Shown here: piece after piece, positions 1 through 64,000 of the stretch
How positions within the stretch are numbered: position 1 is the stretch's first letter
Layout: each line of letters begins with the position of its first letter
DNA from: Pedobacter aquae
GTDB taxonomy: Bacteria; Bacteroidota; Bacteroidia; Sphingobacteriales; Sphingobacteriaceae
DNA: 64,000 bases
NCBI RefSeq assembly: GCF_008195825.1
Contig: NZ_CP043329.1
Location: forward strand, 3,782,001 to 3,846,000
Direction of reading: 5' to 3'
Program-made: the position numbers and the translations under genes
Notes under the pieces: generated by a model
Databases searched by the model: none
Told to the model about the DNA's origin: nothing
The model's input: the letters and a program-made list of their open reading frames with translations, nothing else

Positions 1-53
1 AAGCTCGATACGAAAAATACAAAGCTATGGGAGCTTTTATAGAGAACAACTGA
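1..53 (+). CDS. araB: 3' end of probable ribulokinase (FGGY kinase), partial
   Basis: Frame 3 is open from the window edge to a TGA at 51-53 and encodes ARYEKYKAMGAFIENN. A tail of the form YxKYKxxGxFxE is usual at the C-terminus of FGGY-type ribulokinases, and araD follows 26 bases later in the same direction, so the context fits an araB-araD-araA operon. Only 16 codons are visible, so the call rests on the tail motif and on the neighbours. Confidence 0.55.
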   Translation, partial: ARYEKYKAMGAFIENN

Positions 54-79
54 TAACCTATAACTGTAAACTGAAAAAA

Positions 80-778
80 ATGAATAAATATAGAAAAATA
101 CAAGAAGAAGCTTATGCAGCTAATATGCGTTTACCAGAGTTAAATCTGGTGATTTTTACCTTCGGAAATGTAAGTGTTGCTGATAGAGATTTGGGTGTTT
201 TTGCGATTAAGCCTAGCGGAGTAGATTATACCAAACTTCAGGTAGAGCAAATGGTAATTGTAGATTTTGATGGAAATACCGTTGCCGGAGATTTAAGACC
301 TTCATCAGACACTAAAACGCATGCTGTTTTATATAAGCATTGGGATAATATCAATAGCGTGGTGCATACACACTCCACTTATGCCACGGCTTGGGCGCAA
401 TCTCAAAGAGATATTCCTATTTACGGTACTACACATGCAGATTATACCACTTGTGATATTCCTTGCGCTCCGCCAATGAGCGATGAAATGATAAAAGGTA
501 ATTACGAATATGAAACTGGCTTCCAAATCATCAATTGCTTAAAAGAAAGAGGTTTAAGTAATAGCGATGTAGAGATGATTTTAGTAGGTAACCATGCACC
601 TTTTACTTGGGGTAAAACGGCTGATAAAGCAGTACATAATAGTGCTGTTTTAGAAGAAATAGCCCGTATGGCATATTTAACTGAGCAAATTAATCCGCAA
701 GTGCCCAAATTAAAAGACGCTTTAATTAATAAGCATTACGATAGAAAACATGGCGAAGGCTCTTATTATGGGCAGTAA
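80..778 (+). CDS. araD: L-ribulose-5-phosphate 4-epimerase
   Basis: Class II aldolase-fold, zinc-dependent enzyme that converts L-ribulose 5-phosphate to D-xylulose 5-phosphate, the last step of L-arabinose catabolism before the pentose phosphate pathway. Family motifs are all present: GNVS (29-32), PSG (45-47), SSDT (75-78), the zinc ligands H96 and H98 in VVHTHS, H172 in GNHAPFTWG, and the C-terminal tyrosine pair in SYYGQ (Tyr229/230). The length of 232 residues is that of the E. coli enzyme (231). Cytoplasmic. It lies between the end of a probable araB and araA. The gap to araA is filled by a MITE-like repeat. Confidence 0.95.
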   Translation: MNKYRKIQEEAYAANMRLPELNLVIFTFGNVSVADRDLGVFAIKPSGVDYTKLQVEQMVIVDFDGNTVAGDLRPSSDTKTHAVLYKHWDNINSVVHTHSTYATAWAQSQRDIPIYGTTHADYTTCDIPCAPPMSDEMIKGNYEYETGFQIINCLKERGLSNSDVEMILVGNHAPFTWGKTADKAVHNSAVLEEIARMAYLTEQINPQVPKLKDALINKHYDRKHGEGSYYGQ

Positions 779-852
779 TTAGACGCTAGATTTTAGATAA
801 TAGAAAATAGAGGTTATTAATCAATTTATAAACATTATACAAGCCTTGTAGG

Positions 853-975
853 GAGTCTGTCTCAAGTCACCATTTCGTGTGTCAGGCTGAGCGGAGTCGA
901 AGCCTTTTCTGAGTGAATATCAGAGAACATTTTGACTCTGTTCAATATGATAAATATAATTTTTGAGACATCCTC
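853..975. repeat. MITE/REPIN-like repeat, copy 1 (araD-araA gap)
   Basis: About 123 bp with imperfect terminal inverted repeats: GAGTCTGTCTCAA at the left and TTGAGACATCCTC at the right. The interior carries CAGGCTGAGCGGAGTCGAAGCC. The same ends and core recur at 6456-6579 and 15098-15236, so this is a dispersed family and not a local hairpin. No coding potential is seen. It separates araD from araA inside what should be one operon. Confidence 0.75.
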
Positions 976-1004
976 TTTAAGATAAGGCATAAAAAACATC
1001 AAAA

Positions 1005-2495
1005 ATGATAGATTTAAAGAAATTTGAACTTTGGTTTATTACAGGTAGCCAAGATTTATATGGCGAAGAAACGCTAAAGCAAGTAGCACAGCATTCGCAA
1101 ATTATTGCAGAATCATTAAACAAAGCAAGTGCTATCCCGGTAAGGGTAGTATTTAAGCCAACTGTAAAATCTCCTGATGAGATTTTTAACATCTGCCAAC
1201 AGGCAAACGTAACTGATAATTGTATTGGTATTATTGCGTGGATGCATACTTTCTCGCCAGCTAAAATGTGGATTGGTGGTTTAAAAGTATTGCAAAAACC
1301 TATGCTACACTTGCATACGCAGTTTAATCGTGATATTCCTTGGGCTAACATAGATATGGATTTCATGAACCTTAACCAAAGCGCCCATGGCGATAGGGAG
1401 TTTGGTTTCATGGTATCGCGTATGCGTATTAACCGTAAGGTAGTAGTTGGCCATTGGGAAGATGAAAATGTCATCTCTCAAATTGGCGATTGGGCTCGTG
1501 TTGCAGCAGCTTGGAAAGACTCTAACCAAACTAAAGTTGCTCGTTTTGGCGATAATATGCGTTACGTAGCCGTTACAGATGGTGATAAAGTTGAGGCAGA
1601 AATTAAGTTTGGTTACCAAGTAAATGGTTATGGTATTGGCGATTTGGTAAAAGTTATTGATACCGTTTCTGATGCAGAGGTTGATAAATTAATCCAAGAA
1701 TATGGCGATAGCTACCAATTGATGGAGAGCCTACTTAAAGGTGGTGCACAACATCAATCTTTAAGAGATGCCGCTAAAATAGAATTAGGTTTAGAGCGCT
1801 TTTTAACCGATGGTGGCTTTACCGCCTTTACAGATACTTTCGAAGATTTACATGGTATGAAACAATTGCCGGGTATTGCTTCTCAAAGGTTAATGGCCAA
1901 AGGTTTTGGTTTTGCTGGTGAGGGCGATTGGAAAACAGCAGCTTTGGTACGCACCATGAAAGTAATGGGTACTGGTTTAAAAGGTGGTAACTCTTTTATG
2001 GAAGATTATACTTACCATTTCGACCCAGCTAACCCTCAGGTTTTAGGCTCTCACATGTTAGAGATTTGTCCTTCTATTGCTGATGCTAAACCAAAATGCG
2101 AGATTCATCCATTAGGAATTGGTGGTAAGGCAGATCCTGTACGTTTGGTATTTAACTCGGCAGCAGGCCCTGCTATTAACGTTTCTGTTGTAGATATGGG
2201 TAATCGTTTTAGAATTTTGGTGAACGAGGTTGATGCTATAGCACCACAACATGATTTACCAAAATTACCTGTAGCAAGAGTTTTATGGAAACCACAGCCA
2301 GATATGTACACAGGTTGTGCTGCATGGATTTTAGCTGGAGGTGCACACCATACTTGCTATAGCCAAAACTTAACGGCAGCGCAAATCCAAAGTTTTGCAG
2401 AAATTGCTGATGTTGAGTTTGTTTTAATAGGTAAAGACACCAACTTATATCAATTCAAAAATGAATTGAGATGGAATGAGGTTTATTATAAATAG
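1005..2495 (+). CDS. araA: L-arabinose isomerase
   Basis: Manganese-dependent cytoplasmic isomerase that interconverts L-arabinose and L-ribulose, the first step of the isomerase pathway. At 496 residues it matches the family (about 500 in E. coli). The N-terminus has the typical [12 protein letters not shown]-like start ([13 protein letters not shown]). The two catalytic glutamates are visible in GFAGEGDWK and FMEDYTYHF, and the metal-ligand histidines in [11 protein letters not shown] and GGAHHT near the C-terminus. It follows araD on the same strand after 226 bp containing a repeat element, and is followed by a perfect stem-loop terminator. Confidence 0.97.
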
Positions 2496-2517
2496 GTGAT
2501 TATTTATTGTAAGAATC

Positions 2518-2547
2518 AGGCCTTGTAGTTTTGCTACAAGGCCTTTT
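2518..2547 (+). terminator. Rho-independent terminator of the araDA transcript
   Basis: A perfect 11-bp stem, AGGCCTTGTAG / CTACAAGGCCT, with a TTTTG loop is followed by TTT on the plus strand, 22 bases after the araA stop. Read on the minus strand the stem is not followed by a U-run, so it should not act as a strong terminator for the convergent arsenosugar genes. Confidence 0.85.
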
Positions 2548-2560
2548 CTATAAGGACTTT

Positions 2561-3618
2561 TTAACAACAAGAAACCCCTGGCGAGCTACTATCTAATGTT
2601 GTAGTAAAAGGGATATTACCACCGCAACCCTCAAATATTCCATAATGGGTATCCCAGGTTCCGTAAAAGTCAAAAGCATCCCGGTAACGGGTATCATGAA
2701 GCATTTTGTAGGTATTTCCGCACACACTTACCAGTTTGCCTTTAGGGAAATGGTGGTGATTATCTAAATCAAAAGCATGTGGAGCGCCTTCAACCGTACC
2801 TTTATAAGCAACGGCCTGTCCGTAATCTTCACAATCACTTTCTAAACCATCAATTTTGAATAAACGATAAGTTACAGAGTATACTTTTATCTCGCCCATT
2901 AAAGCCTCAATTTCTTCGTTATTTACCGCAATAGGCTTGTCTTCTACAACGCGTGGGTCTGTAAAACCTGCTTTTTTAGCAAAATTTAGAAAATCATTCC
3001 AGTAAAGAGCGCCACTTAAGCATTCTCCCCAAAGTATAGGGTTATTTTGTAAAGTTTTAGGGAAGCGTCTATCTGCATAAACGTCAGAAAAATACATTTC
3101 GCCACCTTTTTTAAGAGCTTATAAGCATCGTTAAGTACTTTTTGCTTATCTGTAGCCAGGTTTATCACACAGTTAGAAATAATTAAATCAAAGCTCTCAG
3201 GCTCAAATCCAAGCTTGTCTAATTGCTCTATATTTCCCTTAACAAAAGTTACATTAGATTTCTGGTAACCAAATTGTTCACGGTGGTATTCTAGATGTTT
3301 ATTGGCAACTTCTAGTTGTTCTGGTGTCATATCCACACCCACAACTTGCCCTTCTTCGCCAACCAGTTGTGCAGCAATGTAGCAATCTCTACCACTTCCC
3401 GAACCTAAATCTAATATTTTGAGTCCTTTTAACTGATTAGGAATGGTTAATCCGCAACCGTAATATTTAATAACTACCTCATCATGAATAAGTTTTAAAG
3501 CTTCTTGTATGTGTTTAGGGGGTGGCGCCAATGTACAGCAGGCACTTGTTTTTAAATCAGAACTTTGCTGTAATTCTTTACCATAATAATGTTGTACTTC
3601 TTCGTGTATGTTAGACAT
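2561..3618 (-). pseudogene. arsM: Arsenosugar-type arsenite methyltransferase ArsM, split by a one-base frameshift
   Basis: SAM-dependent methyltransferase that methylates As(III). The reading frame that starts at 3618 runs 200 codons; the rest of the protein continues in the -1 frame from about 3110 down to 2561. Joined, they give about 352 residues, the usual size for this clade. The SAM-binding motif DLGSGSGRDCY is near residue 72. The three cysteines expected to bind arsenic are present: in SGRDC, in ISNCVINL, and in WGECLSGAL, the last one beyond the break. The break is at six Ts (plus strand, 3107-3112). Seven would restore the frame. On the coding strand it reads TT-A-AAA-AAG-G, a canonical -1 slippery heptamer. 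It could be a sequencing error, a recent mutation or recoding. ArsS starts 32 bp upstream in the same operon. Confidence 0.8.
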
Positions 3619-3650
3619 TCTTATTTTTTGTTTGATATTTATACTAACCT

Positions 3651-4721
3651 TTAAGATGCAATTTCGCCTCCACAGCTACTTCCCGAGCCAGCGGTACAGC
3701 CATAGCAATGGTTATTTACAATAATATTTCTATTTAAAACCTCATCCATATCAAAATCATTGATATGTTTGGCTTTGCCGGTAAATTTTAAATCAAGCAT
3801 TTGGTTAAAGTCACAATCGTACATATAACCTTCCCAGCTAATGCTGATGGTGTTTCTACACATCAAGCCGTTTAAAGTTGCTGGGTTAAAAGCATCTACC
3901 AGTTGATGCATGTAATCTAAATATTTGCCCGTTTCTAATAAATAATCTAAAAACCTACTGATAGGCAGATTGGTAATAGCATACAGATTATTAAAAACGA
4001 TATCAAATTTACGTTTCAGCTGTCTTTTAAACTCGGCTTCTAACGTTGTTTGGTCGCCTGGTAAAAAAGCTCCTGAAGGATTATAAACTAAATCTATAAC
4101 CAAACCAGCATCTTCTTTTCCATAGCCTACTTCATTCAGCATTTTTAAGGCAGCAATAGAATCTTCAAAAACCCCATCTCCACGTTGTGCATCAGTTCTT
4201 GAAGCAGAAAAATGAGGTAAAGAAGATACCACATGAACTTTATTGGTCGCAAAGAATTGAGGTAAATCAGCATATTTCTGATTAGCCATAATGATGGTGA
4301 GGTTGCATCTTACCATCACTTTAACCCCTAAGGCACTACAGTTTTCTACAAACCACCTAAAATGTGGGTTCATCTCTGGTGCGCCACCAGTAATGTCTAC
4401 GGTCTTAAATCCGTATGTTTTAATAAGGTATAAACATCTTTCTAATGTCTCAAAAGACATGTTTTCTTCCTTACGGTCTGGTCCAGCATCTACATGGCAA
4501 TGGGCACAAGTTTGGTTACATAATTTTCCTATGTTAAGCTGAAATATTTCTAGTTCACTAGGCTTAATAACAGGTACACCAGCTGTATTTATTTTATGGT
4601 TAAAATGCTCAAAACGACCATCTTCTATCTCTTTTTGTGAGAGCACTTTTAGTTGATAAAAATGATCACCAAGAGCGTTGCCTGATGCTTTAAGCGATTT
4701 TGAAATTTGTTTTACACCCAT
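3651..4721 (-). CDS. arsS: Arsenosugar biosynthesis radical SAM protein ArsS
   Basis: Radical SAM enzyme of the ArsS family, which transfers a 5'-deoxyadenosyl group to dimethylarsenic on the way to arsenosugars. Near residue 69 the protein has the cluster motif CNQTCAHC (CxxxCxxC), followed by DITGGAPEMNPHF, a typical radical-SAM GGEP-like segment. The C-terminal cysteine-rich region (CRN..., YDCDFNQ, HCYGCTAGSGSSCGG) matches the DUF3641 tail of this family. The length of 356 residues is normal. It starts 2 bp after the stop of the AhpD-like gene and lies upstream of arsM, so the genes are probably co-transcribed and translationally coupled. Confidence 0.92.
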   Translation of the reverse strand: MGVKQISKSLKASGNALGDHFYQLKVLSQKEIEDGRFEHFNHKINTAGVPVIKPSELEIFQLNIGKLCNQTCAHCHVDAGPDRKEENMSFETLERCLYLIKTYGFKTVDITGGAPEMNPHFRWFVENCSALGVKVMVRCNLTIIMANQKYADLPQFFATNKVHVVSSLPHFSASRTDAQRGDGVFEDSIAALKMLNEVGYGKEDAGLVIDLVYNPSGAFLPGDQTTLEAEFKRQLKRKFDIVFNNLYAITNLPISRFLDYLLETGKYLDYMHQLVDAFNPATLNGLMCRNTISISWEGYMYDCDFNQMLDLKFTGKAKHINDFDMDEVLNRNIIVNNHCYGCTAGSGSSCGGEIAS

Positions 4722-4723
4722 AA

Positions 4724-5059
4724 TTACATGGTTTGTTCCTTAACATGATTCATCATTTGTACACCAAAAACCAGTGTAGCACCACCTTTTATGGCGGCCG
4801 CTACATGTACTGCTTCCATCATTTGTTCTTCATCTGCACCTTTTTGTAAGCAATCTGTAGAGTAAGCATCAATACAATAAGGACATTGTACGGCATGTGC
4901 AACAGCTAAAGCAATAAGAGATTTTTCTCTAGCCGTTAACGCACCTTCTTTAAAGACTTCTCCGTAATAATCGAAGAATTTTTTACCTAGCACTTCTTGG
5001 AAATCAGTAATGTTTCCAAATTTTTTTAAATCTTCCGGATTGAAATAGTTCTTAGCCAT
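4724..5059 (-). CDS. Arsenosugar biosynthesis-associated AhpD/carboxymuconolactone decarboxylase-like protein
   Basis: A 111-residue AhpD-fold protein with the redox motif CPYCIDAY (CxxC) followed by a distal acidic/histidine helix, as in alkylhydroperoxidase D-like proteins. A small peroxidase-like member of this family recurs beside arsS in arsenosugar clusters; its exact reaction is not settled, and a thiol/arsenic redox role is inferred. It lies 139 bp downstream of the glycosyltransferase gene start region and 2 bp upstream of arsS, so it belongs to the same transcript as arsS and arsM. Confidence 0.88.
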   Translation of the reverse strand: MAKNYFNPEDLKKFGNITDFQEVLGKKFFDYYGEVFKEGALTAREKSLIALAVAHAVQCPYCIDAYSTDCLQKGADEEQMMEAVHVAAAIKGGATLVFGVQMMNHVKEQTM

Positions 5060-5197
5060 AATATTGTTTGTAGCTTTTTATGAGTTCTTGTTTGTATAGA
5101 AAGAAATTGCCCTCAAAGCAGCAATGCTTTTACAAAATAGAACCCTTTAAATAAGTTAGTTGGTTTTAAATTGAAAAAATGTTTGAATGGTATATGC

Positions 5198-5854
5198 CTA
5201 ATTGATAACAGGCGGAGCTTTGAAATCGTAATTTCTTATGCTTTTTTGAGTATAAAAAGTTTGATGAAATATACTTTTTGAAACAGGATGAATAAATTCA
5301 AGAGCTGTAGCAACAAGTTTGTTTTCTTTTAACTGATAAAAATCAGCCAAATAATCTAAATCTTGAAGCTCTTTCAATTCAAGCAACTCTTCATCTTGGA
5401 ACAGAGCTTTTAAATCTTTATAGGTACAGCTACTTTGCCATTTCACCTGCAAAAAATGCTTTTTATGAAATGCTTTTTTGGGGATAGCAATTAAATAGGC
5501 ACCTGCATCAGTAGTTGGCCCTAAAACTGTTTTTCCGTTTTCAATTGCTTTAAGGGCTTTTTGAAGCGTATGCTCTTGAAGTTCTGGACAATCATTACCG
5601 ATACACACTACAGCATCATAACCTTTAGCATACATACTTTCAAAAGCATTAGCCAAACGTTCACCAAAGTTTTTGCCTTCTTGTACCAAACTGTTGTGCC
5701 AAAAAGTATCAGTATGGGTGTTTTTTGCTAGCTCTATAAAATGTTTAGTAAAAAGTGCAGATACTCTTCTGGTATTTTTAAAACCTGCAAAATCTTTTAT
5801 CCTAGCCTCTATTTCTGGCACATGGGAAAAAATGATAATGGCGGTTTTAGACAT
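5198..5854 (-). CDS. DUF2064/TIGR04282-type glycosyltransferase of arsenosugar cluster
   Basis: A 218-residue nucleotide-diphospho-sugar transferase-like protein. It begins with KTAIIIFSHVPEIEARIKDF and has the family core GNDCPEL (near residue 86) and GPTTDAGAYLI, which is typical of the DUF2064 family often labelled as an arsenosugar-associated glycosyltransferase. The role in the pathway (modification of the ribosyl unit) is inferred from gene clustering. It is the promoter-proximal gene of the minus-strand cluster. An imperfect palindrome (ATCGGTTAAACCGGAT) at 5884-5899 lies in its upstream region, but I cannot assign it to a regulator, and no arsR is visible nearby. Confidence 0.8.
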   Translation of the reverse strand: MSKTAIIIFSHVPEIEARIKDFAGFKNTRRVSALFTKHFIELAKNTHTDTFWHNSLVQEGKNFGERLANAFESMYAKGYDAVVCIGNDCPELQEHTLQKALKAIENGKTVLGPTTDAGAYLIAIPKKAFHKKHFLQVKWQSSCTYKDLKALFQDEELLELKELQDLDYLADFYQLKENKLVATALEFIHPVSKSIFHQTFYTQKSIRNYDFKAPPVIN

Positions 5855-6059
5855 GCTGATGTTTTTATGCTTAAATACGGTGTATCGGTTAAACCGGATT
5901 TATATCTTTTACAATAAATATAATAAATAGTTTTAGTAAGCCTCCCTTTTTAACTGATATTTGCATTTGGTAATTTGATACACATTGGGAAAGTTTAAAT
6001 TCTACAGACATATTATTGCACTTAGTTTCTTAATTTTATTAGGCTTAAGGCTGGGTAAA

Positions 6060-6161
6060 ATGAAAGGGGTATTAATGGTGTTGGTGGTTTATTTAGCTTT
6101 AAATATGGCAACTATTGTAAGATATATTAGAGAAAGGAGCGTAAGAAATGGCAAATTTTAA
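6060..6161 (+). CDS. Possible small membrane peptide upstream of trxA
   Basis: An open frame runs from a TTG at 5985, with an internal ATG at 6060, to a TAA at 6159-6161, overlapping the first 14 bases of trxA. From the ATG it encodes 33 residues beginning [20 protein letters not shown], one hydrophobic helix followed by a basic tail. From the TTG it is 58 residues with two hydrophobic stretches. It could be a translationally coupled leader peptide, or chance. No homologue is recognised. Confidence 0.25.
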
Positions 6162-6444
6162 AGAAATTATAAATTCTGGTAAACCCGTATTGGTAGATTT
6201 TTTTGCTACTTGGTGCGGCCCTTGCAAAATGATGTCGCCCATGCTAGACGAATTGAAAAAGCAAGTAGGAGATAGCGCAACCATCATTAAAATTGATGTT
6301 GATAAGAACCCACAAGCGGCAGCAGCCTATCATGTACAAGGTGTGCCAACTTTAATTTTATTTAAAGATGGCGAAGTGAAGTGGAGGCAATCCGGTGTTG
6401 TACCTGTAAATGAATTGAAAAGAATAATTTCTAGTAATAGCTAG
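6148..6444 (+). CDS. trxA: Thioredoxin
   Basis: A 98-residue thioredoxin, a cytoplasmic disulfide reductase fed by thioredoxin reductase. The active site WCGPCK is at 22-27, the cis-proline is in QGVPTLILF (VPT), and no signal peptide is present. It is slightly shorter than the usual 105-108 residues because of a short N-terminus, but all elements of the fold from the first long strand onward are there. The start is supported by AAAGGAGC eight bases upstream, one of the few real Shine-Dalgarno sequences in the window. A MITE-like repeat follows 11 bases after the stop. Confidence 0.95.
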
Positions 6445-6455
6445 CTCATAAAAAA

Positions 6456-6579
6456 GAAGAGGCTGTCTCAAAAATAGTATCTGTCACATTGAGCGGAGTC
6501 GAAATGTTCTCTGATATGCTTAGAAAAGGCTTCGACTCCGCTCAGCCTGACACAAAATGGTAATTTGAGAAAGCTTCTT
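6456..6579. repeat. MITE/REPIN-like repeat, copy 2 (best preserved)
   Basis: About 124 bp between trxA and trhO, which converge. The terminal inverted repeats are AAGAGGCTGTCTCAAA and TTTGAGAAAGCTTCTT (two mismatches in 16). Inside, TGAGCGGAGTCGAA and TTCGACTCCGCTCAG form a second inverted pair separated by about 27 bp, so the whole element can fold into one long hairpin. It may double as a bidirectional transcription stop between trxA and trhO. Confidence 0.8.
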
Positions 6580-6585
6580 ATTTGC

Positions 6586-7539
6586 TTATAAACTTGTTAA
6601 CGTTACTTTCTTTTTATTAATCGGTTGAGGAACTTTTACATAATAACCAGTACCATCATAGGGGCGCTTACGCGGATGTTCTTTGCATGCTGTAGAGCAA
6701 GCTCCATCTAATTCCCAGCCGCATTCATCGCATTGGGTAAAGTGCTCATTACATTCTGGATTGGCGCAGTTAATCATTTTAGGTGTGGTTTTGCCACAAT
6801 TTCTACAAGTAGAAACGACTACGGGGTTAACCGAGTTTACATCAACAGCTATACGGTTATCAAAAACATAACATTTACCTTCAAAATCTTTACCGCCAGC
6901 TTCTTTACCATATTTAATAATGCCGCCATGTAATTGGTAAACATCTTTAAAACCCTCATGAAGTAATAAAGCAGAAGCTTTTTCACATTTAATACCACCG
7001 GTACAATAAGTCAGTATTTTTTTGTCTTTATATTGTGCGAGCTCATTTATCATGGCAGGGAAATCCCTAAAATTATCTATATCAAGCGTAATGGCATTTT
7101 TAAACTTACCTAAGTTATGTTCATAATTAGAACGAACATCTAAAATAACCACATCATCACGGTCTTTCATTTCCATGAATTCTGTTGGTTCTAGATGTTT
7201 TCCTGTTTTCTTGGTAGGGTCTATAACATGAGGGTCTTTTAAGCCAGAATGTACAATTTCAGATTTATAGCGGCAATGCATTTTCATGAAAGAAGGCTCA
7301 TCTACATCGTCAATTTTAAATTCTGTAGCATTAAAACGGCCATCGGCATAAATATAATCCATGTAAGCTTTACACTGCTCACGTGTACCAGATACGGTTC
7401 CGTTTAGGCCTTCATCCGCAACAATAATTCTACCGGTTAAGCCTAAATCTTTACAAAATTTTAAATGGTCTGCTGCGTACTGCTCCGCATCCTGGATGTG
7501 GCTATAACAGTAATAAAGAAGTGTTTGGTATGCTTTCAT
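6586..7539 (-). CDS. trhO: tRNA uridine(34) hydroxylase (rhodanese-related)
   Basis: TrhO/YceA family, which makes 5-hydroxyuridine at the tRNA wobble position together with prephenate-dependent enzymes. The N-terminal acylphosphatase-like domain contains the segment TGRIIVADEGLNGTVSG. The rhodanese domain follows, with a catalytic cysteine in LTYCTGGIKCEKAS. The C-terminus is a cysteine-rich extension with CRNCG, CANPEC, CDEC and CSTACKEHPRKR, a pattern standard for the family and possibly metal-binding. At 317 residues it is full length. It stands alone on the minus strand and converges with trxA. Confidence 0.93.
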   Translation of the reverse strand: MKAYQTLLYYCYSHIQDAEQYAADHLKFCKDLGLTGRIIVADEGLNGTVSGTREQCKAYMDYIYADGRFNATEFKIDDVDEPSFMKMHCRYKSEIVHSGLKDPHVIDPTKKTGKHLEPTEFMEMKDRDDVVILDVRSNYEHNLGKFKNAITLDIDNFRDFPAMINELAQYKDKKILTYCTGGIKCEKASALLLHEGFKDVYQLHGGIIKYGKEAGGKDFEGKCYVFDNRIAVDVNSVNPVVVSTCRNCGKTTPKMINCANPECNEHFTQCDECGWELDGACSTACKEHPRKRPYDGTGYYVKVPQPINKKKVTLTSL

Positions 7540-7645
7540 GATTCATTGATACTGCTGTAAACAGTGTTAAATGAGCTGCAAAGGTATGTTTTTTAGGGAG
7601 ATAATAAAAATGATATACATCACAAATAGCAGTTACCTAGATGTT

Positions 7646-9823
7646 TTAGAAAGAGTAAGCTAGTTTAAAACCTTGGTTTAATCGCCCATTTTCTCCAAAA
7701 GAAATAGCATAATCTGCTCTTACAGTTAATCGGCTTAAGCCGATATAAAATTCATAATAGCTCCCTCTATCTGGGCTTCCTAGGTAAGCCGCACCCGCCA
7801 GTTCCTGAAGTTTTAATTTTCTTAATAAAGGTAATCTTCCAATAAATTTCGAATTGAAATTATGCTCATAATGAGCCTCAATAAATTGTTTATCAGTACT
7901 GTAAGCATAAAAATCTAAGAAGTGAAAACTTTTAAGCCCACTATTAAATACCAAGGCATTATTACCTAAAAAGTGTTTCCAATCTGGGTAATAATTGATG
8001 CTGTTATTCAAAAATTTACCGGTAGAGAATGAAAAGGATGAAAAACCCCAAAGGCCTAAATTTAAGCGCTCTTGCTGTATCTCTAATTCAACAAAATCAT
8101 AATCAGTTTCAGAACCTAATATATTGGGGATGCCTTTACGGTAAGAAGCAATGATTCTCGGGTTTTTAGGTATCTGATAAATTTTAATGCCTTCTTTGGT
8201 GATATAATGGTGATGAAAATTATAAATCAAAGAACCCGAAAGTCTAAACGTAGTATGGTCTGGAAATAGCTTGCCACCTGTAATGGGGTCAAAAGGGTTG
8301 TTTGAGGTGAAGTTTCTAGTTTTAATATCTCTAAGCGAATATTCAAAATTATTAGAAACAGATATATTTTTAGACAGCTCTAAACCTCCAGAAAAATAAA
8401 GACCATTTGCCAATTCTCTACCAGATGAAATGCTTACATATTCTTTACGGTATAATTTCAGGAAATTTTGCTCAAATAATAGGGTGTTTAAAGAGTTGTT
8501 TAAGGTGCTTAAAGTGCCATTAGGATTTAAATCTCGGTAAGTACTTCCTAAACTTAAGTTTACAGCGGCTCTGTTTTTAAGATCGTACAACCAAGAAAAA
8601 GATAAGTCAGAATTAAGTTCGTTATTTTTAAAACCATATCGTATCTCGGGTCTAATATGCCAATAACTACCATTGTTGGCGTATTTGAAAAATTCTATAC
8701 CATACTTTATACCAGGCCCTTCTACGGTATTATAAAATAAAGAAGGTGCAACGGCATCCATATATAAAGTATATTTTCTATAAGAGTTTTGGAACTTAAA
8801 TCTGCTAAAAAGTAAAGGATAAAGTCTTTGTTTTAGGGTAAGCCTGTCTAAAGAATCTAAATACTTTCGTTCACTTTGGCTATTTTTTAAACTATCATGT
8901 TTAAAACTGGCTTTTTGTTCTAAAGGACTAAGCGGAACAGTTCTTTTATTAACAACATAGTTATTTGAACTACTATCCTGAGCTTGAATTTTTTGTACTT
9001 CTAAAGGAGCAAAAGTTTTAGCAAAAACAGTATTGTGCATGTAGCGATAAGTTGCTACACAAGTGCCGCTAAAGTAAAAACCAGCTAGGTTACCCTGGTA
9101 GGTGATTTTTGTTTCTGTAGGATAATAAGTGCTATCTATCTGTAATAAATTTTGCTCTATCTTAATTTGGTTTACAAAGCTTATTCCTGCATTGTTCCCC
9201 AATGTTAAAGAGAGCTTACAAATTTGTTGGGTAGTGGTATTTATATGGATATAACCATTAAAAGTAGGTGAAAACTTGTTTTTTGGGATGATTTTTATAA
9301 TATCCGTTTTGATACCATTTTTATCGGTTTCGGTTTTTTCTAATTCGTAACGGTAAAATTTAAAAGCATTTTTAGCAATAGGCGAAACAAATTTTTTAGG
9401 AGTTAAAACCTCTAGAGTGATATAGTTTTTGTTAAAGTTGAGTTGTAAATCTGCGGCATGTTTAAATTCCCAGGTTCTGTATTTGCCTAAAGTTTTGTAG
9501 GCTTTTATATCTTCTTTTATTTCTCCTGTTTTAGAAAAATACAACTTTGAACTAGCTTCATAAAGCGATAAAATTTGCTCTTTATTGGATTCTAGCTTTA
9601 ATAGAGAGGTTACTTTTTTTCCCAAAAATCTTTTTGGACCTTTATTTAAAACATGCGAATTTTTAAGATAAGCTTCTGCCTCTAGGGTAAGGTAACTGTC
9701 AACTTTATTTCTTTCTATTACCTTTCTGATAATACTGTCTGCTATACCTGTAGCTTTCCCTTTTGGATTAGAAAATCCATATAAGTTGCACAAAATCAAT
9801 AGCAATACCAGTGTACTTTTCAT
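7646..9823 (-). CDS. DUF5686 family outer-membrane beta-barrel protein
   Basis: A 725-residue protein with an N-terminal signal peptide (about residues 1-18, ending near YGFSN). An alpha/beta region with the family start IIRKVIERNKV follows, and then a long stretch of alternating hydrophobic/aromatic strands up to a C-terminal aromatic residue (LAYSF), as expected for an outer-membrane barrel. DUF5686 proteins of Bacteroidota often carry a carboxypeptidase-like regulatory domain before this part; here it is absent, so this is the short form. The function is not known. It is transcribed alone, and pheS diverges from it 233 bp away. Confidence 0.85.
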   Translation of the reverse strand: MKSTLVLLLILCNLYGFSNPKGKATGIADSIIRKVIERNKVDSYLTLEAEAYLKNSHVLNKGPKRFLGKKVTSLLKLESNKEQILSLYEASSKLYFSKTGEIKEDIKAYKTLGKYRTWEFKHAADLQLNFNKNYITLEVLTPKKFVSPIAKNAFKFYRYELEKTETDKNGIKTDIIKIIPKNKFSPTFNGYIHINTTTQQICKLSLTLGNNAGISFVNQIKIEQNLLQIDSTYYPTETKITYQGNLAGFYFSGTCVATYRYMHNTVFAKTFAPLEVQKIQAQDSSSNNYVVNKRTVPLSPLEQKASFKHDSLKNSQSERKYLDSLDRLTLKQRLYPLLFSRFKFQNSYRKYTLYMDAVAPSLFYNTVEGPGIKYGIEFFKYANNGSYWHIRPEIRYGFKNNELNSDLSFSWLYDLKNRAAVNLSLGSTYRDLNPNGTLSTLNNSLNTLLFEQNFLKLYRKEYVSISSGRELANGLYFSGGLELSKNISVSNNFEYSLRDIKTRNFTSNNPFDPITGGKLFPDHTTFRLSGSLIYNFHHHYITKEGIKIYQIPKNPRIIASYRKGIPNILGSETDYDFVELEIQQERLNLGLWGFSSFSFSTGKFLNNSINYYPDWKHFLGNNALVFNSGLKSFHFLDFYAYSTDKQFIEAHYEHNFNSKFIGRLPLLRKLKLQELAGAAYLGSPDRGSYYEFYIGLSRLTVRADYAISFGENGRLNQGFKLAYSF

Positions 9824-10042
9824 ATTTGGTACAGCGAAACAAATTACCCCGCTAAAATCTTTCTTAAGTTAAAAGGTTGTTCTAAAGCCTTGTAATGGCT
9901 TTTACCACAGCATTTCTTCCACGCTGCATCATCTCTATAAATATAGCATAAACGTGTAAAATTCTAAAGTTCTTATCTCTAAAATAAAAATGTTTTTTAG
10001 GGCCGAGTTTACACATGCTTCAAATGCCTCAATTATTTTTAT

Positions 10043-10050
10043 TAAATTTG
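10043..10050 (+). promoter_or_regulatory. Probable -7 element of the pheS promoter
   Basis: TAAATTTG fits the Bacteroidota -7 consensus TAnnTTTG. No clear TTG lies at the expected 19-base spacing. The element ends only six bases before the pheS ATG, so transcription from it would give a leaderless or nearly leaderless message. Confidence 0.4.
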
Positions 10051-10056
10051 TGACCT

Positions 10057-11091
10057 ATGCAGTCTAAAATCAGTCAGTACACTAGTGAAATAGAGGTTTT
10101 TGAACCCAAAACAGCAGAAGAGCTTGAGAATTTCAGAATAAAGTTTTTAGGTACAAAAGGTATTGTAAAAGACCTTTTTGAAGAGTTTAAAACCGTTTCT
10201 GCGGAAGAGAAGCGTGTTTTAGGAAAAGTATTAAACCAATTTAAGCAGCTTGCAGAAGCTAAGTTTAATGATTTTAAAGATGCTTTTTCTACCCAAAAAG
10301 GTCAAAAAGATATCCCTAATGATTTAACCTTACCTGGTTTTGGTGTAGAAACTGGTGGCAGACATCCGCTTTCTTTAGTGAGGAAAGAGATTGTAGAAAT
10401 CTTTAAAAGACTAGGTTTTATTGTTGCAGAAGGACCAGAAATTGAGGATGATTGGCATAACTTCTCGGCACTTAACTTCCCAGAAGAGCATCCGGCTAGA
10501 GATATGCAGGACACCTTTTTTATCAAGAAAAATAGCGGGCAAGATGATATCGCTTTAAGAACGCATACTTCATCTGTGCAGGTACGTTTAATGGAAGCTG
10601 GTAAACCGCCTTTTAGAGCATTAATGCCGGGTAGGGTGTATAGAAATGAAGCTATATCTGCCAGAGCACATTGCTTCTTCCATCAGGTAGAAGGTTTATA
10701 TGTTGATGAAAATGTATCTTTTGCAGATTTGAAACAAACCTTATATTACTTCGTTCAAGAACTTTACGGCGAGGGTACAAAAGTACGTTTCCGTCCGTCT
10801 TATTTTCCTTTTACAGAGCCATCAGCAGAAATGGATATTTCTTGTACCATTTGCAAAGGTGATGGTTGCCAAATGTGTAAACAAAGCGGATGGGTAGAGA
10901 TTTTAGGTTGCGGAATGATAGATCCAAACGTATTAGAAAATGTAGGTATTGATAGCCAAAAATATTCGGGCTTTGCATTTGGAATGGGTATAGAGCGTAT
11001 CACCAATTTAAAATATCAAATCAGAGATTTACGTTTGTTTTCTGAGAACGATATCCGTTTCTTAAAACAATTTCAATCAGAAATCATCTAA
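10057..11091 (+). CDS. pheS: Phenylalanine--tRNA ligase alpha subunit
   Basis: Catalytic subunit of the alpha2-beta2 PheRS. After an N-terminal coiled-coil (about residues 1-85) come the class II motifs: motif 1 around HPLSLVRKEIVEIF, motif 2 in FRALMPGRVYRNEAISARAH, and motif 3 in FGMGIERITNLKYQI. The segment CTICKGDGCQMC is a cysteine insert seen in many Bacteroidota PheS proteins. The length of 344 residues is typical. pheT is not adjacent; instead a lipoprotein gene overlaps the stop by one base (TAATG). Confidence 0.96.
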   Translation: MQSKISQYTSEIEVFEPKTAEELENFRIKFLGTKGIVKDLFEEFKTVSAEEKRVLGKVLNQFKQLAEAKFNDFKDAFSTQKGQKDIPNDLTLPGFGVETGGRHPLSLVRKEIVEIFKRLGFIVAEGPEIEDDWHNFSALNFPEEHPARDMQDTFFIKKNSGQDDIALRTHTSSVQVRLMEAGKPPFRALMPGRVYRNEAISARAHCFFHQVEGLYVDENVSFADLKQTLYYFVQELYGEGTKVRFRPSYFPFTEPSAEMDISCTICKGDGCQMCKQSGWVEILGCGMIDPNVLENVGIDSQKYSGFAFGMGIERITNLKYQIRDLRLFSENDIRFLKQFQSEII

Positions 11092-11510
11092 TGATACTTA
11101 AAAAATTAACAGCAATTCTCATAGGATTTGTTTTCTTAAGCGCTTGTGGCAATAAAGAAAACTTAATTCCTGATGTGCCTGTTAATTATAATGGCTCTTT
11201 AATAGGTGGCGAATTAGAAGGCATCACGAGTCCAGGTAATGTAAGAATAGTATCTAACACAGCTGTAGGTGTCGCTGGACTAATTTTATACAATCATGCT
11301 GGAAATATAAGAGCTTATGACCGTTGCAGTACAGTTAACCCAGCTCAAAAAAATGCTGTAGTGCCTATTGGCGGCAATTTAGCAGAAGATAAAGTGAGTG
11401 GCGCATTATTTAATTTACAAGATGGCTCGCCTGCTAAAGCGCCAGCTACCATGCCTTTAAAGAGATATAGAGTCTCTATAAATGGAAACCTCATATCGAT
11501 AACAAACTAA
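11091..11510 (+). CDS. Small lipoprotein with a degenerate Rieske-like fold
   Basis: A 139-residue protein with a lipoprotein signal (lipobox LSAC, acylated Cys near residue 19). The C-terminal half follows the pattern of Bacteroidota Rieske-like lipoproteins (AYDR...NP...GALFNLQDGSP...AP...PLKRYRV). The cluster ligands are missing: the CxH and CxxH positions read as VNPAQKN and GALFNLQ, and only one cysteine (DRCST) remains outside the lipobox. It is therefore probably not an iron-sulfur protein. It starts at the pheS stop (ATG overlaps TAA) and ends at the ATG of the TetR gene, so the three genes are likely co-transcribed. The assignment to a Rieske fold is inferred. Confidence 0.6.
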   Translation: MILKKLTAILIGFVFLSACGNKENLIPDVPVNYNGSLIGGELEGITSPGNVRIVSNTAVGVAGLILYNHAGNIRAYDRCSTVNPAQKNAVVPIGGNLAEDKVSGALFNLQDGSPAKAPATMPLKRYRVSINGNLISITN

Positions 11511-12085
11511 TGGAGATAGATAAAATCAAGGAAAGCATCAAAAAAGCAGCTCAGGATTTATTTCGTAAATACGGGTATCATAAAACCAGTGTAAACGAAA
11601 TTGCTAAGAGAGCTAAAATCGCGAAAGCTACTATTTATAAGTATTTCGAGAGTAAAGAGCTTGTTTTACATGCCATTTTGATGGATTATCTTAAAATAAG
11701 CGTTAACGATGTAGTGCATCAAAACACATCAGGAATCTCTAAAGAAGAGCATCTTAAAAGCTTAATTTTAAAGGTTAGCAGGTTGTCTTATACCGTTTGT
11801 AACGAGTTTATTGGATGGGATTTTATCCGTGAGTCTACCAACTCTCAAGAGTTTTTGAAAAAACTATCAGACGAGTTAGAGAATTTATTGTATAACGAGT
11901 TTATCGCCATTGAAAAATTTAACGATGGTAATAACTATGCAGAGCGTTTAAGGTTTTTAATTAAAGCCAGCAAAAGCATTATTTTTTCTTTTGCTTTTAC
12001 CTCTGTTAGCGATGCCGATGTGCGTAAAAATTTTATATCCTTCCAAAAAGAAATATTACCCTATTTGGTTAAGGCGGCTTTGTAA
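11510..12085 (+). CDS. TetR/AcrR family transcriptional regulator
   Basis: A 191-residue one-domain repressor type. The N-terminal helix-turn-helix spans about residues 12-50 (LFRKYGYHKTSV, AKRAKIAKATIYKYFESKE), with the usual TIYKYF recognition helix. The C-terminal ligand domain is all-helical and not assignable to a ligand. The ATG overlaps the stop of the upstream lipoprotein gene (TAATGG), so it probably rides on the pheS transcript. No efflux pump gene is next to it, so its target is unknown. Confidence 0.88.
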   Translation: MEIDKIKESIKKAAQDLFRKYGYHKTSVNEIAKRAKIAKATIYKYFESKELVLHAILMDYLKISVNDVVHQNTSGISKEEHLKSLILKVSRLSYTVCNEFIGWDFIRESTNSQEFLKKLSDELENLLYNEFIAIEKFNDGNNYAERLRFLIKASKSIIFSFAFTSVSDADVRKNFISFQKEILPYLVKAAL

Positions 12086-12126
12086 TTACTTATAAAAAAA
12101 TTAAAAAATATAATATAGAATAGTCA

Positions 12127-12152
12127 TATATTTGTACATCTAATTGTACAAA
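12127..12152 (+). promoter_or_regulatory. yefM-yoeB promoter -7 box and TGTACA operator
   Basis: TATATTTG (12127-12134) fits the Bacteroidota -7 consensus and overlaps a perfect inverted repeat, TTTGTACA (12131-12138) and TGTACAAA (12145-12152), with a 6-bp spacer. The E. coli YefM-YoeB operator is built on TGTACA palindromes, so this is very probably the autoregulatory operator. The second arm ends two bases before the yefM ATG. Confidence 0.75.
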
Positions 12153-12154
12153 AT

Positions 12155-12409
12155 ATGTTAACTACCACTATCTCCGATTTTAGGAAAGACATTAAAAATT
12201 ATTTCGATAAGGTTTCTAAAAACTTTGAGACTTTAATTATCAACAGAGGTAAAGATAATGGTGTTGTTATCATGTCTTTAGATGAGTATAATTCTTTACT
12301 GGCTACTAAACATGAATTAAGTTCTAGGATAAATGAGAAACGTTTAGATAATGCCATTGAAAAGATAGAAAATAGGCAGTCTTTCCAAAAGGATTTAATT
12401 GAATCATGA
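12155..12409 (+). CDS. yefM: YefM/Phd family antitoxin
   Basis: An 84-residue type II antitoxin. The N-terminal Phd/YefM DNA-binding fold is visible in TTTISDFRKDIKNYFDKV and in IINRGKDNGVVIMSLDEYNSL, and the C-terminal charged helix would wrap the toxin. The antitoxin neutralises YoeB and represses the operon through the palindrome just upstream. The last four bases overlap the toxin gene (ATGA), the usual arrangement with the antitoxin first. Confidence 0.92.
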   Translation: MLTTTISDFRKDIKNYFDKVSKNFETLIINRGKDNGVVIMSLDEYNSLLATKHELSSRINEKRLDNAIEKIENRQSFQKDLIES

Positions 12410-12663
12410 AATACATTTTTGTAGATGAGTCTTGGGAAGATTATCTGTACTGGCAAAAAGTTGATAAAAAGTTATTATCAAAAATTAACGATTTATTAAA
12501 AGATATATCAAGAACACCTTTTCACGGTTTAGGTAAGCCAGAACCATTGAAATTTAAATATAAAGGATATTGGTCTAGAAGAATAAATGATGAGCATAGG
12601 TTGATATACCAAGTACAAGATGATGAAATTTTAATAGTTAAATGTAGGTTTCATTACGATTAA
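12406..12663 (+). CDS. yoeB: YoeB/Txe family mRNA interferase toxin
   Basis: An 85-residue RelE-superfamily toxin that cleaves mRNA on the ribosome. It has the YoeB signatures WEDYLYWQ, PFHGLGKPEPLKF, and a C-terminal active-site stretch WSRRINDEHRLIYQV...KCRFHYD. The catalytic Glu, Arg and His residues of YoeB are all in place, so it should be active. It overlaps the antitoxin gene by four bases. Confidence 0.93.
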   Translation: MKYIFVDESWEDYLYWQKVDKKLLSKINDLLKDISRTPFHGLGKPEPLKFKYKGYWSRRINDEHRLIYQVQDDEILIVKCRFHYD

Positions 12664-12761
12664 TTATTATTGTATCAACACAGTTATAAAACTTAGGCTT
12701 TTTTACATAGATTAAACATAAAAATCCATAAAATTGTAAATCAAACCCAGCGATTATACAA

Positions 12762-13577
12762 ATGGATAATTCCTTTTATCAATACATTTTTAACAAGCAT
12801 CAGCAAACAGAAAATGTACCGCCAAATTCTGATATTGCCCATTGGGCTATTAAGCTTATCAGTTTATTGTTTCCACAATACACCAATTTTTCTTTCGCTC
12901 AGGAAGCTGATGTAAAAGTATCATTTGATGAATTGGAAACCGAGCTATTAAGTTTGCTTAATGCCACTCAAGCTTGCAAAGAATGCAATAATGAGGAAAT
13001 TGCTCAAACCTTCATCAATAGCATTCCTAAACTTTACCAAACTTTGCAAACAGATGTTTCTGCTATGTTAGCCGGAGACCCTGCTGCTAATAACGAATTT
13101 GAGGTGATTAGAACTTATCCAGGTTTTATCGCTATCTCATTTTACAGAATTGCAAACCTCTTGTTAAAATTAAAAACGCCGCTTATTCCTCGTATTTTAA
13201 CAGAATATGCACATTCTAAAACAGGTATTGATATTCACCCTGGTGCAGAAATAGGAGATTATTTATACATAGACCACGGTACAGGCATCGTTATTGGTGA
13301 AACAGCCATTATTGGAAACCATGTTAAATTGTATCAAGGTATTACTCTTGGTGCTTTAAGTGTAGAAAAACACATGGCGGGTATCAAAAGGCATCCAACA
13401 GTAGAAGACCATGTGGTGATTTATTCTGGCGCAACCATTTTAGGTGGCGAAACGGTAATAGGTAAAAATAGTATCATTGGAGGTAATGTTTGGCTTACCA
13501 AAAGTGTTCCAGAAAACTCTATTGTTTATCATTTATCATCGGTACAAGTAGCAGAAAAAAGTAAGTCGAAGTTTTAA
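12762..13577 (+). CDS. cysE: Serine O-acetyltransferase
   Basis: Transfers acetyl from acetyl-CoA to L-serine, giving O-acetylserine for cysteine synthesis. The N-terminal helical domain is followed by a left-handed beta-helix of hexapeptide repeats from about residue 160 (GIDIHPGAEIGDYLYIDHGTG and onward), with the catalytic His in IDHGTGIVIGE and the LGALSV...KRHPTVEDHV loop. At 271 residues it is the long, EpsC-like form frequent in Bacteroidota. It is 2 bp from cysM and certainly forms an operon with it. Confidence 0.92.
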   Translation: MDNSFYQYIFNKHQQTENVPPNSDIAHWAIKLISLLFPQYTNFSFAQEADVKVSFDELETELLSLLNATQACKECNNEEIAQTFINSIPKLYQTLQTDVSAMLAGDPAANNEFEVIRTYPGFIAISFYRIANLLLKLKTPLIPRILTEYAHSKTGIDIHPGAEIGDYLYIDHGTGIVIGETAIIGNHVKLYQGITLGALSVEKHMAGIKRHPTVEDHVVIYSGATILGGETVIGKNSIIGGNVWLTKSVPENSIVYHLSSVQVAEKSKSKF

Positions 13578-13579
13578 TT

Positions 13580-14452
13580 ATGGCAGGCATTATAGATTTA
13601 GTTGGTAATACCCCTTTAGTAGAAATTCAGCGTTTAAACCCAAACTCGAACGTTAAAATATATGCCAAATTAGAAGGTAATAACCCTGGCGGAAGCGTAA
13701 AAGATAGGGCTGCCCTCAATATGATTAAAAGTGCGGTGGAGCGTGGCGATATTAAACCGGGTATGCGTTTGGTAGAAGCTACAAGTGGTAATACAGGAAT
13801 AGCCTTAGCCATGATTGCGAGGTTATTTGATATTGAAATTGAATTGGTGATGCCTGCAAATTCTACCAGAGAGCGTACTTTAACCATGGAAGCTTTGGGT
13901 GCTAAAGTAGTTTTACTAGAGGATATAGAAAAGTGTAGAGATTATGCGGAGGAAAAAGGAGCTAGTGGCGATTACTTGCTTTTAAACCAGTTCGCTAACG
14001 CGGATAATTACTTAGCGCATTATAAAAGTACCGGGCCAGAAATTTGGCGTGATACGCAGCATCATGTGACACATTTTGTAAGTTCTATGGGTACAACCGG
14101 AACCATTATGGGCACATCCATGTATCTTAAAGAACAAAATCCTGATATACAAATTGTAGGTTGCCAACCTACCGAAGGTTCTTCTATACCGGGTATTAGA
14201 AGATGGCCAGAGGCGTATTTGCCTAAGATATTTAACCCAGAAAGGGTGGATAGGGTGATAGATGTTTCTCAAGAAAATGCTACCTTAACCACCAGGAAAT
14301 TAGCTAAAGTAGAAGGCATATTTGCCGGAATGAGCTCTGGAGGCGCTTGCTATGCTGCTTTAAAACTTGCTGCCGAGTTAGAAAGTGGTACTATCGTATT
14401 TATAGCTTGTGATAGGGGAGACCGCTACTTAAGTAGCGATTTATTTGGTTAA
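13580..14452 (+). CDS. cysM: O-acetylserine sulfhydrylase B (cysteine synthase)
   Basis: PLP enzyme that makes L-cysteine from O-acetylserine and sulfide or thiosulfate. The PLP lysine is K41 in NNPGGSVKDRAALN, the substrate loop is EATSGNTGIALA, and the phosphate-binding loop is in SSMGTTGTIMG. A length of 290 residues and the KLEGNNPGGS form fit CysM better than CysK. The C-terminus is GDRGDRYLSS-like (CDRGDRYLSSDLFG). It is translated right after cysE. Confidence 0.93.
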   Translation: MAGIIDLVGNTPLVEIQRLNPNSNVKIYAKLEGNNPGGSVKDRAALNMIKSAVERGDIKPGMRLVEATSGNTGIALAMIARLFDIEIELVMPANSTRERTLTMEALGAKVVLLEDIEKCRDYAEEKGASGDYLLLNQFANADNYLAHYKSTGPEIWRDTQHHVTHFVSSMGTTGTIMGTSMYLKEQNPDIQIVGCQPTEGSSIPGIRRWPEAYLPKIFNPERVDRVIDVSQENATLTTRKLAKVEGIFAGMSSGGACYAALKLAAELESGTIVFIACDRGDRYLSSDLFG

Positions 14453-14515
14453 ATAAGCAAAAAATATTTGGTCTGGTTTTTGGGTTGTTGTGCTAAATTT
14501 AAAAAACACATCACC

Positions 14516-15082
14516 ATGAAAAAATCATTTTATTTAGCAAGTGTACTTGCAGCAGGTATCGCTTTGCAGGCATGCAATAATCAACAATCTAGTCAAGACA
14601 GTGTAGACAGTGCAGAAGCTGTTAACGATTCTACACTCACCAACCAACAAGACGACCCCGCAGAGTTTATGGTAGAAGCCGCTAGCGGAGGTATGATGGA
14701 AGTTGAACTAGGCAAACTAGCCCAAGCTAACGCTAATCATCCACGTGTTAAAAGCTTTGCGCAAATGATGGTTGCAGACCATACCGCAGCCAATACCGAG
14801 CTGATGACTTTAGCTCAATCTAAAAATGTAACGCTTCCGCAAACCATGGGAGAAGATCATCAGAAAATGATAGATGATTTAAAAAACAAAAAAGGTGCTG
14901 ATTTTGATAAAGCTTATATGGACATGATGGTTGATGACCATAAAGAAGGTGTTAACCTTTTTGAAGAAGCGGCTACCAGTAACGATGTAGAAGTGAGTGC
15001 TTTTGCAGGTAAAATATTACCTAAGCTAAAAATACATTTAGATTCTGCACAAGCTATACACGATGCCGTAAAGCAGAAATAA
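14516..15082 (+). CDS. DUF4142 domain lipoprotein
   Basis: A 188-residue protein from the ATG at 14516. A reading frame opens upstream at 14468, but only this ATG puts a signal sequence at the N-terminus. The lipobox is LQACNN (Cys near residue 20), followed by a Ser/Gln/Asp-rich linker. The ferritin-like DUF4142 helical bundle then has the pairs VADHTAAN and VDDHKEGVNLFEEAA, which contribute His/Glu residues. DUF4142 proteins are periplasmic or surface stress-associated proteins with no defined reaction. It is monocistronic, and a MITE-like repeat follows the stop. Confidence 0.88.
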   Translation: MKKSFYLASVLAAGIALQACNNQQSSQDSVDSAEAVNDSTLTNQQDDPAEFMVEAASGGMMEVELGKLAQANANHPRVKSFAQMMVADHTAANTELMTLAQSKNVTLPQTMGEDHQKMIDDLKNKKGADFDKAYMDMMVDDHKEGVNLFEEAATSNDVEVSAFAGKILPKLKIHLDSAQAIHDAVKQK

Positions 15083-15097
15083 TTATTTAAATATCTT

Positions 15098-15236
15098 AAG
15101 ATAGGCAGTCTTAAAGTCACTTTTGTCTACCAAAGTTATCGTACACTCATTGTCATCCTGAGCGGAGTCGAAGGATTAGAAGAGAATTTGTTTATGCTTA
15201 GTTTAACAGAAAATTGTGATTTTAAGACAGCCTCTT
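15098..15236. repeat. MITE/REPIN-like repeat, copy 3
   Basis: About 139 bp. The left end AAGATAGGCAGTCTTAAA and the right end TTTAAGACAGCCTCTT are imperfect inverted repeats, with TTAAGAC in place of the TGAGAC of copies 1 and 2. The interior has ATCCTGAGCGGAGTCGAAGG in the same orientation as copy 1. The right end has paired changes relative to the other copies, as expected if base pairing of the two ends is selected. Confidence 0.7.
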
Positions 15237-15316
15237 TTTTTATTCAAAATAAAATATATACCATTTTGGTTTTTGGTATAAAAATTGCTATTTTGGAATA
15301 AATAGATTAATTAGCC

Positions 15317-15424
15317 ATGAGAAAGGAATTATTAGATTTTTCTTTATTGATAGATGAACGCTTTGAAATTGCTGATGAACCACAAGTAAGTTGGTTTGCC
15401 TTTTTACTAGCTTTGTTTAAGTAG
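15317..15424 (+). CDS. Possible 35-residue small protein
   Basis: ATG at 15317 to TAG at 15422-15424 encodes a peptide starting MRKELLDFSLLIDERFEIAD and ending in a hydrophobic stretch (FAFLLALFK). Two copies of an ATTTTGG-containing sequence lie 20-60 bases upstream (near 15263 and 15292), resembling promoter or operator sites. The codon choice is normal for this genome, but there is no recognisable family. The rest of the gap up to purU (15425-15514) holds nothing I can identify. Confidence 0.3.
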   Translation: MRKELLDFSLLIDERFEIADEPQVSWFAFLLALFK

Positions 15425-15514
15425 TTGCCGTTTGTATCTAGCAATTTTACCATTTGTTAGCCTACTTAATTTCTACAAAAGTTATTAAAATGGGCGCTTT
15501 ATGTCCTTTTCTAT

Positions 15515-16342
15515 CTAATCAAAAACAACCGTTTTATTGTCTAAAACAAAAACTCGGTCGTCAAAAACTAGCTGAATAGCTTTAATTAAAACAGCTTTTT
15601 CTATTTCTTTTCCGGCTTTAACCATGTCTGCCACGCTAAATGTATGGTTTACAGGAATGGTTTGTTGGGCAATGATTGGTCCTTCATCTAATTGGTTGGT
15701 TACAAAATGTGCGGTAGCGCCTATCAGTTTCACACCTCTATTAAAAGCTTGTCGGTATGGGCTAGCTCCTATAAAAGCAGGTAAAAAAGAATGGTGGATA
15801 TTGATGATACGGTCTGGAAAATCAGCTATAAAAGTTGGCGATAGGATACGCATGAATTTAGCTAAAATCAGATAATCAAAATGGTATTGATGAATTTGCT
15901 GTTTAATTTCTTCCTCAAAAGCCAATTTGTCTTTCCCTTCATGATTGATGAAATGAAAAGGAACCTCAAACCTTTGGCAAATATTTGCTAAATCTGGATG
16001 ATTTCCGATAACGGCTTCAACACTAGCGCCTAAAGTTTTAAAATGATTTCTGATAAGGATATCGCTTAAGCAATGGTATTCTTTGGTAACCAGTAAGATA
16101 ACTTTCTTAACAGGATTTGGATTAACTTTTATACTTGCATCCTCCGGAAGTACAATTTTTAAAGCTTCCTGTAAATCAGCTGCATGCTCATGAGCATCAA
16201 CTACTAAGCGAGCGAAAAATACACTTGCTGAAGTGTCTACAAACTCCCTCATAGATAAGATATTGATGCTATGTTTGGCCAATACGCCCGATATCAAAGC
16301 AACCAATCCAATTCTATCTTTACACTGTATAACAATAACCAT
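15515..16342 (-). CDS. purU: Formyltetrahydrofolate deformylase
   Basis: Hydrolyses 10-formyl-THF to THF and formate, balancing the one-carbon pool and supplying formate for purine synthesis. The N-terminal ACT regulatory domain covers about residues 1-80 (VIVIQCKDRIGLVALISGVLAKH). The C-terminal formyltransferase-fold domain has the catalytic Asn-His-Asp set around INIHHSFLPAFIGASPY and the Asp in NQLDEGPII. At 275 residues it is full length. It is a single gene on the minus strand. Confidence 0.94.
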   Translation of the reverse strand: MVIVIQCKDRIGLVALISGVLAKHSINILSMREFVDTSASVFFARLVVDAHEHAADLQEALKIVLPEDASIKVNPNPVKKVILLVTKEYHCLSDILIRNHFKTLGASVEAVIGNHPDLANICQRFEVPFHFINHEGKDKLAFEEEIKQQIHQYHFDYLILAKFMRILSPTFIADFPDRIINIHHSFLPAFIGASPYRQAFNRGVKLIGATAHFVTNQLDEGPIIAQQTIPVNHTFSVADMVKAGKEIEKAVLIKAIQLVFDDRVFVLDNKTVVFD

Positions 16343-16596
16343 ATCTTTAAACTAAAATCCGAAAATAGCGATTATCTTCTAAACAGCTTCCTAAAATAGT
16401 TGTAAAAAGCTCCTTATTTATCATCACTAAACTCATGATGCTATTTGTAGCAGCTCATACAATTATCATTTATTCATTCAAATAATGGCTTATCACATAA
16501 AGTATGTAAGGAACATTTTAATGAATTACTTGTTAAGTCTAGTAGTAGCTATGAAAAAAAGTATTTTTATTGAACAGAAATAAGTTAAAAACAAAA

Positions 16597-17139
16597 ATGA
16601 CAAGAATAATAACATTGGGCGGAGGGTGCTTTTGGTGTACCGAGGCCGTGTTTATCGCTATAAACGGAATCACAGATGTAAAACCTGGCTATATGGGCGG
16701 AGAGCGAGAAAACCCAAGCTATGAGCAGGTTTGTAGTGGTGCTACAGGGCATGCAGAGGTTATTCAAATTACTTATGATGATGAAGTGTTAAGCTTAGAA
16801 GAATTGTTGTACGTGTTTTTTTATACACATAATCCAACAACTTTAAATAGGCAAGGTGCTGATGTTGGTACACAATACCGCTCTGTAATTTTTTATGAAG
16901 ATGCGCAGCAAGCAGAAATAGCTCATCAGGTTATTGCTAAAATTAATGAAGAAGAAGTTTATACAGATAAAATTGTAACAGAAGTTAGTTTGGCTTCAGT
17001 ATTTTATGTAGCAGAAGATTATCATCATCAATATTTTATCAGAAATAGAAATCAGCCTTATTGCATGGCCGTTATAGAGCCCAAGCTGGTTAAGCTTTTG
17101 AAGAGTTTTAAAGATAAAATAAAGCCAGAATTGCTATAA
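16597..17139 (+). CDS. msrA: Peptide-methionine (S)-S-oxide reductase
   Basis: Reduces methionine-S-sulfoxide in proteins using thioredoxin. The ATG at 16597 is chosen because the family begins right before the conserved TLGGGCFW. A frame opening at 16570 would add nine basic residues. The catalytic Cys is in GCFWCTEAVF. The usual GCFWG is GCFWC here, giving a CxxC that could serve as catalytic plus resolving cysteine. Other family motifs are GYMGGERENPSYEQVCSG, TGHAEV and DVGTQYRS. Length is 180 residues. The gene stands alone, 160 bp before tRNA-Pro. Confidence 0.94.
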   Translation: MTRIITLGGGCFWCTEAVFIAINGITDVKPGYMGGERENPSYEQVCSGATGHAEVIQITYDDEVLSLEELLYVFFYTHNPTTLNRQGADVGTQYRSVIFYEDAQQAEIAHQVIAKINEEEVYTDKIVTEVSLASVFYVAEDYHHQYFIRNRNQPYCMAVIEPKLVKLLKSFKDKIKPELL

Positions 17140-17298
17140 TTAAAAGTACAAATAGGCTTATTTAAAAATAAAGTGCTGTTTATGAATAAGTTTACAGTAT
17201 TTTTTAATTTTAATTTGCAGGAGATATAATTAAAACCTACATTTGTGCCACTTTAGAAAAAAGACACGGGTTCTAAAGTTGTTATCAAAAACCCTCAT

Positions 17299-17372
17299 CG
17301 GGGTGTAGCGTAGCCCGGTATCGCGCCACATTTGGGATGTGGAGGTCGTAGGTTCGAATCCTGCCACCCCGA
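17299..17372 (+). tRNA. tRNA-Pro (anticodon TGG)
   Basis: A 74-nt cloverleaf: acceptor stem CGGGGTG / CACCCCG with discriminator A, anticodon stem CCACA / TGTGG around loop TTTGGGA (anticodon TGG), and T-arm GTAGG-TTCGAAT-CCTGC. The 3' CCA is not encoded. A Rho-independent terminator follows at 17397. The 3' end is repeated in diverged form at 20831, marking the gene as the attachment site of the island to its right. Confidence 0.95.
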
Positions 17373-17396
17373 CTCAACTCAGTACAAATGAGTTCA

Positions 17397-17430
17397 AAAG
17401 CCTCTAAATATCATGTTTAGAGGCTTTTTT
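17397..17430 (+). terminator. Rho-independent terminator after tRNA-Pro
   Basis: Stem AAAAGCCTCTAAA / TTTAGAGGCTTTTTT with a 7-base loop, ending in six Ts. A diverged version, still ending GGAGGCTTTTTTGTTTTCTAAAT, is found at the far side of the island near 20891-20915. Confidence 0.85.
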
Positions 17431-17465
17431 GTTTTCTAAATAGTCTACCTGAATACGATTTAATC

Positions 17466-17581
17466 GGATCAAGCGTAAAAGTTGGGGAGGAGACATTAAG
17501 CGTATATTTTAGCTAGTCTAAAGGGATCAAGCGTAAAAGTTGGGGAGGAGACATTAAGCGTATATTTTAGCTAGTCTAAAG
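17466..17581. repeat. Tandem 58-bp duplication of the IS left end
   Basis: Two identical units, 17466-17523 and 17524-17581. Each contains the 25-bp terminal inverted repeat plus the sequence encoding the last codons and stop of the transposase. The real transposase stop (17554-17556) lies in the inner unit, so the outer unit is an added copy. The target duplication abuts the outer one. Confidence 0.9.
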
Positions 17582-18561
17582 AGGAAGAACTTCACATTTC
17601 TTACGCCTCTGAACTGCGATCGGAAAGCTTTTATCTTGGCATTGAAAGATTCTGCGGATGCATTTGTGCTTCTGTTATCAAAATAGTTCAATATGGTTTC
17701 ATAATTGTTCTGAATGGTTCTAGCTATGGTATTGAAGGGTTTATAACCTAGTTTTTCTATCTTATTATACCATATTGCCAACTTTTTGAAAGCTATTCTT
17801 CTGTCTTTTGAACGGCTAAATATAGAGGACAACTCCTGGGAGATTTCATAGGCTTTCTTTAAATCTGGATATCGTTTAAACAACAGTTCTGCTCTATGAT
17901 TTTGGGACGATGTCCAATTCACCTCTTTCTTAAACAGTAAATACCTGCTCCTTGCCAATAATTGCTTTAAGGTATCTCCATTTTCTAATAATTCTGGAAT
18001 CCAAGGCTTCTTTATTTCTTTAGCAAGATCCATTTCCTTGTTTTCCTGTTCAATAGCATCCCATCTATGTTTTATCCTGATTTCCTGAACAGCTTCGCTG
18101 GCTAGCTGTTGCACATGGAATCTATCGGAGACAAGCTTTGCTTTTGGAAAGCTCCTTCGTACGATCTTAGCCATGGTGGGAGCTAGATCAAGAGTGACCT
18201 CTTTTACCTTTTTTCTCGCCCATTCTTTTATACGGCACAGAACTTTTATAACCGTTTCACTTTCTGTGCCTTTTACAATAGCAACCAAAGCACCTTTTTT
18301 GCCTTTTGCTGCTTTATTGGTAACAATGGTATATAGTTCCCCTTGTGAAAGGCTGGTCTCATCAATAGATAGATATTCACCAAGGTTGTCTGGAAAAAGC
18401 AACCAGTCCTGAGCATGTTCAGCTTGATCCCAACTCATAAAGTCACTCAAATGGCTTACATACTGTTCTTGCAGTCGTTTACCCTCAACTCCAAAGAATC
18501 TTCCAAGTGTTTTACAGCTTATTGGGCTTGAATCCAAATAGTCTCTCAAAAAAAAAGGCAA
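17554..18561 (-). CDS. ISL3-type transposase, catalytic (C-terminal) part
   Basis: DDE transposase domain of about 335 residues. Visible elements are YLSIDETSLSQGELYTIVTNK (first Asp), the segment EVTLDLAPTMAKIV (second Asp), VSDRFHVQQLASEAVQE, which is characteristic of ISL3, and NASAESFNAKIKAFRSQFRG (the Glu region). The annotated start is a TTG in the overlap with the upstream frame; the protein is more likely made by fusion with that frame at a run of nine Ts on the coding strand (A9 on the plus strand at 18548-18556). This frame is +1 relative to the upstream one. Confidence 0.85.
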   Translation of the reverse strand: MPFFLRDYLDSSPISCKTLGRFFGVEGKRLQEQYVSHLSDFMSWDQAEHAQDWLLFPDNLGEYLSIDETSLSQGELYTIVTNKAAKGKKGALVAIVKGTESETVIKVLCRIKEWARKKVKEVTLDLAPTMAKIVRRSFPKAKLVSDRFHVQQLASEAVQEIRIKHRWDAIEQENKEMDLAKEIKKPWIPELLENGDTLKQLLARSRYLLFKKEVNWTSSQNHRAELLFKRYPDLKKAYEISQELSSIFSRSKDRRIAFKKLAIWYNKIEKLGYKPFNTIARTIQNNYETILNYFDNRSTNASAESFNAKIKAFRSQFRGVRNVKFFLFRLAKIYA

Positions 18562-18874
18562 ACTCCTGAGTCATTTTTGTCCCTTCTGCTACCAAATTCC
18601 AATCTCTAAATACGATTTCTCCTGTCTCTACGATCATCCATTTCCGCCTTTTAAGCTTTAAAAAACAAGGTTTTCCGCGTAAGGGAAAGTCTCTGACAGA
18701 AATCTCTTCGAAAAAACCCTTAGAAATTAACTTTTGAGCGGTGAACTCTTTGGGTTGTATATTCCTTTCTTTAAGATAGATGTAATAAGAATCCGATACA
18801 GTCTCTACTTTGTCCAGTTCAAAGTATTCGCTAAGACCTTCGGGTAAGATTAATGATAGTAAGGTAGAATCCAA
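18512..18874 (-). CDS. ISAon1-type transposase N-terminal region
   Basis: A 120-residue frame starting MDSTLLSLILPEGLSEYFEL. It carries the DNA-binding part, with basic segments such as LKLKRRKWMIVETGEIVFRDW, and ends just after EFAFFFERLFGFKPNKL. A separate N-terminal product of this size is known for ISAon1-like elements. The end overlaps the catalytic frame by 50 bases across the T9 run, so the joined transposase (about 440 residues) probably arises by slippage or frameshifting there. Confidence 0.75.
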   Translation of the reverse strand: MDSTLLSLILPEGLSEYFELDKVETVSDSYYIYLKERNIQPKEFTAQKLISKGFFEEISVRDFPLRGKPCFLKLKRRKWMIVETGEIVFRDWNLVAEGTKMTQEFAFFFERLFGFKPNKL

Positions 18875-19147
18875 AACATTGATTTTCTACAAAAATAATC
18901 AAATCTGTAATCCTCCCCAACTTTTACGCTTGATCCATTTAATCTACCTGTCTTGTGAACAAAAAGGTGAACAGATTTATAATTTATACTTGTTCACCAG
19001 AAAGGGTTTAACGTATTGATATTCTGGTAATTGAGAGTATTATACTTAGATTCAAATGTATTCATATGAATCACTTTTTTGGTTTTCATGCGAGCAGTTT
19101 TGATAAATAAGTTCAAAACAATCAATGTATCACTAAAAATTAAACTA

Positions 19148-19306
19148 ATGAGAACAAGCAACACCTTCTGAATTCACTTCGTCCTTCGGGCAAATCGAGG
19201 TAAAAATGGGAAAGCAGCAATTTATGTAAGAATTGTTGTTAATAAAACGAGAAGTGAAATCGCATTAAAAAAGTCTGTTGCATTTGATGAATTTAATAGC
19301 ACTTAA
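19148..19306 (+). pseudogene. Remnant of a tyrosine recombinase (arm-binding N-terminus)
   Basis: ATG at 19148 begins MRTSNTF, then an in-frame TGA at 19169-19171, then the same frame continues IHFVLRANRGKNGKAAIYVR and IVVNKTRSEIALKKSVAFDEF to a TAA at 19304. This is the start of a Bacteroidota site-specific integrase, whose arm-binding domain usually opens with MRTSxTFGIHF...KxGxAPIYxRI. The TGA stands where a Gly codon (GGA) is expected, a one-base change. The catalytic domain is gone. It is probably the integrase that inserted the island. Confidence 0.7.
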
Positions 19307-19332
19307 CTCTACCCTAGTCTGCAATCTTTATT

Positions 19333-19445
19333 ATGGATAAATTTGGATACGTTTTGGATATGTCTATAGTGTAGAGTCAGAACTTAAAATATATAAAGTC
19401 CAAAAAATATGGATACATTTGGATACATTTTGGATATATCCAAAA
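19333..19445 (+). promoter_or_regulatory. Direct repeats and palindrome upstream of fic, probable operator
   Basis: A 30-bp block beginning ATGGATA and ending GGATATG (19333-19362) recurs with three differences at 19409-19438. Each block holds GGATA(C/A) units spaced 10-11 bp, about one DNA turn. The second block runs into a perfect 18-bp palindrome, TTTTGGATATATCCAAAA (19428-19445). The sites end 10 bases before the fic ATG. Binding by the C-terminal winged-helix domain of the Fic protein itself is a plausible but untested guess. Confidence 0.55.
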
Positions 19446-19454
19446 AATAAAGAC

Positions 19455-20513
19455 ATGGATAAGAAGTTAGAATTTGGTGGTGCTGCTTTTCAGCAGATCA
19501 TGAAGCAGCTGAGCATCATAGATAGCTTTAAAGGCAATTGGCAGGCTATTGAATTAAAAAACAGCAAACATCTTAAAGAGCTTAGGAAGATAGCAACTAT
19601 AGAAAGTATTGGATCGTCTACCCGTATAGAAGGAGCAACCTTAACAGATGCCGAAGTAGAGAAATTGTTGAAATCCGTAAAAATTACAAAACTTACTACA
19701 CGTGAACAGCAGGAGGTTGTTGGCTATTATGATACCTTGCAGATTATACTTGAAAATTATCAGGATTTAGAACTTACGGAAAGATATATTCATCAGCTAC
19801 ATGGTATCTTATTGAAGCATAGCGGAAAAGATCAGAGCCATAAAGGGAAATATAAAGCACTTTCCAACCAGGTGGTTGCCAATTATCCCGACGGTACACA
19901 GCGAACAATCTTCAGGACTACAGAACCAGCTATGACTGCAAAAGAAATGGAAGAATTGCTGAGATGGGTAAATGAACGGTTTGAAAAAGCAGATATGCAT
20001 CCCGTGATGATTACAGCAGCTTTTGTGTATGAGTTTTTGTCCATTCACCCTTACCAGAATGGCAATGGCCGGTTATCCCGTTTGATGACCACGTTGTTGT
20101 TGATGCAGCAAGGCTATGAATTTACGCAATATGTATCTTTTGAACATATCATAGAAGAACGTAAAGACGACTACTATAGAGCCTTGATGGAAGGTCAGAA
20201 GAACCGGTATAACCCAGATGAAAGGATAGACCAATGGGTATTATTCTTTTTGGATTGTTTGGTGACACTCATCAGGCGATTGGAAGCCAAATATCAGATT
20301 TACAGCAAGCTATCAAAAGAGTTGAACGATAGACAGCAATCTGTACTTGAATTTGTGAAGAAACAGAAAAAGGTACAGATAAGCGAGATAGAAGAAGCTT
20401 TACAAGGTCATTCAAGAAATACCCTGAAAAAAGATATGGCTTACCTTGTTAATGAGGGTTTGGTGCTGAAAACCGGCGAAGGAAAAGGAACCAGATATCA
20501 TTACCAAGAGTAG
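19455..20513 (+). CDS. Fic family protein with C-terminal winged helix
   Basis: Fic-domain enzyme, usually an AMP-transferase acting on Tyr, Thr or Ser of a target protein. The active site is HPYQNGNGRLSRLMT (near residue 200), complete for catalysis. The N-terminal inhibitory helix motif SSTRIEG (S-x3-E-G) is present, so this is a self-inhibited class II Fic protein. The C-terminal 60 residues (LEFVKKQKKVQISEIEEAL...TLKKDMAYLVNEGLV) look like a winged-helix DNA-binding domain. ATG 19455 is preferred over the TTG at 19419, which would translate the upstream repeats. It is a cargo gene of the tRNA-Pro island, and its codon use is more GC-rich than its neighbours. Confidence 0.88.
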   Translation: MDKKLEFGGAAFQQIMKQLSIIDSFKGNWQAIELKNSKHLKELRKIATIESIGSSTRIEGATLTDAEVEKLLKSVKITKLTTREQQEVVGYYDTLQIILENYQDLELTERYIHQLHGILLKHSGKDQSHKGKYKALSNQVVANYPDGTQRTIFRTTEPAMTAKEMEELLRWVNERFEKADMHPVMITAAFVYEFLSIHPYQNGNGRLSRLMTTLLLMQQGYEFTQYVSFEHIIEERKDDYYRALMEGQKNRYNPDERIDQWVLFFLDCLVTLIRRLEAKYQIYSKLSKELNDRQQSVLEFVKKQKKVQISEIEEALQGHSRNTLKKDMAYLVNEGLVLKTGEGKGTRYHYQE

Positions 20514-20615
20514 ATATTATATCTAACGCTTTTGATATTTTTGATTTAACCTGTAAAAATTTTTAAATTTACCAAGCAAACGGGATGATAACCAATAAGT
20601 TACTCGACAACCCTC

Positions 20616-20826
20616 ACTGGCGCAAGTCTTAACGAGTAGGGGTAAAGAGCGAGAGCCTGACTTGTGCTTATGCAATAAAAGCACTAAATAAAAATGAGTC
20701 CAAAGTATAAGTTTAACAATTTCTATTCAGTGCCATCTTAGGGGTTTAATAGAAATAGATGTATTACAGTGATACAAGCACAAGTCGGGCTTTTGCTCTG
20801 TCTAGCCCGCTAAGACTTGCGCTAGT
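20616..20826. repeat. Long imperfect palindrome (about 55-bp arms, nested inner hairpin)
   Basis: The left arm, from ACTGGCGCAAGTCTTAACG to GAGCCTGACTTGTGCTT (20616-20670), is complementary to the right arm, from AAGCACAAGTCGGGCTTTTG to CGCTAAGACTTGCGCTAGT (20775-20826). An inner pair, ATTTCTATT (20719-20727) and AATAGAAAT (20748-20756), nests inside. No coding frame is conserved. It might be a MITE-like element, an attachment-site structure or a structured RNA. The arms carry scattered mismatches, so it is not a fresh duplication. Confidence 0.7.
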
Positions 20827-20830
20827 AAGG

Positions 20831-20915
20831 TCATGCCGCCCCGACTCAACTTTCAAACCAATGAATTCTAAAGTTTCTCAATATTGCCTGGGAGGCTTTT
20901 TTGTTTTCTAAATAA
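20831..20915 (+). repeat. Diverged copy of the tRNA-Pro 3' end and terminator (right boundary of island)
   Basis: GCCGCCCCGACTCAACT followed by imperfect matches to the 55 bases downstream of tRNA-Pro, ending GGAGGCTTTTTTGTTTTCTAAATAATCTA, which is nearly identical to the left copy's GAGGCTTTTTTGTTTTCTAAATAGTCTA. The rest of the tRNA is missing. The remaining 226 bp up to the next gene at 21142 hold nothing recognisable. Confidence 0.65.
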
Positions 20916-21141
20916 TCTATTTCAATATATTTATCACTTGTGAAATTAACTCCATGAGCTCGTTCCACCTCTCATTTGATTCATTTTCATCCGTTTTTAA
21001 GCTTAAACTTCTGGAAATTTACATCATGTATTTTAAACAATTGATGTTCTTCAATCCCATAGCGTTTGAATGCTAATTACCTGTCATGACTTTAATACCT
21101 TACAGTAGAGGGGAATCTTTATCTTTACCCAATTTTAAAAA

Positions 21142-23598
21142 ATGAAAAAGAAAATATTTGCGTTAGTACTATTTCTAGGACTTGTTTCTACCAGTTTTGC
21201 TCAATATCAAATTAAAGGTCGGGTTTTAGATTCCTTAACTAAAACACCTATAGAATATGCCAGTATTGGTGTGTTTAGTGCTGCTGATGCTAAAGTTGTA
21301 AACGGTAAAATTAGCGATGAAAAAGGCGCTTTTAACATCACAGGCTTAAAAGCTGGTGTATATAACCTTAAAATAGACTTCATCGGCTATCAATCAAAAA
21401 GCATTAATAACATCAAGCTTGAAGCTGATAAAACTATAGATTTCGGCATCATCTTACTTAAAGGTACAGCGCAATTACTTAGCGAGGTAAAAATAGAAAG
21501 TAACCGCAACAACCCTATCAATAAAATAGATAAGCAGGTTTTTAAGGCAGACCAATTTGAATCTGCTAAAGGAGGCACAGCTATAGATGTGATTAGAAAT
21601 ATGCCATCTATTACAGTTAATGGTGAGGGAGATATCAGATTAAGAGGCTCAACCGGTTTTCTTATTTTATTAAATGGCAAGCCTGTACAGACAGATGCCG
21701 CAACATTGCTGAATCAAATTCCAGCAAATGCCATAGAAAATATAGAAATTATTACGGCGCCATCTGCTAAATATGATGCCGATGGTAAATCTGGTATCAT
21801 CAATATCACCACCAAAAGAGGTGCGGGCGATGGTTTATCTTATGTAGTGAACGTAAATGGAGGATTGCCCAGCGTTAGTAATTACGATAATAAAGAAACA
21901 CCCAAAAGATACGGCGCCGATGCAACCATCAACTATCAAAAGAATGAATGGGAATTATCTTTTGGAGGCAGTTATCAGCAAAATGATTTGGCTGGTAAAA
22001 GGGTAGGAGATGTAAATACAACTATCGGGAATAGGTTTACGTCATTCCCATCAACCGGAGAGCGTAGTTTTGATAGAACCAATTACTCAGCAAGAGCGTC
22101 TTTAACCTATACTCCTGATAAAGCAAATACTTTTAATGCTGGTTTTTATGCTGGCCAAAGGAAACAATTTAGGCAGGCTGATATCAATTATAATAATCGT
22201 ACTACAGATATCAATACAGGAAATATCATCAATGAGTTAGCTTATTATAATGCCAATTTGGTGCTTAGGCAAGGGAATTTTGTTTTAGGTAACCTAGATT
22301 ATACACATAGCTTCAAAAATAAATCAACCTTAACTTTATCTGGTTTGTATGAGCATGCCAAACTTGAAGGCTTCACCAAAAACAACAACCTCAATATTAA
22401 TGATGATACCGATACCATACAGTACGTTTTAAATACAGGAACCAGTCCTTTAAATGCGGTAAGGTTGAAATTAGATTATGCTATTAACCTAGGTAAAGGG
22501 AAATTAGAAAGTGGTTATCAGTTAAGGTATCAAGAGCAAACAGGTAGTTTCTTATACCAAGAAGCTATTTTAGGAACAGGCAGATTTACCACTGTGCCCG
22601 AGTTTAGTGATGATATCAATGTCGTCAACAACATCAATGCTTTTTACACGCAATACGCAGCAAAAGCAGGTAAATTAGAATATACCGGCGGTTTACGTTA
22701 CGAGTATGCCACACGTAGTTTTAAAGCCAATAAAATTGCAAACCCTATCGATTTAAATTTGTCTAACCTTTTTCCATCTCTAAACTTACTTTACACGTTT
22801 GATAAAGGCTATAAATTAAAAGGTGGTTTTAGTAGAAGGGTGCAAAGGTCTACCAATAACGAGTTAAACCCTTATGCAGAGAGAGAACATTCTGAAACAT
22901 TAGAACAGGGCGACCCTACTATCCTTCCAGAGTTTATCAATTTAACAGAGTTAGGTTTGATAAAAGATTTTACTAAAGGCTCTGTTTTTGCTACTTTATA
23001 CAACCAGCAAATTAGCAATGTGGTAAACCGCGTGAATAGTGTGTATGCTGATACTGTTTTAAACAGAATTTATACCAATGCTGGCGATGCTAGCCTTTGG
23101 GGGATAGAAACAGGGCTGAATGTGAAACCTATAAAATGGTGGTCGGCCTATGTTGGCGTAAATATTTACGATTACCAAATAAAAGGGGCGCTGTTTAATA
23201 ATACAGTAGCTGTAAATAATTCTGGTTTGGCCTATTCTATCAATACCAACCATAGTTTTAGTGCAGGAAAAAATACCAGCATACAGTTTAACCTTAATTA
23301 TTTATCAGAACGACCAACTGCCCAAGGCGAGGATTCTAGATTTATAGTGCCTAATTCATCTGTAAAGCAAAGCTTTTTAAATGGTAGGTTAACAGCTAGC
23401 CTACTTTGGCAAAACATGAGTTTAGGGATGATTAATAGCAACGAACAACGCATCACTACCCGCGGTAGAGATTTCTTTACCACAACCAATTACATTCATG
23501 AGAAAGATATCTTCATGATTAACCTAAGCTTTAACCTAAACCCTTTAACCAAAAAGTTAAAACTACCTAGTAGCGAGTTTGGGGAGAGAGAGTTTTAA
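21142..23598 (+). CDS. Outer-membrane beta-barrel receptor with carboxypeptidase-like regulatory and TonB plug-like domains
   Basis: An 818-residue protein with a signal peptide (about 1-20, STSFAQ). A carboxypeptidase D regulatory-like beta-sandwich covers about 22-105 (IKGRVLDSLTKTPIEYASIG). A plug-like segment (AIDVIRNMPSITVNGEGDIRLRGSTGFLILLNGKP, ENIEIITAPSAKYDADGKSGIINITTKRG) is followed by a barrel of about 570 residues. The family is the Bacteroidota outer-membrane barrel type (OMP_b-brl_3), related to TonB-dependent receptors but with no SusD partner next to it. The substrate is unknown. It is monocistronic. Confidence 0.88.
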   Translation: MKKKIFALVLFLGLVSTSFAQYQIKGRVLDSLTKTPIEYASIGVFSAADAKVVNGKISDEKGAFNITGLKAGVYNLKIDFIGYQSKSINNIKLEADKTIDFGIILLKGTAQLLSEVKIESNRNNPINKIDKQVFKADQFESAKGGTAIDVIRNMPSITVNGEGDIRLRGSTGFLILLNGKPVQTDAATLLNQIPANAIENIEIITAPSAKYDADGKSGIINITTKRGAGDGLSYVVNVNGGLPSVSNYDNKETPKRYGADATINYQKNEWELSFGGSYQQNDLAGKRVGDVNTTIGNRFTSFPSTGERSFDRTNYSARASLTYTPDKANTFNAGFYAGQRKQFRQADINYNNRTTDINTGNIINELAYYNANLVLRQGNFVLGNLDYTHSFKNKSTLTLSGLYEHAKLEGFTKNNNLNINDDTDTIQYVLNTGTSPLNAVRLKLDYAINLGKGKLESGYQLRYQEQTGSFLYQEAILGTGRFTTVPEFSDDINVVNNINAFYTQYAAKAGKLEYTGGLRYEYATRSFKANKIANPIDLNLSNLFPSLNLLYTFDKGYKLKGGFSRRVQRSTNNELNPYAEREHSETLEQGDPTILPEFINLTELGLIKDFTKGSVFATLYNQQISNVVNRVNSVYADTVLNRIYTNAGDASLWGIETGLNVKPIKWWSAYVGVNIYDYQIKGALFNNTVAVNNSGLAYSINTNHSFSAGKNTSIQFNLNYLSERPTAQGEDSRFIVPNSSVKQSFLNGRLTASLLWQNMSLGMINSNEQRITTRGRDFFTTTNYIHEKDIFMINLSFNLNPLTKKLKLPSSEFGEREF

Positions 23599-23661
23599 GT
23601 TTTAAAAAACATCCACAAAAAAATAAGCAATAAATAATTGCAGATATGAATATTTATATTT

Positions 23662-23680
23662 TACTTTGTATTTCAAAGTA
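23662..23680 (+). promoter_or_regulatory. 19-bp perfect palindrome before a membrane-protein/regulator operon
   Basis: TACTTTG-TATTT-CAAAGTA lies 7 bases before the ATG at 23688, directly upstream of an operon that encodes a winged-helix regulator. Its position and symmetry fit an autoregulatory operator for that regulator. Confidence 0.55.
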
Positions 23681-23687
23681 CTTTTAA

Positions 23688-24299
23688 ATGAAAGAAAAAT
23701 ATCTAGAAGATATCAAAGAAATTAAGGAAATCATGAACCGCTCAACAAGGTTTATTTCTTTAAGTGGCTTGTCTGGTGTTTCTACGGGTTTAATAGCATT
23801 GGCTGGGCTTACAGCGGCATATCTTATCGTTTTCCAAAAACAAAACTGGTTAATAGAACAAGCTGTAAGTATAGATGCTACAAACTTATTTTATTTATTA
23901 CTTATTGCTGTGGTAACGCTAGGCCTGTCTATTGGCTCGGCTATTTTCTTCACTACGCAAAAAGCTATCAAGCAAAGTCAAAAAGTTTGGGATCAGCAAA
24001 GTAAAAGATTGCTGGTTAATTTAGCTATTCCTTTACTTACTGGTGGTTTGCTATGTTTATTGCTTTTATTTAAGGGTTTTATTGGGTTTTTGCCAGCTTT
24101 AACACTTGTTTTTTATGGCTTAGCACTTATCAATGCGAGTAAATACACATGGCCAGAGCTCAGAAATTTAGGTTTGTTTGAGATTATTCTAGGTTTAATA
24201 GCTATGCAATTTATAGCATATAGCCTTTTGCTGTGGGCTTTAGGTTTTGGAGTTATCCAAGTTATTTATGGTTTAATTGTCCAAAAGAAATACAAATAG
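23688..24299 (+). CDS. Multi-pass membrane protein, unknown function
   Basis: A 203-residue protein. A charged N-terminal stretch (KEKYLEDIKEIKEIMNRS) is followed by about five to six hydrophobic helices: SLSGLSGVSTGLIALAGL, LFYLLLIAVVTLGLSIGSAI, LAIPLLTGGLLCLLLLF, FLPALTLVFYGLALINAS, and two at the C-terminus. No transport or enzyme motif is seen. The stop TAG shares its G with the GTG start of the winged-helix gene (TAGTG), so the two are translationally coupled. The pairing of such a membrane protein with an HTH_34 regulator is common in Bacteroidota, and the membrane protein may sense or buffer the regulator's signal (inference). Confidence 0.75.
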   Translation: MKEKYLEDIKEIKEIMNRSTRFISLSGLSGVSTGLIALAGLTAAYLIVFQKQNWLIEQAVSIDATNLFYLLLIAVVTLGLSIGSAIFFTTQKAIKQSQKVWDQQSKRLLVNLAIPLLTGGLLCLLLLFKGFIGFLPALTLVFYGLALINASKYTWPELRNLGLFEIILGLIAMQFIAYSLLLWALGFGVIQVIYGLIVQKKYK

Positions 24300-24589
24300 T
24301 GAAGGAAGTCTTAAAAGATTTAGACAAAGCATTTGAAAACAGAATTCGGTTAGGAATTATGTCTGCCTTGGTTGTAAACGACTATATAGATTATACTTCC
24401 TTGAAAGAGCTTCTAGATGTTACCGATGGTAACTTAGCTAGCCATTTAAAATCTTTAGAGAAATGTGGTTATGTAAGCTATGAGAAAGCCTTTGTAGACC
24501 GTAAACCTAATACCAATTACACTGCAACAGAAAAAGGTAAAGAAGCATTTATCAAACATATAAAAGCGATAGAGCAACTTCTGCAATAG
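24299..24589 (+). CDS. Winged-helix transcriptional regulator (HTH_34 type)
   Basis: A 96-residue protein from a GTG at 24299. The frame is open upstream to 24233 but that part lies inside the membrane-protein gene. The whole protein is one winged helix: LDKAFENRIRLGIMSAL, recognition helix DVTDGNLASHLKSLEKCGYVSYEKAF, wing DRKPNTNYTATEKGKEAF. It probably binds the palindrome at 23662-23680 and controls its own operon. No ligand-binding domain is present. Confidence 0.85.
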   Translation: MKEVLKDLDKAFENRIRLGIMSALVVNDYIDYTSLKELLDVTDGNLASHLKSLEKCGYVSYEKAFVDRKPNTNYTATEKGKEAFIKHIKAIEQLLQ

Positions 24590-24621
24590 AAATATCAATA
24601 AAAAAATAAAATTTTAAGATT

Positions 24622-24906
24622 ATGAAAATGAAAAGCTTAATCATCATTTTAGGGGTAGTGGGTGCAATATTGCTTATTCCATTCATCGCTATGCAATTTA
24701 CTTCAGAAGTAGATTGGTCTTTGTTCGATTTTATCCTTATGGGGATATTATTGACTGGTACAGGTTTATTAATCGAATTAGTTATCAGAAAAATAAAAAC
24801 CAATCCGCAGAGGTTAATGGTGTTGGGAGTTATTCTACTTGGTTTCTTTTTAATTTGGGTAGAATTAGCAGTAGGTATATTTGGGTCTCCTTTTGCAGGG
24901 AGTTAG
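24622..24906 (+). CDS. Small membrane protein with three transmembrane helices
   Basis: A 94-residue protein with hydrophobic segments SLIIILGVVGAILLIPFIAM, LFDFILMGILLTGTGLLIEL and LMVLGVILLGFFLIWVELAV. The basic loop IRKIKTNPQR lies between helices 2 and 3. It follows the regulator gene by 32 bp and ends just before a terminator, so it is the third gene of the operon. The function is unknown. Confidence 0.75.
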   Translation: MKMKSLIIILGVVGAILLIPFIAMQFTSEVDWSLFDFILMGILLTGTGLLIELVIRKIKTNPQRLMVLGVILLGFFLIWVELAVGIFGSPFAGS

Positions 24907-24942
24907 GTTTTAATCGATATTTAGGATTCATGAAATCATTCT

Positions 24943-24966
24943 AAAGGGCAGCAATGCTCTTTTTTT
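24943..24966 (+). terminator. Rho-independent terminator with GCAA tetraloop
   Basis: AAAGGGCA-GCAA-TGCTCTTT gives an 8-bp stem with one G-U pair, running directly into a T-run (TTTTTTTT across the 3' side). It closes the 23688-24906 operon. Confidence 0.75.
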
Positions 24967-25071
24967 ATGCTTTAATTTTGTGTTTTCACTATTTCTATCA
25001 ATAAAAATTTAAATTTGATTAAATAAAGCCTAATTAAATAAACGCCTCTTAACAGAGCACACAACCATTTT

Positions 25072-28056
25072 ATGAGAAAATATAGATACCGCTATTTTAG
25101 CCTTTTTCTTGGGTTTACATTTTTAAGTGTATTTTGTACAAGTATTCAGGCGCAAACCCAAGAAAGAGCTAAATACAATTTTAATGCTGCATGGAAACTT
25201 TTTGTTGGAGATGTAGCAGAAGCACAATCACCAGATTTTAACGATAAAGATTGGAAAGCAGTTACATTGCCAAGTGCTTGGAATGAAGATGCCGCTTTTA
25301 AACTACCTATTCATGAGCATCCAACAGGGATAGTTTGGTATAGAAAGCACTTTGTTATACCAGCATCAGCTAAAGGAAATAAAGTTTTTTTAGAATTTGA
25401 AGGTATTAGGCAAGCCGGAGATTTTTATGTAAACGGTAAACATATTGGCTTTCATGAAAATGGTATCACAGCTTTTGGTTTTGATATTAGCGATGTTATA
25501 AAACCCGGTGAAGAAAATATTATTGCCGTAAGGATAGATAATGCCTGGGATTACAGAGAGCGAGCTACAAAAACCAAATACCAGTGGAGCGATAAAAACT
25601 TTAATGCCAATTACGGTGGTATCACTAAAAATGTTTGGCTACACGTTACTAGCAAGCTTTATCAAACTTTGCCTTTATTCTCTTCTTTACAAACTACAGG
25701 ACCATACATTTATGGGCAAAATTTTAATATAGCTAAGAAGAGAATGACTTTAGTAGCCCAAACTGAGGTTAAAAATGAATATCAGGAAGATAAAATATTT
25801 GATTATGAAGTTGAAGTAAAAGATATAGAAGGGAAAATCATTAAACTAATCCATGGAGGTAAAGTAGCCATTAAGGCCGGAGAAACTAAAGAAATTAAGG
25901 CTCAAGCTGCTTTAACAGATGTTAATTTTTGGAGTTGGGGTTACGGATATTTATACACCATCAATACCAAATTAAAAATAAACGGCCAGCTGATAGATGA
26001 AGTGGCTACCAAAACCGGTTTTAGAAAGGTAGAATACCAAAATGGCATGGTTTACCTTAACGATAGAGTTTTGATGATGAAAGGCTATGCTCAACGCACC
26101 AGTAATGAGTGGCCCGCTTTAGGGCTTTCTGTAGCGCCTTGGTTAAGTGATTACAGCAATGGCTTGATGGTAGAAAGCAATGCTAATTTGGTTAGATGGA
26201 TGCATATTGCCCCTTGGAAACAAGATATTGAATCTTGTGATAGAGTTGGCTTAATACAAGCTATGCCTGCTGGCGATGCTGAAGCCGATGTACAAGGCGT
26301 AAGATGGCAGCAGCGTGTTCAGGTGATGCAAGATGCCATAATCTATAACAGAAATGCACCAAGTATTTTCTTTTACGAGAGTGGTAACGATGGGATTAGT
26401 GAGGCACACATGCTTGAAATGAAAGCATTAAAAGAAAAGTACGACCCACACGGAGGAAGAGCGATAGGTTCTAGGGAAATGCTAGACAGCAAAGTGGCAG
26501 AGTATGGTGGCGAGATGTTATACATCAACAAAAGTGCTGATATACCTTTATGGGCAACAGAATATTCTAGGGACGAAGGCTTAAGAAAATATTGGGATGA
26601 ATTTAGTCCGCCTTTTCATAAAGATGGCGATGGGCCTCTTTACAAAAATATGCCAGCCAGAGAGTATAACAGAAACCAAGATTCTCATGCCATAGAAAAC
26701 GTTATCAGGTGGTTTGATTATTGGCGAGAAAGACCTGGTACCGGAAAACGTGTAAGTTCTGGCGGTGTAAACATCATTTTCTCTGATTCTAATACCCACT
26801 TCAGAGGGGAAGAAAATTACCGAAGAAGCGGCGAGGTTGATGCACTTAGAATTGCTAAAGATGGTTTTTACGCCCACCAAGTGATGTGGGATGGCTGGGT
26901 TGATGTAGAAAATCATCGGGTACATATTATTGGGCATTGGAATTATCAAAAAGGAACGGTTAAAAACATATATGTTATTGCTTCCGGAGAAAAAACTGAG
27001 CTATTCATCAATGGTAAATCAAAAGGTTATGGAGAGCGCAGCCATAATTTCTTATTCACTTTTAAGAATATTGCTTGGGAACCTGGTGTCATAAAAGCTA
27101 TTAGTTACGATGCAGCCGGTAAAATATTAGCTCAAAAAGAAATAAAAACTGCTGGCGAGCCTTATGCTTTGCGTTTAAGTAAGATGATGAATCCCGTTGG
27201 CTTTAAAGCCGATGGCGCAGATTTAGTTTTGGCAGAAGTTGAGGTTATTGATCAAGCAGGAAACCGTTGTCCTACGGCTTTAAACATGATTAATTTTAGT
27301 TTGGAAGGCGAAGCCGAGTGGCGAGGTGGTTTAGCACAGGGCGCTGATAATTATATTTTAGCCAAGAATTTACCGGTTGAGTGTGGTGTAAACCGAGTTT
27401 TAATTCGCTCTACCACCAACGCTGGTAAGATAATGTTAACCGCAAAAGCAGCAGGTTTACAAAGTGCCTTACTAGAATTTAGTTCTATCCCGGTTAAGGT
27501 AGAAGGCGGTTTGTCAAAAGAAATGCCAGCTGATGGTTTAAAGCCTCTATTAAAAAGAGGGCCAACACCATTAAGTCCATCTTATCAAGTGTCTGGAAAA
27601 ACTTTAGAAATTAAGTCTATTAAAGCAGGTGCAAATCAAGATGTCTCTTTTGCAAGTATAGATGATAATGAATTAAGCGATTGGTCTAACGATGGTAATT
27701 TAGCTACCGCTTGGATTACTTATACATTTAAAGAAGCTTCAGTAGTAAATGAGCTTAATCTTAAGCTTAATAATTTCAGAACTAGGATTTATCCACTTCA
27801 AATAAAGGTTGATGATCAAGTGGTTTTTGAGGGCAATACCCAAAAAAGTTTAGGCTATTTTAAAGCTATTTGCAAACCTGTAAAAGGCAAAACACTAACT
27901 ATTAGGTTAATGCGGGAGAACTCTGGTAAAGATGATAGCCAGATTGCAGCAGAAATGGGAGGTAAAAAGTTGGATGATGGTATAGCAAGAAATGATGCAA
28001 ATGCAAAAGGTAAGCTCAGCATCATTGAGGTAGAGATTATTCAAATAGTTAAATAA
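25072..28056 (+). CDS. Glycoside hydrolase family 2 protein (DUF4982-type), secreted
   Basis: A 994-residue beta-galactosidase-superfamily protein. Signal peptide about 1-27 (SIQAQ). The N-terminal jelly-roll sugar-binding domain (FNAAWKLFVGD, VTLPSAWNEDAAF, HPTGIVWYRKHF, GKHIGFHENG) is followed by an Ig-like domain, a TIM barrel from about 330, and DUF4982 plus discoidin-like regions at the C-terminus. Where GH2 members usually have the acid/base Asn-Glu, this one has ESGNDGIS (NRNAPSIFFYESGND), so Asp or an upstream Glu must serve. An acidic residue for the nucleophile position is present in WATEYSRDEG. The substrate cannot be told from the sequence. Confidence 0.85.
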   Translation: MRKYRYRYFSLFLGFTFLSVFCTSIQAQTQERAKYNFNAAWKLFVGDVAEAQSPDFNDKDWKAVTLPSAWNEDAAFKLPIHEHPTGIVWYRKHFVIPASAKGNKVFLEFEGIRQAGDFYVNGKHIGFHENGITAFGFDISDVIKPGEENIIAVRIDNAWDYRERATKTKYQWSDKNFNANYGGITKNVWLHVTSKLYQTLPLFSSLQTTGPYIYGQNFNIAKKRMTLVAQTEVKNEYQEDKIFDYEVEVKDIEGKIIKLIHGGKVAIKAGETKEIKAQAALTDVNFWSWGYGYLYTINTKLKINGQLIDEVATKTGFRKVEYQNGMVYLNDRVLMMKGYAQRTSNEWPALGLSVAPWLSDYSNGLMVESNANLVRWMHIAPWKQDIESCDRVGLIQAMPAGDAEADVQGVRWQQRVQVMQDAIIYNRNAPSIFFYESGNDGISEAHMLEMKALKEKYDPHGGRAIGSREMLDSKVAEYGGEMLYINKSADIPLWATEYSRDEGLRKYWDEFSPPFHKDGDGPLYKNMPAREYNRNQDSHAIENVIRWFDYWRERPGTGKRVSSGGVNIIFSDSNTHFRGEENYRRSGEVDALRIAKDGFYAHQVMWDGWVDVENHRVHIIGHWNYQKGTVKNIYVIASGEKTELFINGKSKGYGERSHNFLFTFKNIAWEPGVIKAISYDAAGKILAQKEIKTAGEPYALRLSKMMNPVGFKADGADLVLAEVEVIDQAGNRCPTALNMINFSLEGEAEWRGGLAQGADNYILAKNLPVECGVNRVLIRSTTNAGKIMLTAKAAGLQSALLEFSSIPVKVEGGLSKEMPADGLKPLLKRGPTPLSPSYQVSGKTLEIKSIKAGANQDVSFASIDDNELSDWSNDGNLATAWITYTFKEASVVNELNLKLNNFRTRIYPLQIKVDDQVVFEGNTQKSLGYFKAICKPVKGKTLTIRLMRENSGKDDSQIAAEMGGKKLDDGIARNDANAKGKLSIIEVEIIQIVK

Positions 28057-28106
28057 ATTTTTATAAATTACACTAATAATTAATATAAATCCTAAAATTA
28101 AAACAA

Positions 28107-28499
28107 ATGAAAAGAATCTTTTTAAGTGTAATTTTTGCCTTAACAATAGTTTGTGCGGTACAAGCTCAAGAAGCTAAACCTGCTATGTCCAAAGAACAAG
28201 CAGCTGCTCTTAAGGAAGCTAGAGCTAAAGAAGAACAAGAAATTTTTGCTAAATCGGGTTTAACTGACGCAGATATTGTTCAGGTGAAAGCAATTTCAAA
28301 AGAAATAGATCAGAAAGTACGTGAAGTAAAAAAAGAGCAAATTTCTGAAGAAGACCAAAAAGCTAAACTTAAAGTATTGAGTGCTGAACGAAAAGAAAAA
28401 ATCATTGCGGCTATTGGTGAAGCAAAATATAAAGCTTGGCAACAAGAAAGAAAAGCTGTTGCGGATGCTAAAAAAGCTGCTGCTCCTACAACAAACTAA
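28107..28499 (+). CDS. Small secreted alpha-helical protein, unknown function
   Basis: A 130-residue protein with a signal peptide (about 1-20, VCAVQA|QE). The rest is strongly charged and helical (Lys/Glu/Ala-rich, SKEQAAALKEARAKEEQEIF... ERKEKIIAAIGEAKYKAWQQ). It resembles the small periplasmic Spy/LTxxQ-like helical proteins in length and style, but no LTxxQ motif is exact. It is 50 bp after the GH2 gene on the same strand. Confidence 0.65.
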   Translation: MKRIFLSVIFALTIVCAVQAQEAKPAMSKEQAAALKEARAKEEQEIFAKSGLTDADIVQVKAISKEIDQKVREVKKEQISEEDQKAKLKVLSAERKEKIIAAIGEAKYKAWQQERKAVADAKKAAAPTTN

Positions 28500-28503
28500 A
28501 AAT

Positions 28504-28534
28504 AAAAAAGGTGGTTTAGAAAAACTAAACCACC
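28504..28534 (-). terminator. Rho-independent terminator of katG (minus strand)
   Basis: The perfect 10-bp stem GGTGGTTTAG / CTAAACCACC with an A5/T5 loop is followed, on the minus strand, by six Us (plus-strand A6 at 28504-28509), 27 bases past the katG stop. On the plus strand the U-run is lacking, so it stops the 28107 gene less well. Confidence 0.8.
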
Positions 28535-28560
28535 TAAACATATATACTGATTGGCTTAAA

Positions 28561-30930
<2,370 letters not shown>

Positions 30931-31041
30931 TCAAGATAAGCAAATTATTAACAATAAATTAGCTTATTTCTTAAGAGGGATGGTTTTGAATAAAAACTAT
31001 TGCTAGCTTTTCAAAAGCCAGCAATAGTTACTAATGTTTGC

Positions 31042-31419
31042 TTAGGGTTGAGCAACCCTTTTAATGATGAAATTTTGTATCCCGCTAGGCATTTCCCAGC
31101 TTACTTTTACACCTTCCTGATAGCCTAATACCGCTATCGCCATAGGGCTAAATACTGATATTTTATTTTCTTTCATATTGGCTTCTTCTACAGGAACAAT
31201 CTGAAAAGAAAAGGTTTTCTTACTTGTTAAATCCTCAATAACTACTTGAGCGTATAAACCAATAACGTTTTCTGGAAGGTTGCCTGTTTTAATAATACTT
31301 GCATGCTTAAGCTCTTCCATGAGTTTTTTTCTGTTAAAATCAGAAAGTACTGAGGTTTTGAAATGTTTTTCTAGTAATTGATGTTCTTTTAAACCTAATA
31401 TTAATTGTTCTTTTGTCAT
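31042..31419 (-). CDS. GreA/GreB-family (Rnk-like) protein
   Basis: 125 residues from the ATG at 31419; a frame opening at 31446 adds nine unconserved residues. The C-terminal FKBP-like GreA/B domain is clear (SPMAIAVLGYQEGVKVSWEMPSGIQNFIIKRV). The N-terminal coiled coil is short, as in Rnk and related RNA-polymerase-associated regulators, not in full GreA (about 158). It probably acts at the RNA polymerase secondary channel. It is monocistronic. Confidence 0.85.
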   Translation of the reverse strand: MTKEQLILGLKEHQLLEKHFKTSVLSDFNRKKLMEELKHASIIKTGNLPENVIGLYAQVVIEDLTSKKTFSFQIVPVEEANMKENKISVFSPMAIAVLGYQEGVKVSWEMPSGIQNFIIKRVAQP

Positions 31420-31446
31420 GTCTTTATTTTCTATGTTATAAAACAT

Positions 31447-31940
31447 GGTTCAAATAATAAATGCTTACCACCTTAAATGAGGAGGTATTTTATCATTATA
31501 CAAAAACCATATAAACTATTTGATAATTTATACCGCCCCATAAAATATCTATGGGGCTTAAGAAATAAAGGCTTTATTTGAAGAAAGTAGCAAGAAATTA
31601 AATAGTAATAAGTTTCTAATAGCTATGATTTTAGCTTTATGGTTAGAAACAGTAATAATTGCAAAAAGAATCATCATTATAAACTTAAGAATTAGTAAAA
31701 CAAGCAGTTTAATGGGGCCCCTTGTGAATTGTTTAAGTTGGGGCTTAAATGATAAAGTCTTTAGAAGAATGAAATTGCGAAGAAGAAACACATGATGAGC
31801 TACTCCCTAAAAACATAGGTGCATTTGTTGATGCAAAAAAAACGTTTTGAAGAGAATAAATCATGGTAGATTAAATCATTGTTTCTTATCAAATATAAAG
31901 AATTCGGTAACTAATCGGCAATTTTTATTAATTTTCCCTC
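31447..31940. other. 494-bp gap with one GC-rich hairpin
   Basis: A 7-bp hairpin, GCCCCAT / ATGGGGC (31535-31557), is the only structure seen. A 77-codon frame on the minus strand (31558-31791) lacks any recognisable feature and is rich in Leu/Ile/Lys, as AT-rich non-coding DNA would be. Confidence 0.5.
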
Positions 31941-32543
31941 ATGGCTTCGGTACTTATCATATTTGCACATCCGGTTTATGAGAAATCTCGGGTAAACCAA
32001 TATTTGGTAAAAGCAGTAAAAGGTTTAAAGCAAGTTACTTTTCATGATTTGTATGAACTTTACCCAGATTTTGACATCGATATCAAAAAAGAACAAAAAT
32101 TATTAGCCAAGCATGATATTATTGTGCTACAGCACCCCTTTTACTGGTATAGCATGCCTCCGCTTTTAAAGCAGTGGCTAGATTTAGTATTAGAATATGG
32201 ATGGGCTTATGGCAAAGAGGGTACTCAACTGAGAAATAAAAAGCTGTTTAATGCTATAACTACTGGCGGTACTTTTGAAGCTTATCAAAAAGAAGGTCAT
32301 AATCGTTATACCATTCCAGAGCTTTTATATCCATTAGACCAAACTGCTTTTTTATGTAAAATGACTTATTATCCGCCTTTCATTATTCATGGTACGCATC
32401 GTCTAACTGATGTTGAAATGCAGCAATTTGCTCAAGATTATCAACAAATCATTACAGGCTTAAGAGATGATTTATTTCTAGAGGATGATTTGGTAAGTGC
32501 TGCTTATATGAATAACTTAATTGACAAACCTTACTCGCTATAG
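31941..32543 (+). CDS. NAD(P)H-dependent oxidoreductase, KefF/KefG-type ancillary subunit
   Basis: A 200-residue flavodoxin-like quinone oxidoreductase. The Rossmann-like start is SVLIIFAHPVYEKSRVN, the flavin-binding loop is QHPFYWYSMPPLLKQWLDLVLEYGWAYG, and TTGGTFEAYQ follows. Proteins of this family (KefF, KefG) bind and activate KefC/KefB glutathione-gated K+ efflux antiporters. The gene starts 2 bp upstream of an antiporter gene, so this is a true KefFC-like operon. Cytoplasmic, acting at the membrane. Confidence 0.9.
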   Translation: MASVLIIFAHPVYEKSRVNQYLVKAVKGLKQVTFHDLYELYPDFDIDIKKEQKLLAKHDIIVLQHPFYWYSMPPLLKQWLDLVLEYGWAYGKEGTQLRNKKLFNAITTGGTFEAYQKEGHNRYTIPELLYPLDQTAFLCKMTYYPPFIIHGTHRLTDVEMQQFAQDYQQIITGLRDDLFLEDDLVSAAYMNNLIDKPYSL

Positions 32544-32545
32544 TT

Positions 32546-34408
32546 ATGGATAAATCTTTTCTATTTCAGGCAATTGTTTATTTAGCTTCGGCAGTTATAG
32601 GCGTTAATATAGCTAAGCGCCTAGGCTTGGGAACTATTTTAGGCTATTTACTAGCTGGCGTTGCTATTGGTCCGTTTGTTTTAGGTTTTGTGGGCGAAGA
32701 AGGGAAAGACATTATGCATGTGTCTGAATTTGGCGTGGTCATGATGCTTTTTGTGATAGGTTTAGAGTTAGAGCCTAACCTTTTATGGCGCATGCGTAAG
32801 TTGGTTATAGGTTTAGGTGGGATGCAGGTTTTGGGTACAACCATTGCAATTAGTCTTGCGGCATATTTTTTAGGACAGAGTTGGCAAGCGGCTTTAGCTA
32901 TTGGCGCAACGCTTTCTTTATCATCAACAGCAATAGTGATGCAAACTTTAAACGAGAAAAGTTTACTCAAAACTTCATCCGGGAATTCCGCATTTGCAGT
33001 ATTGTTATGTCAAGATATTGCTGTTATTCCCTTATTGGCTGTTTTTCCAATTTTAGCAACAGAGGTGGTTGATAATCAAAGTGCAAGTTTGATTGGAAAC
33101 TTCTCAGGCTGGCAACAAACTTTAATTGTTTTAGGCGCTATTGCAATCATTATTGTGGCAGGTAAATATGTAGTGGGTCCGGTTTTTAGATGGGTGGCCA
33201 AAACCAGACAAAGAGAGTTATTTATGGCAACAGCACTTTTGCTTGTTTTCTTAATTGCAGAATTGATGATTGTAGTAGGTCTAAGTCCTGCTTTAGGGAC
33301 TTTTTTAGCAGGTGTTGTATTAGCAAATAGCGAGTTTAGGCATGAATTGGAAAGCGATATAGATCCTTTTAAAGGTTTATTATTAGGCTTATTCTTTATA
33401 TCTGTTGGGTCTACCATAGATTTTGGCTTAGTAAAAGATAATTTTCTGTTAGTAATTGCCTTGGTTTTAGGTTTGATGTTCTTAAAAGGTATTATCTTGT
33501 ATGTGCTAGGAAAATCTTTCGGTTTAAAAGGCGACCAGAATATGCTCTTTGCAGTTTCTTTAGCGCAAATGGGTGAATTTGCTTTTGTACTTTTTTCTTT
33601 TGCTGGTCAGTATGCCTTAATTAGTGCCGGAGATATAGATTTATTAATTGCAGTAGTTGCGCTTAGTATGGCGCTTACACCGCTATTCTTTGTGGTGAAT
33701 GAAAGGCTTATCTTACCTAAGTATTTCACCAAAGAAAAATCAAACCGTAGGGCTGATGAAATTCATGATAAAAACCCGGTTATTATTGCAGGCTTTGGCA
33801 GGTATGGTAATATTGTTGGTCGTTTTTTAAGGGCCAACGGTGTATCTGCAACAGTATTAGATAACGATTCTGATAGGGTAGAGCTATTAAGAAGATTTGG
33901 CTATAAGGTTTATTATGGTGATGCATCGAGGTTTGATTTAATGAAAGCCGCAGGAGCAGAAACCGCTAAAATCATTATCATTGCGATGGATACACCACAA
34001 CAATGTTTAGAAATGGTAGCTATGGTAAAGAAGAATTTCCCTCATCTGAAAATATTGTCTAGAGCGTATGATCGTAATGATTCTTTTGATTTGATGGAGT
34101 CTGGTGTGGATTTTATTTATCGTGAAACGCTTGATTCTTCTTTGCGTTTAGGTGCCGATGCTTTACAAATGATTGGTTTTAGAGCTTATCAAACACACAG
34201 GGCGGCCCGTACTTTTTTAAAGCATGATGAGCGTGTTCTGGCAGATTTAATCAAACACAGGCATGATAGCAAATCTTACATCAGCGTAGCGAAAGAAAAA
34301 ATAACCGAGTTAGAAGAGCTTATTTTACGGGATATTAAAGACGAAGGAATTTTAGAAAGAGATAGCGGCTGGGATAGCGATAAGCTAAGAACAGCCCCAA
34401 AATCTTAA
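32546..34408 (+). CDS. CPA2 monovalent cation:proton antiporter, KefB/KefC-like
   Basis: A 620-residue antiporter with about 12 transmembrane helices up to residue about 385, in which the CPA2 motifs are seen (GTILGYLLAGVAIGPF, FVIGLELEPNLLW, LSSTAIVMQ, GTFLAGVVLANSEF). A cytoplasmic TrkA-N/RCK domain follows, with nucleotide-binding GxGxxG in IIAGFGRYGNIVGRFL and VLDNDSDRVELL. This is the layout of glutathione-gated K+ efflux proteins, and the upstream KefF-like gene supports that role. It converges with purN, overlapping it by four bases. Confidence 0.9.
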   Translation: MDKSFLFQAIVYLASAVIGVNIAKRLGLGTILGYLLAGVAIGPFVLGFVGEEGKDIMHVSEFGVVMMLFVIGLELEPNLLWRMRKLVIGLGGMQVLGTTIAISLAAYFLGQSWQAALAIGATLSLSSTAIVMQTLNEKSLLKTSSGNSAFAVLLCQDIAVIPLLAVFPILATEVVDNQSASLIGNFSGWQQTLIVLGAIAIIIVAGKYVVGPVFRWVAKTRQRELFMATALLLVFLIAELMIVVGLSPALGTFLAGVVLANSEFRHELESDIDPFKGLLLGLFFISVGSTIDFGLVKDNFLLVIALVLGLMFLKGIILYVLGKSFGLKGDQNMLFAVSLAQMGEFAFVLFSFAGQYALISAGDIDLLIAVVALSMALTPLFFVVNERLILPKYFTKEKSNRRADEIHDKNPVIIAGFGRYGNIVGRFLRANGVSATVLDNDSDRVELLRRFGYKVYYGDASRFDLMKAAGAETAKIIIIAMDTPQQCLEMVAMVKKNFPHLKILSRAYDRNDSFDLMESGVDFIYRETLDSSLRLGADALQMIGFRAYQTHRAARTFLKHDERVLADLIKHRHDSKSYISVAKEKITELEELILRDIKDEGILERDSGWDSDKLRTAPKS

Positions 34409-34986
34409 ATGGTTTTCATCTTTTTGATTAAGCCCTCAATAACTTTAGGGAAGTGTTGATGTTCTAACTGCTGCCCTTTAAACTTTATCATTTCTAAATC
34501 GTCTGTGGCTTCAATTTTAAACCTCGCTTGTTGTATAACTTCTCCTTCGTCAAAATGCTCGTTTACAAAATGGATGGTAATGCCAGATTCTAGCTCTTTA
34601 TTTTCTAGAACAGCTAAATGCACTTTATCTCCATACATACCTTTACCACCGTATTTAGGTAATAATGATGGATGTATATTGATGATTTTATTAGGGAATG
34701 CTTTTAATAAGTTTTCAGGAACCAACCATAAAAAGCCCGCAAGTACAATTAAATCTATTTGTAAGTTTTTGAGTAATTGTACCACGTCATCGGTCTCTCT
34801 AAATTCTTTTCTATCAAAAACATGAGACGGAATTTCAAAGTTATCTGCTCTTTGCAGTACGTAAGCATCAGGATTATTGGTTAAAACAATAGCAACTTCT
34901 GCATCATTACTTTTTTTGAAATATTCCATGATTTTTTGGGCATTAGAGCCCGAACCAGAGGCGAAAATAGCTATGCGTTTCTTCAA
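34405..34986 (-). CDS. purN: Phosphoribosylglycinamide formyltransferase
   Basis: Third step of purine synthesis: transfers formyl from 10-formyl-THF to GAR. 193 residues. The N-terminal phosphate loop is FASGSGSNAQKIM. The catalytic Asn-His-Asp set is in IINIHPSLLPKYGGKGMYG and NEHFDEGEVI. It is a single gene. Its last four bases overlap the end of the antiporter gene on the other strand, so both messages run through each other's 3' ends. Confidence 0.95.
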   Translation of the reverse strand: MKKRIAIFASGSGSNAQKIMEYFKKSNDAEVAIVLTNNPDAYVLQRADNFEIPSHVFDRKEFRETDDVVQLLKNLQIDLIVLAGFLWLVPENLLKAFPNKIINIHPSLLPKYGGKGMYGDKVHLAVLENKELESGITIHFVNEHFDEGEVIQQARFKIEATDDLEMIKFKGQQLEHQHFPKVIEGLIKKMKTI

Positions 34987-35180
34987 AACTTCTTAATTTT
35001 TGTATCAAAGATAAAAGTTTGAACGTTTTTTAGAAATCCTAAATGAGAAAATGAAACTTAAAGCGAAAAATGAAGTAAAAAATGTTTGTTAAATGTAAAT
35101 TAAATAAGCTCGATACTTTTTTCTAATTTCATTTTAATATCAAATAGGCAAATTGCCAAGAAGTGCTTAAATAAACATCC

Positions 35181-35870
35181 ATGAATATATTAATTGTTGA
35201 AGATGAATTTGATGTTCTTAAAGTGATTAAAAAAGCACTTGAACAAGAAAATTATACGGTTAGTGTAGCTATGGATGGCAATACGGCCTTAAAAATGTGC
35301 CTCGAGCATCATTTTGATTTAGTCTTACTTGATGTCATGCTGCCAGAAAAAAATGGTATTGAAGTTTGCCGAAGGTTGAGAAGTGAGGATTACACTGTCC
35401 CCATTTTAATGTTAAGTGCGCTAGACTCAACAGAAAATGTAGTTACAGGTTTAGATGTTGGTGCAGATGATTACCTAGCTAAACCCTTTAAATTGGTAGA
35501 GCTTCTAGCCCGTATAAAGGCTTTGTTAAGAAGAAAGCAAGCTGTTTTACCCAAGGAAAACAATACCATTAAAATTGCCGATTTAGAATTTAACTCCGAG
35601 GCTAGAACTGTTTTTAGAAATGGCGAGGCTATTAATTTAACCGCCACGGAGTATAGGTTGTTAGAGTATTTTATCAAAAACAAGAAAAAAGTATTATCAA
35701 GAATAGATATTTTAGAAAATGTTTGGGATGTTACTTATGATTTAGGTACCAACGTGGTTGATGTTTATGTAAATTATCTTCGTAAGAAAATAGATAAAAA
35801 CGCAAGTCAAAAGCTTATCCACACCAAAGTAGGCATGGGTTATATCTTGAACGACGAATATGAGTTTTAA
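35181..35870 (+). CDS. OmpR-family DNA-binding response regulator
   Basis: 229 residues. The receiver domain has the acidic pocket ED at 7-8, phospho-acceptor D51 in VLLDVMLP, and Lys in DDYLAKPF (about 101). The C-terminal OmpR/PhoB winged helix runs from about 130 (NLTATEYRLLEYFIKNKKKVLSRIDILENVW, VYVNYLRKKIDKN). It pairs with the histidine kinase that overlaps its last codons by 11 bases. The regulon is unknown. Neighbouring stress-type genes (37421, 38331) may belong to it, but no shared site is visible. Confidence 0.94.
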   Translation: MNILIVEDEFDVLKVIKKALEQENYTVSVAMDGNTALKMCLEHHFDLVLLDVMLPEKNGIEVCRRLRSEDYTVPILMLSALDSTENVVTGLDVGADDYLAKPFKLVELLARIKALLRRKQAVLPKENNTIKIADLEFNSEARTVFRNGEAINLTATEYRLLEYFIKNKKKVLSRIDILENVWDVTYDLGTNVVDVYVNYLRKKIDKNASQKLIHTKVGMGYILNDEYEF

Positions 35871-37221
35871 ACAACAGATAACATTAGCTTTTACTGGTTT
35901 AACAGCATTAATTTTTTTGATGATTGGTTTGATGATGTATTTTTTAACTGAGAAATACACCCGTCAAGAATATTTTACTCGACTAAAATTACGCTCTGAA
36001 GTAGCTGCAAAGGCGGTATTTGGGGCCGATAAATTAAGTAATAACATTTATCAAGAGGTAAGAAAACAACATTTGCAAGCTTTACCTAATGAGAAAGAAC
36101 ACATCATTAAAGTAGAAAACGGAAAACCTATTCTAGATGCAGATGCAAATCTTCCATCGGTATTAATAAGAAAAGTTATACAAAGTAATTATGCAGAGTA
36201 TACCCAATACGGAACTTATTTTGTAGCCACACTTTACAGAAATTCTCCCAATGAAACTTATATCGTTGCTATTAGTGCTACAGACCCAGTAGGTAAACAA
36301 GATTTACAGCGCTTAAAGTTTATTTTATTGTTTTGTTTTTTGGTAATGAGCTTATTGTCTTATTTTATTGGGAATTGGTTTGCTATTCGTTTTACTGCTC
36401 CAATTTCTAAAATGATAACCAAAGTGAATAATATTAGCGCTTATAACCTTGATTTACGTTTAGATCCATCAAAAAAGGCTAAAGGAGAAATGGAGAAGCT
36501 AGCTATTACATTTAACAATATGCTAGATAGACTAGAAACGGCTTTCCAAATTCAAAATAACTTTGTAAGCAACGCTTCGCATGAATTAAGAACACCTCTA
36601 ACAGCTATTTTAGGTGCGGCAGAATTAGCACTAATGAATCCGCAGGGGGATAACAAAGAAGCTTTAGAACTTGTTTATAAGCAAGCATCACGCTTAAATG
36701 ATATAATAAATGGTTTATTAAAATTGGCCCAATCTGGCTATAACTATAAAAAGCAGTTAAATGATGTCATTAGGTTAGATGAGTTATTGCTATCTATCAT
36801 AGAGGATTTAAATGTTACCAATCCAGATAACCGGGTTCAATTAGATTTTTCTGAACTACCAGAACAAGCTTCTGATTTAGCACTTTTTGGTACAGAACCC
36901 TTGTTAAGATTGGCTATTAATAATATTATTCAAAATGCTTGTAAATACTCTGATAATAAGCCGGTTTTAGTTAAATTGTCTACTAAAAAGGATAAAATAT
37001 GCATACTTGTGTCAGACCAGGGTATCGGTATCCCACAAAAAGATTTAGAACATATTTTTGAACTTTTCTTTAGAGCCTCCAATCATGGTGATAGGATGGG
37101 CTTTGGGTTGGGGCTACCACTTTCATATCGTATTTTTAAAGTACATCAAGCTATTTTGGACATACAATCTGTTGAGAGTAAGGGTACAGATGTTTATGTA
37201 TATTTCAACAAGAAGACTTAA
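35860..37221 (+). CDS. Two-component sensor histidine kinase
   Basis: 453 residues. Transmembrane helix 1 is near the N-terminus (about 8-30), followed by a periplasmic domain of about 115 residues without a recognisable fold, helix 2 at about 150-172, a HAMP linker (FTAPISKMITKVNNISAYNLDLRL), HisKA with phospho-His in NASHELRTPLTAILG, and HATPase_c with N-box NNIIQNACKYSD, G1 VSDQGIGIP and G2 RMGFGLGLPLSYRI. The ATG lies inside the last codons of the response regulator gene, so the two are translated together. Confidence 0.93.
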   Translation: MSFKQQITLAFTGLTALIFLMIGLMMYFLTEKYTRQEYFTRLKLRSEVAAKAVFGADKLSNNIYQEVRKQHLQALPNEKEHIIKVENGKPILDADANLPSVLIRKVIQSNYAEYTQYGTYFVATLYRNSPNETYIVAISATDPVGKQDLQRLKFILLFCFLVMSLLSYFIGNWFAIRFTAPISKMITKVNNISAYNLDLRLDPSKKAKGEMEKLAITFNNMLDRLETAFQIQNNFVSNASHELRTPLTAILGAAELALMNPQGDNKEALELVYKQASRLNDIINGLLKLAQSGYNYKKQLNDVIRLDELLLSIIEDLNVTNPDNRVQLDFSELPEQASDLALFGTEPLLRLAINNIIQNACKYSDNKPVLVKLSTKKDKICILVSDQGIGIPQKDLEHIFELFFRASNHGDRMGFGLGLPLSYRIFKVHQAILDIQSVESKGTDVYVYFNKKT

Positions 37222-37420
37222 TCTCACTAGAAAGAGTCTCATCTATATGATTAAAATCCTCTAATGTTATATAATCCCTATAAAACGGTTTTTTTAGTTT
37301 AATACATCATTAAAATTTTAAAGTGCTTGTAAAATTTAATGTCCTTCTAATCTGTTTAATTGCTTTTTAATTTCTGTTTAAATCTGTTTTAAGTGTTGTA
37401 ACAGATATTTATGAAAAACA

Positions 37421-38260
37421 ATGGAGATTATGAAGACAATCAAAAATATTTTAGTTCCTACCAATTTAACCGTTGGTTCTTTAAGTGTGGTACAATATGC
37501 TTTGCATCAGTTTAAAGGCTATGCTTTTAATATTACACTGTTGCATGTTTTGCCATTACCAGACGCTATTTCAGATTTGTTGATGCTATCAAGAAAATCA
37601 GATGAAAATGAGCATATTCCGGCCGAATTTCATGAGGCTGTACAAAGGCTTACTTTATTATTCCCACTTCGTATTTCAGGCATCCAGATAGAACATCAAT
37701 ATGGTTTATCCGCTTCAATTTTATCGCAAATCATCACTAGTAAAGAGATAGATTTGATTTTACACTGTAAAACAGTATTTAAAAGTGCCGCCAATAGTGA
37801 TGAGCAAAAGCTATTGAAATTGCTAGACGAGAGCGCTTATCCGGTGTTGTATGTTCCAGAAGTTCCACTTACTGATACTCCCAAAAACATCAGTTTTATT
37901 TTAGAAGAAAATGTAAACTGCGTTGCTATTTTAAAAAATATGTTAGACCAATTGTTGGTACAAGCCCAAACAGAAATAAGATTGGTTGCTGCAATGCCCA
38001 TAGCAAAAGTTGCAACTTTAATATCGCAATTTAAAAACGAGGTAGAAAAAGGGAAGCTTTTTGGCATTTATAAGTTTTCTATACATATGCTTCAGGGCGA
38101 GAGTTATGAAGAATCTGTGATGCAATTTACAGAAGATTTTGAGGTTGATATGATTTTCTTGTTAAAGAAAAAAACATTTTTAAATAGGTATTTTATCAAT
38201 CAGCATATCCTTAATCAAACATTAAAACAAGCCAGAATTCCAATATTTACACTGGCTTAA
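37421..38260 (+). CDS. Universal stress protein (UspA)-like, two domains
   Basis: 279 residues (a second ATG at 37430 would give 276). The first half has the UspA-like start KNILVPTNLTVGSLSVVQYALHQF with ITLLHVLPLP. The second half is more diverged, so the ATP-binding GxxG(S/T) signature cannot be found. The order of two Usp-like domains is common in Bacteroidota. It follows the two-component genes by 199 bp and precedes a DJ-1/PfpI gene. The function is inferred as stress response. Confidence 0.7.
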   Translation: MEIMKTIKNILVPTNLTVGSLSVVQYALHQFKGYAFNITLLHVLPLPDAISDLLMLSRKSDENEHIPAEFHEAVQRLTLLFPLRISGIQIEHQYGLSASILSQIITSKEIDLILHCKTVFKSAANSDEQKLLKLLDESAYPVLYVPEVPLTDTPKNISFILEENVNCVAILKNMLDQLLVQAQTEIRLVAAMPIAKVATLISQFKNEVEKGKLFGIYKFSIHMLQGESYEESVMQFTEDFEVDMIFLLKKKTFLNRYFINQHILNQTLKQARIPIFTLA

Positions 38261-38330
38261 AAGTCTGGTATGATTGTTTTGGTTTAGTGTTTGCTTATTC
38301 TCAAATATGTTTCACCTAAAAAACATTGTC

Positions 38331-38882
38331 ATGGGAAAATTAAGTCATAAAAGAATCGCTATTTTAAGTGATCATGGTTTTGAGCAATCTGAACTTACAG
38401 AACCTAAAAATGCTTTACACGAAGCTGGTGCGTTGGTACACATTGTATCGCCACAAAAAGATAAAATTAAAGCTTGGAATGAGGATAACTGGGGGATAGA
38501 AGTTAAAGTGGATATTCATTTAACTGATGCTAAAGCTGATGATTATGATGCTTTACTTATACCAGGCGGTGTAATGAACCCTGATTTTATGCGTAAAAAC
38601 CAAGATTGTGTAGCATTTGTGAAAGCATTTTTTGATGCTCAAAAGCCTGTTGCCGCTATCTGCCATGGACCGCAATTATTAATAGAAACGGGGCTTTTAG
38701 AAGGTAGGAAAATTACTTCTTATCCATCTATCAAAACAGATTTGATAAATGCCGGAGCCTTATGGGAAGATAGCGAAGTCGTGGTAGATGAAGGTTTAGT
38801 AACCAGTCGTTCTCCAGAAGATATTCCAGCTTTTAACCGCAGCATGATTGAAGAATTTGCTGGAGTTCAAACAGAAGCTTAG
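38331..38882 (+). CDS. DJ-1/PfpI family protein (type 1 glutamine amidotransferase-like)
   Basis: 183 residues from the ATG at 38331; a frame opening at 38274 has no conserved start. The fold motifs are KRIAILSDHGFEQSELTEPKNAL, LIPGGVMNPDFMR and the nucleophile elbow AAICHGPQLLIETG with its Cys, followed by RKITSYPSIKTDLINAGA and a C-terminal RSPEDIPAF. The family includes proteases (PfpI), deglycases and stress proteins; the specific reaction cannot be assigned. A strong terminator follows. Confidence 0.9.
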   Translation: MGKLSHKRIAILSDHGFEQSELTEPKNALHEAGALVHIVSPQKDKIKAWNEDNWGIEVKVDIHLTDAKADDYDALLIPGGVMNPDFMRKNQDCVAFVKAFFDAQKPVAAICHGPQLLIETGLLEGRKITSYPSIKTDLINAGALWEDSEVVVDEGLVTSRSPEDIPAFNRSMIEEFAGVQTEA

Positions 38883-38904
38883 TTTTAAAACTTTAGAAAT
38901 TTAA

Positions 38905-38936
38905 GCAGTGTCATTTTTTGGATGACACTGCTTTTT
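38905..38936 (+). terminator. Rho-independent terminator after the PfpI-like gene
   Basis: A 10-bp perfect stem, GCAGTGTCAT / ATGACACTGC, with a 7-base loop, then TTTTT. It begins 23 bases past the stop. Confidence 0.85.
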
Positions 38937-39017
38937 ATTTTAATATCAGGTAGCACAAACAAAAATAAAGGTGATGCTGCCTTTATAGCTTATTTATGAG
39001 TTAGATAGCTTAGGATA

Positions 39018-39749
39018 TTATTTTTTACTAGCTTCATAAACTCTAAACTTTCTTAACTCATGCGGGCTAGTGCCAACACCTAAAGAAATACTGTTTTTAG
39101 GGATTCCAAATTTTTCATGTGTGCCTATTACAGTAACACCATTACAAGTTGCCCTTACCACATTTCCTATAAGTTCTAAACGCAAGGTATACCATTTTCC
39201 GGGTTCAAAAGTAGCCGGTTTGTTCATCACGGTAGTGATAACACCTGGTTTCCATTCATCATGTTCTAATACCATACCTAATGCCCGCCCAGTATTGTTA
39301 GCATTTGCCCAAACAGAAGCTGCATAAGCTCTTGGATTAAGCTGAGGATTTGTTGCAGAAATTCTACAAGCAGACCATTTACCTTCTTGTGCAAAAAATT
39401 TAAACTCTAATTCTATAATGGCATCTTTAAAATTACCTTCATAGGTAAGTACAGGCATGTGACCACTTTCAAAAATGCTTTTTACCGAATTATTTTCTTG
39501 CTTCCATTTGGCATGATTAGCCCTTACCCGCCAACCATCAGCCACTTGTTGATATTCCTTAGAATAAACCATGCCGTTGTTAAAATCGTCCTTAAAAAGG
39601 AGTTTACCTTTTTTCGCAATAGGAGCATCTTTTTCTTTCTTAACCCTTGCTTGCTCAAACATTTTTTGAGTTTCCCCGATAGTACTTCGCATAGCTGATA
39701 AGGCTAGCATACTGCATAGCAGTAATGGTGCAATAAAAATTTTCTTCAT
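39018..39749 (-). CDS. Secreted LamG/DUF1080-like beta-sandwich protein
   Basis: 243 residues from the ATG at 39749; a frame opening at 39782 starts with an unlikely extension. The signal peptide is about 1-18 (LLLCSMLALSA). The mature part has the run KLLFKDDFNNGM...DGWRVRANHAKWKQ, ...IIELEFKFF, ...GKWYTLRLELIGNVVRATCNGVTV, the pattern of concanavalin-like domains in the DUF1080 / 3-keto-disaccharide hydrolase neighbourhood. A carbohydrate-binding or hydrolytic role is inferred only. It is monocistronic. Confidence 0.6.
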   Translation of the reverse strand: MKKIFIAPLLLCSMLALSAMRSTIGETQKMFEQARVKKEKDAPIAKKGKLLFKDDFNNGMVYSKEYQQVADGWRVRANHAKWKQENNSVKSIFESGHMPVLTYEGNFKDAIIELEFKFFAQEGKWSACRISATNPQLNPRAYAASVWANANNTGRALGMVLEHDEWKPGVITTVMNKPATFEPGKWYTLRLELIGNVVRATCNGVTVIGTHEKFGIPKNSISLGVGTSPHELRKFRVYEASKK

Positions 39750-39977
39750 TTTATTTTTGATGAATAGGTTTAACAAAGCCACCCGGGGTTGTGGCTACTG
39801 ATAGCTAAAGTAATCAATCACATCTGAAATATAGCGAAGATTAAAAGAAAATATTTTAAAGCTCAATTTTGACAAGTACAAGAGTTTCTTTTTCCCAACT
39901 CATTTATAAGGGAGAGACTGTATAAGACTACTTATATACAACCTCTCCTGATATTGTGCTGGCAGCTAGCATAAATA

Positions 39978-40316
39978 CTACTTCTTGTCTAGCATTAAAA
40001 TTTCGCTTACTACAATTTCTGTAGAGTAACGTTTGATACCTTCTTTATCTGTATAAGAATTATTAACCAATTTACCTGAGATAGCAACCTCGCTTCCTTT
40101 CTTTAAATATTTTTCTGCAATGCCGGCTTGTTTATCCCAAAAAACCAATTGATGCCATTGGGTTTCCTCAACTTTTTCGCCTTTATCATTTTTATAAGTC
40201 TCATTGGTGGCGATACGTACTCGAGCTAGTTTTTTCTTTGTTTTTGCAAGTTCTTTAACTTCTGGGTCTGCGCCTAAAAATCCAATTAATGTTACGTTGT
40301 TTTTTAAAGTACTCAT
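39978..40316 (-). CDS. ssb: Single-stranded DNA-binding protein
   Basis: A 112-residue OB-fold SSB: STLKNNVTLIGFLGADPEVKEL, RVRIATNETYKNDKGE, TQWHQLVFWDKQAGIAEKYLKKGSEVAISGKL. The acidic C-terminal tail (DDDIPF-like) that recruits partners is absent; the protein ends LMLDKK. It is therefore a short accessory-type SSB and perhaps not the main chromosomal copy. The gene diverges from a zinc-ribbon gene over a region rich in CGGATAT palindromes. Confidence 0.9.
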   Translation of the reverse strand: MSTLKNNVTLIGFLGADPEVKELAKTKKKLARVRIATNETYKNDKGEKVEETQWHQLVFWDKQAGIAEKYLKKGSEVAISGKLVNNSYTDKEGIKRYSTEIVVSEILMLDKK

Positions 40317-40416
40317 GATCTTAATTTTTTAAATGTTAATGTTTCTTGATGTTTAACGACCAGCTAGCTTCCTTGCCAACCGACGATACAAAGATGTGGA
40401 GCTGCCAGAAAATTAG

Positions 40417-40463
40417 CCGGATATTAAACGGATATATCCGTATATATCCGGGTATACACGGAT
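40417..40463. promoter_or_regulatory. CGGATAT iterons with perfect 12-bp palindrome between ssb and zinc-ribbon gene
   Basis: CCGGATAT, then the perfect palindrome CGGATATATCCG (40429-40440), then ATATCCGGGTAT and ACACGGATA follow each other within 47 bp. The region lies about 100 bp upstream of the ssb start and 52 bp upstream of the divergent gene at 40515. It looks like an operator with several half-sites. The regulator is not known. Confidence 0.5.
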
Positions 40464-40514
40464 AATTTGATTAAATCAACTTAAGTATTATCTTAGTGTT
40501 TAAACTTATAACCT

Positions 40515-40865
40515 ATGAGTAAAAATTGTCTAGACTGTGGTAAGCCTATTATGGGCAGAATTGATAAGAAATTTTGCGATGACCAATGTCGCAGTAATCA
40601 TAATAACAAGAATAAAAACAAAAACAACAGTTTTATAAAAACGGTAAACGCTATTTTACTGCGTAATAAAAAGATTTTGGAAAAGCTAAATCCCGAAGGA
40701 AAAACTAAAACCACCTTAGAAAAATTGCAAAAAGCGGGTTTTAATTTTTCTTATCATACCCATCAATTCACTACACAAAAAGGTAGCGTATACACATTTT
40801 GTTATGATTATGGTTATTTGCCTTTAGAAAATCATTGGTTTTTGTTGGTGAGGAAGGTGGAGTAG
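40515..40865 (+). CDS. Small zinc-ribbon protein, unknown function
   Basis: A 116-residue protein with an N-terminal treble-clef/zinc-ribbon (CLDCGKPI...KKFCDDQCRSNHNNKNKNKN; CxxC...CxxxC), a basic Asn/Lys stretch, and a C-terminal domain with aromatic residues (FNFSYHTHQFTT, YDYGYLPLENHWFLLV). The zinc part resembles DUF2116-like proteins. It is probably nucleic-acid or protein binding. It shares its promoter region with ssb. Confidence 0.75.
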   Translation: MSKNCLDCGKPIMGRIDKKFCDDQCRSNHNNKNKNKNNSFIKTVNAILLRNKKILEKLNPEGKTKTTLEKLQKAGFNFSYHTHQFTTQKGSVYTFCYDYGYLPLENHWFLLVRKVE

Positions 40866-40938
40866 GGTTATTTTGGATGATTATAAGTAAGTGATAAATG
40901 TTCAATAGACATAATAGTCATAAAATAAAATACTTTAA

Positions 40939-43106
40939 ATGAATATTAAAAGGGTTACTCTAAGCAATGGAGAATATGTTTGCGATATAGATATTTCAAT
41001 AAATGAATGGAAAGTTATACTTCAAGATGAAAATTTACTAAATGAGAACTATAGGGATGTGTTAATTAAATTTTATTCTGAACCTAATCACAAATCAACA
41101 TGCAAAGCTCTTGGAGATAAATACAATGTTTCTCCACAATCATATAACAGTACAATAACAAATTTTGCAAAAGCCGTTCAGAAAAAACTAAACCGCTTTG
41201 AAATAATTGGTACAGACGGAAAACCATCATATTGGATAATCCCAATGCAAGGGAGATATATAGGAGGTTTTTTTGAATGGACGTTACGACCTGAATTAGT
41301 GCAAGCAATGGAAGAATTGAATTTAAAAGGTAAGCATTTGTTACAAAAAATATATGATGAAGCAATTGAAAATAAAAATTGGGTCTTTTTTGATTGGTTT
41401 CCCTCATACAAAAAGTCTGTGCAAGAATTTAAAGAACAAACAATAAATAATAATTGGACAGATACAGTATTTCAAAAATTAGTAAAGGATACAACTAAAA
41501 ATGGTATTTCAGATTTGCAGCAAGGAAATTTTACTTGGGAAGAATTTGAGAAAATTAAAAACAACTGGTCTGAAATACAACCAATAATAAAAAGCATTGC
41601 AGAAGAAAACCAAATAAGTAAAGCTCAATATCAGGAAATTTTAGTTTTTTTGGTAAACAAACTTCGGGGAATAGACCTTCTGGAACTAACAGAGTTGTTG
41701 CGGCATTTCTTCCAAACTTAGTAACAACAGTAGTAAATTACAGATATTTAAGAGATGTAATTGCTAATTTAAAGAATAGACTTCCTGATTATCCAATAAT
41801 TCAAGAAGAATGGTTAAGCGACAATTTTAATTTTATTAACTATTGTAATTCGCATGTTGAGTTCAAAGATTCATGGCACAGTTCTTTATTTGCTTGGTAT
41901 TTAAAAGAATATTTTGAAAAAGAGAGACAATTAACTCAAAAAAATGAAGCTTATATGCAAAAATATATTGACTTGCTTTTGAACAATAAGAATTTAATTC
42001 TTACAGGAGCACCAGGGACAGGTAAAACATATTTAGCAAAAGAAATTGCTAAAGCATTAAATGCAGTAACTGAATTTGTTCAGTTCCATCCTTCATACGA
42101 TTATACGGATTTTGTTGAAGGTTTAAGACCAACCGCACCTGACGATAATGGTAATATTGGATTTGGAAGAAAAGATGGAGCTTTTAAAGAGTTTTGTCGT
42201 AAAGCACTAAAAGCAAATACGACCAATAAAGTTGATAATTTTGACGAAACGTGGGATAAACTGCTTGTTTTAGTAAAAGATAATTTAGCAAGTGGTCAGT
42301 TAACAAAAATTGGTTCTTGGGATTTTAGCCTTTCAACTAAGGATTCTCTCAAATATTCGTCAACAAATACTCCATCTCAATATAATTTTACAATTACCAA
42401 GCAAAATGTTTATGACGCATACCAAAATAAAAAAGCAAGACCTTCTGGGGCTTTTCAAAAAGATATGGAGGATGTTGTTGAATACATGAAAGAAAATTTT
42501 CAATTAAAAGATTATCAAGAAGGAACAATATTACAAGAGGCTGAAAATAACTTTTTTGTTTTCATTATTGATGAGATTAATAGAGCAGAAATATCAAAGG
42601 TTTTCGGTGAACTGTTTTTCTCAATAGATGCAGGATATAGAGGTGAAAAAGGGCGAGTAAAAACACAGTACACAAACCTTCAAAATGATGGAAATGATTT
42701 TAAAGAGGGGTTCTATATTCCAGAAAATGTTTATATTATAGGGACAATGAATGATATTGACCGTAGTGTCGAATCTTTTGATTTTGCAATGCGTAGGCGC
42801 TTTGCATGGAAAGAAATAAAAGCTATTGATAGAATTTCTATGTGGGATGGTGTAATTGATGATTGGAAAGATGAAGCTTTAAAAAGAATGTTATCACTAA
42901 ATACAAAAATCGAATCAATTCAGGGTTTAAATTCTGCTTTTCATATTGGACCTGCATATTTTCTAAAACTTAAAAACTACGAAGGAAGTTTTGACCAGCT
43001 ATGGGATAATCACTTAGAAGGCCTATTGTTTGAATATTTACGGGGCTTTCCTGACAGTGATTCACGATTAAATGAATTGAAAACGGCTTACGAAGGTGTC
43101 ATTTAA
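40939..43106 (+). pseudogene. mcrB: McrB-type GTPase subunit of a type IV restriction system, split by a one-base frameshift
   Basis: The frame from 40939 runs to 41721; the protein continues in the -1 frame from about 41640 to 43106, giving about 722 residues when joined. The N-terminal 230 residues have no domain I can name, and are expected to recognise modified DNA. From about residue 356 follows the McrB AAA+ motor: Walker A GAPGTGKTYLAKEIA, Walker B FFVFIIDEINRAEISKVFGELF, and the McrB signature IIGTMNDIDRSVESFDFAMRRRF. The break is at seven Ts (41645-41651), where eight restore the frame. It reads T-TTT-TTG, a -1 slippery heptamer. The tail after the break is unmistakable McrB (SGNRPSGTNRVVAAFLPNLV). 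mcrC follows, overlapping by 11 bases. Confidence 0.85.
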
Positions 43107-44418
43107 TCCTAAAGTAATGTTGATAACGACTGATAATAACTGCGGAAAGGATATTGAAAAGGATTTTTTGCCTGACCTTAATTTGATTGCTAATAAAAAG
43201 ATAAGCGATTTGATTTTGGAGGACAATCCTAATTTGCTCATATTCCCAAACGATTTAAACCAAACTTGCGATAAAATTAGTGAGGAGCATATTTTTTCAC
43301 TGGATGGTTCTATTCTGACAACTGGTAATATTATGGGTTTTGTTGGCATAAATAATACTGAGATTACTATTCATTCAAGATTTGCAAAAAATAACAATGA
43401 CTATTTTTTGCATTATATGCTTCAAAAAGTATTTTCAATTAACCTATTTGATTTGAAACATGGTATTAATAATGAATCAGTATTTGATTTTCTGTTATAT
43501 ATGTTTCCATTCTATTTGAAAAAAGCCTTAAGACAAGGTTTATATAAAGAGTATCACAAACAAAATTATAATGATTCAAATGTTAGAGGAACAATTGATA
43601 TAAATCGGCATTTAAGAAAGAATATTCCTTTTATTGGAAGTATTGCTTATCGCGTTCGAGAACATAGTTTTGATAATAAAATCACGCAATTAATTAGGCA
43701 TACAATTGAATTTATAAAACAGCACAAGTATACACAAGGTATTTTAAATCTCGATTTAGAAACGCAAACTTTTGTAAATCAAATACTTCAAGTTACGCCA
43801 AGTTATGAATACGGACAGAGAATCTCTATTGTAAATAAGAACCTAAAACCTTTTTCTCATCCCTATTATTTTGAGTATAAATCATTAAAAAAGATTTGCA
43901 TGCAAATCTTGAGGTATGAAGGTTTAAAATATGGAAAGGAAAAGGATAAAGTTTATGGATTACTCTTTGATGGTGCATGGTTATGGGAAGAGTATCTCAA
44001 TACTTTTTTAATTAAGTGCGGGTTTAATCATCCGCAAAATAAAAGTTCAAAAGGAGCAATATATTTGTTTAAAAATTTAATTGGGAAAAGATTTCCTGAC
44101 TTTTGGAAAGAAAATTTCATATTGGATGCTAAATATAAAAGGTTAGCAGGAAAAAAAGCTGAAAATATTGACAGAAATGATATGAACCAAATAATTTCAT
44201 ACATGTATGTTAAAACGGCTCAAATAGGCGGTTTTATATGTCCTTCTGACGATGATGAATTTAGAGCAGAGAAAACAAATATTGGACAACTAAATGGTTA
44301 CGATGGAGAAGTAAGTATTTGGACACTTTCTATTCCTCAGCAGACTAGTAGTTTTTTTGATTTTTGTAGTAAAATGAAAGAAAACGAAAAACTAATGATT
44401 GATATACTTGAAAGATAA
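43096..44418 (+). CDS. mcrC: McrC-type nuclease subunit
   Basis: 440 residues from a GTG at 43096 that overlaps the end of mcrB; a later ATG at 43117 is possible. The N-terminal part has the McrC pattern NLLIFPNDLNQTC...GFVGINNTEITIHSRF, the middle has NVRGTIDINRHLRKNIPF, and the C-terminal PD-(D/E)xK nuclease has RFPDFWKENFILDAKYKRLAGK (Asp, then DAKYK). It stimulates McrB GTP hydrolysis and cuts DNA with modified bases. It is the cleavage subunit and looks intact. Confidence 0.92.
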   Translation: MSFNPKVMLITTDNNCGKDIEKDFLPDLNLIANKKISDLILEDNPNLLIFPNDLNQTCDKISEEHIFSLDGSILTTGNIMGFVGINNTEITIHSRFAKNNNDYFLHYMLQKVFSINLFDLKHGINNESVFDFLLYMFPFYLKKALRQGLYKEYHKQNYNDSNVRGTIDINRHLRKNIPFIGSIAYRVREHSFDNKITQLIRHTIEFIKQHKYTQGILNLDLETQTFVNQILQVTPSYEYGQRISIVNKNLKPFSHPYYFEYKSLKKICMQILRYEGLKYGKEKDKVYGLLFDGAWLWEEYLNTFLIKCGFNHPQNKSSKGAIYLFKNLIGKRFPDFWKENFILDAKYKRLAGKKAENIDRNDMNQIISYMYVKTAQIGGFICPSDDDEFRAEKTNIGQLNGYDGEVSIWTLSIPQQTSSFFDFCSKMKENEKLMIDILER

Positions 44419-44589
44419 ACTAAAAGCATATACATCTTTAACGTTTTAACAACACTTTCCGTTTTGTAAAAACAACTCAGTCTATAAGTTAACAAATAGA
44501 AAAGAAATCATTTATAAACCTCTACAAGATTAATCACTATATTTAATCATCACAACCAAAACATTAGAGATACTCATATTCACCCCCTC

Positions 44590-47082
44590 ATGACTCCCAA
44601 TAACCCATTTCAAATCTCAGGTTTAAGTACAGAAGAAGTACTGCAATCAAGATTGAGCCATGGTGATAATAAGGTCGTTTATAAAAAGCAAAATAGTTTT
44701 GTAACCTCTTTAGTCGGCTTGGTAAAAGAACCTATGGTGATTTTACTTTTTGCGGCTTCTTTCATATACCTCATCAGTGGCGAGCCTGAGGACGCCCTAT
44801 TTCTTGCCGTAGCTATTGTGCTTGTTGCTACCATTTCTATTTATCAAGATTATAGAAGTAAAACAGCTTTAGAAAAGCTCAAAGAGTTTACACAGCCGGT
44901 TTGCAAGGTTGTCAGAGATGGTGAAATTATCGCTATAAAAACCGAAGATTTGGTTATTGGAGATTTTTTAATTGCCGAGGAAGGCACTACCATTACCGCA
45001 GATGGTATGATGGTGAAAGGGAATGATTTTTCTGTGAATGAAGCGGTACTTACCGGAGAGTCTTTTGCCGTTTTTAAAAATCATAAAGACAATAGGGAGC
45101 TTTATCAGGGCTCCCAGGTGGCAAGTGGTATGGCTTTAATACAAGTTACGGCTATTGGGAAAGCTACTAAATTGGGTAAAATAGGGAAAAGCCTTGGCGA
45201 TATCGAAGAAGAAAAAACACCTCTAGAAATACAGATTGGCTATTTTGTTAAGAGGATGGTGATTATTGGCGCCCTTGTATTTGCGATTGTTTGGGCTTTA
45301 AATTATCTAAAATCTTACAACCTGCCAGATAGCTTATTGAAAGCTTTAACCCTAGCTATGAGTATTTTGCCAGAAGAAATACCGGTAGCATTTGTGACTT
45401 TTATGGCCTTAGGTGCTTGGCGATTGATGAAAATGGGTGTTGTGGTAAAGCAAATGAAAACCGTAGAAACTTTGGGTAGCGCAACAGTGATTTGTACAGA
45501 TAAAACAGGTACACTTACAGAAAATAAAATGGCTTTAGCCCGATTATTTTTATTGAGCGCTAATCAGGTAAGTACTTTTCAAGAAGATGTTAAGCCAGAG
45601 GAAAAAAATCTGATAGAAGTAGCTATGTGGGCTAGTGAGCCTAATCCCTTCGACCCGATGGAAATTGCCCTTCATCAAGCCTATAAAAAAGCTACGGATA
45701 GCGATAAAAGACCCGATTTTCAGATGTATCATGAGTATCCGCTAGGAGGTAAGCCACCTATGATGACACATGTTTTTGAAAATCAACAAAAAGAAAGAAT
45801 AATTGCTGCAAAAGGTGCACCGGAAGCTATTATAGCCGTTTGTCAGCTTACCGAGGATGAAAAGAATAGCATCCAAAAAGCAATAGCAGAAATGGCTTTT
45901 GAAGGTTTTAGGGTATTAGGTGTAGCAAAGTCTGATTTTAGGGGCGATGATTTTCCTCAACAACAGCAAGATTTTGATTTTCAGTTTGTAGGGTTGGTTG
46001 CCTTTTATGACCCACCAAAAAATAATATCTCTGAAGTGCTTCATGGTTTCTATCAAGCGGGTATAAAAGTGAAAATTGTAACGGGCGATAATGCTTTAAC
46101 AACTAAAGCTATAGCTAAAGAAATTGATTTTAAAGGTTACGATAAAGGTATAAGTGGCGATGAATTGATGCAGTTAAATGATGAAGAGCTTGTAAAAGCT
46201 GTACAAGAAAATGCAGTTTTCACCAGGATGTTTCCAGAGGCTAAACTCAAAATCATTAATGCCTTAAAAAGTAATCAGGAAATTGTAGCCATGACAGGCG
46301 ATGGCGTTAACGATGGTCCGGCTTTAAAAGCATCTCATATCGGTATCGCTATGGGTAAAAAAGGAACTGAAATTGCGAAACAGGCAGCTTCTTTAATTTT
46401 AGTTGAAGATGATTTATCTAAGATGTTAGATGCCATAGCCATGGGTAGAAGAATTTATACCAATTTAAAAAAGGCTATTCAGTATATCATTTCGATACAT
46501 ATTCCTATTATTTTAACGGTTTTTATTCCTCTAGCTTTAGGATGGTTGTATCCAAATATATTTTCCCCTATTCATGTGATTTTTCTTGAGCTGATTATGG
46601 GGCCAACTTGCTCTATCATATATGAGAATGAACCTATAGAGCAAAACAGCATGTTGCAAGCGCCAAGACCATTTACAGTAAGTTTCTTTAATGGTAAAGA
46701 GTTATTTACGAGTGTGATACAAGGTTTAGCCATTACAGCCGGAACTTTGTTTGTTTATCAATACGCTATTCATCAGCAGCTATCAGAAGAGCTTTGTAGG
46801 ACGATGGTTTTTACAACCCTTATTTTCGCTAATATCTTCTTAACCTTAGCTAATCGCTCTTTTTATTATAGCATTTTTACCACGCTATTTTATAAAAATT
46901 CATTAGTCTCTGTTATAATTGCAATCACACTAGTTATTTTATTTGCCTTACTTTATATCCCTGCTTTTACAAATTTCTTCGAGTTTGAAAGCTTAGGTGT
47001 AACTCAATTATTGCTTGCTTTTGTTGTAGGTTTTATAAGTGTTATTTGGTTTGAGGTAGTGAAATGGTGGAAGAGGTCTTGA
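44590..47082 (+). CDS. P-type cation-transporting ATPase (P2-like)
   Basis: 830 residues. N-terminal cation-ATPase domain, then M1-M2 (ILLFAASFIYLISGE...ALFLAVAIVLVATISIYQDY), actuator with VLTGES, M3-M4 with ILPEEIPVAFV (the PEEIP of Ca2+-type ATPases), phospho-acceptor Asp in ICTDKTGTLTENKM, nucleotide domain with KGAPEA, TGDNALTTKAIA, hinge MTGDGVNDGPALKASHIGIAMG, and a C-terminal cation domain of four helices. It is closest in style to Ca2+ or Mn2+/Na+ P2-type pumps; the ion is not clear. It is monocistronic. Confidence 0.9.
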   Translation: MTPNNPFQISGLSTEEVLQSRLSHGDNKVVYKKQNSFVTSLVGLVKEPMVILLFAASFIYLISGEPEDALFLAVAIVLVATISIYQDYRSKTALEKLKEFTQPVCKVVRDGEIIAIKTEDLVIGDFLIAEEGTTITADGMMVKGNDFSVNEAVLTGESFAVFKNHKDNRELYQGSQVASGMALIQVTAIGKATKLGKIGKSLGDIEEEKTPLEIQIGYFVKRMVIIGALVFAIVWALNYLKSYNLPDSLLKALTLAMSILPEEIPVAFVTFMALGAWRLMKMGVVVKQMKTVETLGSATVICTDKTGTLTENKMALARLFLLSANQVSTFQEDVKPEEKNLIEVAMWASEPNPFDPMEIALHQAYKKATDSDKRPDFQMYHEYPLGGKPPMMTHVFENQQKERIIAAKGAPEAIIAVCQLTEDEKNSIQKAIAEMAFEGFRVLGVAKSDFRGDDFPQQQQDFDFQFVGLVAFYDPPKNNISEVLHGFYQAGIKVKIVTGDNALTTKAIAKEIDFKGYDKGISGDELMQLNDEELVKAVQENAVFTRMFPEAKLKIINALKSNQEIVAMTGDGVNDGPALKASHIGIAMGKKGTEIAKQAASLILVEDDLSKMLDAIAMGRRIYTNLKKAIQYIISIHIPIILTVFIPLALGWLYPNIFSPIHVIFLELIMGPTCSIIYENEPIEQNSMLQAPRPFTVSFFNGKELFTSVIQGLAITAGTLFVYQYAIHQQLSEELCRTMVFTTLIFANIFLTLANRSFYYSIFTTLFYKNSLVSVIIAITLVILFALLYIPAFTNFFEFESLGVTQLLLAFVVGFISVIWFEVVKWWKRS

Positions 47083-47093
47083 TATTTTAAAAT

Positions 47094-47930
47094 TAGCTAT
47101 TACGCAGAAGGCTTTCCAACCCTAGCCGGGTAGTGGCTTCTTTCTTCTTGTAATAGCTTTTTCGCACAAGGCTTTCCGGCCTCATAGGCGGCCAACCCTA
47201 TTTACTTTTTTCTTGATAAAAAAGTGCCCAAAAAACGAGGAACGAGTTCATGAATACCTAAGAAAGCCATAACCAAAAAATGAATAAATCCTGCCTACCG
47301 GCAGGCAGGCAAGGCTATTGAATATTTGTCGTTCCGTCTAAATAAATCTTCATTCACAATCCTGAGTGGTGTGAATGTTTTTGCTTGATGAAAGTATCTA
47401 CAACACCCGTCGGATTGTTTTCCGCTAGTTCTCTATGAAAGTTTTTGCAAAAGATTTATTTGCCTTCACTTCCAAATCTTCATAGGCCGTCCTCGTTCTT
47501 CGGAAAGGCATATTTAATTTTCAAAGGAGCTTCCTAAATATCCACATTTCAGGTTCTTTATACTTTTGCCGTCTTGAAAGAAACAACCATTCATAAATAA
47601 CAGTCTAAACCGAAGCGCATGGGCAACAATTAGTTATTCGTTACTAGTTGATTAGGTTGTTAGGCCGAAATATCTAATATTTAGGCATCTTTTTACTTTA
47701 TACTTTTGACTTTTTACTTAAATAAAGCCTATAGCGAATGTGGTTTTGCGTTCGAGTTTACACTAACGTACAAAAACTATAACCTAGCAAAAATAAGCGC
47801 TCCTTGTTTTTGAGTGTGGGAGAGTCTTGTGCGGCAAAGGCTCCAGTGGGATTGTTCAGGACTTTTGGTTCCTTTTGGTCCCGCAAAAGGAACGAGCCCC
47901 GCCGGCGATAGAGGCGGGTAATTATTATCA
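47094..47930. repeat. Non-coding structured repeat, copy A (diverged)
   Basis: The left module GCTATTACGC...GTAATAGC (47095-47157), then GGCCTCATAGGCGGCC and the hairpin ACTTTTTT-CTTGAT-AAAAAAGT (47204-47225). The middle shares TGAATATTTGTCGTTCCGTC and CAATCCTGAGTGGTGTGAAT with the other copies but has its own inserts, one holding the palindrome CCTGCCTACCGGCAGGCAGG (47290-47309). The right hairpin is GTTCCTTTTG-GTCCCG-CAAAAGGAAC (47868-47893), followed by GAGCCCCGCCGGC. No reading frame is preserved across copies. Confidence 0.75.
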
Positions 47931-47966
47931 TTAAAAATTACTGAGCTAAGTGAAGCGTTTGGAAAT

Positions 47967-48632
47967 GGCAATTTCGCACAAGGCTTTCCGGCCTCATAGG
48001 CGGCCAACCCTATTTACTTTTTTCTTGATAAAAAAGTAAACAAAAAATCAAGGCTATTGAATATTTGTCGTTCCGTCTAAATAAATCTTCATCCACAATC
48101 CTGAGTGGTGTGAATGTTTTTGCTTAATGAAAGTATTTACAACACCCGTCGGATTGTTTTCCGCTAGTTCTCTATGAAAGTTTTTGCAAAAGATTTATTT
48201 GACTCCATGTCCAAATCTTCATAGGCCGTCCTTCGTTCTTCGGAAAGATAAGTTTTATGTTCAAAGGCAGTTCCTAAAAATCTCAATTTTAGGTTCTTTA
48301 TACTTTCTACACCCAGACAGGAACAACCATTCATAAAAAACAGGCTATCCCGAAGCGCATGAGCAATCCCCCAGAGCCGGAAAGGACGAAAAAACAGCAG
48401 CAGAAATTAAAAAATCTTGCACTTCCAAGCCTATAGCGAATGCGGTTTTGCGTTCGAGTTTGTAAAAACCTTCCTAAATCACTTGCTAGCAAAAATAAGC
48501 GCTCACTGTTTTTGAGTGTGGGTGAGTTTTGTGCGGCAAAGGCTCCAGCGGGATTGCTCAAGGGTTTTGATTACTTTTTTCCTCTAAAAAGTAATGGGCC
48601 CCGCCGGCTCTTGAGGCGGATAATTATTGTTT
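47967..48632. repeat. Non-coding structured repeat, copy B
   Basis: Begins at GGCAATTTCGCACAAGGC and lacks the GCTATTAC module. The left hairpin is TTTACTTTTTT-CTTGAT-AAAAAAGTAAA (48013-48040, an 11-bp perfect stem). The right hairpin is ATTACTTTTT-TCCTCT-AAAAAGTAAT (48570-48595), flanked by GGGCCCCGCCGGCTCTTGAGGCGG. The GC-rich flanks at the two ends are themselves imperfect inverted repeats of each other. The sequence from about 48142 onward is part of the perfect 746-bp tandem duplication. Confidence 0.8.
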
Positions 48633-48653
48633 TATGGAGATTGTGAACTAATG

Positions 48654-49378
48654 GGCTATTACGCCCAAGGCTTCCCAACCCTAGCCGGGTAGTGGCTTCT
48701 TTCTTCTTGTAATAGCTTTTTCGCTCAAGGCTTTCCGGCCTCATAGGCGGCCAGCCCTAGGCACTTTTTTCTTAAAAAAAAGTTCCCAAAAATTCAAGGC
48801 TGATGAATATTTGTCGTTTCGTCTAAATAAATCTTCATCCACAATCCTGAGTGGTGTGAATGTTTTTGCTTGATGAAAGTATCTAAAACACCCGTCGGAT
48901 TGTTTTCCGCTAGTTCTCTATGAAAGTTTTTGCAAAAGATTTATTTGACTCCATGTCCAAATCTTCATAGGCCGTCCTTCGTTCTTCGGAAAGATAAGTT
49001 TTATGTTCAAAGGCAGTTCCTAAAAATCTCAATTTTAGGTTCTTTATACTTTCTACACCCAGACAGGAACAACCATTCATAAAAAACAGGCTATCCCGAA
49101 GCGCATGAGCAATCCCCCAGAGCCGGAAAGGACGAAAAAACAGCAGCAGAAATTAAAAAATCTTGCACTTCCAAGCCTATAGCGAATGCGGTTTTGCGTT
49201 CGAGTTTGTAAAAACCTTCCTAAATCACTTGCTAGCAAAAATAAGCGCTCACTGTTTTTGAGTGTGGGTGAGTTTTGTGCGGCAAAGGCTCCAGCGGGAT
49301 TGCTCAAGGGTTTTGATTACTTTTTTCCTCTAAAAAGTAATGGGCCCCGCCGGCTCTTGAGGCGGATAATTATTGTTT
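48654..49378. repeat. Non-coding structured repeat, copy C
   Basis: Left module GCTATTACGCCCAAGG...GTAATAGC, left hairpin CACTTTTTTCTTAAAAAAAAGT, then the shared body and the same right hairpin as copy B. Bases 48142-48949 recur exactly at 48888-49695 (offset 746), so the right part of B and most of C form a recent, error-free tandem duplication with the following copy. Confidence 0.85.
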
Positions 49379-49399
49379 TATGGAGATTGTGAACTAATG

Positions 49400-49800
49400 G
49401 GCTATTACGCCCAAGGCTTCCCAACCCTAGCCGGGTAGTGGCTTCTTTCTTCTTGTAATAGCTTTTTCGCTCAAGGCTTTCCGGCCTCATAGGCGGCCAG
49501 CCCTAGGCACTTTTTTCTTAAAAAAAAGTTCCCAAAAATTCAAGGCTGATGAATATTTGTCGTTTCGTCTAAATAAATCTTCATCCACAATCCTGAGTGG
49601 TGTGAATGTTTTTGCTTGATGAAAGTATCTAAAACACCCGTCGGATTGTTTTCCGCTAGTTCTCTATGAAAGTTTTTGCAAAAGATTTATTTGACTTCGC
49701 TTCCAAATCTTCATAGGCCGTCCTTCGTTCTTCGGAAAGACATATTTAATTTTCAAAGGAACTTCCTAAAATATCTGCTCTTTAGGTTCTTTCTACTTTG
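49400..49800. repeat. Non-coding structured repeat, copy D (truncated right half)
   Basis: Starts with the same GCTATTAC module and left hairpin as copy C and is identical to C up to about 49695. It then drifts (TTTGACTTCGCTTCC against TTTGACTCCATGTCC in C) and ends in AT-rich sequence with repeated AGGTTCTTTCTACTTT-like stretches just before the Fe-S protein gene. The right hairpin is missing. Confidence 0.75.
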
Positions 49801-49878
49801 TACTCAATACTTTTTACTTAAAAGTCAGTCCCTAAATATTCGTTTTTTAGGCTCTTTCTACTTTCTACTCAGTACTAT

Positions 49879-51168
49879 TTACTTCTCGTCCCTCAAATTC
49901 TCTAAATTAAGAACACCTCTTGGGCAAACTGCCGAGCATACACCACAACCAACACAAGAAGCTCTGATGATATTTTCGCCTTTTTGTGCGTAAGCTCTTA
50001 CATCAATACCCATTTCACAATAGGTAGAGCAATTGCCGCAAGAAATGCACTGTCCGCCGTTGGTAGTTATCCTAAATTTAGATTTAAATCTTTGAAATAA
50101 ACCTAAAATAGCAGCCATTGGGCATCCAAACCTACACCAAACGCGATTTCCAAAAATGGGATAGAAGCCTGTACCAATAACTCCAGAGAAAATTGAGCCT
50201 ATAAAAAAGCCATACCATTGGGAAAAATTGCCAGACCATGTGCCTAGTAAGCCACCTTCCCAAGCAGAATTAAGCCATAACATGATGGTGGTGATGATGA
50301 TGAAAACTAAAACACCATGTACGGTATAGCGTTCTATTTTCCAAGCTTTTAAAGATTTATCAGAAAGTTGCCTGTAAGGGTCGCCCATAGTTTCTGCCAA
50401 ACCTCCGCAGCCACAAACCCAAGAGCAATACCACCTTTTACCATACTTGTAGGTAAGTAAAGGTGTGGCAATAAAAGTCATGATAGCTCCCCAAAAAATC
50501 ATGAAATAGCCCAAACCTCCAGAAGAAACTACGTAATTAATATCGTTTGGCCATAAATAGCCATATTTTAAAGGCCAGAAATAAGAGAAATAGAATTCAG
50601 GTTGATTAAACATCAGTAGCAATCCGGGTAAAACAAAGGCAAAACCCAACTGAAAAAACATCACCGAAAGGGTACGGATAATTTGATAGCGGTTATGTCT
50701 GTATTTTCCAATAAACCTAAATCCCATAACTAAAACCGCCAGCGTATATAAAGTTCCGTAAAGAAACCATTGGTCGGCAGCTTTATTTCTAAGCAGCCAG
50801 CTCAAAGGGTCACACATCCTGATTAAGCCTTCCAAATACTGCGGAAACCAATATAAAATGATGTAAAAACCAGTAAGAACTAGCCCTGTAAACCAAGCTA
50901 AGGCACCTCTGTTGGTCATCCCGTTTTTAAAGATGTTATTGTTTTTTATACCCGCTTCATGCTGAAAATATGGGTAGGCATAAACCAAAGTTCCGGCACT
51001 TATGAAACCTACAGATAGCCAAAAAAATAATACAGGTTGCGTAGCACCAGCACCAAAAGCAGCTATAATAGTAGCTAGTACGCCAAATGCCAAAAGAGCA
51101 ATGCCTGTTTTTTGAAGTTTATTAGCTCCCGAACCATCGGTTACAGCCAAGGAAATATCTTTACTCAT
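49879..51168 (-). CDS. NapH/NosR-like membrane 4Fe-4S ferredoxin protein
   Basis: 429 residues with about seven to eight hydrophobic helices and then a cytoplasmic C-terminus with two [4Fe-4S] motifs, CISCGNCSTYCEMGIDV and CVGCGVCSAVCPRGVL. A conserved WCSWVCGCGGLAET segment in the membrane part resembles NapH/NosR/CcoG-type electron-transfer proteins. It probably passes electrons across or into the membrane. Its gene starts 10 bp after the FAD oxidoreductase stop, so the two are likely partners (electron donor and membrane relay). Confidence 0.85.
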   Translation of the reverse strand: MSKDISLAVTDGSGANKLQKTGIALLAFGVLATIIAAFGAGATQPVLFFWLSVGFISAGTLVYAYPYFQHEAGIKNNNIFKNGMTNRGALAWFTGLVLTGFYIILYWFPQYLEGLIRMCDPLSWLLRNKAADQWFLYGTLYTLAVLVMGFRFIGKYRHNRYQIIRTLSVMFFQLGFAFVLPGLLLMFNQPEFYFSYFWPLKYGYLWPNDINYVVSSGGLGYFMIFWGAIMTFIATPLLTYKYGKRWYCSWVCGCGGLAETMGDPYRQLSDKSLKAWKIERYTVHGVLVFIIITTIMLWLNSAWEGGLLGTWSGNFSQWYGFFIGSIFSGVIGTGFYPIFGNRVWCRFGCPMAAILGLFQRFKSKFRITTNGGQCISCGNCSTYCEMGIDVRAYAQKGENIIRASCVGCGVCSAVCPRGVLNLENLRDEK

Positions 51169-51178
51169 CTTTCTATCT

Positions 51179-52501
51179 TTACCAGATTAAAAACTTCTTT
51201 TTCTTTTTCACCGAAATTGCCATTTCAGGATAATCGGTATTAAATTTCTCTACAATTGCTAAGTAATGATTTTCAAAAAACTCTGGGTCAAAAAAACCTT
51301 TTTCTAATTCTTGCATAACGTTTTGTAAAGGCATTTCATTTTTTATCCAGTCGTTTGCTGTTTGTTGTCTAAAGCGCATCCCTAAAAAATTAAACCCGGT
51401 AACAGCTTTACTTGTTGCTTTAAAATTTATTCTACAAGCTATTTTTCCTTTCGGATGTTCCCAATAAAAGCTTTGTTCACCTTCCAAAGGTTTGTTAAAC
51501 ATGTAGCCATAGGTTTGATACTCTATATCCAGAAACTTGGCCGAGTTAAACCAAACACCTCTTTCATAGGCCCTTTTATCACCACAAATATTTTGCGCTA
51601 AAGTTTCGGCTTGCATTTTACCGGTATACCAAAGTTGTTCTACCGCAGGGTGTAAGTTTTTAGGGTGTCTAAATTGCGCACAATCTCCAAGGGCATAAAT
51701 ATCAGGATGGTTAGTTTCTAGATATTCATTTATCAGAACACCTCTATCGGTTTCAATTTCGCTATTTTGAAGGAAATTTATATTGGGGTTTACCCCGATG
51801 GTTAAGCCTACAAACTGACAAGCTATTTCTATACCATCATGAGTTATTACGGCTTTCACTTTGCCATTTTCATCGCCAATAATTTCTTTTAATTGTGTGT
51901 TTGTATGTAAATGGATGTGATGAGCAGCTATATGATTATTGATTAAACTGGCTTCTTCTTTGGGTAATACACTATTCCAATAATATTGTTCTCTTATTAA
52001 AAAATGTACATTGATATTTCTAGAACGTAGCATTTCTGCCATTTCTATCCCAATTAAACCACCACCTACAATAACGGCATCAGTAATGTCTTTGGTGTTT
52101 TCTTCCATCAAATCTACATCTTGTTTGCTATATAAACCTTGCACACCTTTTAAATTTACACCAGGCCATTCTAGCGTTTTAGGAGTAGAGCCTGTTGCAA
52201 TTACCAGCTTATCAAAAGTTATCATTCTACCATCTTCAAGCTGTAATTGTTTTTGTTTGGCCTGTACTTGTGCAACTTTGGCAAATAGTAAATCAATACG
52301 GTTTTTGTCCCAAAACCAATCTTCATAGGGTTTGGTATGCTCGTATTTCATGTGCCCCATGTAGATATACATTAAGGCCGTACGAGAGAAAAAGTGTTCT
52401 GTTTCTGATGAAATGACCAATATTTCGTGGTTACTAAGCTTGCGGATATGCCGGGCTGTAGTAATGCCACTGATACCATTACCAATGATAACAATTTTCA
52501 T
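51179..52501 (-). CDS. NAD(P)/FAD-dependent oxidoreductase (pyridine nucleotide-disulfide type)
   Basis: 440 residues. The N-terminal FAD-binding Rossmann motif is IVIIGNGISGITTARHIRK, the NAD(P)-binding motif is VIVGGGLIGIEMAEMLRSR near residue 150, and the conserved FAD motif is DIYALGDCAQF. The C-terminal domain (FYWEHPKGKIACRINF) is not a standard dimerisation domain. The redox partner is probably the Fe-S membrane protein encoded immediately downstream. Confidence 0.88.
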   Translation of the reverse strand: MKIVIIGNGISGITTARHIRKLSNHEILVISSETEHFFSRTALMYIYMGHMKYEHTKPYEDWFWDKNRIDLLFAKVAQVQAKQKQLQLEDGRMITFDKLVIATGSTPKTLEWPGVNLKGVQGLYSKQDVDLMEENTKDITDAVIVGGGLIGIEMAEMLRSRNINVHFLIREQYYWNSVLPKEEASLINNHIAAHHIHLHTNTQLKEIIGDENGKVKAVITHDGIEIACQFVGLTIGVNPNINFLQNSEIETDRGVLINEYLETNHPDIYALGDCAQFRHPKNLHPAVEQLWYTGKMQAETLAQNICGDKRAYERGVWFNSAKFLDIEYQTYGYMFNKPLEGEQSFYWEHPKGKIACRINFKATSKAVTGFNFLGMRFRQQTANDWIKNEMPLQNVMQELEKGFFDPEFFENHYLAIVEKFNTDYPEMAISVKKKKKFLIW

Positions 52502-52531
52502 GTTGGATGATTTATGGATACAAGCTACAAA

Positions 52532-53302
52532 TTATTTGTCATTCAAAGACCAATTGTAATTGATGTAGTTTAATGGCGTATTTTCTTTGATTTTTAACTT
52601 CGCATATTTGTTAACGAAAGCTGCAACACTTCCTTCTGCTTTAACAAAATCTACTTTATACCAATTAAAAATATTAGATAATTGAGCCTTTGCGGGAGAT
52701 ATTTTATTAAACTCTGTATCATTTAAAAATGCTGAAGTATTTGCATTTAAAAGACTTTCTACGTTATCTGCTGTGTAAGCTTTGTTTAATAATTTAGGGC
52801 AAGATATTGCCGCACAGTTTACCGCAAAATGTACCCTGGCATCGTCTAATTCCTCAATTAGTTTTACCTTCTCTATTTCATTTAAAGTATAGCTTTTCCC
52901 TGCAAAAGTATAAGGTAGTTTTTGGTCCCAAACTTTCCCTCCAGAAATATCCATGATAGATTTTACTGGGTAATTTCTTAGGATTTGATCTATAGTTGCG
53001 GCATTATAAATGTTTATCCAAAAAGCCAATTGCTCATCTTTAGATAAAGTGTTAAGCTTAACATTTGCTAATGATTTTAAATACTGCTGTAAGGTTAATT
53101 TATCTTTCAAAAAAGCTTTATAATTAACCACACCAGCACCATTTACATAGGTATTTAAGAGTTTATTTAAAACAGCATGGTTTGGTTTTGCAGTTTGCGA
53201 GGCCTCTAAACTTGAGCTTAATCCTATTCTAGTACTGCTTTTTGCTATAACCTGAGGAACTGCAAAAGAAGCTAGCATGAAAGCTGCGACATACTTTTTC
53301 AT
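52532..53302 (-). CDS. DUF547 domain-containing secreted protein
   Basis: 256 residues from the ATG at 53302 (another ATG lies 9 bases upstream). Signal peptide about 1-20. The DUF547 core is clear: YVNGAGVVNYKAF, QLAFWINIYNAATIDQIL, INCAAISCPKLLNKAY-like (FAVNCAAISCPKLLNKAYT) and NIFNWYKVDF. DUF547 resembles thioredoxin-like or transglutaminase-like folds, with the Cys in SCP. No reaction is established. It is the first gene of a DUF547/FAD/Fe-S operon with a 30-bp gap to the next gene. Confidence 0.85.
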   Translation of the reverse strand: MKKYVAAFMLASFAVPQVIAKSSTRIGLSSSLEASQTAKPNHAVLNKLLNTYVNGAGVVNYKAFLKDKLTLQQYLKSLANVKLNTLSKDEQLAFWINIYNAATIDQILRNYPVKSIMDISGGKVWDQKLPYTFAGKSYTLNEIEKVKLIEELDDARVHFAVNCAAISCPKLLNKAYTADNVESLLNANTSAFLNDTEFNKISPAKAQLSNIFNWYKVDFVKAEGSVAAFVNKYAKLKIKENTPLNYINYNWSLNDK

Positions 53303-53401
53303 TTTATACATACTTTAAATACGGTTGAAGATGCGGATAAGTTTTTTACTCTAGTTGATTATAGCGTTAAAATATGTTAAATGAAATGTTGAGGTTGTTA
53401 A

Positions 53402-53911
53402 CTACTTAAAATCAGCTCTTTGATAAGCGCCTGGCGATGCATGGTCTCCGGCTTCAAAATCAAAATAGACAACCTTTATCCCCGAGATTTCTGTGATAGA
53501 AAAGGTGCTTTCTGCTAAAAATATTCTTGCCCCTAAAGAACCGCTAGACTGTGTTAAATAAAAAGCATTGGGGATGTTTACATAAGCAGTATCATTACTT
53601 TTTCTCTTCCATACCAATTGGTTTTCAGGATACTTTTTGTTGATAATTTGTATCACATTTTTGGCATCTAAGTTTTGTGTAGATACCTGAAGATTTCTTT
53701 TTAAGGAGATATTCAAGGTAACAGTATCAACCTCTGCAAGCCAAGGCAGCTCTTTAAGTTCTACATAGGTAGTGGTAGTTTCTGTTGTTGTAGATGAAAC
53801 ATCAGAACTTACGCTATCTGCCACGTCTTGCGTTTCTTGTTTATTATCTCTTACACAAGATGCAAGTGTAACAATAAATATTAATGTAGCATATAATTTA
53901 AAATTTTTCAT
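53402..53911 (-). CDS. Lipoprotein, unknown function
   Basis: 169 residues with a lipobox (LASC, Cys near residue 19) and a long Ser/Thr/Asp linker (SVSSDVSSTTTETTTTYVELK). It then has one domain of beta-strands containing VDTVTLNISLKRNLQVSTQ and the C-terminal GIKVVYFDFEAGDHASPGAYQR. I recognise no family. It is probably surface or periplasmic. It lies between the SDR gene and the DUF547 gene on the same strand with short gaps. Confidence 0.65.
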   Translation of the reverse strand: MKNFKLYATLIFIVTLASCVRDNKQETQDVADSVSSDVSSTTTETTTTYVELKELPWLAEVDTVTLNISLKRNLQVSTQNLDAKNVIQIINKKYPENQLVWKRKSNDTAYVNIPNAFYLTQSSGSLGARIFLAESTFSITEISGIKVVYFDFEAGDHASPGAYQRADFK

Positions 53912-53960
53912 GATGTTTTGTTTTTACAAGAGCCACAATATTGCTGCCAATAAAACTTAT

Positions 53961-54695
53961 TTAAGGTGTTGCCAAAGCAACCGGAAGAACTTTACCGTTA
54001 AAAAATTTATGTCCGGTTAAGGCAAAATCTGCAACGTACTTACCCATTTCATAAGCTTGTACCGGAGATTGGTAACCCGGAAATGCTTTTTCTAGCATTT
54101 CTGTTTGTGCCGAGCCTAGCGCTAAACAATTTACACTTATTTTCTCTTCGCTCAATTCTTGCGCTAAACATTCTGTTAAATTATGCAAAGCAGCCTTACT
54201 AGCTGAATATGCTGCCAAGCCCGGGAATTTTGAACTTCCTAAATAACCACCCATCGAGCCAATATTGAGGATATGAGCATTAGGCTGTAAAAAGGGTAAG
54301 CAAGTTTGTATCATCCTAAAATGACCCATTACATTAGATTGGAACATTTCTGCCATATCTAATTCGCTAAGCTCTTTAAAAGGTTTATTAATTAAAGCTC
54401 CTGCGTTATTAATAAGGATATTGAAGCTTCCCCATCTTTGTTGAATAAATTGGGTTAAACCCTGATAATCATCATTTACGATATCAAAAACAATAGGATA
54501 TAAAACAGCATCAGGATTTAAGCTGAGCGTAATTTTCTGCAAATTTTGCAACTTTTCTTTAGAGCGTGATAATGCAATTACTTGATGACCTTTAATAGCC
54601 AATTCTATAACGGCTTCAAAACCAATGCCACTGCTTGCGCCTGTAATGATGATTTTTTGTGGCAATTGCTCGTCTGTTAATGATGTAGTTTGCAT
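53961..54695 (-). CDS. Short-chain dehydrogenase/reductase
   Basis: 244 residues of the classical SDR form. The cofactor-binding motif is IITGASSGIGFEAV, NNAGALINKPF follows, and the catalytic Ser-Tyr-Lys set is in LNIGSMGGYLGS and AAYSASKAALHNLTECLA. NADPH preference is not decided by the visible residues after the beta-2 strand (LSRSKEKL, with Arg, suggests NADP(H)). The substrate is unknown. It sits 14 bp from the antiporter gene in the same direction. Confidence 0.88.
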   Translation of the reverse strand: MQTTSLTDEQLPQKIIITGASSGIGFEAVIELAIKGHQVIALSRSKEKLQNLQKITLSLNPDAVLYPIVFDIVNDDYQGLTQFIQQRWGSFNILINNAGALINKPFKELSELDMAEMFQSNVMGHFRMIQTCLPFLQPNAHILNIGSMGGYLGSSKFPGLAAYSASKAALHNLTECLAQELSEEKISVNCLALGSAQTEMLEKAFPGYQSPVQAYEMGKYVADFALTGHKFFNGKVLPVALATP

Positions 54696-54709
54696 AAAAA
54701 TGTGATGGT

Positions 54710-56854
54710 TTATTTTTTAAAGATGGTTCTGATACCTTTCTTAATCTTGTTAACTTTTTGTACTCCTTTGATGAATAATTCGGCATTCATGTCACTATAC
54801 TCGGTGTACTTATTGTCTGATGTTTTAACTGAAGGATATATCAATAAAATATTATGGTCATTGATATCTTTATTCAAGGTAGAATTTAAATTATCTAACA
54901 TAGAATGATAAGAGATTGAACCCTTACGGGCAGATACAAATATCATCAAATGATCAAAAGGAGCATTACTTAACAATTGTGGGTATTGATTAAAGTCTAA
55001 TAAATTTAGACTGTAAGCAGTTTTACTTTTTGCCATTTTGGTATATTTGATAATGGCTTTTTGTGTTTCTGCTACAGCGTGAAAATCAATCATGACACTA
55101 AGCTCATTTGCTAATTTCAAAATTTTATCCATCCAGTAAGCAAAACCATCTTCTAGCTCTGTTAAAGGCGGACAAACCAATACAATTTTTTTGCTGGTGT
55201 TTAGTGGTTTTACAAAATCGCAAAAGAAAATTGTTTTAGTTGTAGCATTGATGATAGCTTCAGATTTTGGTCCAAAAATTTTATCAAGAAAGGTTTCTTT
55301 ATGTGGCCAACCTAATATTAATGTGCTAGCCAAAATTTCTTTTGATATTCTTGTTATACCATCTGATATATTGATATCTATGGTTGCAATAGGATTAACC
55401 CCCGTTTCTGTAGCTGATGCGTATTTTACAAAATCTTCTAGTTTGCGTTTAACTTGGATGATATTGGTCTCCGCATCTTTATCATTACTTACTATAGATA
55501 AAATATTAAGCGGATAAGGCGATTTTTTATCTTTTATGAGGACTGTAAAATCAACAATAGGTTCTAGCTTATTAAAGTTTGAAACCGGAACCAAGATGTT
55601 TTCATAATAAACAACTTCTTCTGGTTCTTCCTTAAAATCGGGATTTTCTTGGTTTTGTACTATTTTTTTAACAGCACCTTCTGTTGCAAAAGAAGCAACC
55701 ACACAGGTTACCAATATTAAAATAATAGTACCGTTAAGGATATTTTCATCCAGAATATTAGCTTTATAACCTACTAAAATTACCGCTAAGGTTGCTGCGG
55801 CATGGGCACTACTTAATCCAAAGATTAATTGTCTTTGCTCTGCCTTATATTTAAAAGCAATTTGGGTAACAAAAGCTGCTAACCATTTACCTGCTAAAGC
55901 TACTATTGATAATGTGGCAGCCACAAATATGGCAGTATAGCCGCTTAAAATAACTCTTACATCTACCAGCATTCCCACACTTATTAAAAAGAAAGGGATA
56001 AATATGGCATTACCTACAAATTCTAACCTGTTCATCAAAGCTGATGAATGAGGAATAAGCCTGTTTAATGCTAAACCAGCCATAAATGCCCCAATAATTG
56101 GCTCTACACCTGCAACTTCTGCTAAGAAAGCTGATAAGAAGACTAAGGAAAGCACAAATACATAATTAGATGTTTTATCGCCATCCATACGGTTAAAAAA
56201 CCACTTGGCAATACGAGGTAAAATCAAGAATATAATCAATAAAAATATGCTTAACGATATACCCAATTTCATCCAAAACTGTGTTGTTAAACCTCCGTTA
56301 GCAGAGCCTACAATGATAGCCAAGATAATTAAAACTGCAGTATCTGTTAAAATAGTGCCACCAACGGATATGGCTACGGCAGGGTTTTTAGTAACACCAA
56401 ATTTAGTAACAATAGGGTAGGCCACTAAAGTATGGGTAGCAAACATACTGGCTATTAAAAAACTAGCATTTAAATCGTAACCTAAAATATAATAGCATGC
56501 TGGTAAGCCTAAAGCAATGGGAATGATAAAGGTGAAAAATCCGAAGCCTAAACTTTTAAACTGATTTTTCTTAAACTCGTTCATATCTAACTCTATACCA
56601 GCAATAAACATGATATATAATAAACCTATGGTAGAGAATAAATCAACTGCCGAGTTTTTAGCTAAAAGGTTAACACCATGTGGACCAATAACAACGCCAG
56701 ACAAAATAAGCCCTATGGTGCCAGGTATTTTAAGTCTCCTAAGTAAAATAGGAGATAATAAAATGATGAATAAGATGAGTGAGAATATTAATACAGGATT
56801 TTGTAACGGCAGCTCAAATTCATGTATTAGGTGCTCAAAAAAGTCGATATTCAT
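54710..56854 (-). CDS. CPA2-type Na+/H+ (or K+/H+) antiporter with C-terminal UspA-like domain
   Basis: 714 residues. The first about 390 form 12 helices with CPA2 motifs (GTIGLILSGVVIGPHG, MFIAGIELDMNEFK, VAYPIVTKFGV, GAFMAGLALNRLIP). The cytoplasmic C-terminal 300 residues look like a universal stress protein-type domain (ENILVPVSNFNKLEPIV, ...LILGWPHKETFLDKIFG), which in related antiporters binds nucleotides. The ion is unknown. It is probably co-transcribed with the SDR gene downstream. Confidence 0.88.
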   Translation of the reverse strand: MNIDFFEHLIHEFELPLQNPVLIFSLILFIILLSPILLRRLKIPGTIGLILSGVVIGPHGVNLLAKNSAVDLFSTIGLLYIMFIAGIELDMNEFKKNQFKSLGFGFFTFIIPIALGLPACYYILGYDLNASFLIASMFATHTLVAYPIVTKFGVTKNPAVAISVGGTILTDTAVLIILAIIVGSANGGLTTQFWMKLGISLSIFLLIIFLILPRIAKWFFNRMDGDKTSNYVFVLSLVFLSAFLAEVAGVEPIIGAFMAGLALNRLIPHSSALMNRLEFVGNAIFIPFFLISVGMLVDVRVILSGYTAIFVAATLSIVALAGKWLAAFVTQIAFKYKAEQRQLIFGLSSAHAAATLAVILVGYKANILDENILNGTIILILVTCVVASFATEGAVKKIVQNQENPDFKEEPEEVVYYENILVPVSNFNKLEPIVDFTVLIKDKKSPYPLNILSIVSNDKDAETNIIQVKRKLEDFVKYASATETGVNPIATIDINISDGITRISKEILASTLILGWPHKETFLDKIFGPKSEAIINATTKTIFFCDFVKPLNTSKKIVLVCPPLTELEDGFAYWMDKILKLANELSVMIDFHAVAETQKAIIKYTKMAKSKTAYSLNLLDFNQYPQLLSNAPFDHLMIFVSARKGSISYHSMLDNLNSTLNKDINDHNILLIYPSVKTSDNKYTEYSDMNAELFIKGVQKVNKIKKGIRTIFKK

Positions 56855-56925
56855 AGCCTCTAAGATAGGTAATAATAATAAAAGAGAATTATTATTTCTT
56901 AGGATTTGCCGCTTTTAAGATGTTT

Positions 56926-58002
56926 TTATCTCTCGAAATCTAAACGTAAAGAAAAAACATTGCTGTAAAGTGCGTCGCTTTGGTTGCCTACATTGGTTAA
57001 AGCATAATCAATAGAAAAATTCTTAATTCTAATACCTAAACCAATATTTGGTTGTATGCTATAGGTTTGTTTGCCTTCAAAATCGCTAATTTTTTGGATA
57101 TTTCCAATGCCACTTCTAAGGTAAACGGTTTTTTTAAAATCGGCTTCTAGGCCAATGGTTGGGTCTATACTTACTGGGTCGGCAGAGAGCAGTACATTTC
57201 TTTGCCCATCTGTAGTTAAATTAAGATTGGTCTCTGTAGTCAATCCAAATTTATCTCCAAAAGCTTTATAATAGGCGGCGCCTAAAACAATTCTGGGTAA
57301 GGTAGTTTCGGTAGAGTTTTGCGGAATATCATTTCCCGTTGCGGTATATACACTTCCAAATTTATCTGGATTGTAGCTCCAAGCATTAAAAGTGGTGGTA
57401 ATATCTCTGCCAACGGCAGAAAAAATGAAGTTATTTAATTTGTATTGAGCGCCAACATCAAAGCCAAAACCCCAAGATTTTCCGTATTCCCCAACCTTTC
57501 TATGGATAACTTTTACATTAGCACCATAGCTAAGGCCGTTTTCATCGCTTTGTCTTCCTCTGTGGTTGCGGGCATAGCTAAACATAAAAGCATAATCTGC
57601 CGCAGAGAAAGAACGTACCCTATCGTAATTGATGCTACCATCGGCGCTTATTAATTCTGAAGTATCAGGAATATCATCTACACCAAATCTTATGACAGAT
57701 ACGCCTACAACAGCAGTATTATCGGCAACAAAAGTTGCAAAGCCTGCATAGTCATACTTGGCAATTCCGGCAAAGTAAGAAGAGTGCATTAAACTGGCTT
57801 GCGCATTGGTTCTCATTCTGGTTAGGCCGGCAGGGTTCCAATAGCCTGCTGTTACATCATTTGCAGATGAAGCTACCGAGCCAGACATACCAAACGCTCT
57901 AGAGCCAATACCAATCTGTAAAAATTCATTAGAATATTTTCTAGTTTGGGCTTGTGCAAAAAATGGTATCGTTAAAAGTAAGATTAAGAAGCGTTTAGTC
58001 AT
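56926..58002 (-). CDS. PorV/PorQ-family outer-membrane protein
   Basis: 358 residues with a signal peptide (about 1-18, FFAQAQ). The start RKYSNEFLQIGIGSRAFGMSGSVASSANDVTAGYWNPAGLTRM is the hallmark of the PorV/PorQ group, 14-strand barrels linked to type IX secretion. This copy ends with the barrel signature FSLRLDFER. Whether it is PorQ-like or a paralogue of PorV cannot be said from this window. Its start overlaps the end of the ACP phosphodiesterase-like gene by 8 bases. Confidence 0.85.
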   Translation of the reverse strand: MTKRFLILLLTIPFFAQAQTRKYSNEFLQIGIGSRAFGMSGSVASSANDVTAGYWNPAGLTRMRTNAQASLMHSSYFAGIAKYDYAGFATFVADNTAVVGVSVIRFGVDDIPDTSELISADGSINYDRVRSFSAADYAFMFSYARNHRGRQSDENGLSYGANVKVIHRKVGEYGKSWGFGFDVGAQYKLNNFIFSAVGRDITTTFNAWSYNPDKFGSVYTATGNDIPQNSTETTLPRIVLGAAYYKAFGDKFGLTTETNLNLTTDGQRNVLLSADPVSIDPTIGLEADFKKTVYLRSGIGNIQKISDFEGKQTYSIQPNIGLGIRIKNFSIDYALTNVGNQSDALYSNVFSLRLDFER

Positions 58003-58672
58003 CCAGTAATTGCCGTTCTATCTCGTCAAATATAATTATAAATTTTTCTTCGATATCAAAAATATAATCAATTAAAACTTGGGTAAGTTTATTTTCTTGC
58101 TCGGGATGAAGTGGGTTAGGCCATACCCGCATGAAAATCCTTTTCAAAGCATAACTAATATTTGCAACATCTATATAACTTTTAAGGTATTGCTCTTTCT
58201 TAAATAGCTCAAAAAATTTAAAAAATTTCTCTTGTTCTGGTGCATTGTTGAGGTTTAAAAAATCTGTTATATGATTTTTAGATACAGCATTTAAATGGAA
58301 ATAAAGTTTTGCAGCATCTATTTTTTGATGTTTCAATAGCAAGTGGTCTAAAATTAGTTCTATGGCGATATGACCTGCAAAAAATGGTTTTATAGGCGTA
58401 TCTTTTAATGTTTCTTTTATTTTTAACTTAAGTTGATGCTGATGTTCTAGAAAAAAGCTGGCATTATGAAATAGCTTATCTACATCAAGATGTTTTTTCC
58501 ACCCTTTTAAAATGGCTATTTCATGTGGCTGTTTAAATTTGTCTTGGTCTTTTTCTGGAAAGATGTTACTGCTTTTATCTGCATTCTTTAATAAATCGGG
58601 CAAAATGCTCCCTAAAACTTCATAAGAATTGGTATTGTAACGGTCAAAATAATAGTGCGAAAGGAAATTCAT
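57995..58672 (-). CDS. Acyl carrier protein phosphodiesterase-like (DUF479)
   Basis: 225 residues. The N-terminus MNFLSHYYFDRYNTNSYEVLGSILPDLLKN has the Asn-His-Asp pattern of AcpH (the family begins MNYLAHLYLA...). The central GHIAIELILDHLLLKH region carries further metal-ligand residues (H, E/D). E. coli AcpH removes phosphopantetheine from ACP, and this diverged homologue may do the same. It overlaps the PorV/PorQ-like gene by 8 bases; the two are co-transcribed. Confidence 0.75.
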   Translation of the reverse strand: MNFLSHYYFDRYNTNSYEVLGSILPDLLKNADKSSNIFPEKDQDKFKQPHEIAILKGWKKHLDVDKLFHNASFFLEHQHQLKLKIKETLKDTPIKPFFAGHIAIELILDHLLLKHQKIDAAKLYFHLNAVSKNHITDFLNLNNAPEQEKFFKFFELFKKEQYLKSYIDVANISYALKRIFMRVWPNPLHPEQENKLTQVLIDYIFDIEEKFIIIFDEIERQLLDD

Positions 58673-58704
58673 CTTTAATAGTTAAACCAATTCTATCTAA
58701 ATCT

Positions 58705-58712
58705 TATATTTG
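58705..58712 (+). promoter_or_regulatory. Probable -7 element of the tyrS promoter
   Basis: TATATTTG fits TAnnTTTG, 38 bases before the tyrS ATG. The -33 position has TTAA (58682-58685) where TTG is expected, so the match is partial. Confidence 0.45.
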
Positions 58713-58750
58713 CCACCTTGTTAATATAGTAAAAATTTAAATCTTATAAG

Positions 58751-60034
58751 ATGAATTTTGTTGAAGAATTACGCTGGAGAGGTCTTTTGCATGATATTAT
58801 GCCCGGTACAGAGGAAGAATTGGCTAAAGGTATGGTTACTGGTTATATTGGTTTTGACCCCACTGCGGATTCTTTACATGTAGGTAGTTTGTCTCAAATA
58901 TTTACTTTAGTACGTTTCCAACAAGCTGGACATAAGCCTTTAGCTTTGGTTGGTGGCGCAACTGGGATGATAGGCGACCCTACCGGTAAGTCTCAAGAAC
59001 GTAACCTTTTATCAGAAGAAGATTTGCAAAAAAATCTTCAAGGTATACAAAAGCAATTAGAGCAATTTTTAGATTTTGATTGCGGCGCCAACAGTGCAGA
59101 AATTGTAAATAATTACGATTGGTTTAAAAACTACTCTTTTCTAGATTTCATCAGAGATGCTGGTAAGCATATCACTGTTAATTATATGATGGGAAAAGAT
59201 TCTGTTAAAAAACGCTTAGAAAGTGAAGTGGGCATGTCTTTTACAGAGTTTACTTACCAATTGATACAAGGTTTTGATTTTTACCACCTTTGGAAAGAAC
59301 GAGGTTGCCTGCTACAGATGGGCGGCTCAGACCAATGGGGTAATATTGTTACCGGTACCGAGTTTATTAGAAGAAAAGCAGGCGGACAAGCTTTTGCTTT
59401 AACATCTCCTTTAATTAAAAAATCAGACGGAACTAAATTTGGTAAAACCGAAGGCGGTAATATTTGGCTTGATGCTAAGAAAACCAGTCCGTATCAGTTT
59501 TACCAGTTTTGGTTAAATTCTTCTGATGAGGATGCTGCTAATTTTATTAAAATTTTTACTTTCTTCTCTAAACAAGAGGTAGATGATTTATTGGCACAGC
59601 ATCAGCCAGCGCCTCATTTAAGGGTGTTGCAGAAAGCTTTGGCAGAAGATATTACCAGAAGAGTACACGGCGAAGCAGCTTTGCAAACAGCTATCAATAC
59701 TACTGATTTTCTTTTTGGTAATGGTTCTTTAGATTTCTTGAAGGCTTTAAGTCATGAAGATGTTATTGGCGTTTTTGAAGGTATTCCACAATTTACAATA
59801 GCTAAAAGTTCTTTAGACGCTGGCGCTGATATTCTAACTTTGTTGGCAGAGGAAACTCAAATTTTTCCTTCTAAAGGCGAGGTCAGAAAAATGATTCAAG
59901 GTGGTGGCGTTTCTTTAAATAGAGAGAAAATTGCAGCTCCAGATGTTGTTGTAAATGCTTCATCCTTAATAAATAATAGCTTTTTAGTAGTGCAAAGGGG
60001 TAAGAAAAATTATTTCTTAATTATAGCATCTTAA
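58751..60034 (+). CDS. tyrS: Tyrosine--tRNA ligase
   Basis: 427 residues, class I. The HIGH-like motif is in DSLHVGSL (HVGS), the tyrosine pocket in [11 protein letters not shown], and the KMSKS-like motif in SDGTKFGKT (KFGKT) after [14 protein letters not shown]. The C-terminal S4-like RNA-binding domain is present ([20 protein letters not shown]). It is full length and monocistronic, with the Xre/RES promoter starting just past its stop. Confidence 0.96.
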
Positions 60035-60036
60035 AT

Positions 60037-60080
60037 TTGTGAAATCAGACAAAATTTATATTTTTGTGTATAAATGTCTG
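60037..60080 (+). promoter_or_regulatory. Promoter and operator of the Xre/RES toxin-antitoxin operon
   Basis: TTG (60037-60039), exactly 19 bases, then TATTTTTG (60059-60066): a perfect Bacteroidota promoter. An imperfect 35-bp inverted repeat with outer arms CAGACA (60046-60051) and TGTCTG (60075-60080) and inner TTTATA / TATAAA halves covers the -7 box, as expected for autorepression by the antitoxin. The antitoxin ATG is at 60085, so the leader is very short. Confidence 0.75.
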
Positions 60081-60084
60081 TTTT

Positions 60085-60576
60085 ATGGAAAATAATAAAG
60101 TTGAAGAACCCCTCATAGAATACTTAACACAACCGCAAGAAATGCTTCATGCGGTTGTGTCTTTACTTGGCGGCTTAAGTGTTTTAAACTTCAAAAAACC
60201 TATTTCCTCAGATTTTGATTTACTTGAGCTCACTAGAGCTGGTTTGCCTAAAAAAGCATTGGCTCATTTAATTAAATCTATTGCTTTTACTTTTCAAGAG
60301 TTGGCTGCTATAATGCATATTTCTGAGCGTACTTTACAACGTTTTGATGAAAACGCTTTAATAGATGCTGCATATTCAGAAAAAGCTATAGATTTAGCTC
60401 GTCTTTATGTAAGAGGTGAGCAAGTTTTTGGTTCTCTAGAGCGCTTTAAACTTTGGATGAAATCGCCTTCTTATGTTTTTAAAAATCAAACTCCAGCATC
60501 CTTTTTAGATACTTCTTTAGGTTTTGATTTAATTTCAAAAGAACTTGGTCGTATAGAGCATGGTTTATTTGCTTAA
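60085..60576 (+). CDS. Xre/MbcA/ParS-type antitoxin (DUF2384)
   Basis: 163 residues from the ATG at 60085 (a TTG at 60064 lies inside the operator). The N-terminal half has a helix-turn-helix-like segment (GLPKKALAHLIKSIAFTFQELAAIMHISERTLQRF). The C-terminal DUF2384 toxin-binding domain has EQVFGSLERFKLWMKSPSY, FLDTSLGFDLISKELGRIEHG. It pairs with the RES toxin gene 2 bp downstream and probably represses the operon. Confidence 0.92.
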   Translation: MENNKVEEPLIEYLTQPQEMLHAVVSLLGGLSVLNFKKPISSDFDLLELTRAGLPKKALAHLIKSIAFTFQELAAIMHISERTLQRFDENALIDAAYSEKAIDLARLYVRGEQVFGSLERFKLWMKSPSYVFKNQTPASFLDTSLGFDLISKELGRIEHGLFA

Positions 60577-60578
60577 TA

Positions 60579-61028
60579 ATGGAGCTTTTTAGATTAGCCA
60601 ATGCTAAATATATTGAGGATTTATCGGGTACAGGTGCCCGCTTATATGGCGGCAGGTGGAATAGTGTTGGCTCTCCGGCAGTTTATTTGGCTTCTTCAAA
60701 ATCGTTGGCAGTTTTAGAGGTCTTGGTGCATTTAAATCCAGCGCTATTTCCGGATAATTTTTGCATGGCAAGTTTTGAAGTGCCTGATGATAGTTTTATA
60801 GCTTTACCTATGGATAAACTCCCGTTTGATTGGAAAAATAATCAGGAACAGCTTCTTAAGCGTTTTGGAGATGAGTTTATCCGGAAGAATGAATATTTGG
60901 GTTTAAAAGTCCCTTCTGCAATTGTTGATGATGAGTTTAATTATATCTTAAACCCAAATCATCCATACATCAATAAAGTGAAAATAAAATTGGTGAAGCC
61001 TTTTGTTTTTGATAATCGCTTGGTTTAG
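60579..61028 (+). CDS. RES-domain toxin
   Basis: 149 residues. The RES family has Arg-Glu-Ser conserved residues: Arg in ARLYGGRWNSVG, Glu in AVLEVLVHL, Ser in PSAIVDDEFNYILNP. RES toxins such as MbcT and RES-Xre systems degrade or modify NAD+ and stop growth. The gene is second in the operon, 2 bp after the antitoxin, and converges with the LuxE-like gene, overlapping by four bases. Confidence 0.93.
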   Translation: MELFRLANAKYIEDLSGTGARLYGGRWNSVGSPAVYLASSKSLAVLEVLVHLNPALFPDNFCMASFEVPDDSFIALPMDKLPFDWKNNQEQLLKRFGDEFIRKNEYLGLKVPSAIVDDEFNYILNPNHPYINKVKIKLVKPFVFDNRLV

Positions 61029-62017
61029 CCTATCAAAAGGTTGCATCCTCTGATATCACTATTGTCAAACCTTCCTAGTACTTCAAATGTGTTATCACTG
61101 TGGCATTTACCCAAATCTTGGGTTGCTATAAAAGAACAAGAATGTATATTGGCTAAATCTATCACGTTAATGCCGCCAGTTTTATTATTTTCTAAATAAG
61201 TTAAAGGGTCATTTATATCTCTTATTATAACTTTCATCCAAGGTGGGCATTCAAAAATTCCATCTCCTGTAGAGTAAGCCTGAGATAAAAGCTCTGTCAT
61301 CCCGTATTCAGAATGAATATGTTGAACACCAAAACCATTACATAGCGTTTGGTGTAATTCTTCTCTTATCATCTCTTTTCTTTTGCCTTTCATTCCTCCA
61401 GTTTCCATAATAACTAAGTCTGGGAAATGTATTTGGTAAGCCTCAATAAAATCTAATAAAGCGTAGGTTACACCAATTAAAACTGTTTTTTGATTTTGCT
61501 TTCTTAACTTTTCCAGTTTATTGAAAAGCAACTCATGGTCATACAATAAGAAAGCGCTTTCTGGGTGTTGGCTTGTTTTAATCAAATCATCAATCATATA
61601 AATTAATGATGAACCTTCTCTTTCTAAATAATTAGGTAATAAAGCTAAAAAACAATATTCAGTAGCGGTGCCATAAAAAAGCTCAAAAGCTTTTTTATAG
61701 CTATCTTCATAATAGCTAACATCCTGTACAAAATGTTTGCTGGTAGAAATTCCGGTAGTACCAGAGCTACTAAAAACAATTTCTGATTCTTCATTTCTAG
61801 CTATGAGTTCATGTGTTTTAAAAAACGATATGGGTAAAAATGGGATGTCTTTATAATAATTTATAGATGACCAGTTTGGATTTAAATGATTTACAAACTC
61901 CTGATAAACAAGTATTTCTTTCATTTGAAACTGAAAAACTGCTAAAGCCAATTCATTGAATTGTTCCTCCGTTTCAATTTCAAAAATATGTTTCTTATTT
62001 ATGTTCATGAGTTGCAA
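61025..62017 (-). CDS. LuxE-like acyl-protein synthetase / acyltransferase family protein
   Basis: 330 residues. The adenylate-forming motif is FSSSGTTGISTSKHFVQD (SSGTTG near residue 83), and other motifs are IHSEYGMTELLSQAYS (adenylation-core like) and ILGRFDNSDIRGC. This is the pattern of the LuxE/acyl-protein synthetase group and of the short AMP-forming enzymes in Bacteroidota. It probably activates a fatty acid or other carboxylate; the partner is unknown. Only the large N-terminal domain size (330) is present, as is usual for this group. Confidence 0.8.
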   Translation of the reverse strand: MQLMNINKKHIFEIETEEQFNELALAVFQFQMKEILVYQEFVNHLNPNWSSINYYKDIPFLPISFFKTHELIARNEESEIVFSSSGTTGISTSKHFVQDVSYYEDSYKKAFELFYGTATEYCFLALLPNYLEREGSSLIYMIDDLIKTSQHPESAFLLYDHELLFNKLEKLRKQNQKTVLIGVTYALLDFIEAYQIHFPDLVIMETGGMKGKRKEMIREELHQTLCNGFGVQHIHSEYGMTELLSQAYSTGDGIFECPPWMKVIIRDINDPLTYLENNKTGGINVIDLANIHSCSFIATQDLGKCHSDNTFEVLGRFDNSDIRGCNLLIG

Positions 62018-62226
62018 ATATAAGCATTAGGCGTATGATGCTTTAGTTGTTAGTATAAAATTACAGAGGCACAAAAAGGGGAGTTAAATGTCGTAATTCT
62101 TAATGATTTATTTAATTTGTTGATAAAATCATAACAAATCGTTACTTAATTTGTAGTAGTCTTATCAAAAATAAGTGTTTTATTTGTACAAGATTATCAT
62201 GATATTAGAAGCAAAGAAATCATAAC

Positions 62227-64000
62227 ATGAAAGAACAAGAGCCAAAAGGCCTCCCTATAGAAATAACAGCAGAAGATTTAGAACAAGATATACAACACGT
62301 TAACAACCCTATTGTAGGTTTAAAGCCTATTGAGAAAAAATATTTGGGTAAAGTAACAGAAGTTAGACAAGAAAATAACCGTTATATATTTAGTGATGGA
62401 GACGCTTCTGTTGAGATTAGAGTTGTAAGCGATGAGATTATTAAGGTAAGAATGGCGCCTCATAGCGTGTTCTTGGAAGAGTTTTCTTACGCAGTACCAA
62501 AGTTAGACCAGCGTGTGGCTGTTTTTACTTTTACTGAAGAAGATGATAAATACGCTGTTTCTACCAATACGGTAACCTGCTTTATCAATAAAGAAGATTT
62601 TAGAATCTCTTTTGCCGATAATGAAAGTAACATCATCAATGAAGACTTTCAAGCTATGCATTACGAGGAAAATGTACAGTTTGGTGGTTATTATGTGTAT
62701 TGTACGAAAACTTGTTTTCCAGAGGAGAGTTTCTACGGTTTAGGTGATAAACCTACCGATTTCAACCTAAGAGGTAAGCGTCTACAAAATTGGAATTCTG
62801 ATACTTATTCTTTTGCAAAACATCAAGACCCATTATACAGAAGTATTCCTTTTTATATCAGCTTAAATAAAGGGGTTGCCCATGGTATTTTCATGGATAA
62901 TACCTTTAAAACACATTTTGATTTTGCTCAAGAAGATAATGGTAAAACCAGTTTCTGGGCAGATGGAGGAGAACTTCAATACTACTACATCCATGGGCCA
63001 CACATGATGGATGTGGTAAAAAGATATCACACTTTAACAGGTACACATAAATTACCTCCAATCTGGGCTTTAGGCTATCATCAATGTAGGTGGAGTTATT
63101 ATCCAGAATCTAAATTGAAAGATTTAGCAGATAATTTCAGGAAGAGAAAAATCCCTTGCGATGCTCTTTATCTGGATATAGATTATATGGATGGCTACCG
63201 TTGTTTCACTTGGAATAAGAAATATTTCCCTAATCCTAAAAAGATGATTAAGGAACTATCTGATGATGGTTTTAAAACGGTAGTGATTATAGATCCAGGA
63301 ATTAAGGTTGATAATAATTATTGGGTATTTAAAGAGGGTAAAGAGAATAAATACTTCTGCCGCAGAAGTGATGATTATTTTATGGAAGGTCATGTTTGGC
63401 CAGGTCGTTGCCAGTTTCCTGATTTTACCAACCCAGAAGTAAGACAATGGTGGGGAACTTTATTCAAAGAATTAGTAGAAGTTGGCGTTGCCGGCGTTTG
63501 GAATGATATGAACGAGCCAGCTGTATTTGGCTCAGGAACTTTCCCTGATGATGTTCGCCACCAATACGATGGTCATCGTGGTTCTCATCGTAAAGCGCAT
63601 AACGTTTACGGTATGCAAATGGTAAGAGCAACTTATGATGGTTTAAAACTCTTACAAAAAAATAAAAGACCATTCACCATTACCAGAGCAGGTTATGCTG
63701 GTGTACAAAGATACAGCAGCGTATGGACAGGCGATAACGTAGCAACTTGGGAACATCTTAAAATAGGAAGTATTCAAATGCAACGCTTGTCAGTATCAGG
63801 AATTCCTTTTGCGGGTACAGATATAGGCGGCTTTAGTGGCGAGCCTTCTGGCGAGTTATTCACCAGATGGATACAACTAGGCGTTTTTTCTCCATTTATG
63901 AGAGCCCATTCTGCTGGCGATACTGCCGAGCGTGAACCTTGGAGTTTTGGCCCTGAATTAGAGGATATCAACCGTAAATTTATCGAGTTACGTTATAAGC
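62227..64000 (+). CDS. GH31 alpha-glucosidase, truncated at window end
   Basis: Open from the ATG at 62227 past the end of the window, 591 codons seen. It is cytosolic or weakly exported, with no signal peptide. N-terminal beta-sandwich (galactose-mutarotase-like), then a TIM barrel: ALGYHQCRWSYYPESKLKDL, LYLDIDYMDGYRCFTW, nucleophile Asp in GVWNDMNEPAVF, acid/base Asp in SSVWTGDNVATWEHL, and GIPFAGTDIGGFSGEPSGELFTRW. The set is diagnostic for family 31. A role in starch or oligosaccharide use is likely, but the substrate is not shown by the sequence. The DUF5110-type C-terminus would lie outside the window. Confidence 0.93.
   Translation, partial: MKEQEPKGLPIEITAEDLEQDIQHVNNPIVGLKPIEKKYLGKVTEVRQENNRYIFSDGDASVEIRVVSDEIIKVRMAPHSVFLEEFSYAVPKLDQRVAVFTFTEEDDKYAVSTNTVTCFINKEDFRISFADNESNIINEDFQAMHYEENVQFGGYYVYCTKTCFPEESFYGLGDKPTDFNLRGKRLQNWNSDTYSFAKHQDPLYRSIPFYISLNKGVAHGIFMDNTFKTHFDFAQEDNGKTSFWADGGELQYYYIHGPHMMDVVKRYHTLTGTHKLPPIWALGYHQCRWSYYPESKLKDLADNFRKRKIPCDALYLDIDYMDGYRCFTWNKKYFPNPKKMIKELSDDGFKTVVIIDPGIKVDNNYWVFKEGKENKYFCRRSDDYFMEGHVWPGRCQFPDFTNPEVRQWWGTLFKELVEVGVAGVWNDMNEPAVFGSGTFPDDVRHQYDGHRGSHRKAHNVYGMQMVRATYDGLKLLQKNKRPFTITRAGYAGVQRYSSVWTGDNVATWEHLKIGSIQMQRLSVSGIPFAGTDIGGFSGEPSGELFTRWIQLGVFSPFMRAHSAGDTAEREPWSFGPELEDINRKFIELRYK

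Follow-up and report, generated by a model that had tools for sequence, protein, structure and literature searches.

The gap between a cation P-type ATPase gene (44590-47082, plus strand) and a 4Fe-4S protein gene (49879-51168, minus strand) of Pedobacter aquae is occupied by an array of non-coding units, which on balance we regard as a local tandem stand of a non-coding, structure-defined interspersed repeat belonging to a non-autonomous and probably mobile family. All positions refer to the window, that is, the whole stretch of 64,000 nucleotides that was analysed. The array is repetitive and devoid of a reading frame, its pairing covaries among copies, it has relatives outside the phylum, and its copy number differs between sister genomes. 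We favour the mobile, non-autonomous reading because of the copy number, the inverted ends, the lack of genes and the spread beyond Bacteroidota, and the relatives in other bacterial groups suggest, at the level of sequence, that this structured and probably mobile element is old. The pairing between hairpin loop and downstream sequence, a rod of about 180 nt, the relatives outside Bacteroidota and the growth of the array by exchange between copies all go beyond the original prediction.

The array extends over 47.1-49.9 kb and comprises the four copies originally described, three of them full and one truncated, all on the plus strand: A (47158-47967), B (47968-48715, the reference copy), C (48716-49461) and D (49462-49819), the last of which stops past the rod and a terminator-like hairpin. 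From these approximate starts, the start-to-start spacings are 812, 747 and 746 bp, giving a unit of 746-812 bp. The left hairpin ACTTTTTT..AAAAAAGT is present in all four copies. The right hairpin is, as first described, GTTCCTTTTG/CAAAAGGAAC in copy A, while B and C both have ATTACTTTTT/AAAAAGTAAT. The GC-rich flanks, read earlier as imperfect inverted repeats of each other, were likewise recovered in copy B (GGCCTCATAGGCGGCC at 47990-48005 and CCGCCGGC..GAGGCGG at 48601-48619, plus strand), their inverted relation being judged by eye. The paired change between the right hairpin of A and that of B and C, taken earlier as a sign of a selected structure, stood in part: pairing is kept in copies outside the window, but within the window the change is one event and not two, because B and C are 97 % identical.

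Each unit opens with an X module of ~350 bp, reaching in many arrays from the left hairpin to a CCTAAA..TTTAGG hairpin (in unit coordinates of the fetched loci); in the reference copy this end is a CCTAAAA..TTTTAGG hairpin followed by TTCTTT (48273-48293, plus strand), terminator-like by eye. The second part of the unit is closed by the right hairpin in inverted orientation. X modules standing alone were found at two loci (L040 and L046), and a number of arrays, the window's included, finish in a truncated unit. No open reading frame (ORF) of at least 80 aa, the minimum length scanned, lies inside the array, which agrees with the predicted lack of a reading frame and, at this ORF length, counts against a decayed protein gene; a 105-aa ORF with a TTG start begins within copy D and exits antisense to the Fe-S gene.

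Additional repeats accompany the units. A distinct palindromic unit, GCTATTAC...GTAATAGC, which encloses a terminator-like hairpin (AGCCGGGTAGTGGCT + TCTTTCTTCT), is located at 47096-47157, 48655-48716 and 49401-49462, ahead of copies A, C and D and not of B. A tail repeat of ~56 bp (a CCTAAA..TTTAGG hairpin with TACTTT/TACTC runs) lies at 47664-47719, 49764-49819 and 49829-49884; it is doubled at the array end, where it adjoins the stop codon of the Fe-S gene, and short matches elsewhere hint at solitary, dispersed copies of a similar piece. At 47290-47313, copy A has in addition a GC-rich palindrome (CCTGCCTACCGGCAGGCAGG), and a similar insert was seen at two other loci (L004 and L008).

With regard to known families, Rfam 15 at gathering thresholds returned only tRNA elsewhere in the window, a scan of the array at weak E-values only SmY (E 2.2), and 12 related loci only a lysine riboswitch outside the element. 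A known Rfam RNA or rRNA identity is not supported at the gathering threshold for the array and these 12 loci, including the rRNA-adjacent fragment that had been named in advance as a case against the prediction. A phage origin was discarded, as the phage collection gave no match. Literature searches with topic terms and sequence strings, subscription papers being outside their scope, found no paper describing the element, which thus appears to be without a name in Rfam or the literature covered.

The end hairpin forms one half of a motif that also includes an A-rich linker and a complement of the hairpin loop. The loop, CTTGAx, is complementary to a near downstream xTCAAG, and the two can form an H-type pseudoknot. 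In the window, this left pseudoknot is intact in B (48013-48052, plus strand; stem 48013-48023/48030-48040, loop CTTGAT 48024-48029, A-rich linker, complement ATCAAG 48047-48052), as assigned from sequence and covariation tests, and carries one loop-pairing mismatch in C (48763-48798) and the same mismatch in D (49509-49544). In A, the hairpin lies at 47204-47225 and its loop complement is split by the palindromic insert, before AAGGC at 47311. The right ends mirror the left ones by eye, on the minus strand: in A (47859-47893), GGAC (47859-47862) can pair with the loop GTCC (47878-47881) enclosed by the stem GTTCCTTTTG/CAAAAGGAAC (47868-47877/47884-47893), whereas in B (48561-48595) AGGG (48561-48564) can pair with TCCT (48580-48583), with one G-T pair, next to a stem at 48570-48579/48586-48595, and C (49307-49341) is as B.

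That pairing is kept under sequence change, as the original prediction had it, was upheld by tests on other copies. Among 128 distinct instances, for which a CTTGAx loop with nTCAAG at most 30 nt downstream was required, the x pair is T-A in 76, C-G in 29, A-T in 20 and mismatched in 3; in 22 other hairpins with a CTTGAx loop, no TCAAG follows within 30 nt. A pattern with a fixed stem core and CAAGGC and a free loop yielded 34 matches in 8 of 149 genomes and none in the reversed-pattern control. By eye, 32 of these combine CTTGAT, CTTGAC or CTTGAA with ATCAAG, GTCAAG or TTCAAG, and the other two (loops CATGAC and ATTGAT) have one mismatch each. A looser, phylum-wide pattern matched in 14 of 296 genomes, with one match in the reversed control; since the patterns were strict, such rates understate prevalence. 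When instances were picked by stem and linker alone (83 distinct loop/downstream pairs from 121 instances, 50 of 171 A-rich hairpins having been excluded for want of a CAAAA linker), the mean helix was 4.59 versus 3.73 in permutations, whose maximum was 4.02 in 2000. Similarly, a scan of genome contigs with both pairing strands free returned at least 118 stretches, 80 of them with names, and all 118 entered the pairing test: the mean helix of the 85 distinct matches was 4.04 versus 2.94 permuted (maximum 3.28 in 5000), and 3.16 versus 2.58 (maximum 2.91 in 5000) for the 55 matches left after removal of CTTGA and CTTA loops. The helix is below 4 bp in 42 of the 85, including those of Xanthomonas, Lysobacter and Pseudomonas. 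Because related sequences are not independent, all these counts describe a pattern and not numbers of events. Furthermore, the length of the A-run in the linker tracks that in the stem (r 0.53; 0 of 5000 permutations), and of 318 records, in which overlapping loci are counted repeatedly, 93 have an inverted partner no more than 900 bp away. The pairing is under some constraint, which may act on RNA or on single-stranded DNA.

The search of other genomes that had been proposed brought up relatives. In the own genome, a single 3.85-Mb contig, one unit has 82 matches, which are spread over many sites and frequently follow one another, and 28 of 41 genomes searched, the own included, gave matches. 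A consistently placed ORF was found in none of the related loci viewed. The exact 29-nt window pattern had no match in the genome-contig collection. Loop pairing of at least 4 bp was present, among the named matches of the freer scan, in Bacteroidota (Parabacteroides, Flavobacterium, Sphingobacterium, Mucilaginibacter, Emticicia and others), in three Neomarinimicrobiota contigs of one metagenome-assembled genome (MAG), and in single MAG contigs labelled Peribacterales, Clostridia and proteobacterium, although MAG contigs can be mis-binned. A megaplasmid of Ilyobacter polytropus (Fusobacteriota) holds several copies with 6-bp loop pairing, one of which possesses both inverted ends with loop pairs that differ between them. 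In the matches from Xanthomonas, Lysobacter and Pseudomonas, hairpin and linker are accompanied by loop pairing of only 2-3 bp, and an AACTCGC...GCTCAnACA-like sequence was seen by eye downstream in Xanthomonas, Lysobacter, Phascolarctobacterium and one Bacillota MAG. At the sequence level, Bacteroidota, Fusobacteriota and Neomarinimicrobiota show a clear pseudoknot, whereas in Xanthomonadales and some Bacillota contigs only the hairpin, the linker and the AACTCGC...GCTCAnACA motif appear. An internal-loop motif lies ~62 nt downstream of 33 of 184 pseudoknots, many in Parabacteroides-like loci, and upstream of none, pseudoknots with less than 300 nt on the tested side having been skipped. As the sole query against 148 genomes it retrieved 7 loci in 5 genomes, six of which show, by eye, an intact hairpin and A-rich linker ~60-65 nt upstream; it is absent from most instances, and none was seen in the window's X module. 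Sequences of this kind are presumably widespread in bacterial genomes. It is conceivable, if rather improbable, that the elements represent a pan-bacterial, gene-free class of mobile structured RNA or single-strand DNA, with a fold kept across phyla and a conserved host activity as its mover; the short loop pairing of 2-3 bp in Xanthomonadales, Pseudomonas and some Bacillota matches makes this less probable.

Two observations at individual loci may be added here. Another tandem array of the own genome (144.9-147.2 kb; L039, 7415-9681), with spacings of 492-625 bp, matches the window unit at its right end only. At L121 and L131, the sequence just beyond the inverted ends is itself palindromic by eye (TTTATCTG...CAGATAAA is one instance). 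The element could thus have inserted into hairpin targets there, but such surroundings are absent at L109.

Inside the pseudoknots, each unit holds a rod of ~180 nt formed by nested long-range helices, on the plus strand at 47311-47492 in A and 48050-48231 in B, as assigned by alignment and covariation and in B also by fold score. In C (48796-48977) and D (49542-49723) it was placed by the 746-bp spacing, C being near-identical to B, and in D by comparison with a copy in the closest genome as well. After hits shorter than 150 nt, off-locus and near-duplicate ones were removed, 62 of 74 rods remained, and 33 of the 62 were chosen by hand for the covariation alignment to retain divergent copies. 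These 33 aligned X cores, from several members of the genus, fold into nested helices with a small covariation term (-1.02). Over 34 named pairs, 95.8 % of cells are paired, a fraction that is favoured since the structure was partly derived from the same alignment. The covariation score was 0.132 compared with 0.049 in shuffles (0 of 500) and 0.023-0.045 when the partner was slid. Changes on both sides affected 9 pairs versus 5.4 in shuffles (2 of 500 reaching 9) and 45 cells versus 11.8, and were found in arms up to ~190 nt apart, while further pair types did not exceed the shuffles (21 versus 18.6; 47 of 500). The shuffles ignore relatedness, and the two-sided changes constitute the stronger evidence.

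Could the element instead be a structured RNA that is useful to its host? In this case, the plus strand of the X module would be transcribed, fold into pseudoknot and rod and end at the terminator-like hairpin, acting as a regulatory RNA or an mRNA 3' end whose dosage is raised by tandem copies. Indeed, folding is more favourable for the plus than for the minus strand (z -4.35 versus -2.20), two rod pairs are nearly constitutive T-G on it (58 and 57 of 62 copies), and many arrays stop near the hairpin. The placement of arrays is also biased: in 42 of 52 clusters, the 3'-side gene points toward the array. Clusters were required to reach 100 bits in total and to be flanked by an ORF left and right; several are orthologous and hence not independent. 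Convergent pairs (21) and same-direction pairs opposed to the array (21) prevail over aligned (4) and divergent (6) ones, with 12 convergent, 6 opposed, 1 aligned and 2 divergent in the own genome alone; genes were called as simple ORFs of at least 90 aa, and the counts of pair types are raw. Opposed and aligned pairs would naturally be expected in equal numbers, so their ratio of 21 to 4 means that arrays are rarely in front of the 3'-side gene. However, the 5'-side gene shows no preference over the same 52 clusters (25 toward, 27 away), and apart from the two constitutive pairs, G-T and A-C cells are about equal (15 versus 18), a comparison uninformative for the choice of strand. Moreover, 2 promoter-like sites were counted versus 5.6 expected, and their consensus was of the sigma-70 and not the Bacteroidota type; the CCTAAAA..TTTTAGG hairpin was not among the terminator-scan results, and head-to-head double modules are unexpected for one RNA gene. 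We consider such a host function unlikely.

Comparison with sister genomes bears on how the array arose. The closest genome (G013), with ~95 % identical flanks, has a single X at this site versus four copies here. Of the four, only A has the head insertion of this X, and D has its tail, which fits the entry of extra units into a resident X by homologous exchange. At least three loci of the own genome (L043, L046 and L048) correspond by both flanks to loci of G013 or G009 that hold the element, and others, several in number, do so by one flank; as the sites of these three are occupied in sister species too, recent transposition is not supported. L052 was the one locus compared at single-base level; there was no clean empty site or target duplication there, and G013 and G011 hold truncated remnants. 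At L054, L064 and L068, the flanks of one own-genome locus lie on different G009 contigs, each beside an element copy, as expected of repeat-mediated rearrangement.

Copy numbers that vary between sister genomes, and copies that are truncated, interrupted or internally deleted, would also suit neutral debris in which template switching during replication corrects imperfect palindromes and thereby creates paired changes without selection. The end-hairpin stems are perfect over 8-12 bp, as this process would leave them, though the search demanded perfect stems. Yet the loop-downstream pairing co-varies without being nested in a hairpin, rod arms ~190 nt apart change on both sides, and a motif ~60 nt from the hairpin is common to several phyla. 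An origin as debris is accordingly quite improbable.

A mobilising gene was not found among the Y1 stretches and reverse transcriptases examined, and here the original prediction, which had suggested a linked transposase or reverse transcriptase, was not supported. A retroelement of the group II intron or retron type was rejected on its need for a reverse transcriptase: this gene is present in 7 of 18 genus genomes, and G009 combines 32 element matches with no match to PF00078, so the enzyme does not seem to be required, unless it was lost recently. It is very improbable that the element is REPIN-like and mobilised by a RAYT/Y1 enzyme, a REP-associated tyrosine transposase, for although inverted pairs of hairpin modules, intergenic position, many copies and Y1 genes in 18 of 18 genus genomes would fit, Y1 genes also occur in two genomes without an element match (G012 and G016), and none of 12 Y1-gene stretches (G000, G009 and G013) carries the element (best match ~24 bp, E 0.06) or shows the REPIN/RAYT arrangement of a RAYT gene flanked by the same palindrome.

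Returning to a non-autonomous and probably mobile family, we propose the following model. A module would consist of an outer pseudoknot followed by the long rod, and a full unit of two such ends facing inward. The folded single strand, DNA or RNA, may be recognised by cell machinery, and selection on this recognition would preserve the pairing while the family spread as a non-autonomous mobile element. The junctions further suggest that homologous exchange between repeats multiplies resident copies where they stand, and that internal deletions cause their decay, and copies might persist mainly where the 3'-side gene points at them.

Small non-coding repeats are usually regarded as confined to one lineage. 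A pseudoknot and rod recurring in Bacteroidota and beyond, in many natural variants, provide a defined fold to search for and a covariation data set to model, and pose a direct question: which protein or process recognises the fold? In addition, the element may explain intergenic breaks in some draft assemblies, as several matches are at contig ends.

Among published elements, the nearest are PIT/TMECO of E. coli by the design of the ends and MITEs and REPINs by layout, while for no kind were all the defining features tested found together. PIT/TMECO are enterobacterial elements with intrastrand triplexes (Holder et al. 2015, PMC4666352), which are intergenic and multi-copy, also occur in inverted pairs and have a reported link with local rearrangement. 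Intergenic location, high copy number and inverted pairs are shared with the present element, as is the order of pyrimidine arm, loop, purine arm, short spacer and second purine arm. This Y-loop-R-spacer-R order and the correlated A-runs would suit a class II intrastrand triplex and, equally, a pseudoknot with an A-rich loop. In contrast, TMECO is G/C-rich with a fixed consensus (CCCTCNCCC N3-6 GGGNGAGGG N3 GGGNGAGGG; PMC4666352), from which the A/T-rich unit ends in the window (ACTTTTTT..AAAAAAGT) depart. Four fetched E. coli TMECO hits, representing three distinct loci, have the same arm order and an inverted partner at two of the three, but by eye, unlike the present element, neither loop complement nor rod. 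As the same paper counts A/T-rich triplex motifs widely, naming Flexibacter litoralis as rich, the present ends may be among its data; its available main text lacks the words "Bacteroidetes", "Xanthomonas" and "pseudoknot" and describes neither rod nor loop pairing.

BrickBuilt MITEs of Porphyromonas gingivalis, from the same phylum, are similarly multi-copy, intergenic and non-coding, with inverted ends and stable positions, yet they are built round a 23-nt minisatellite with an end beginning CCGAAAGGTCTC, and "ACTTTT" and "pseudoknot" are absent from the available main text (PMC4596501). MITEs in general are short, non-coding, interspersed, intergenic and bounded by inverted ends; non-coding sequence with terminal inverted repeats was found in the window and in three relatives (L121, L131 and L142). 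The differences are that no target duplication was found at L052, that relatives exist in other phyla, and that folding rather than a fixed terminal sequence is common to the copies. REP, BIME and REPIN elements likewise are intergenic, with palindromic modules in inverted pairs and clusters, whereas the present element measures hundreds of bp, comprises pseudoknot and rod and is without RAYT linkage in the 12 stretches. Finally, the BOX-type repeats of pneumococci are modular, tandemly variable, structured and non-coding, and by this general description the present element resembles them.
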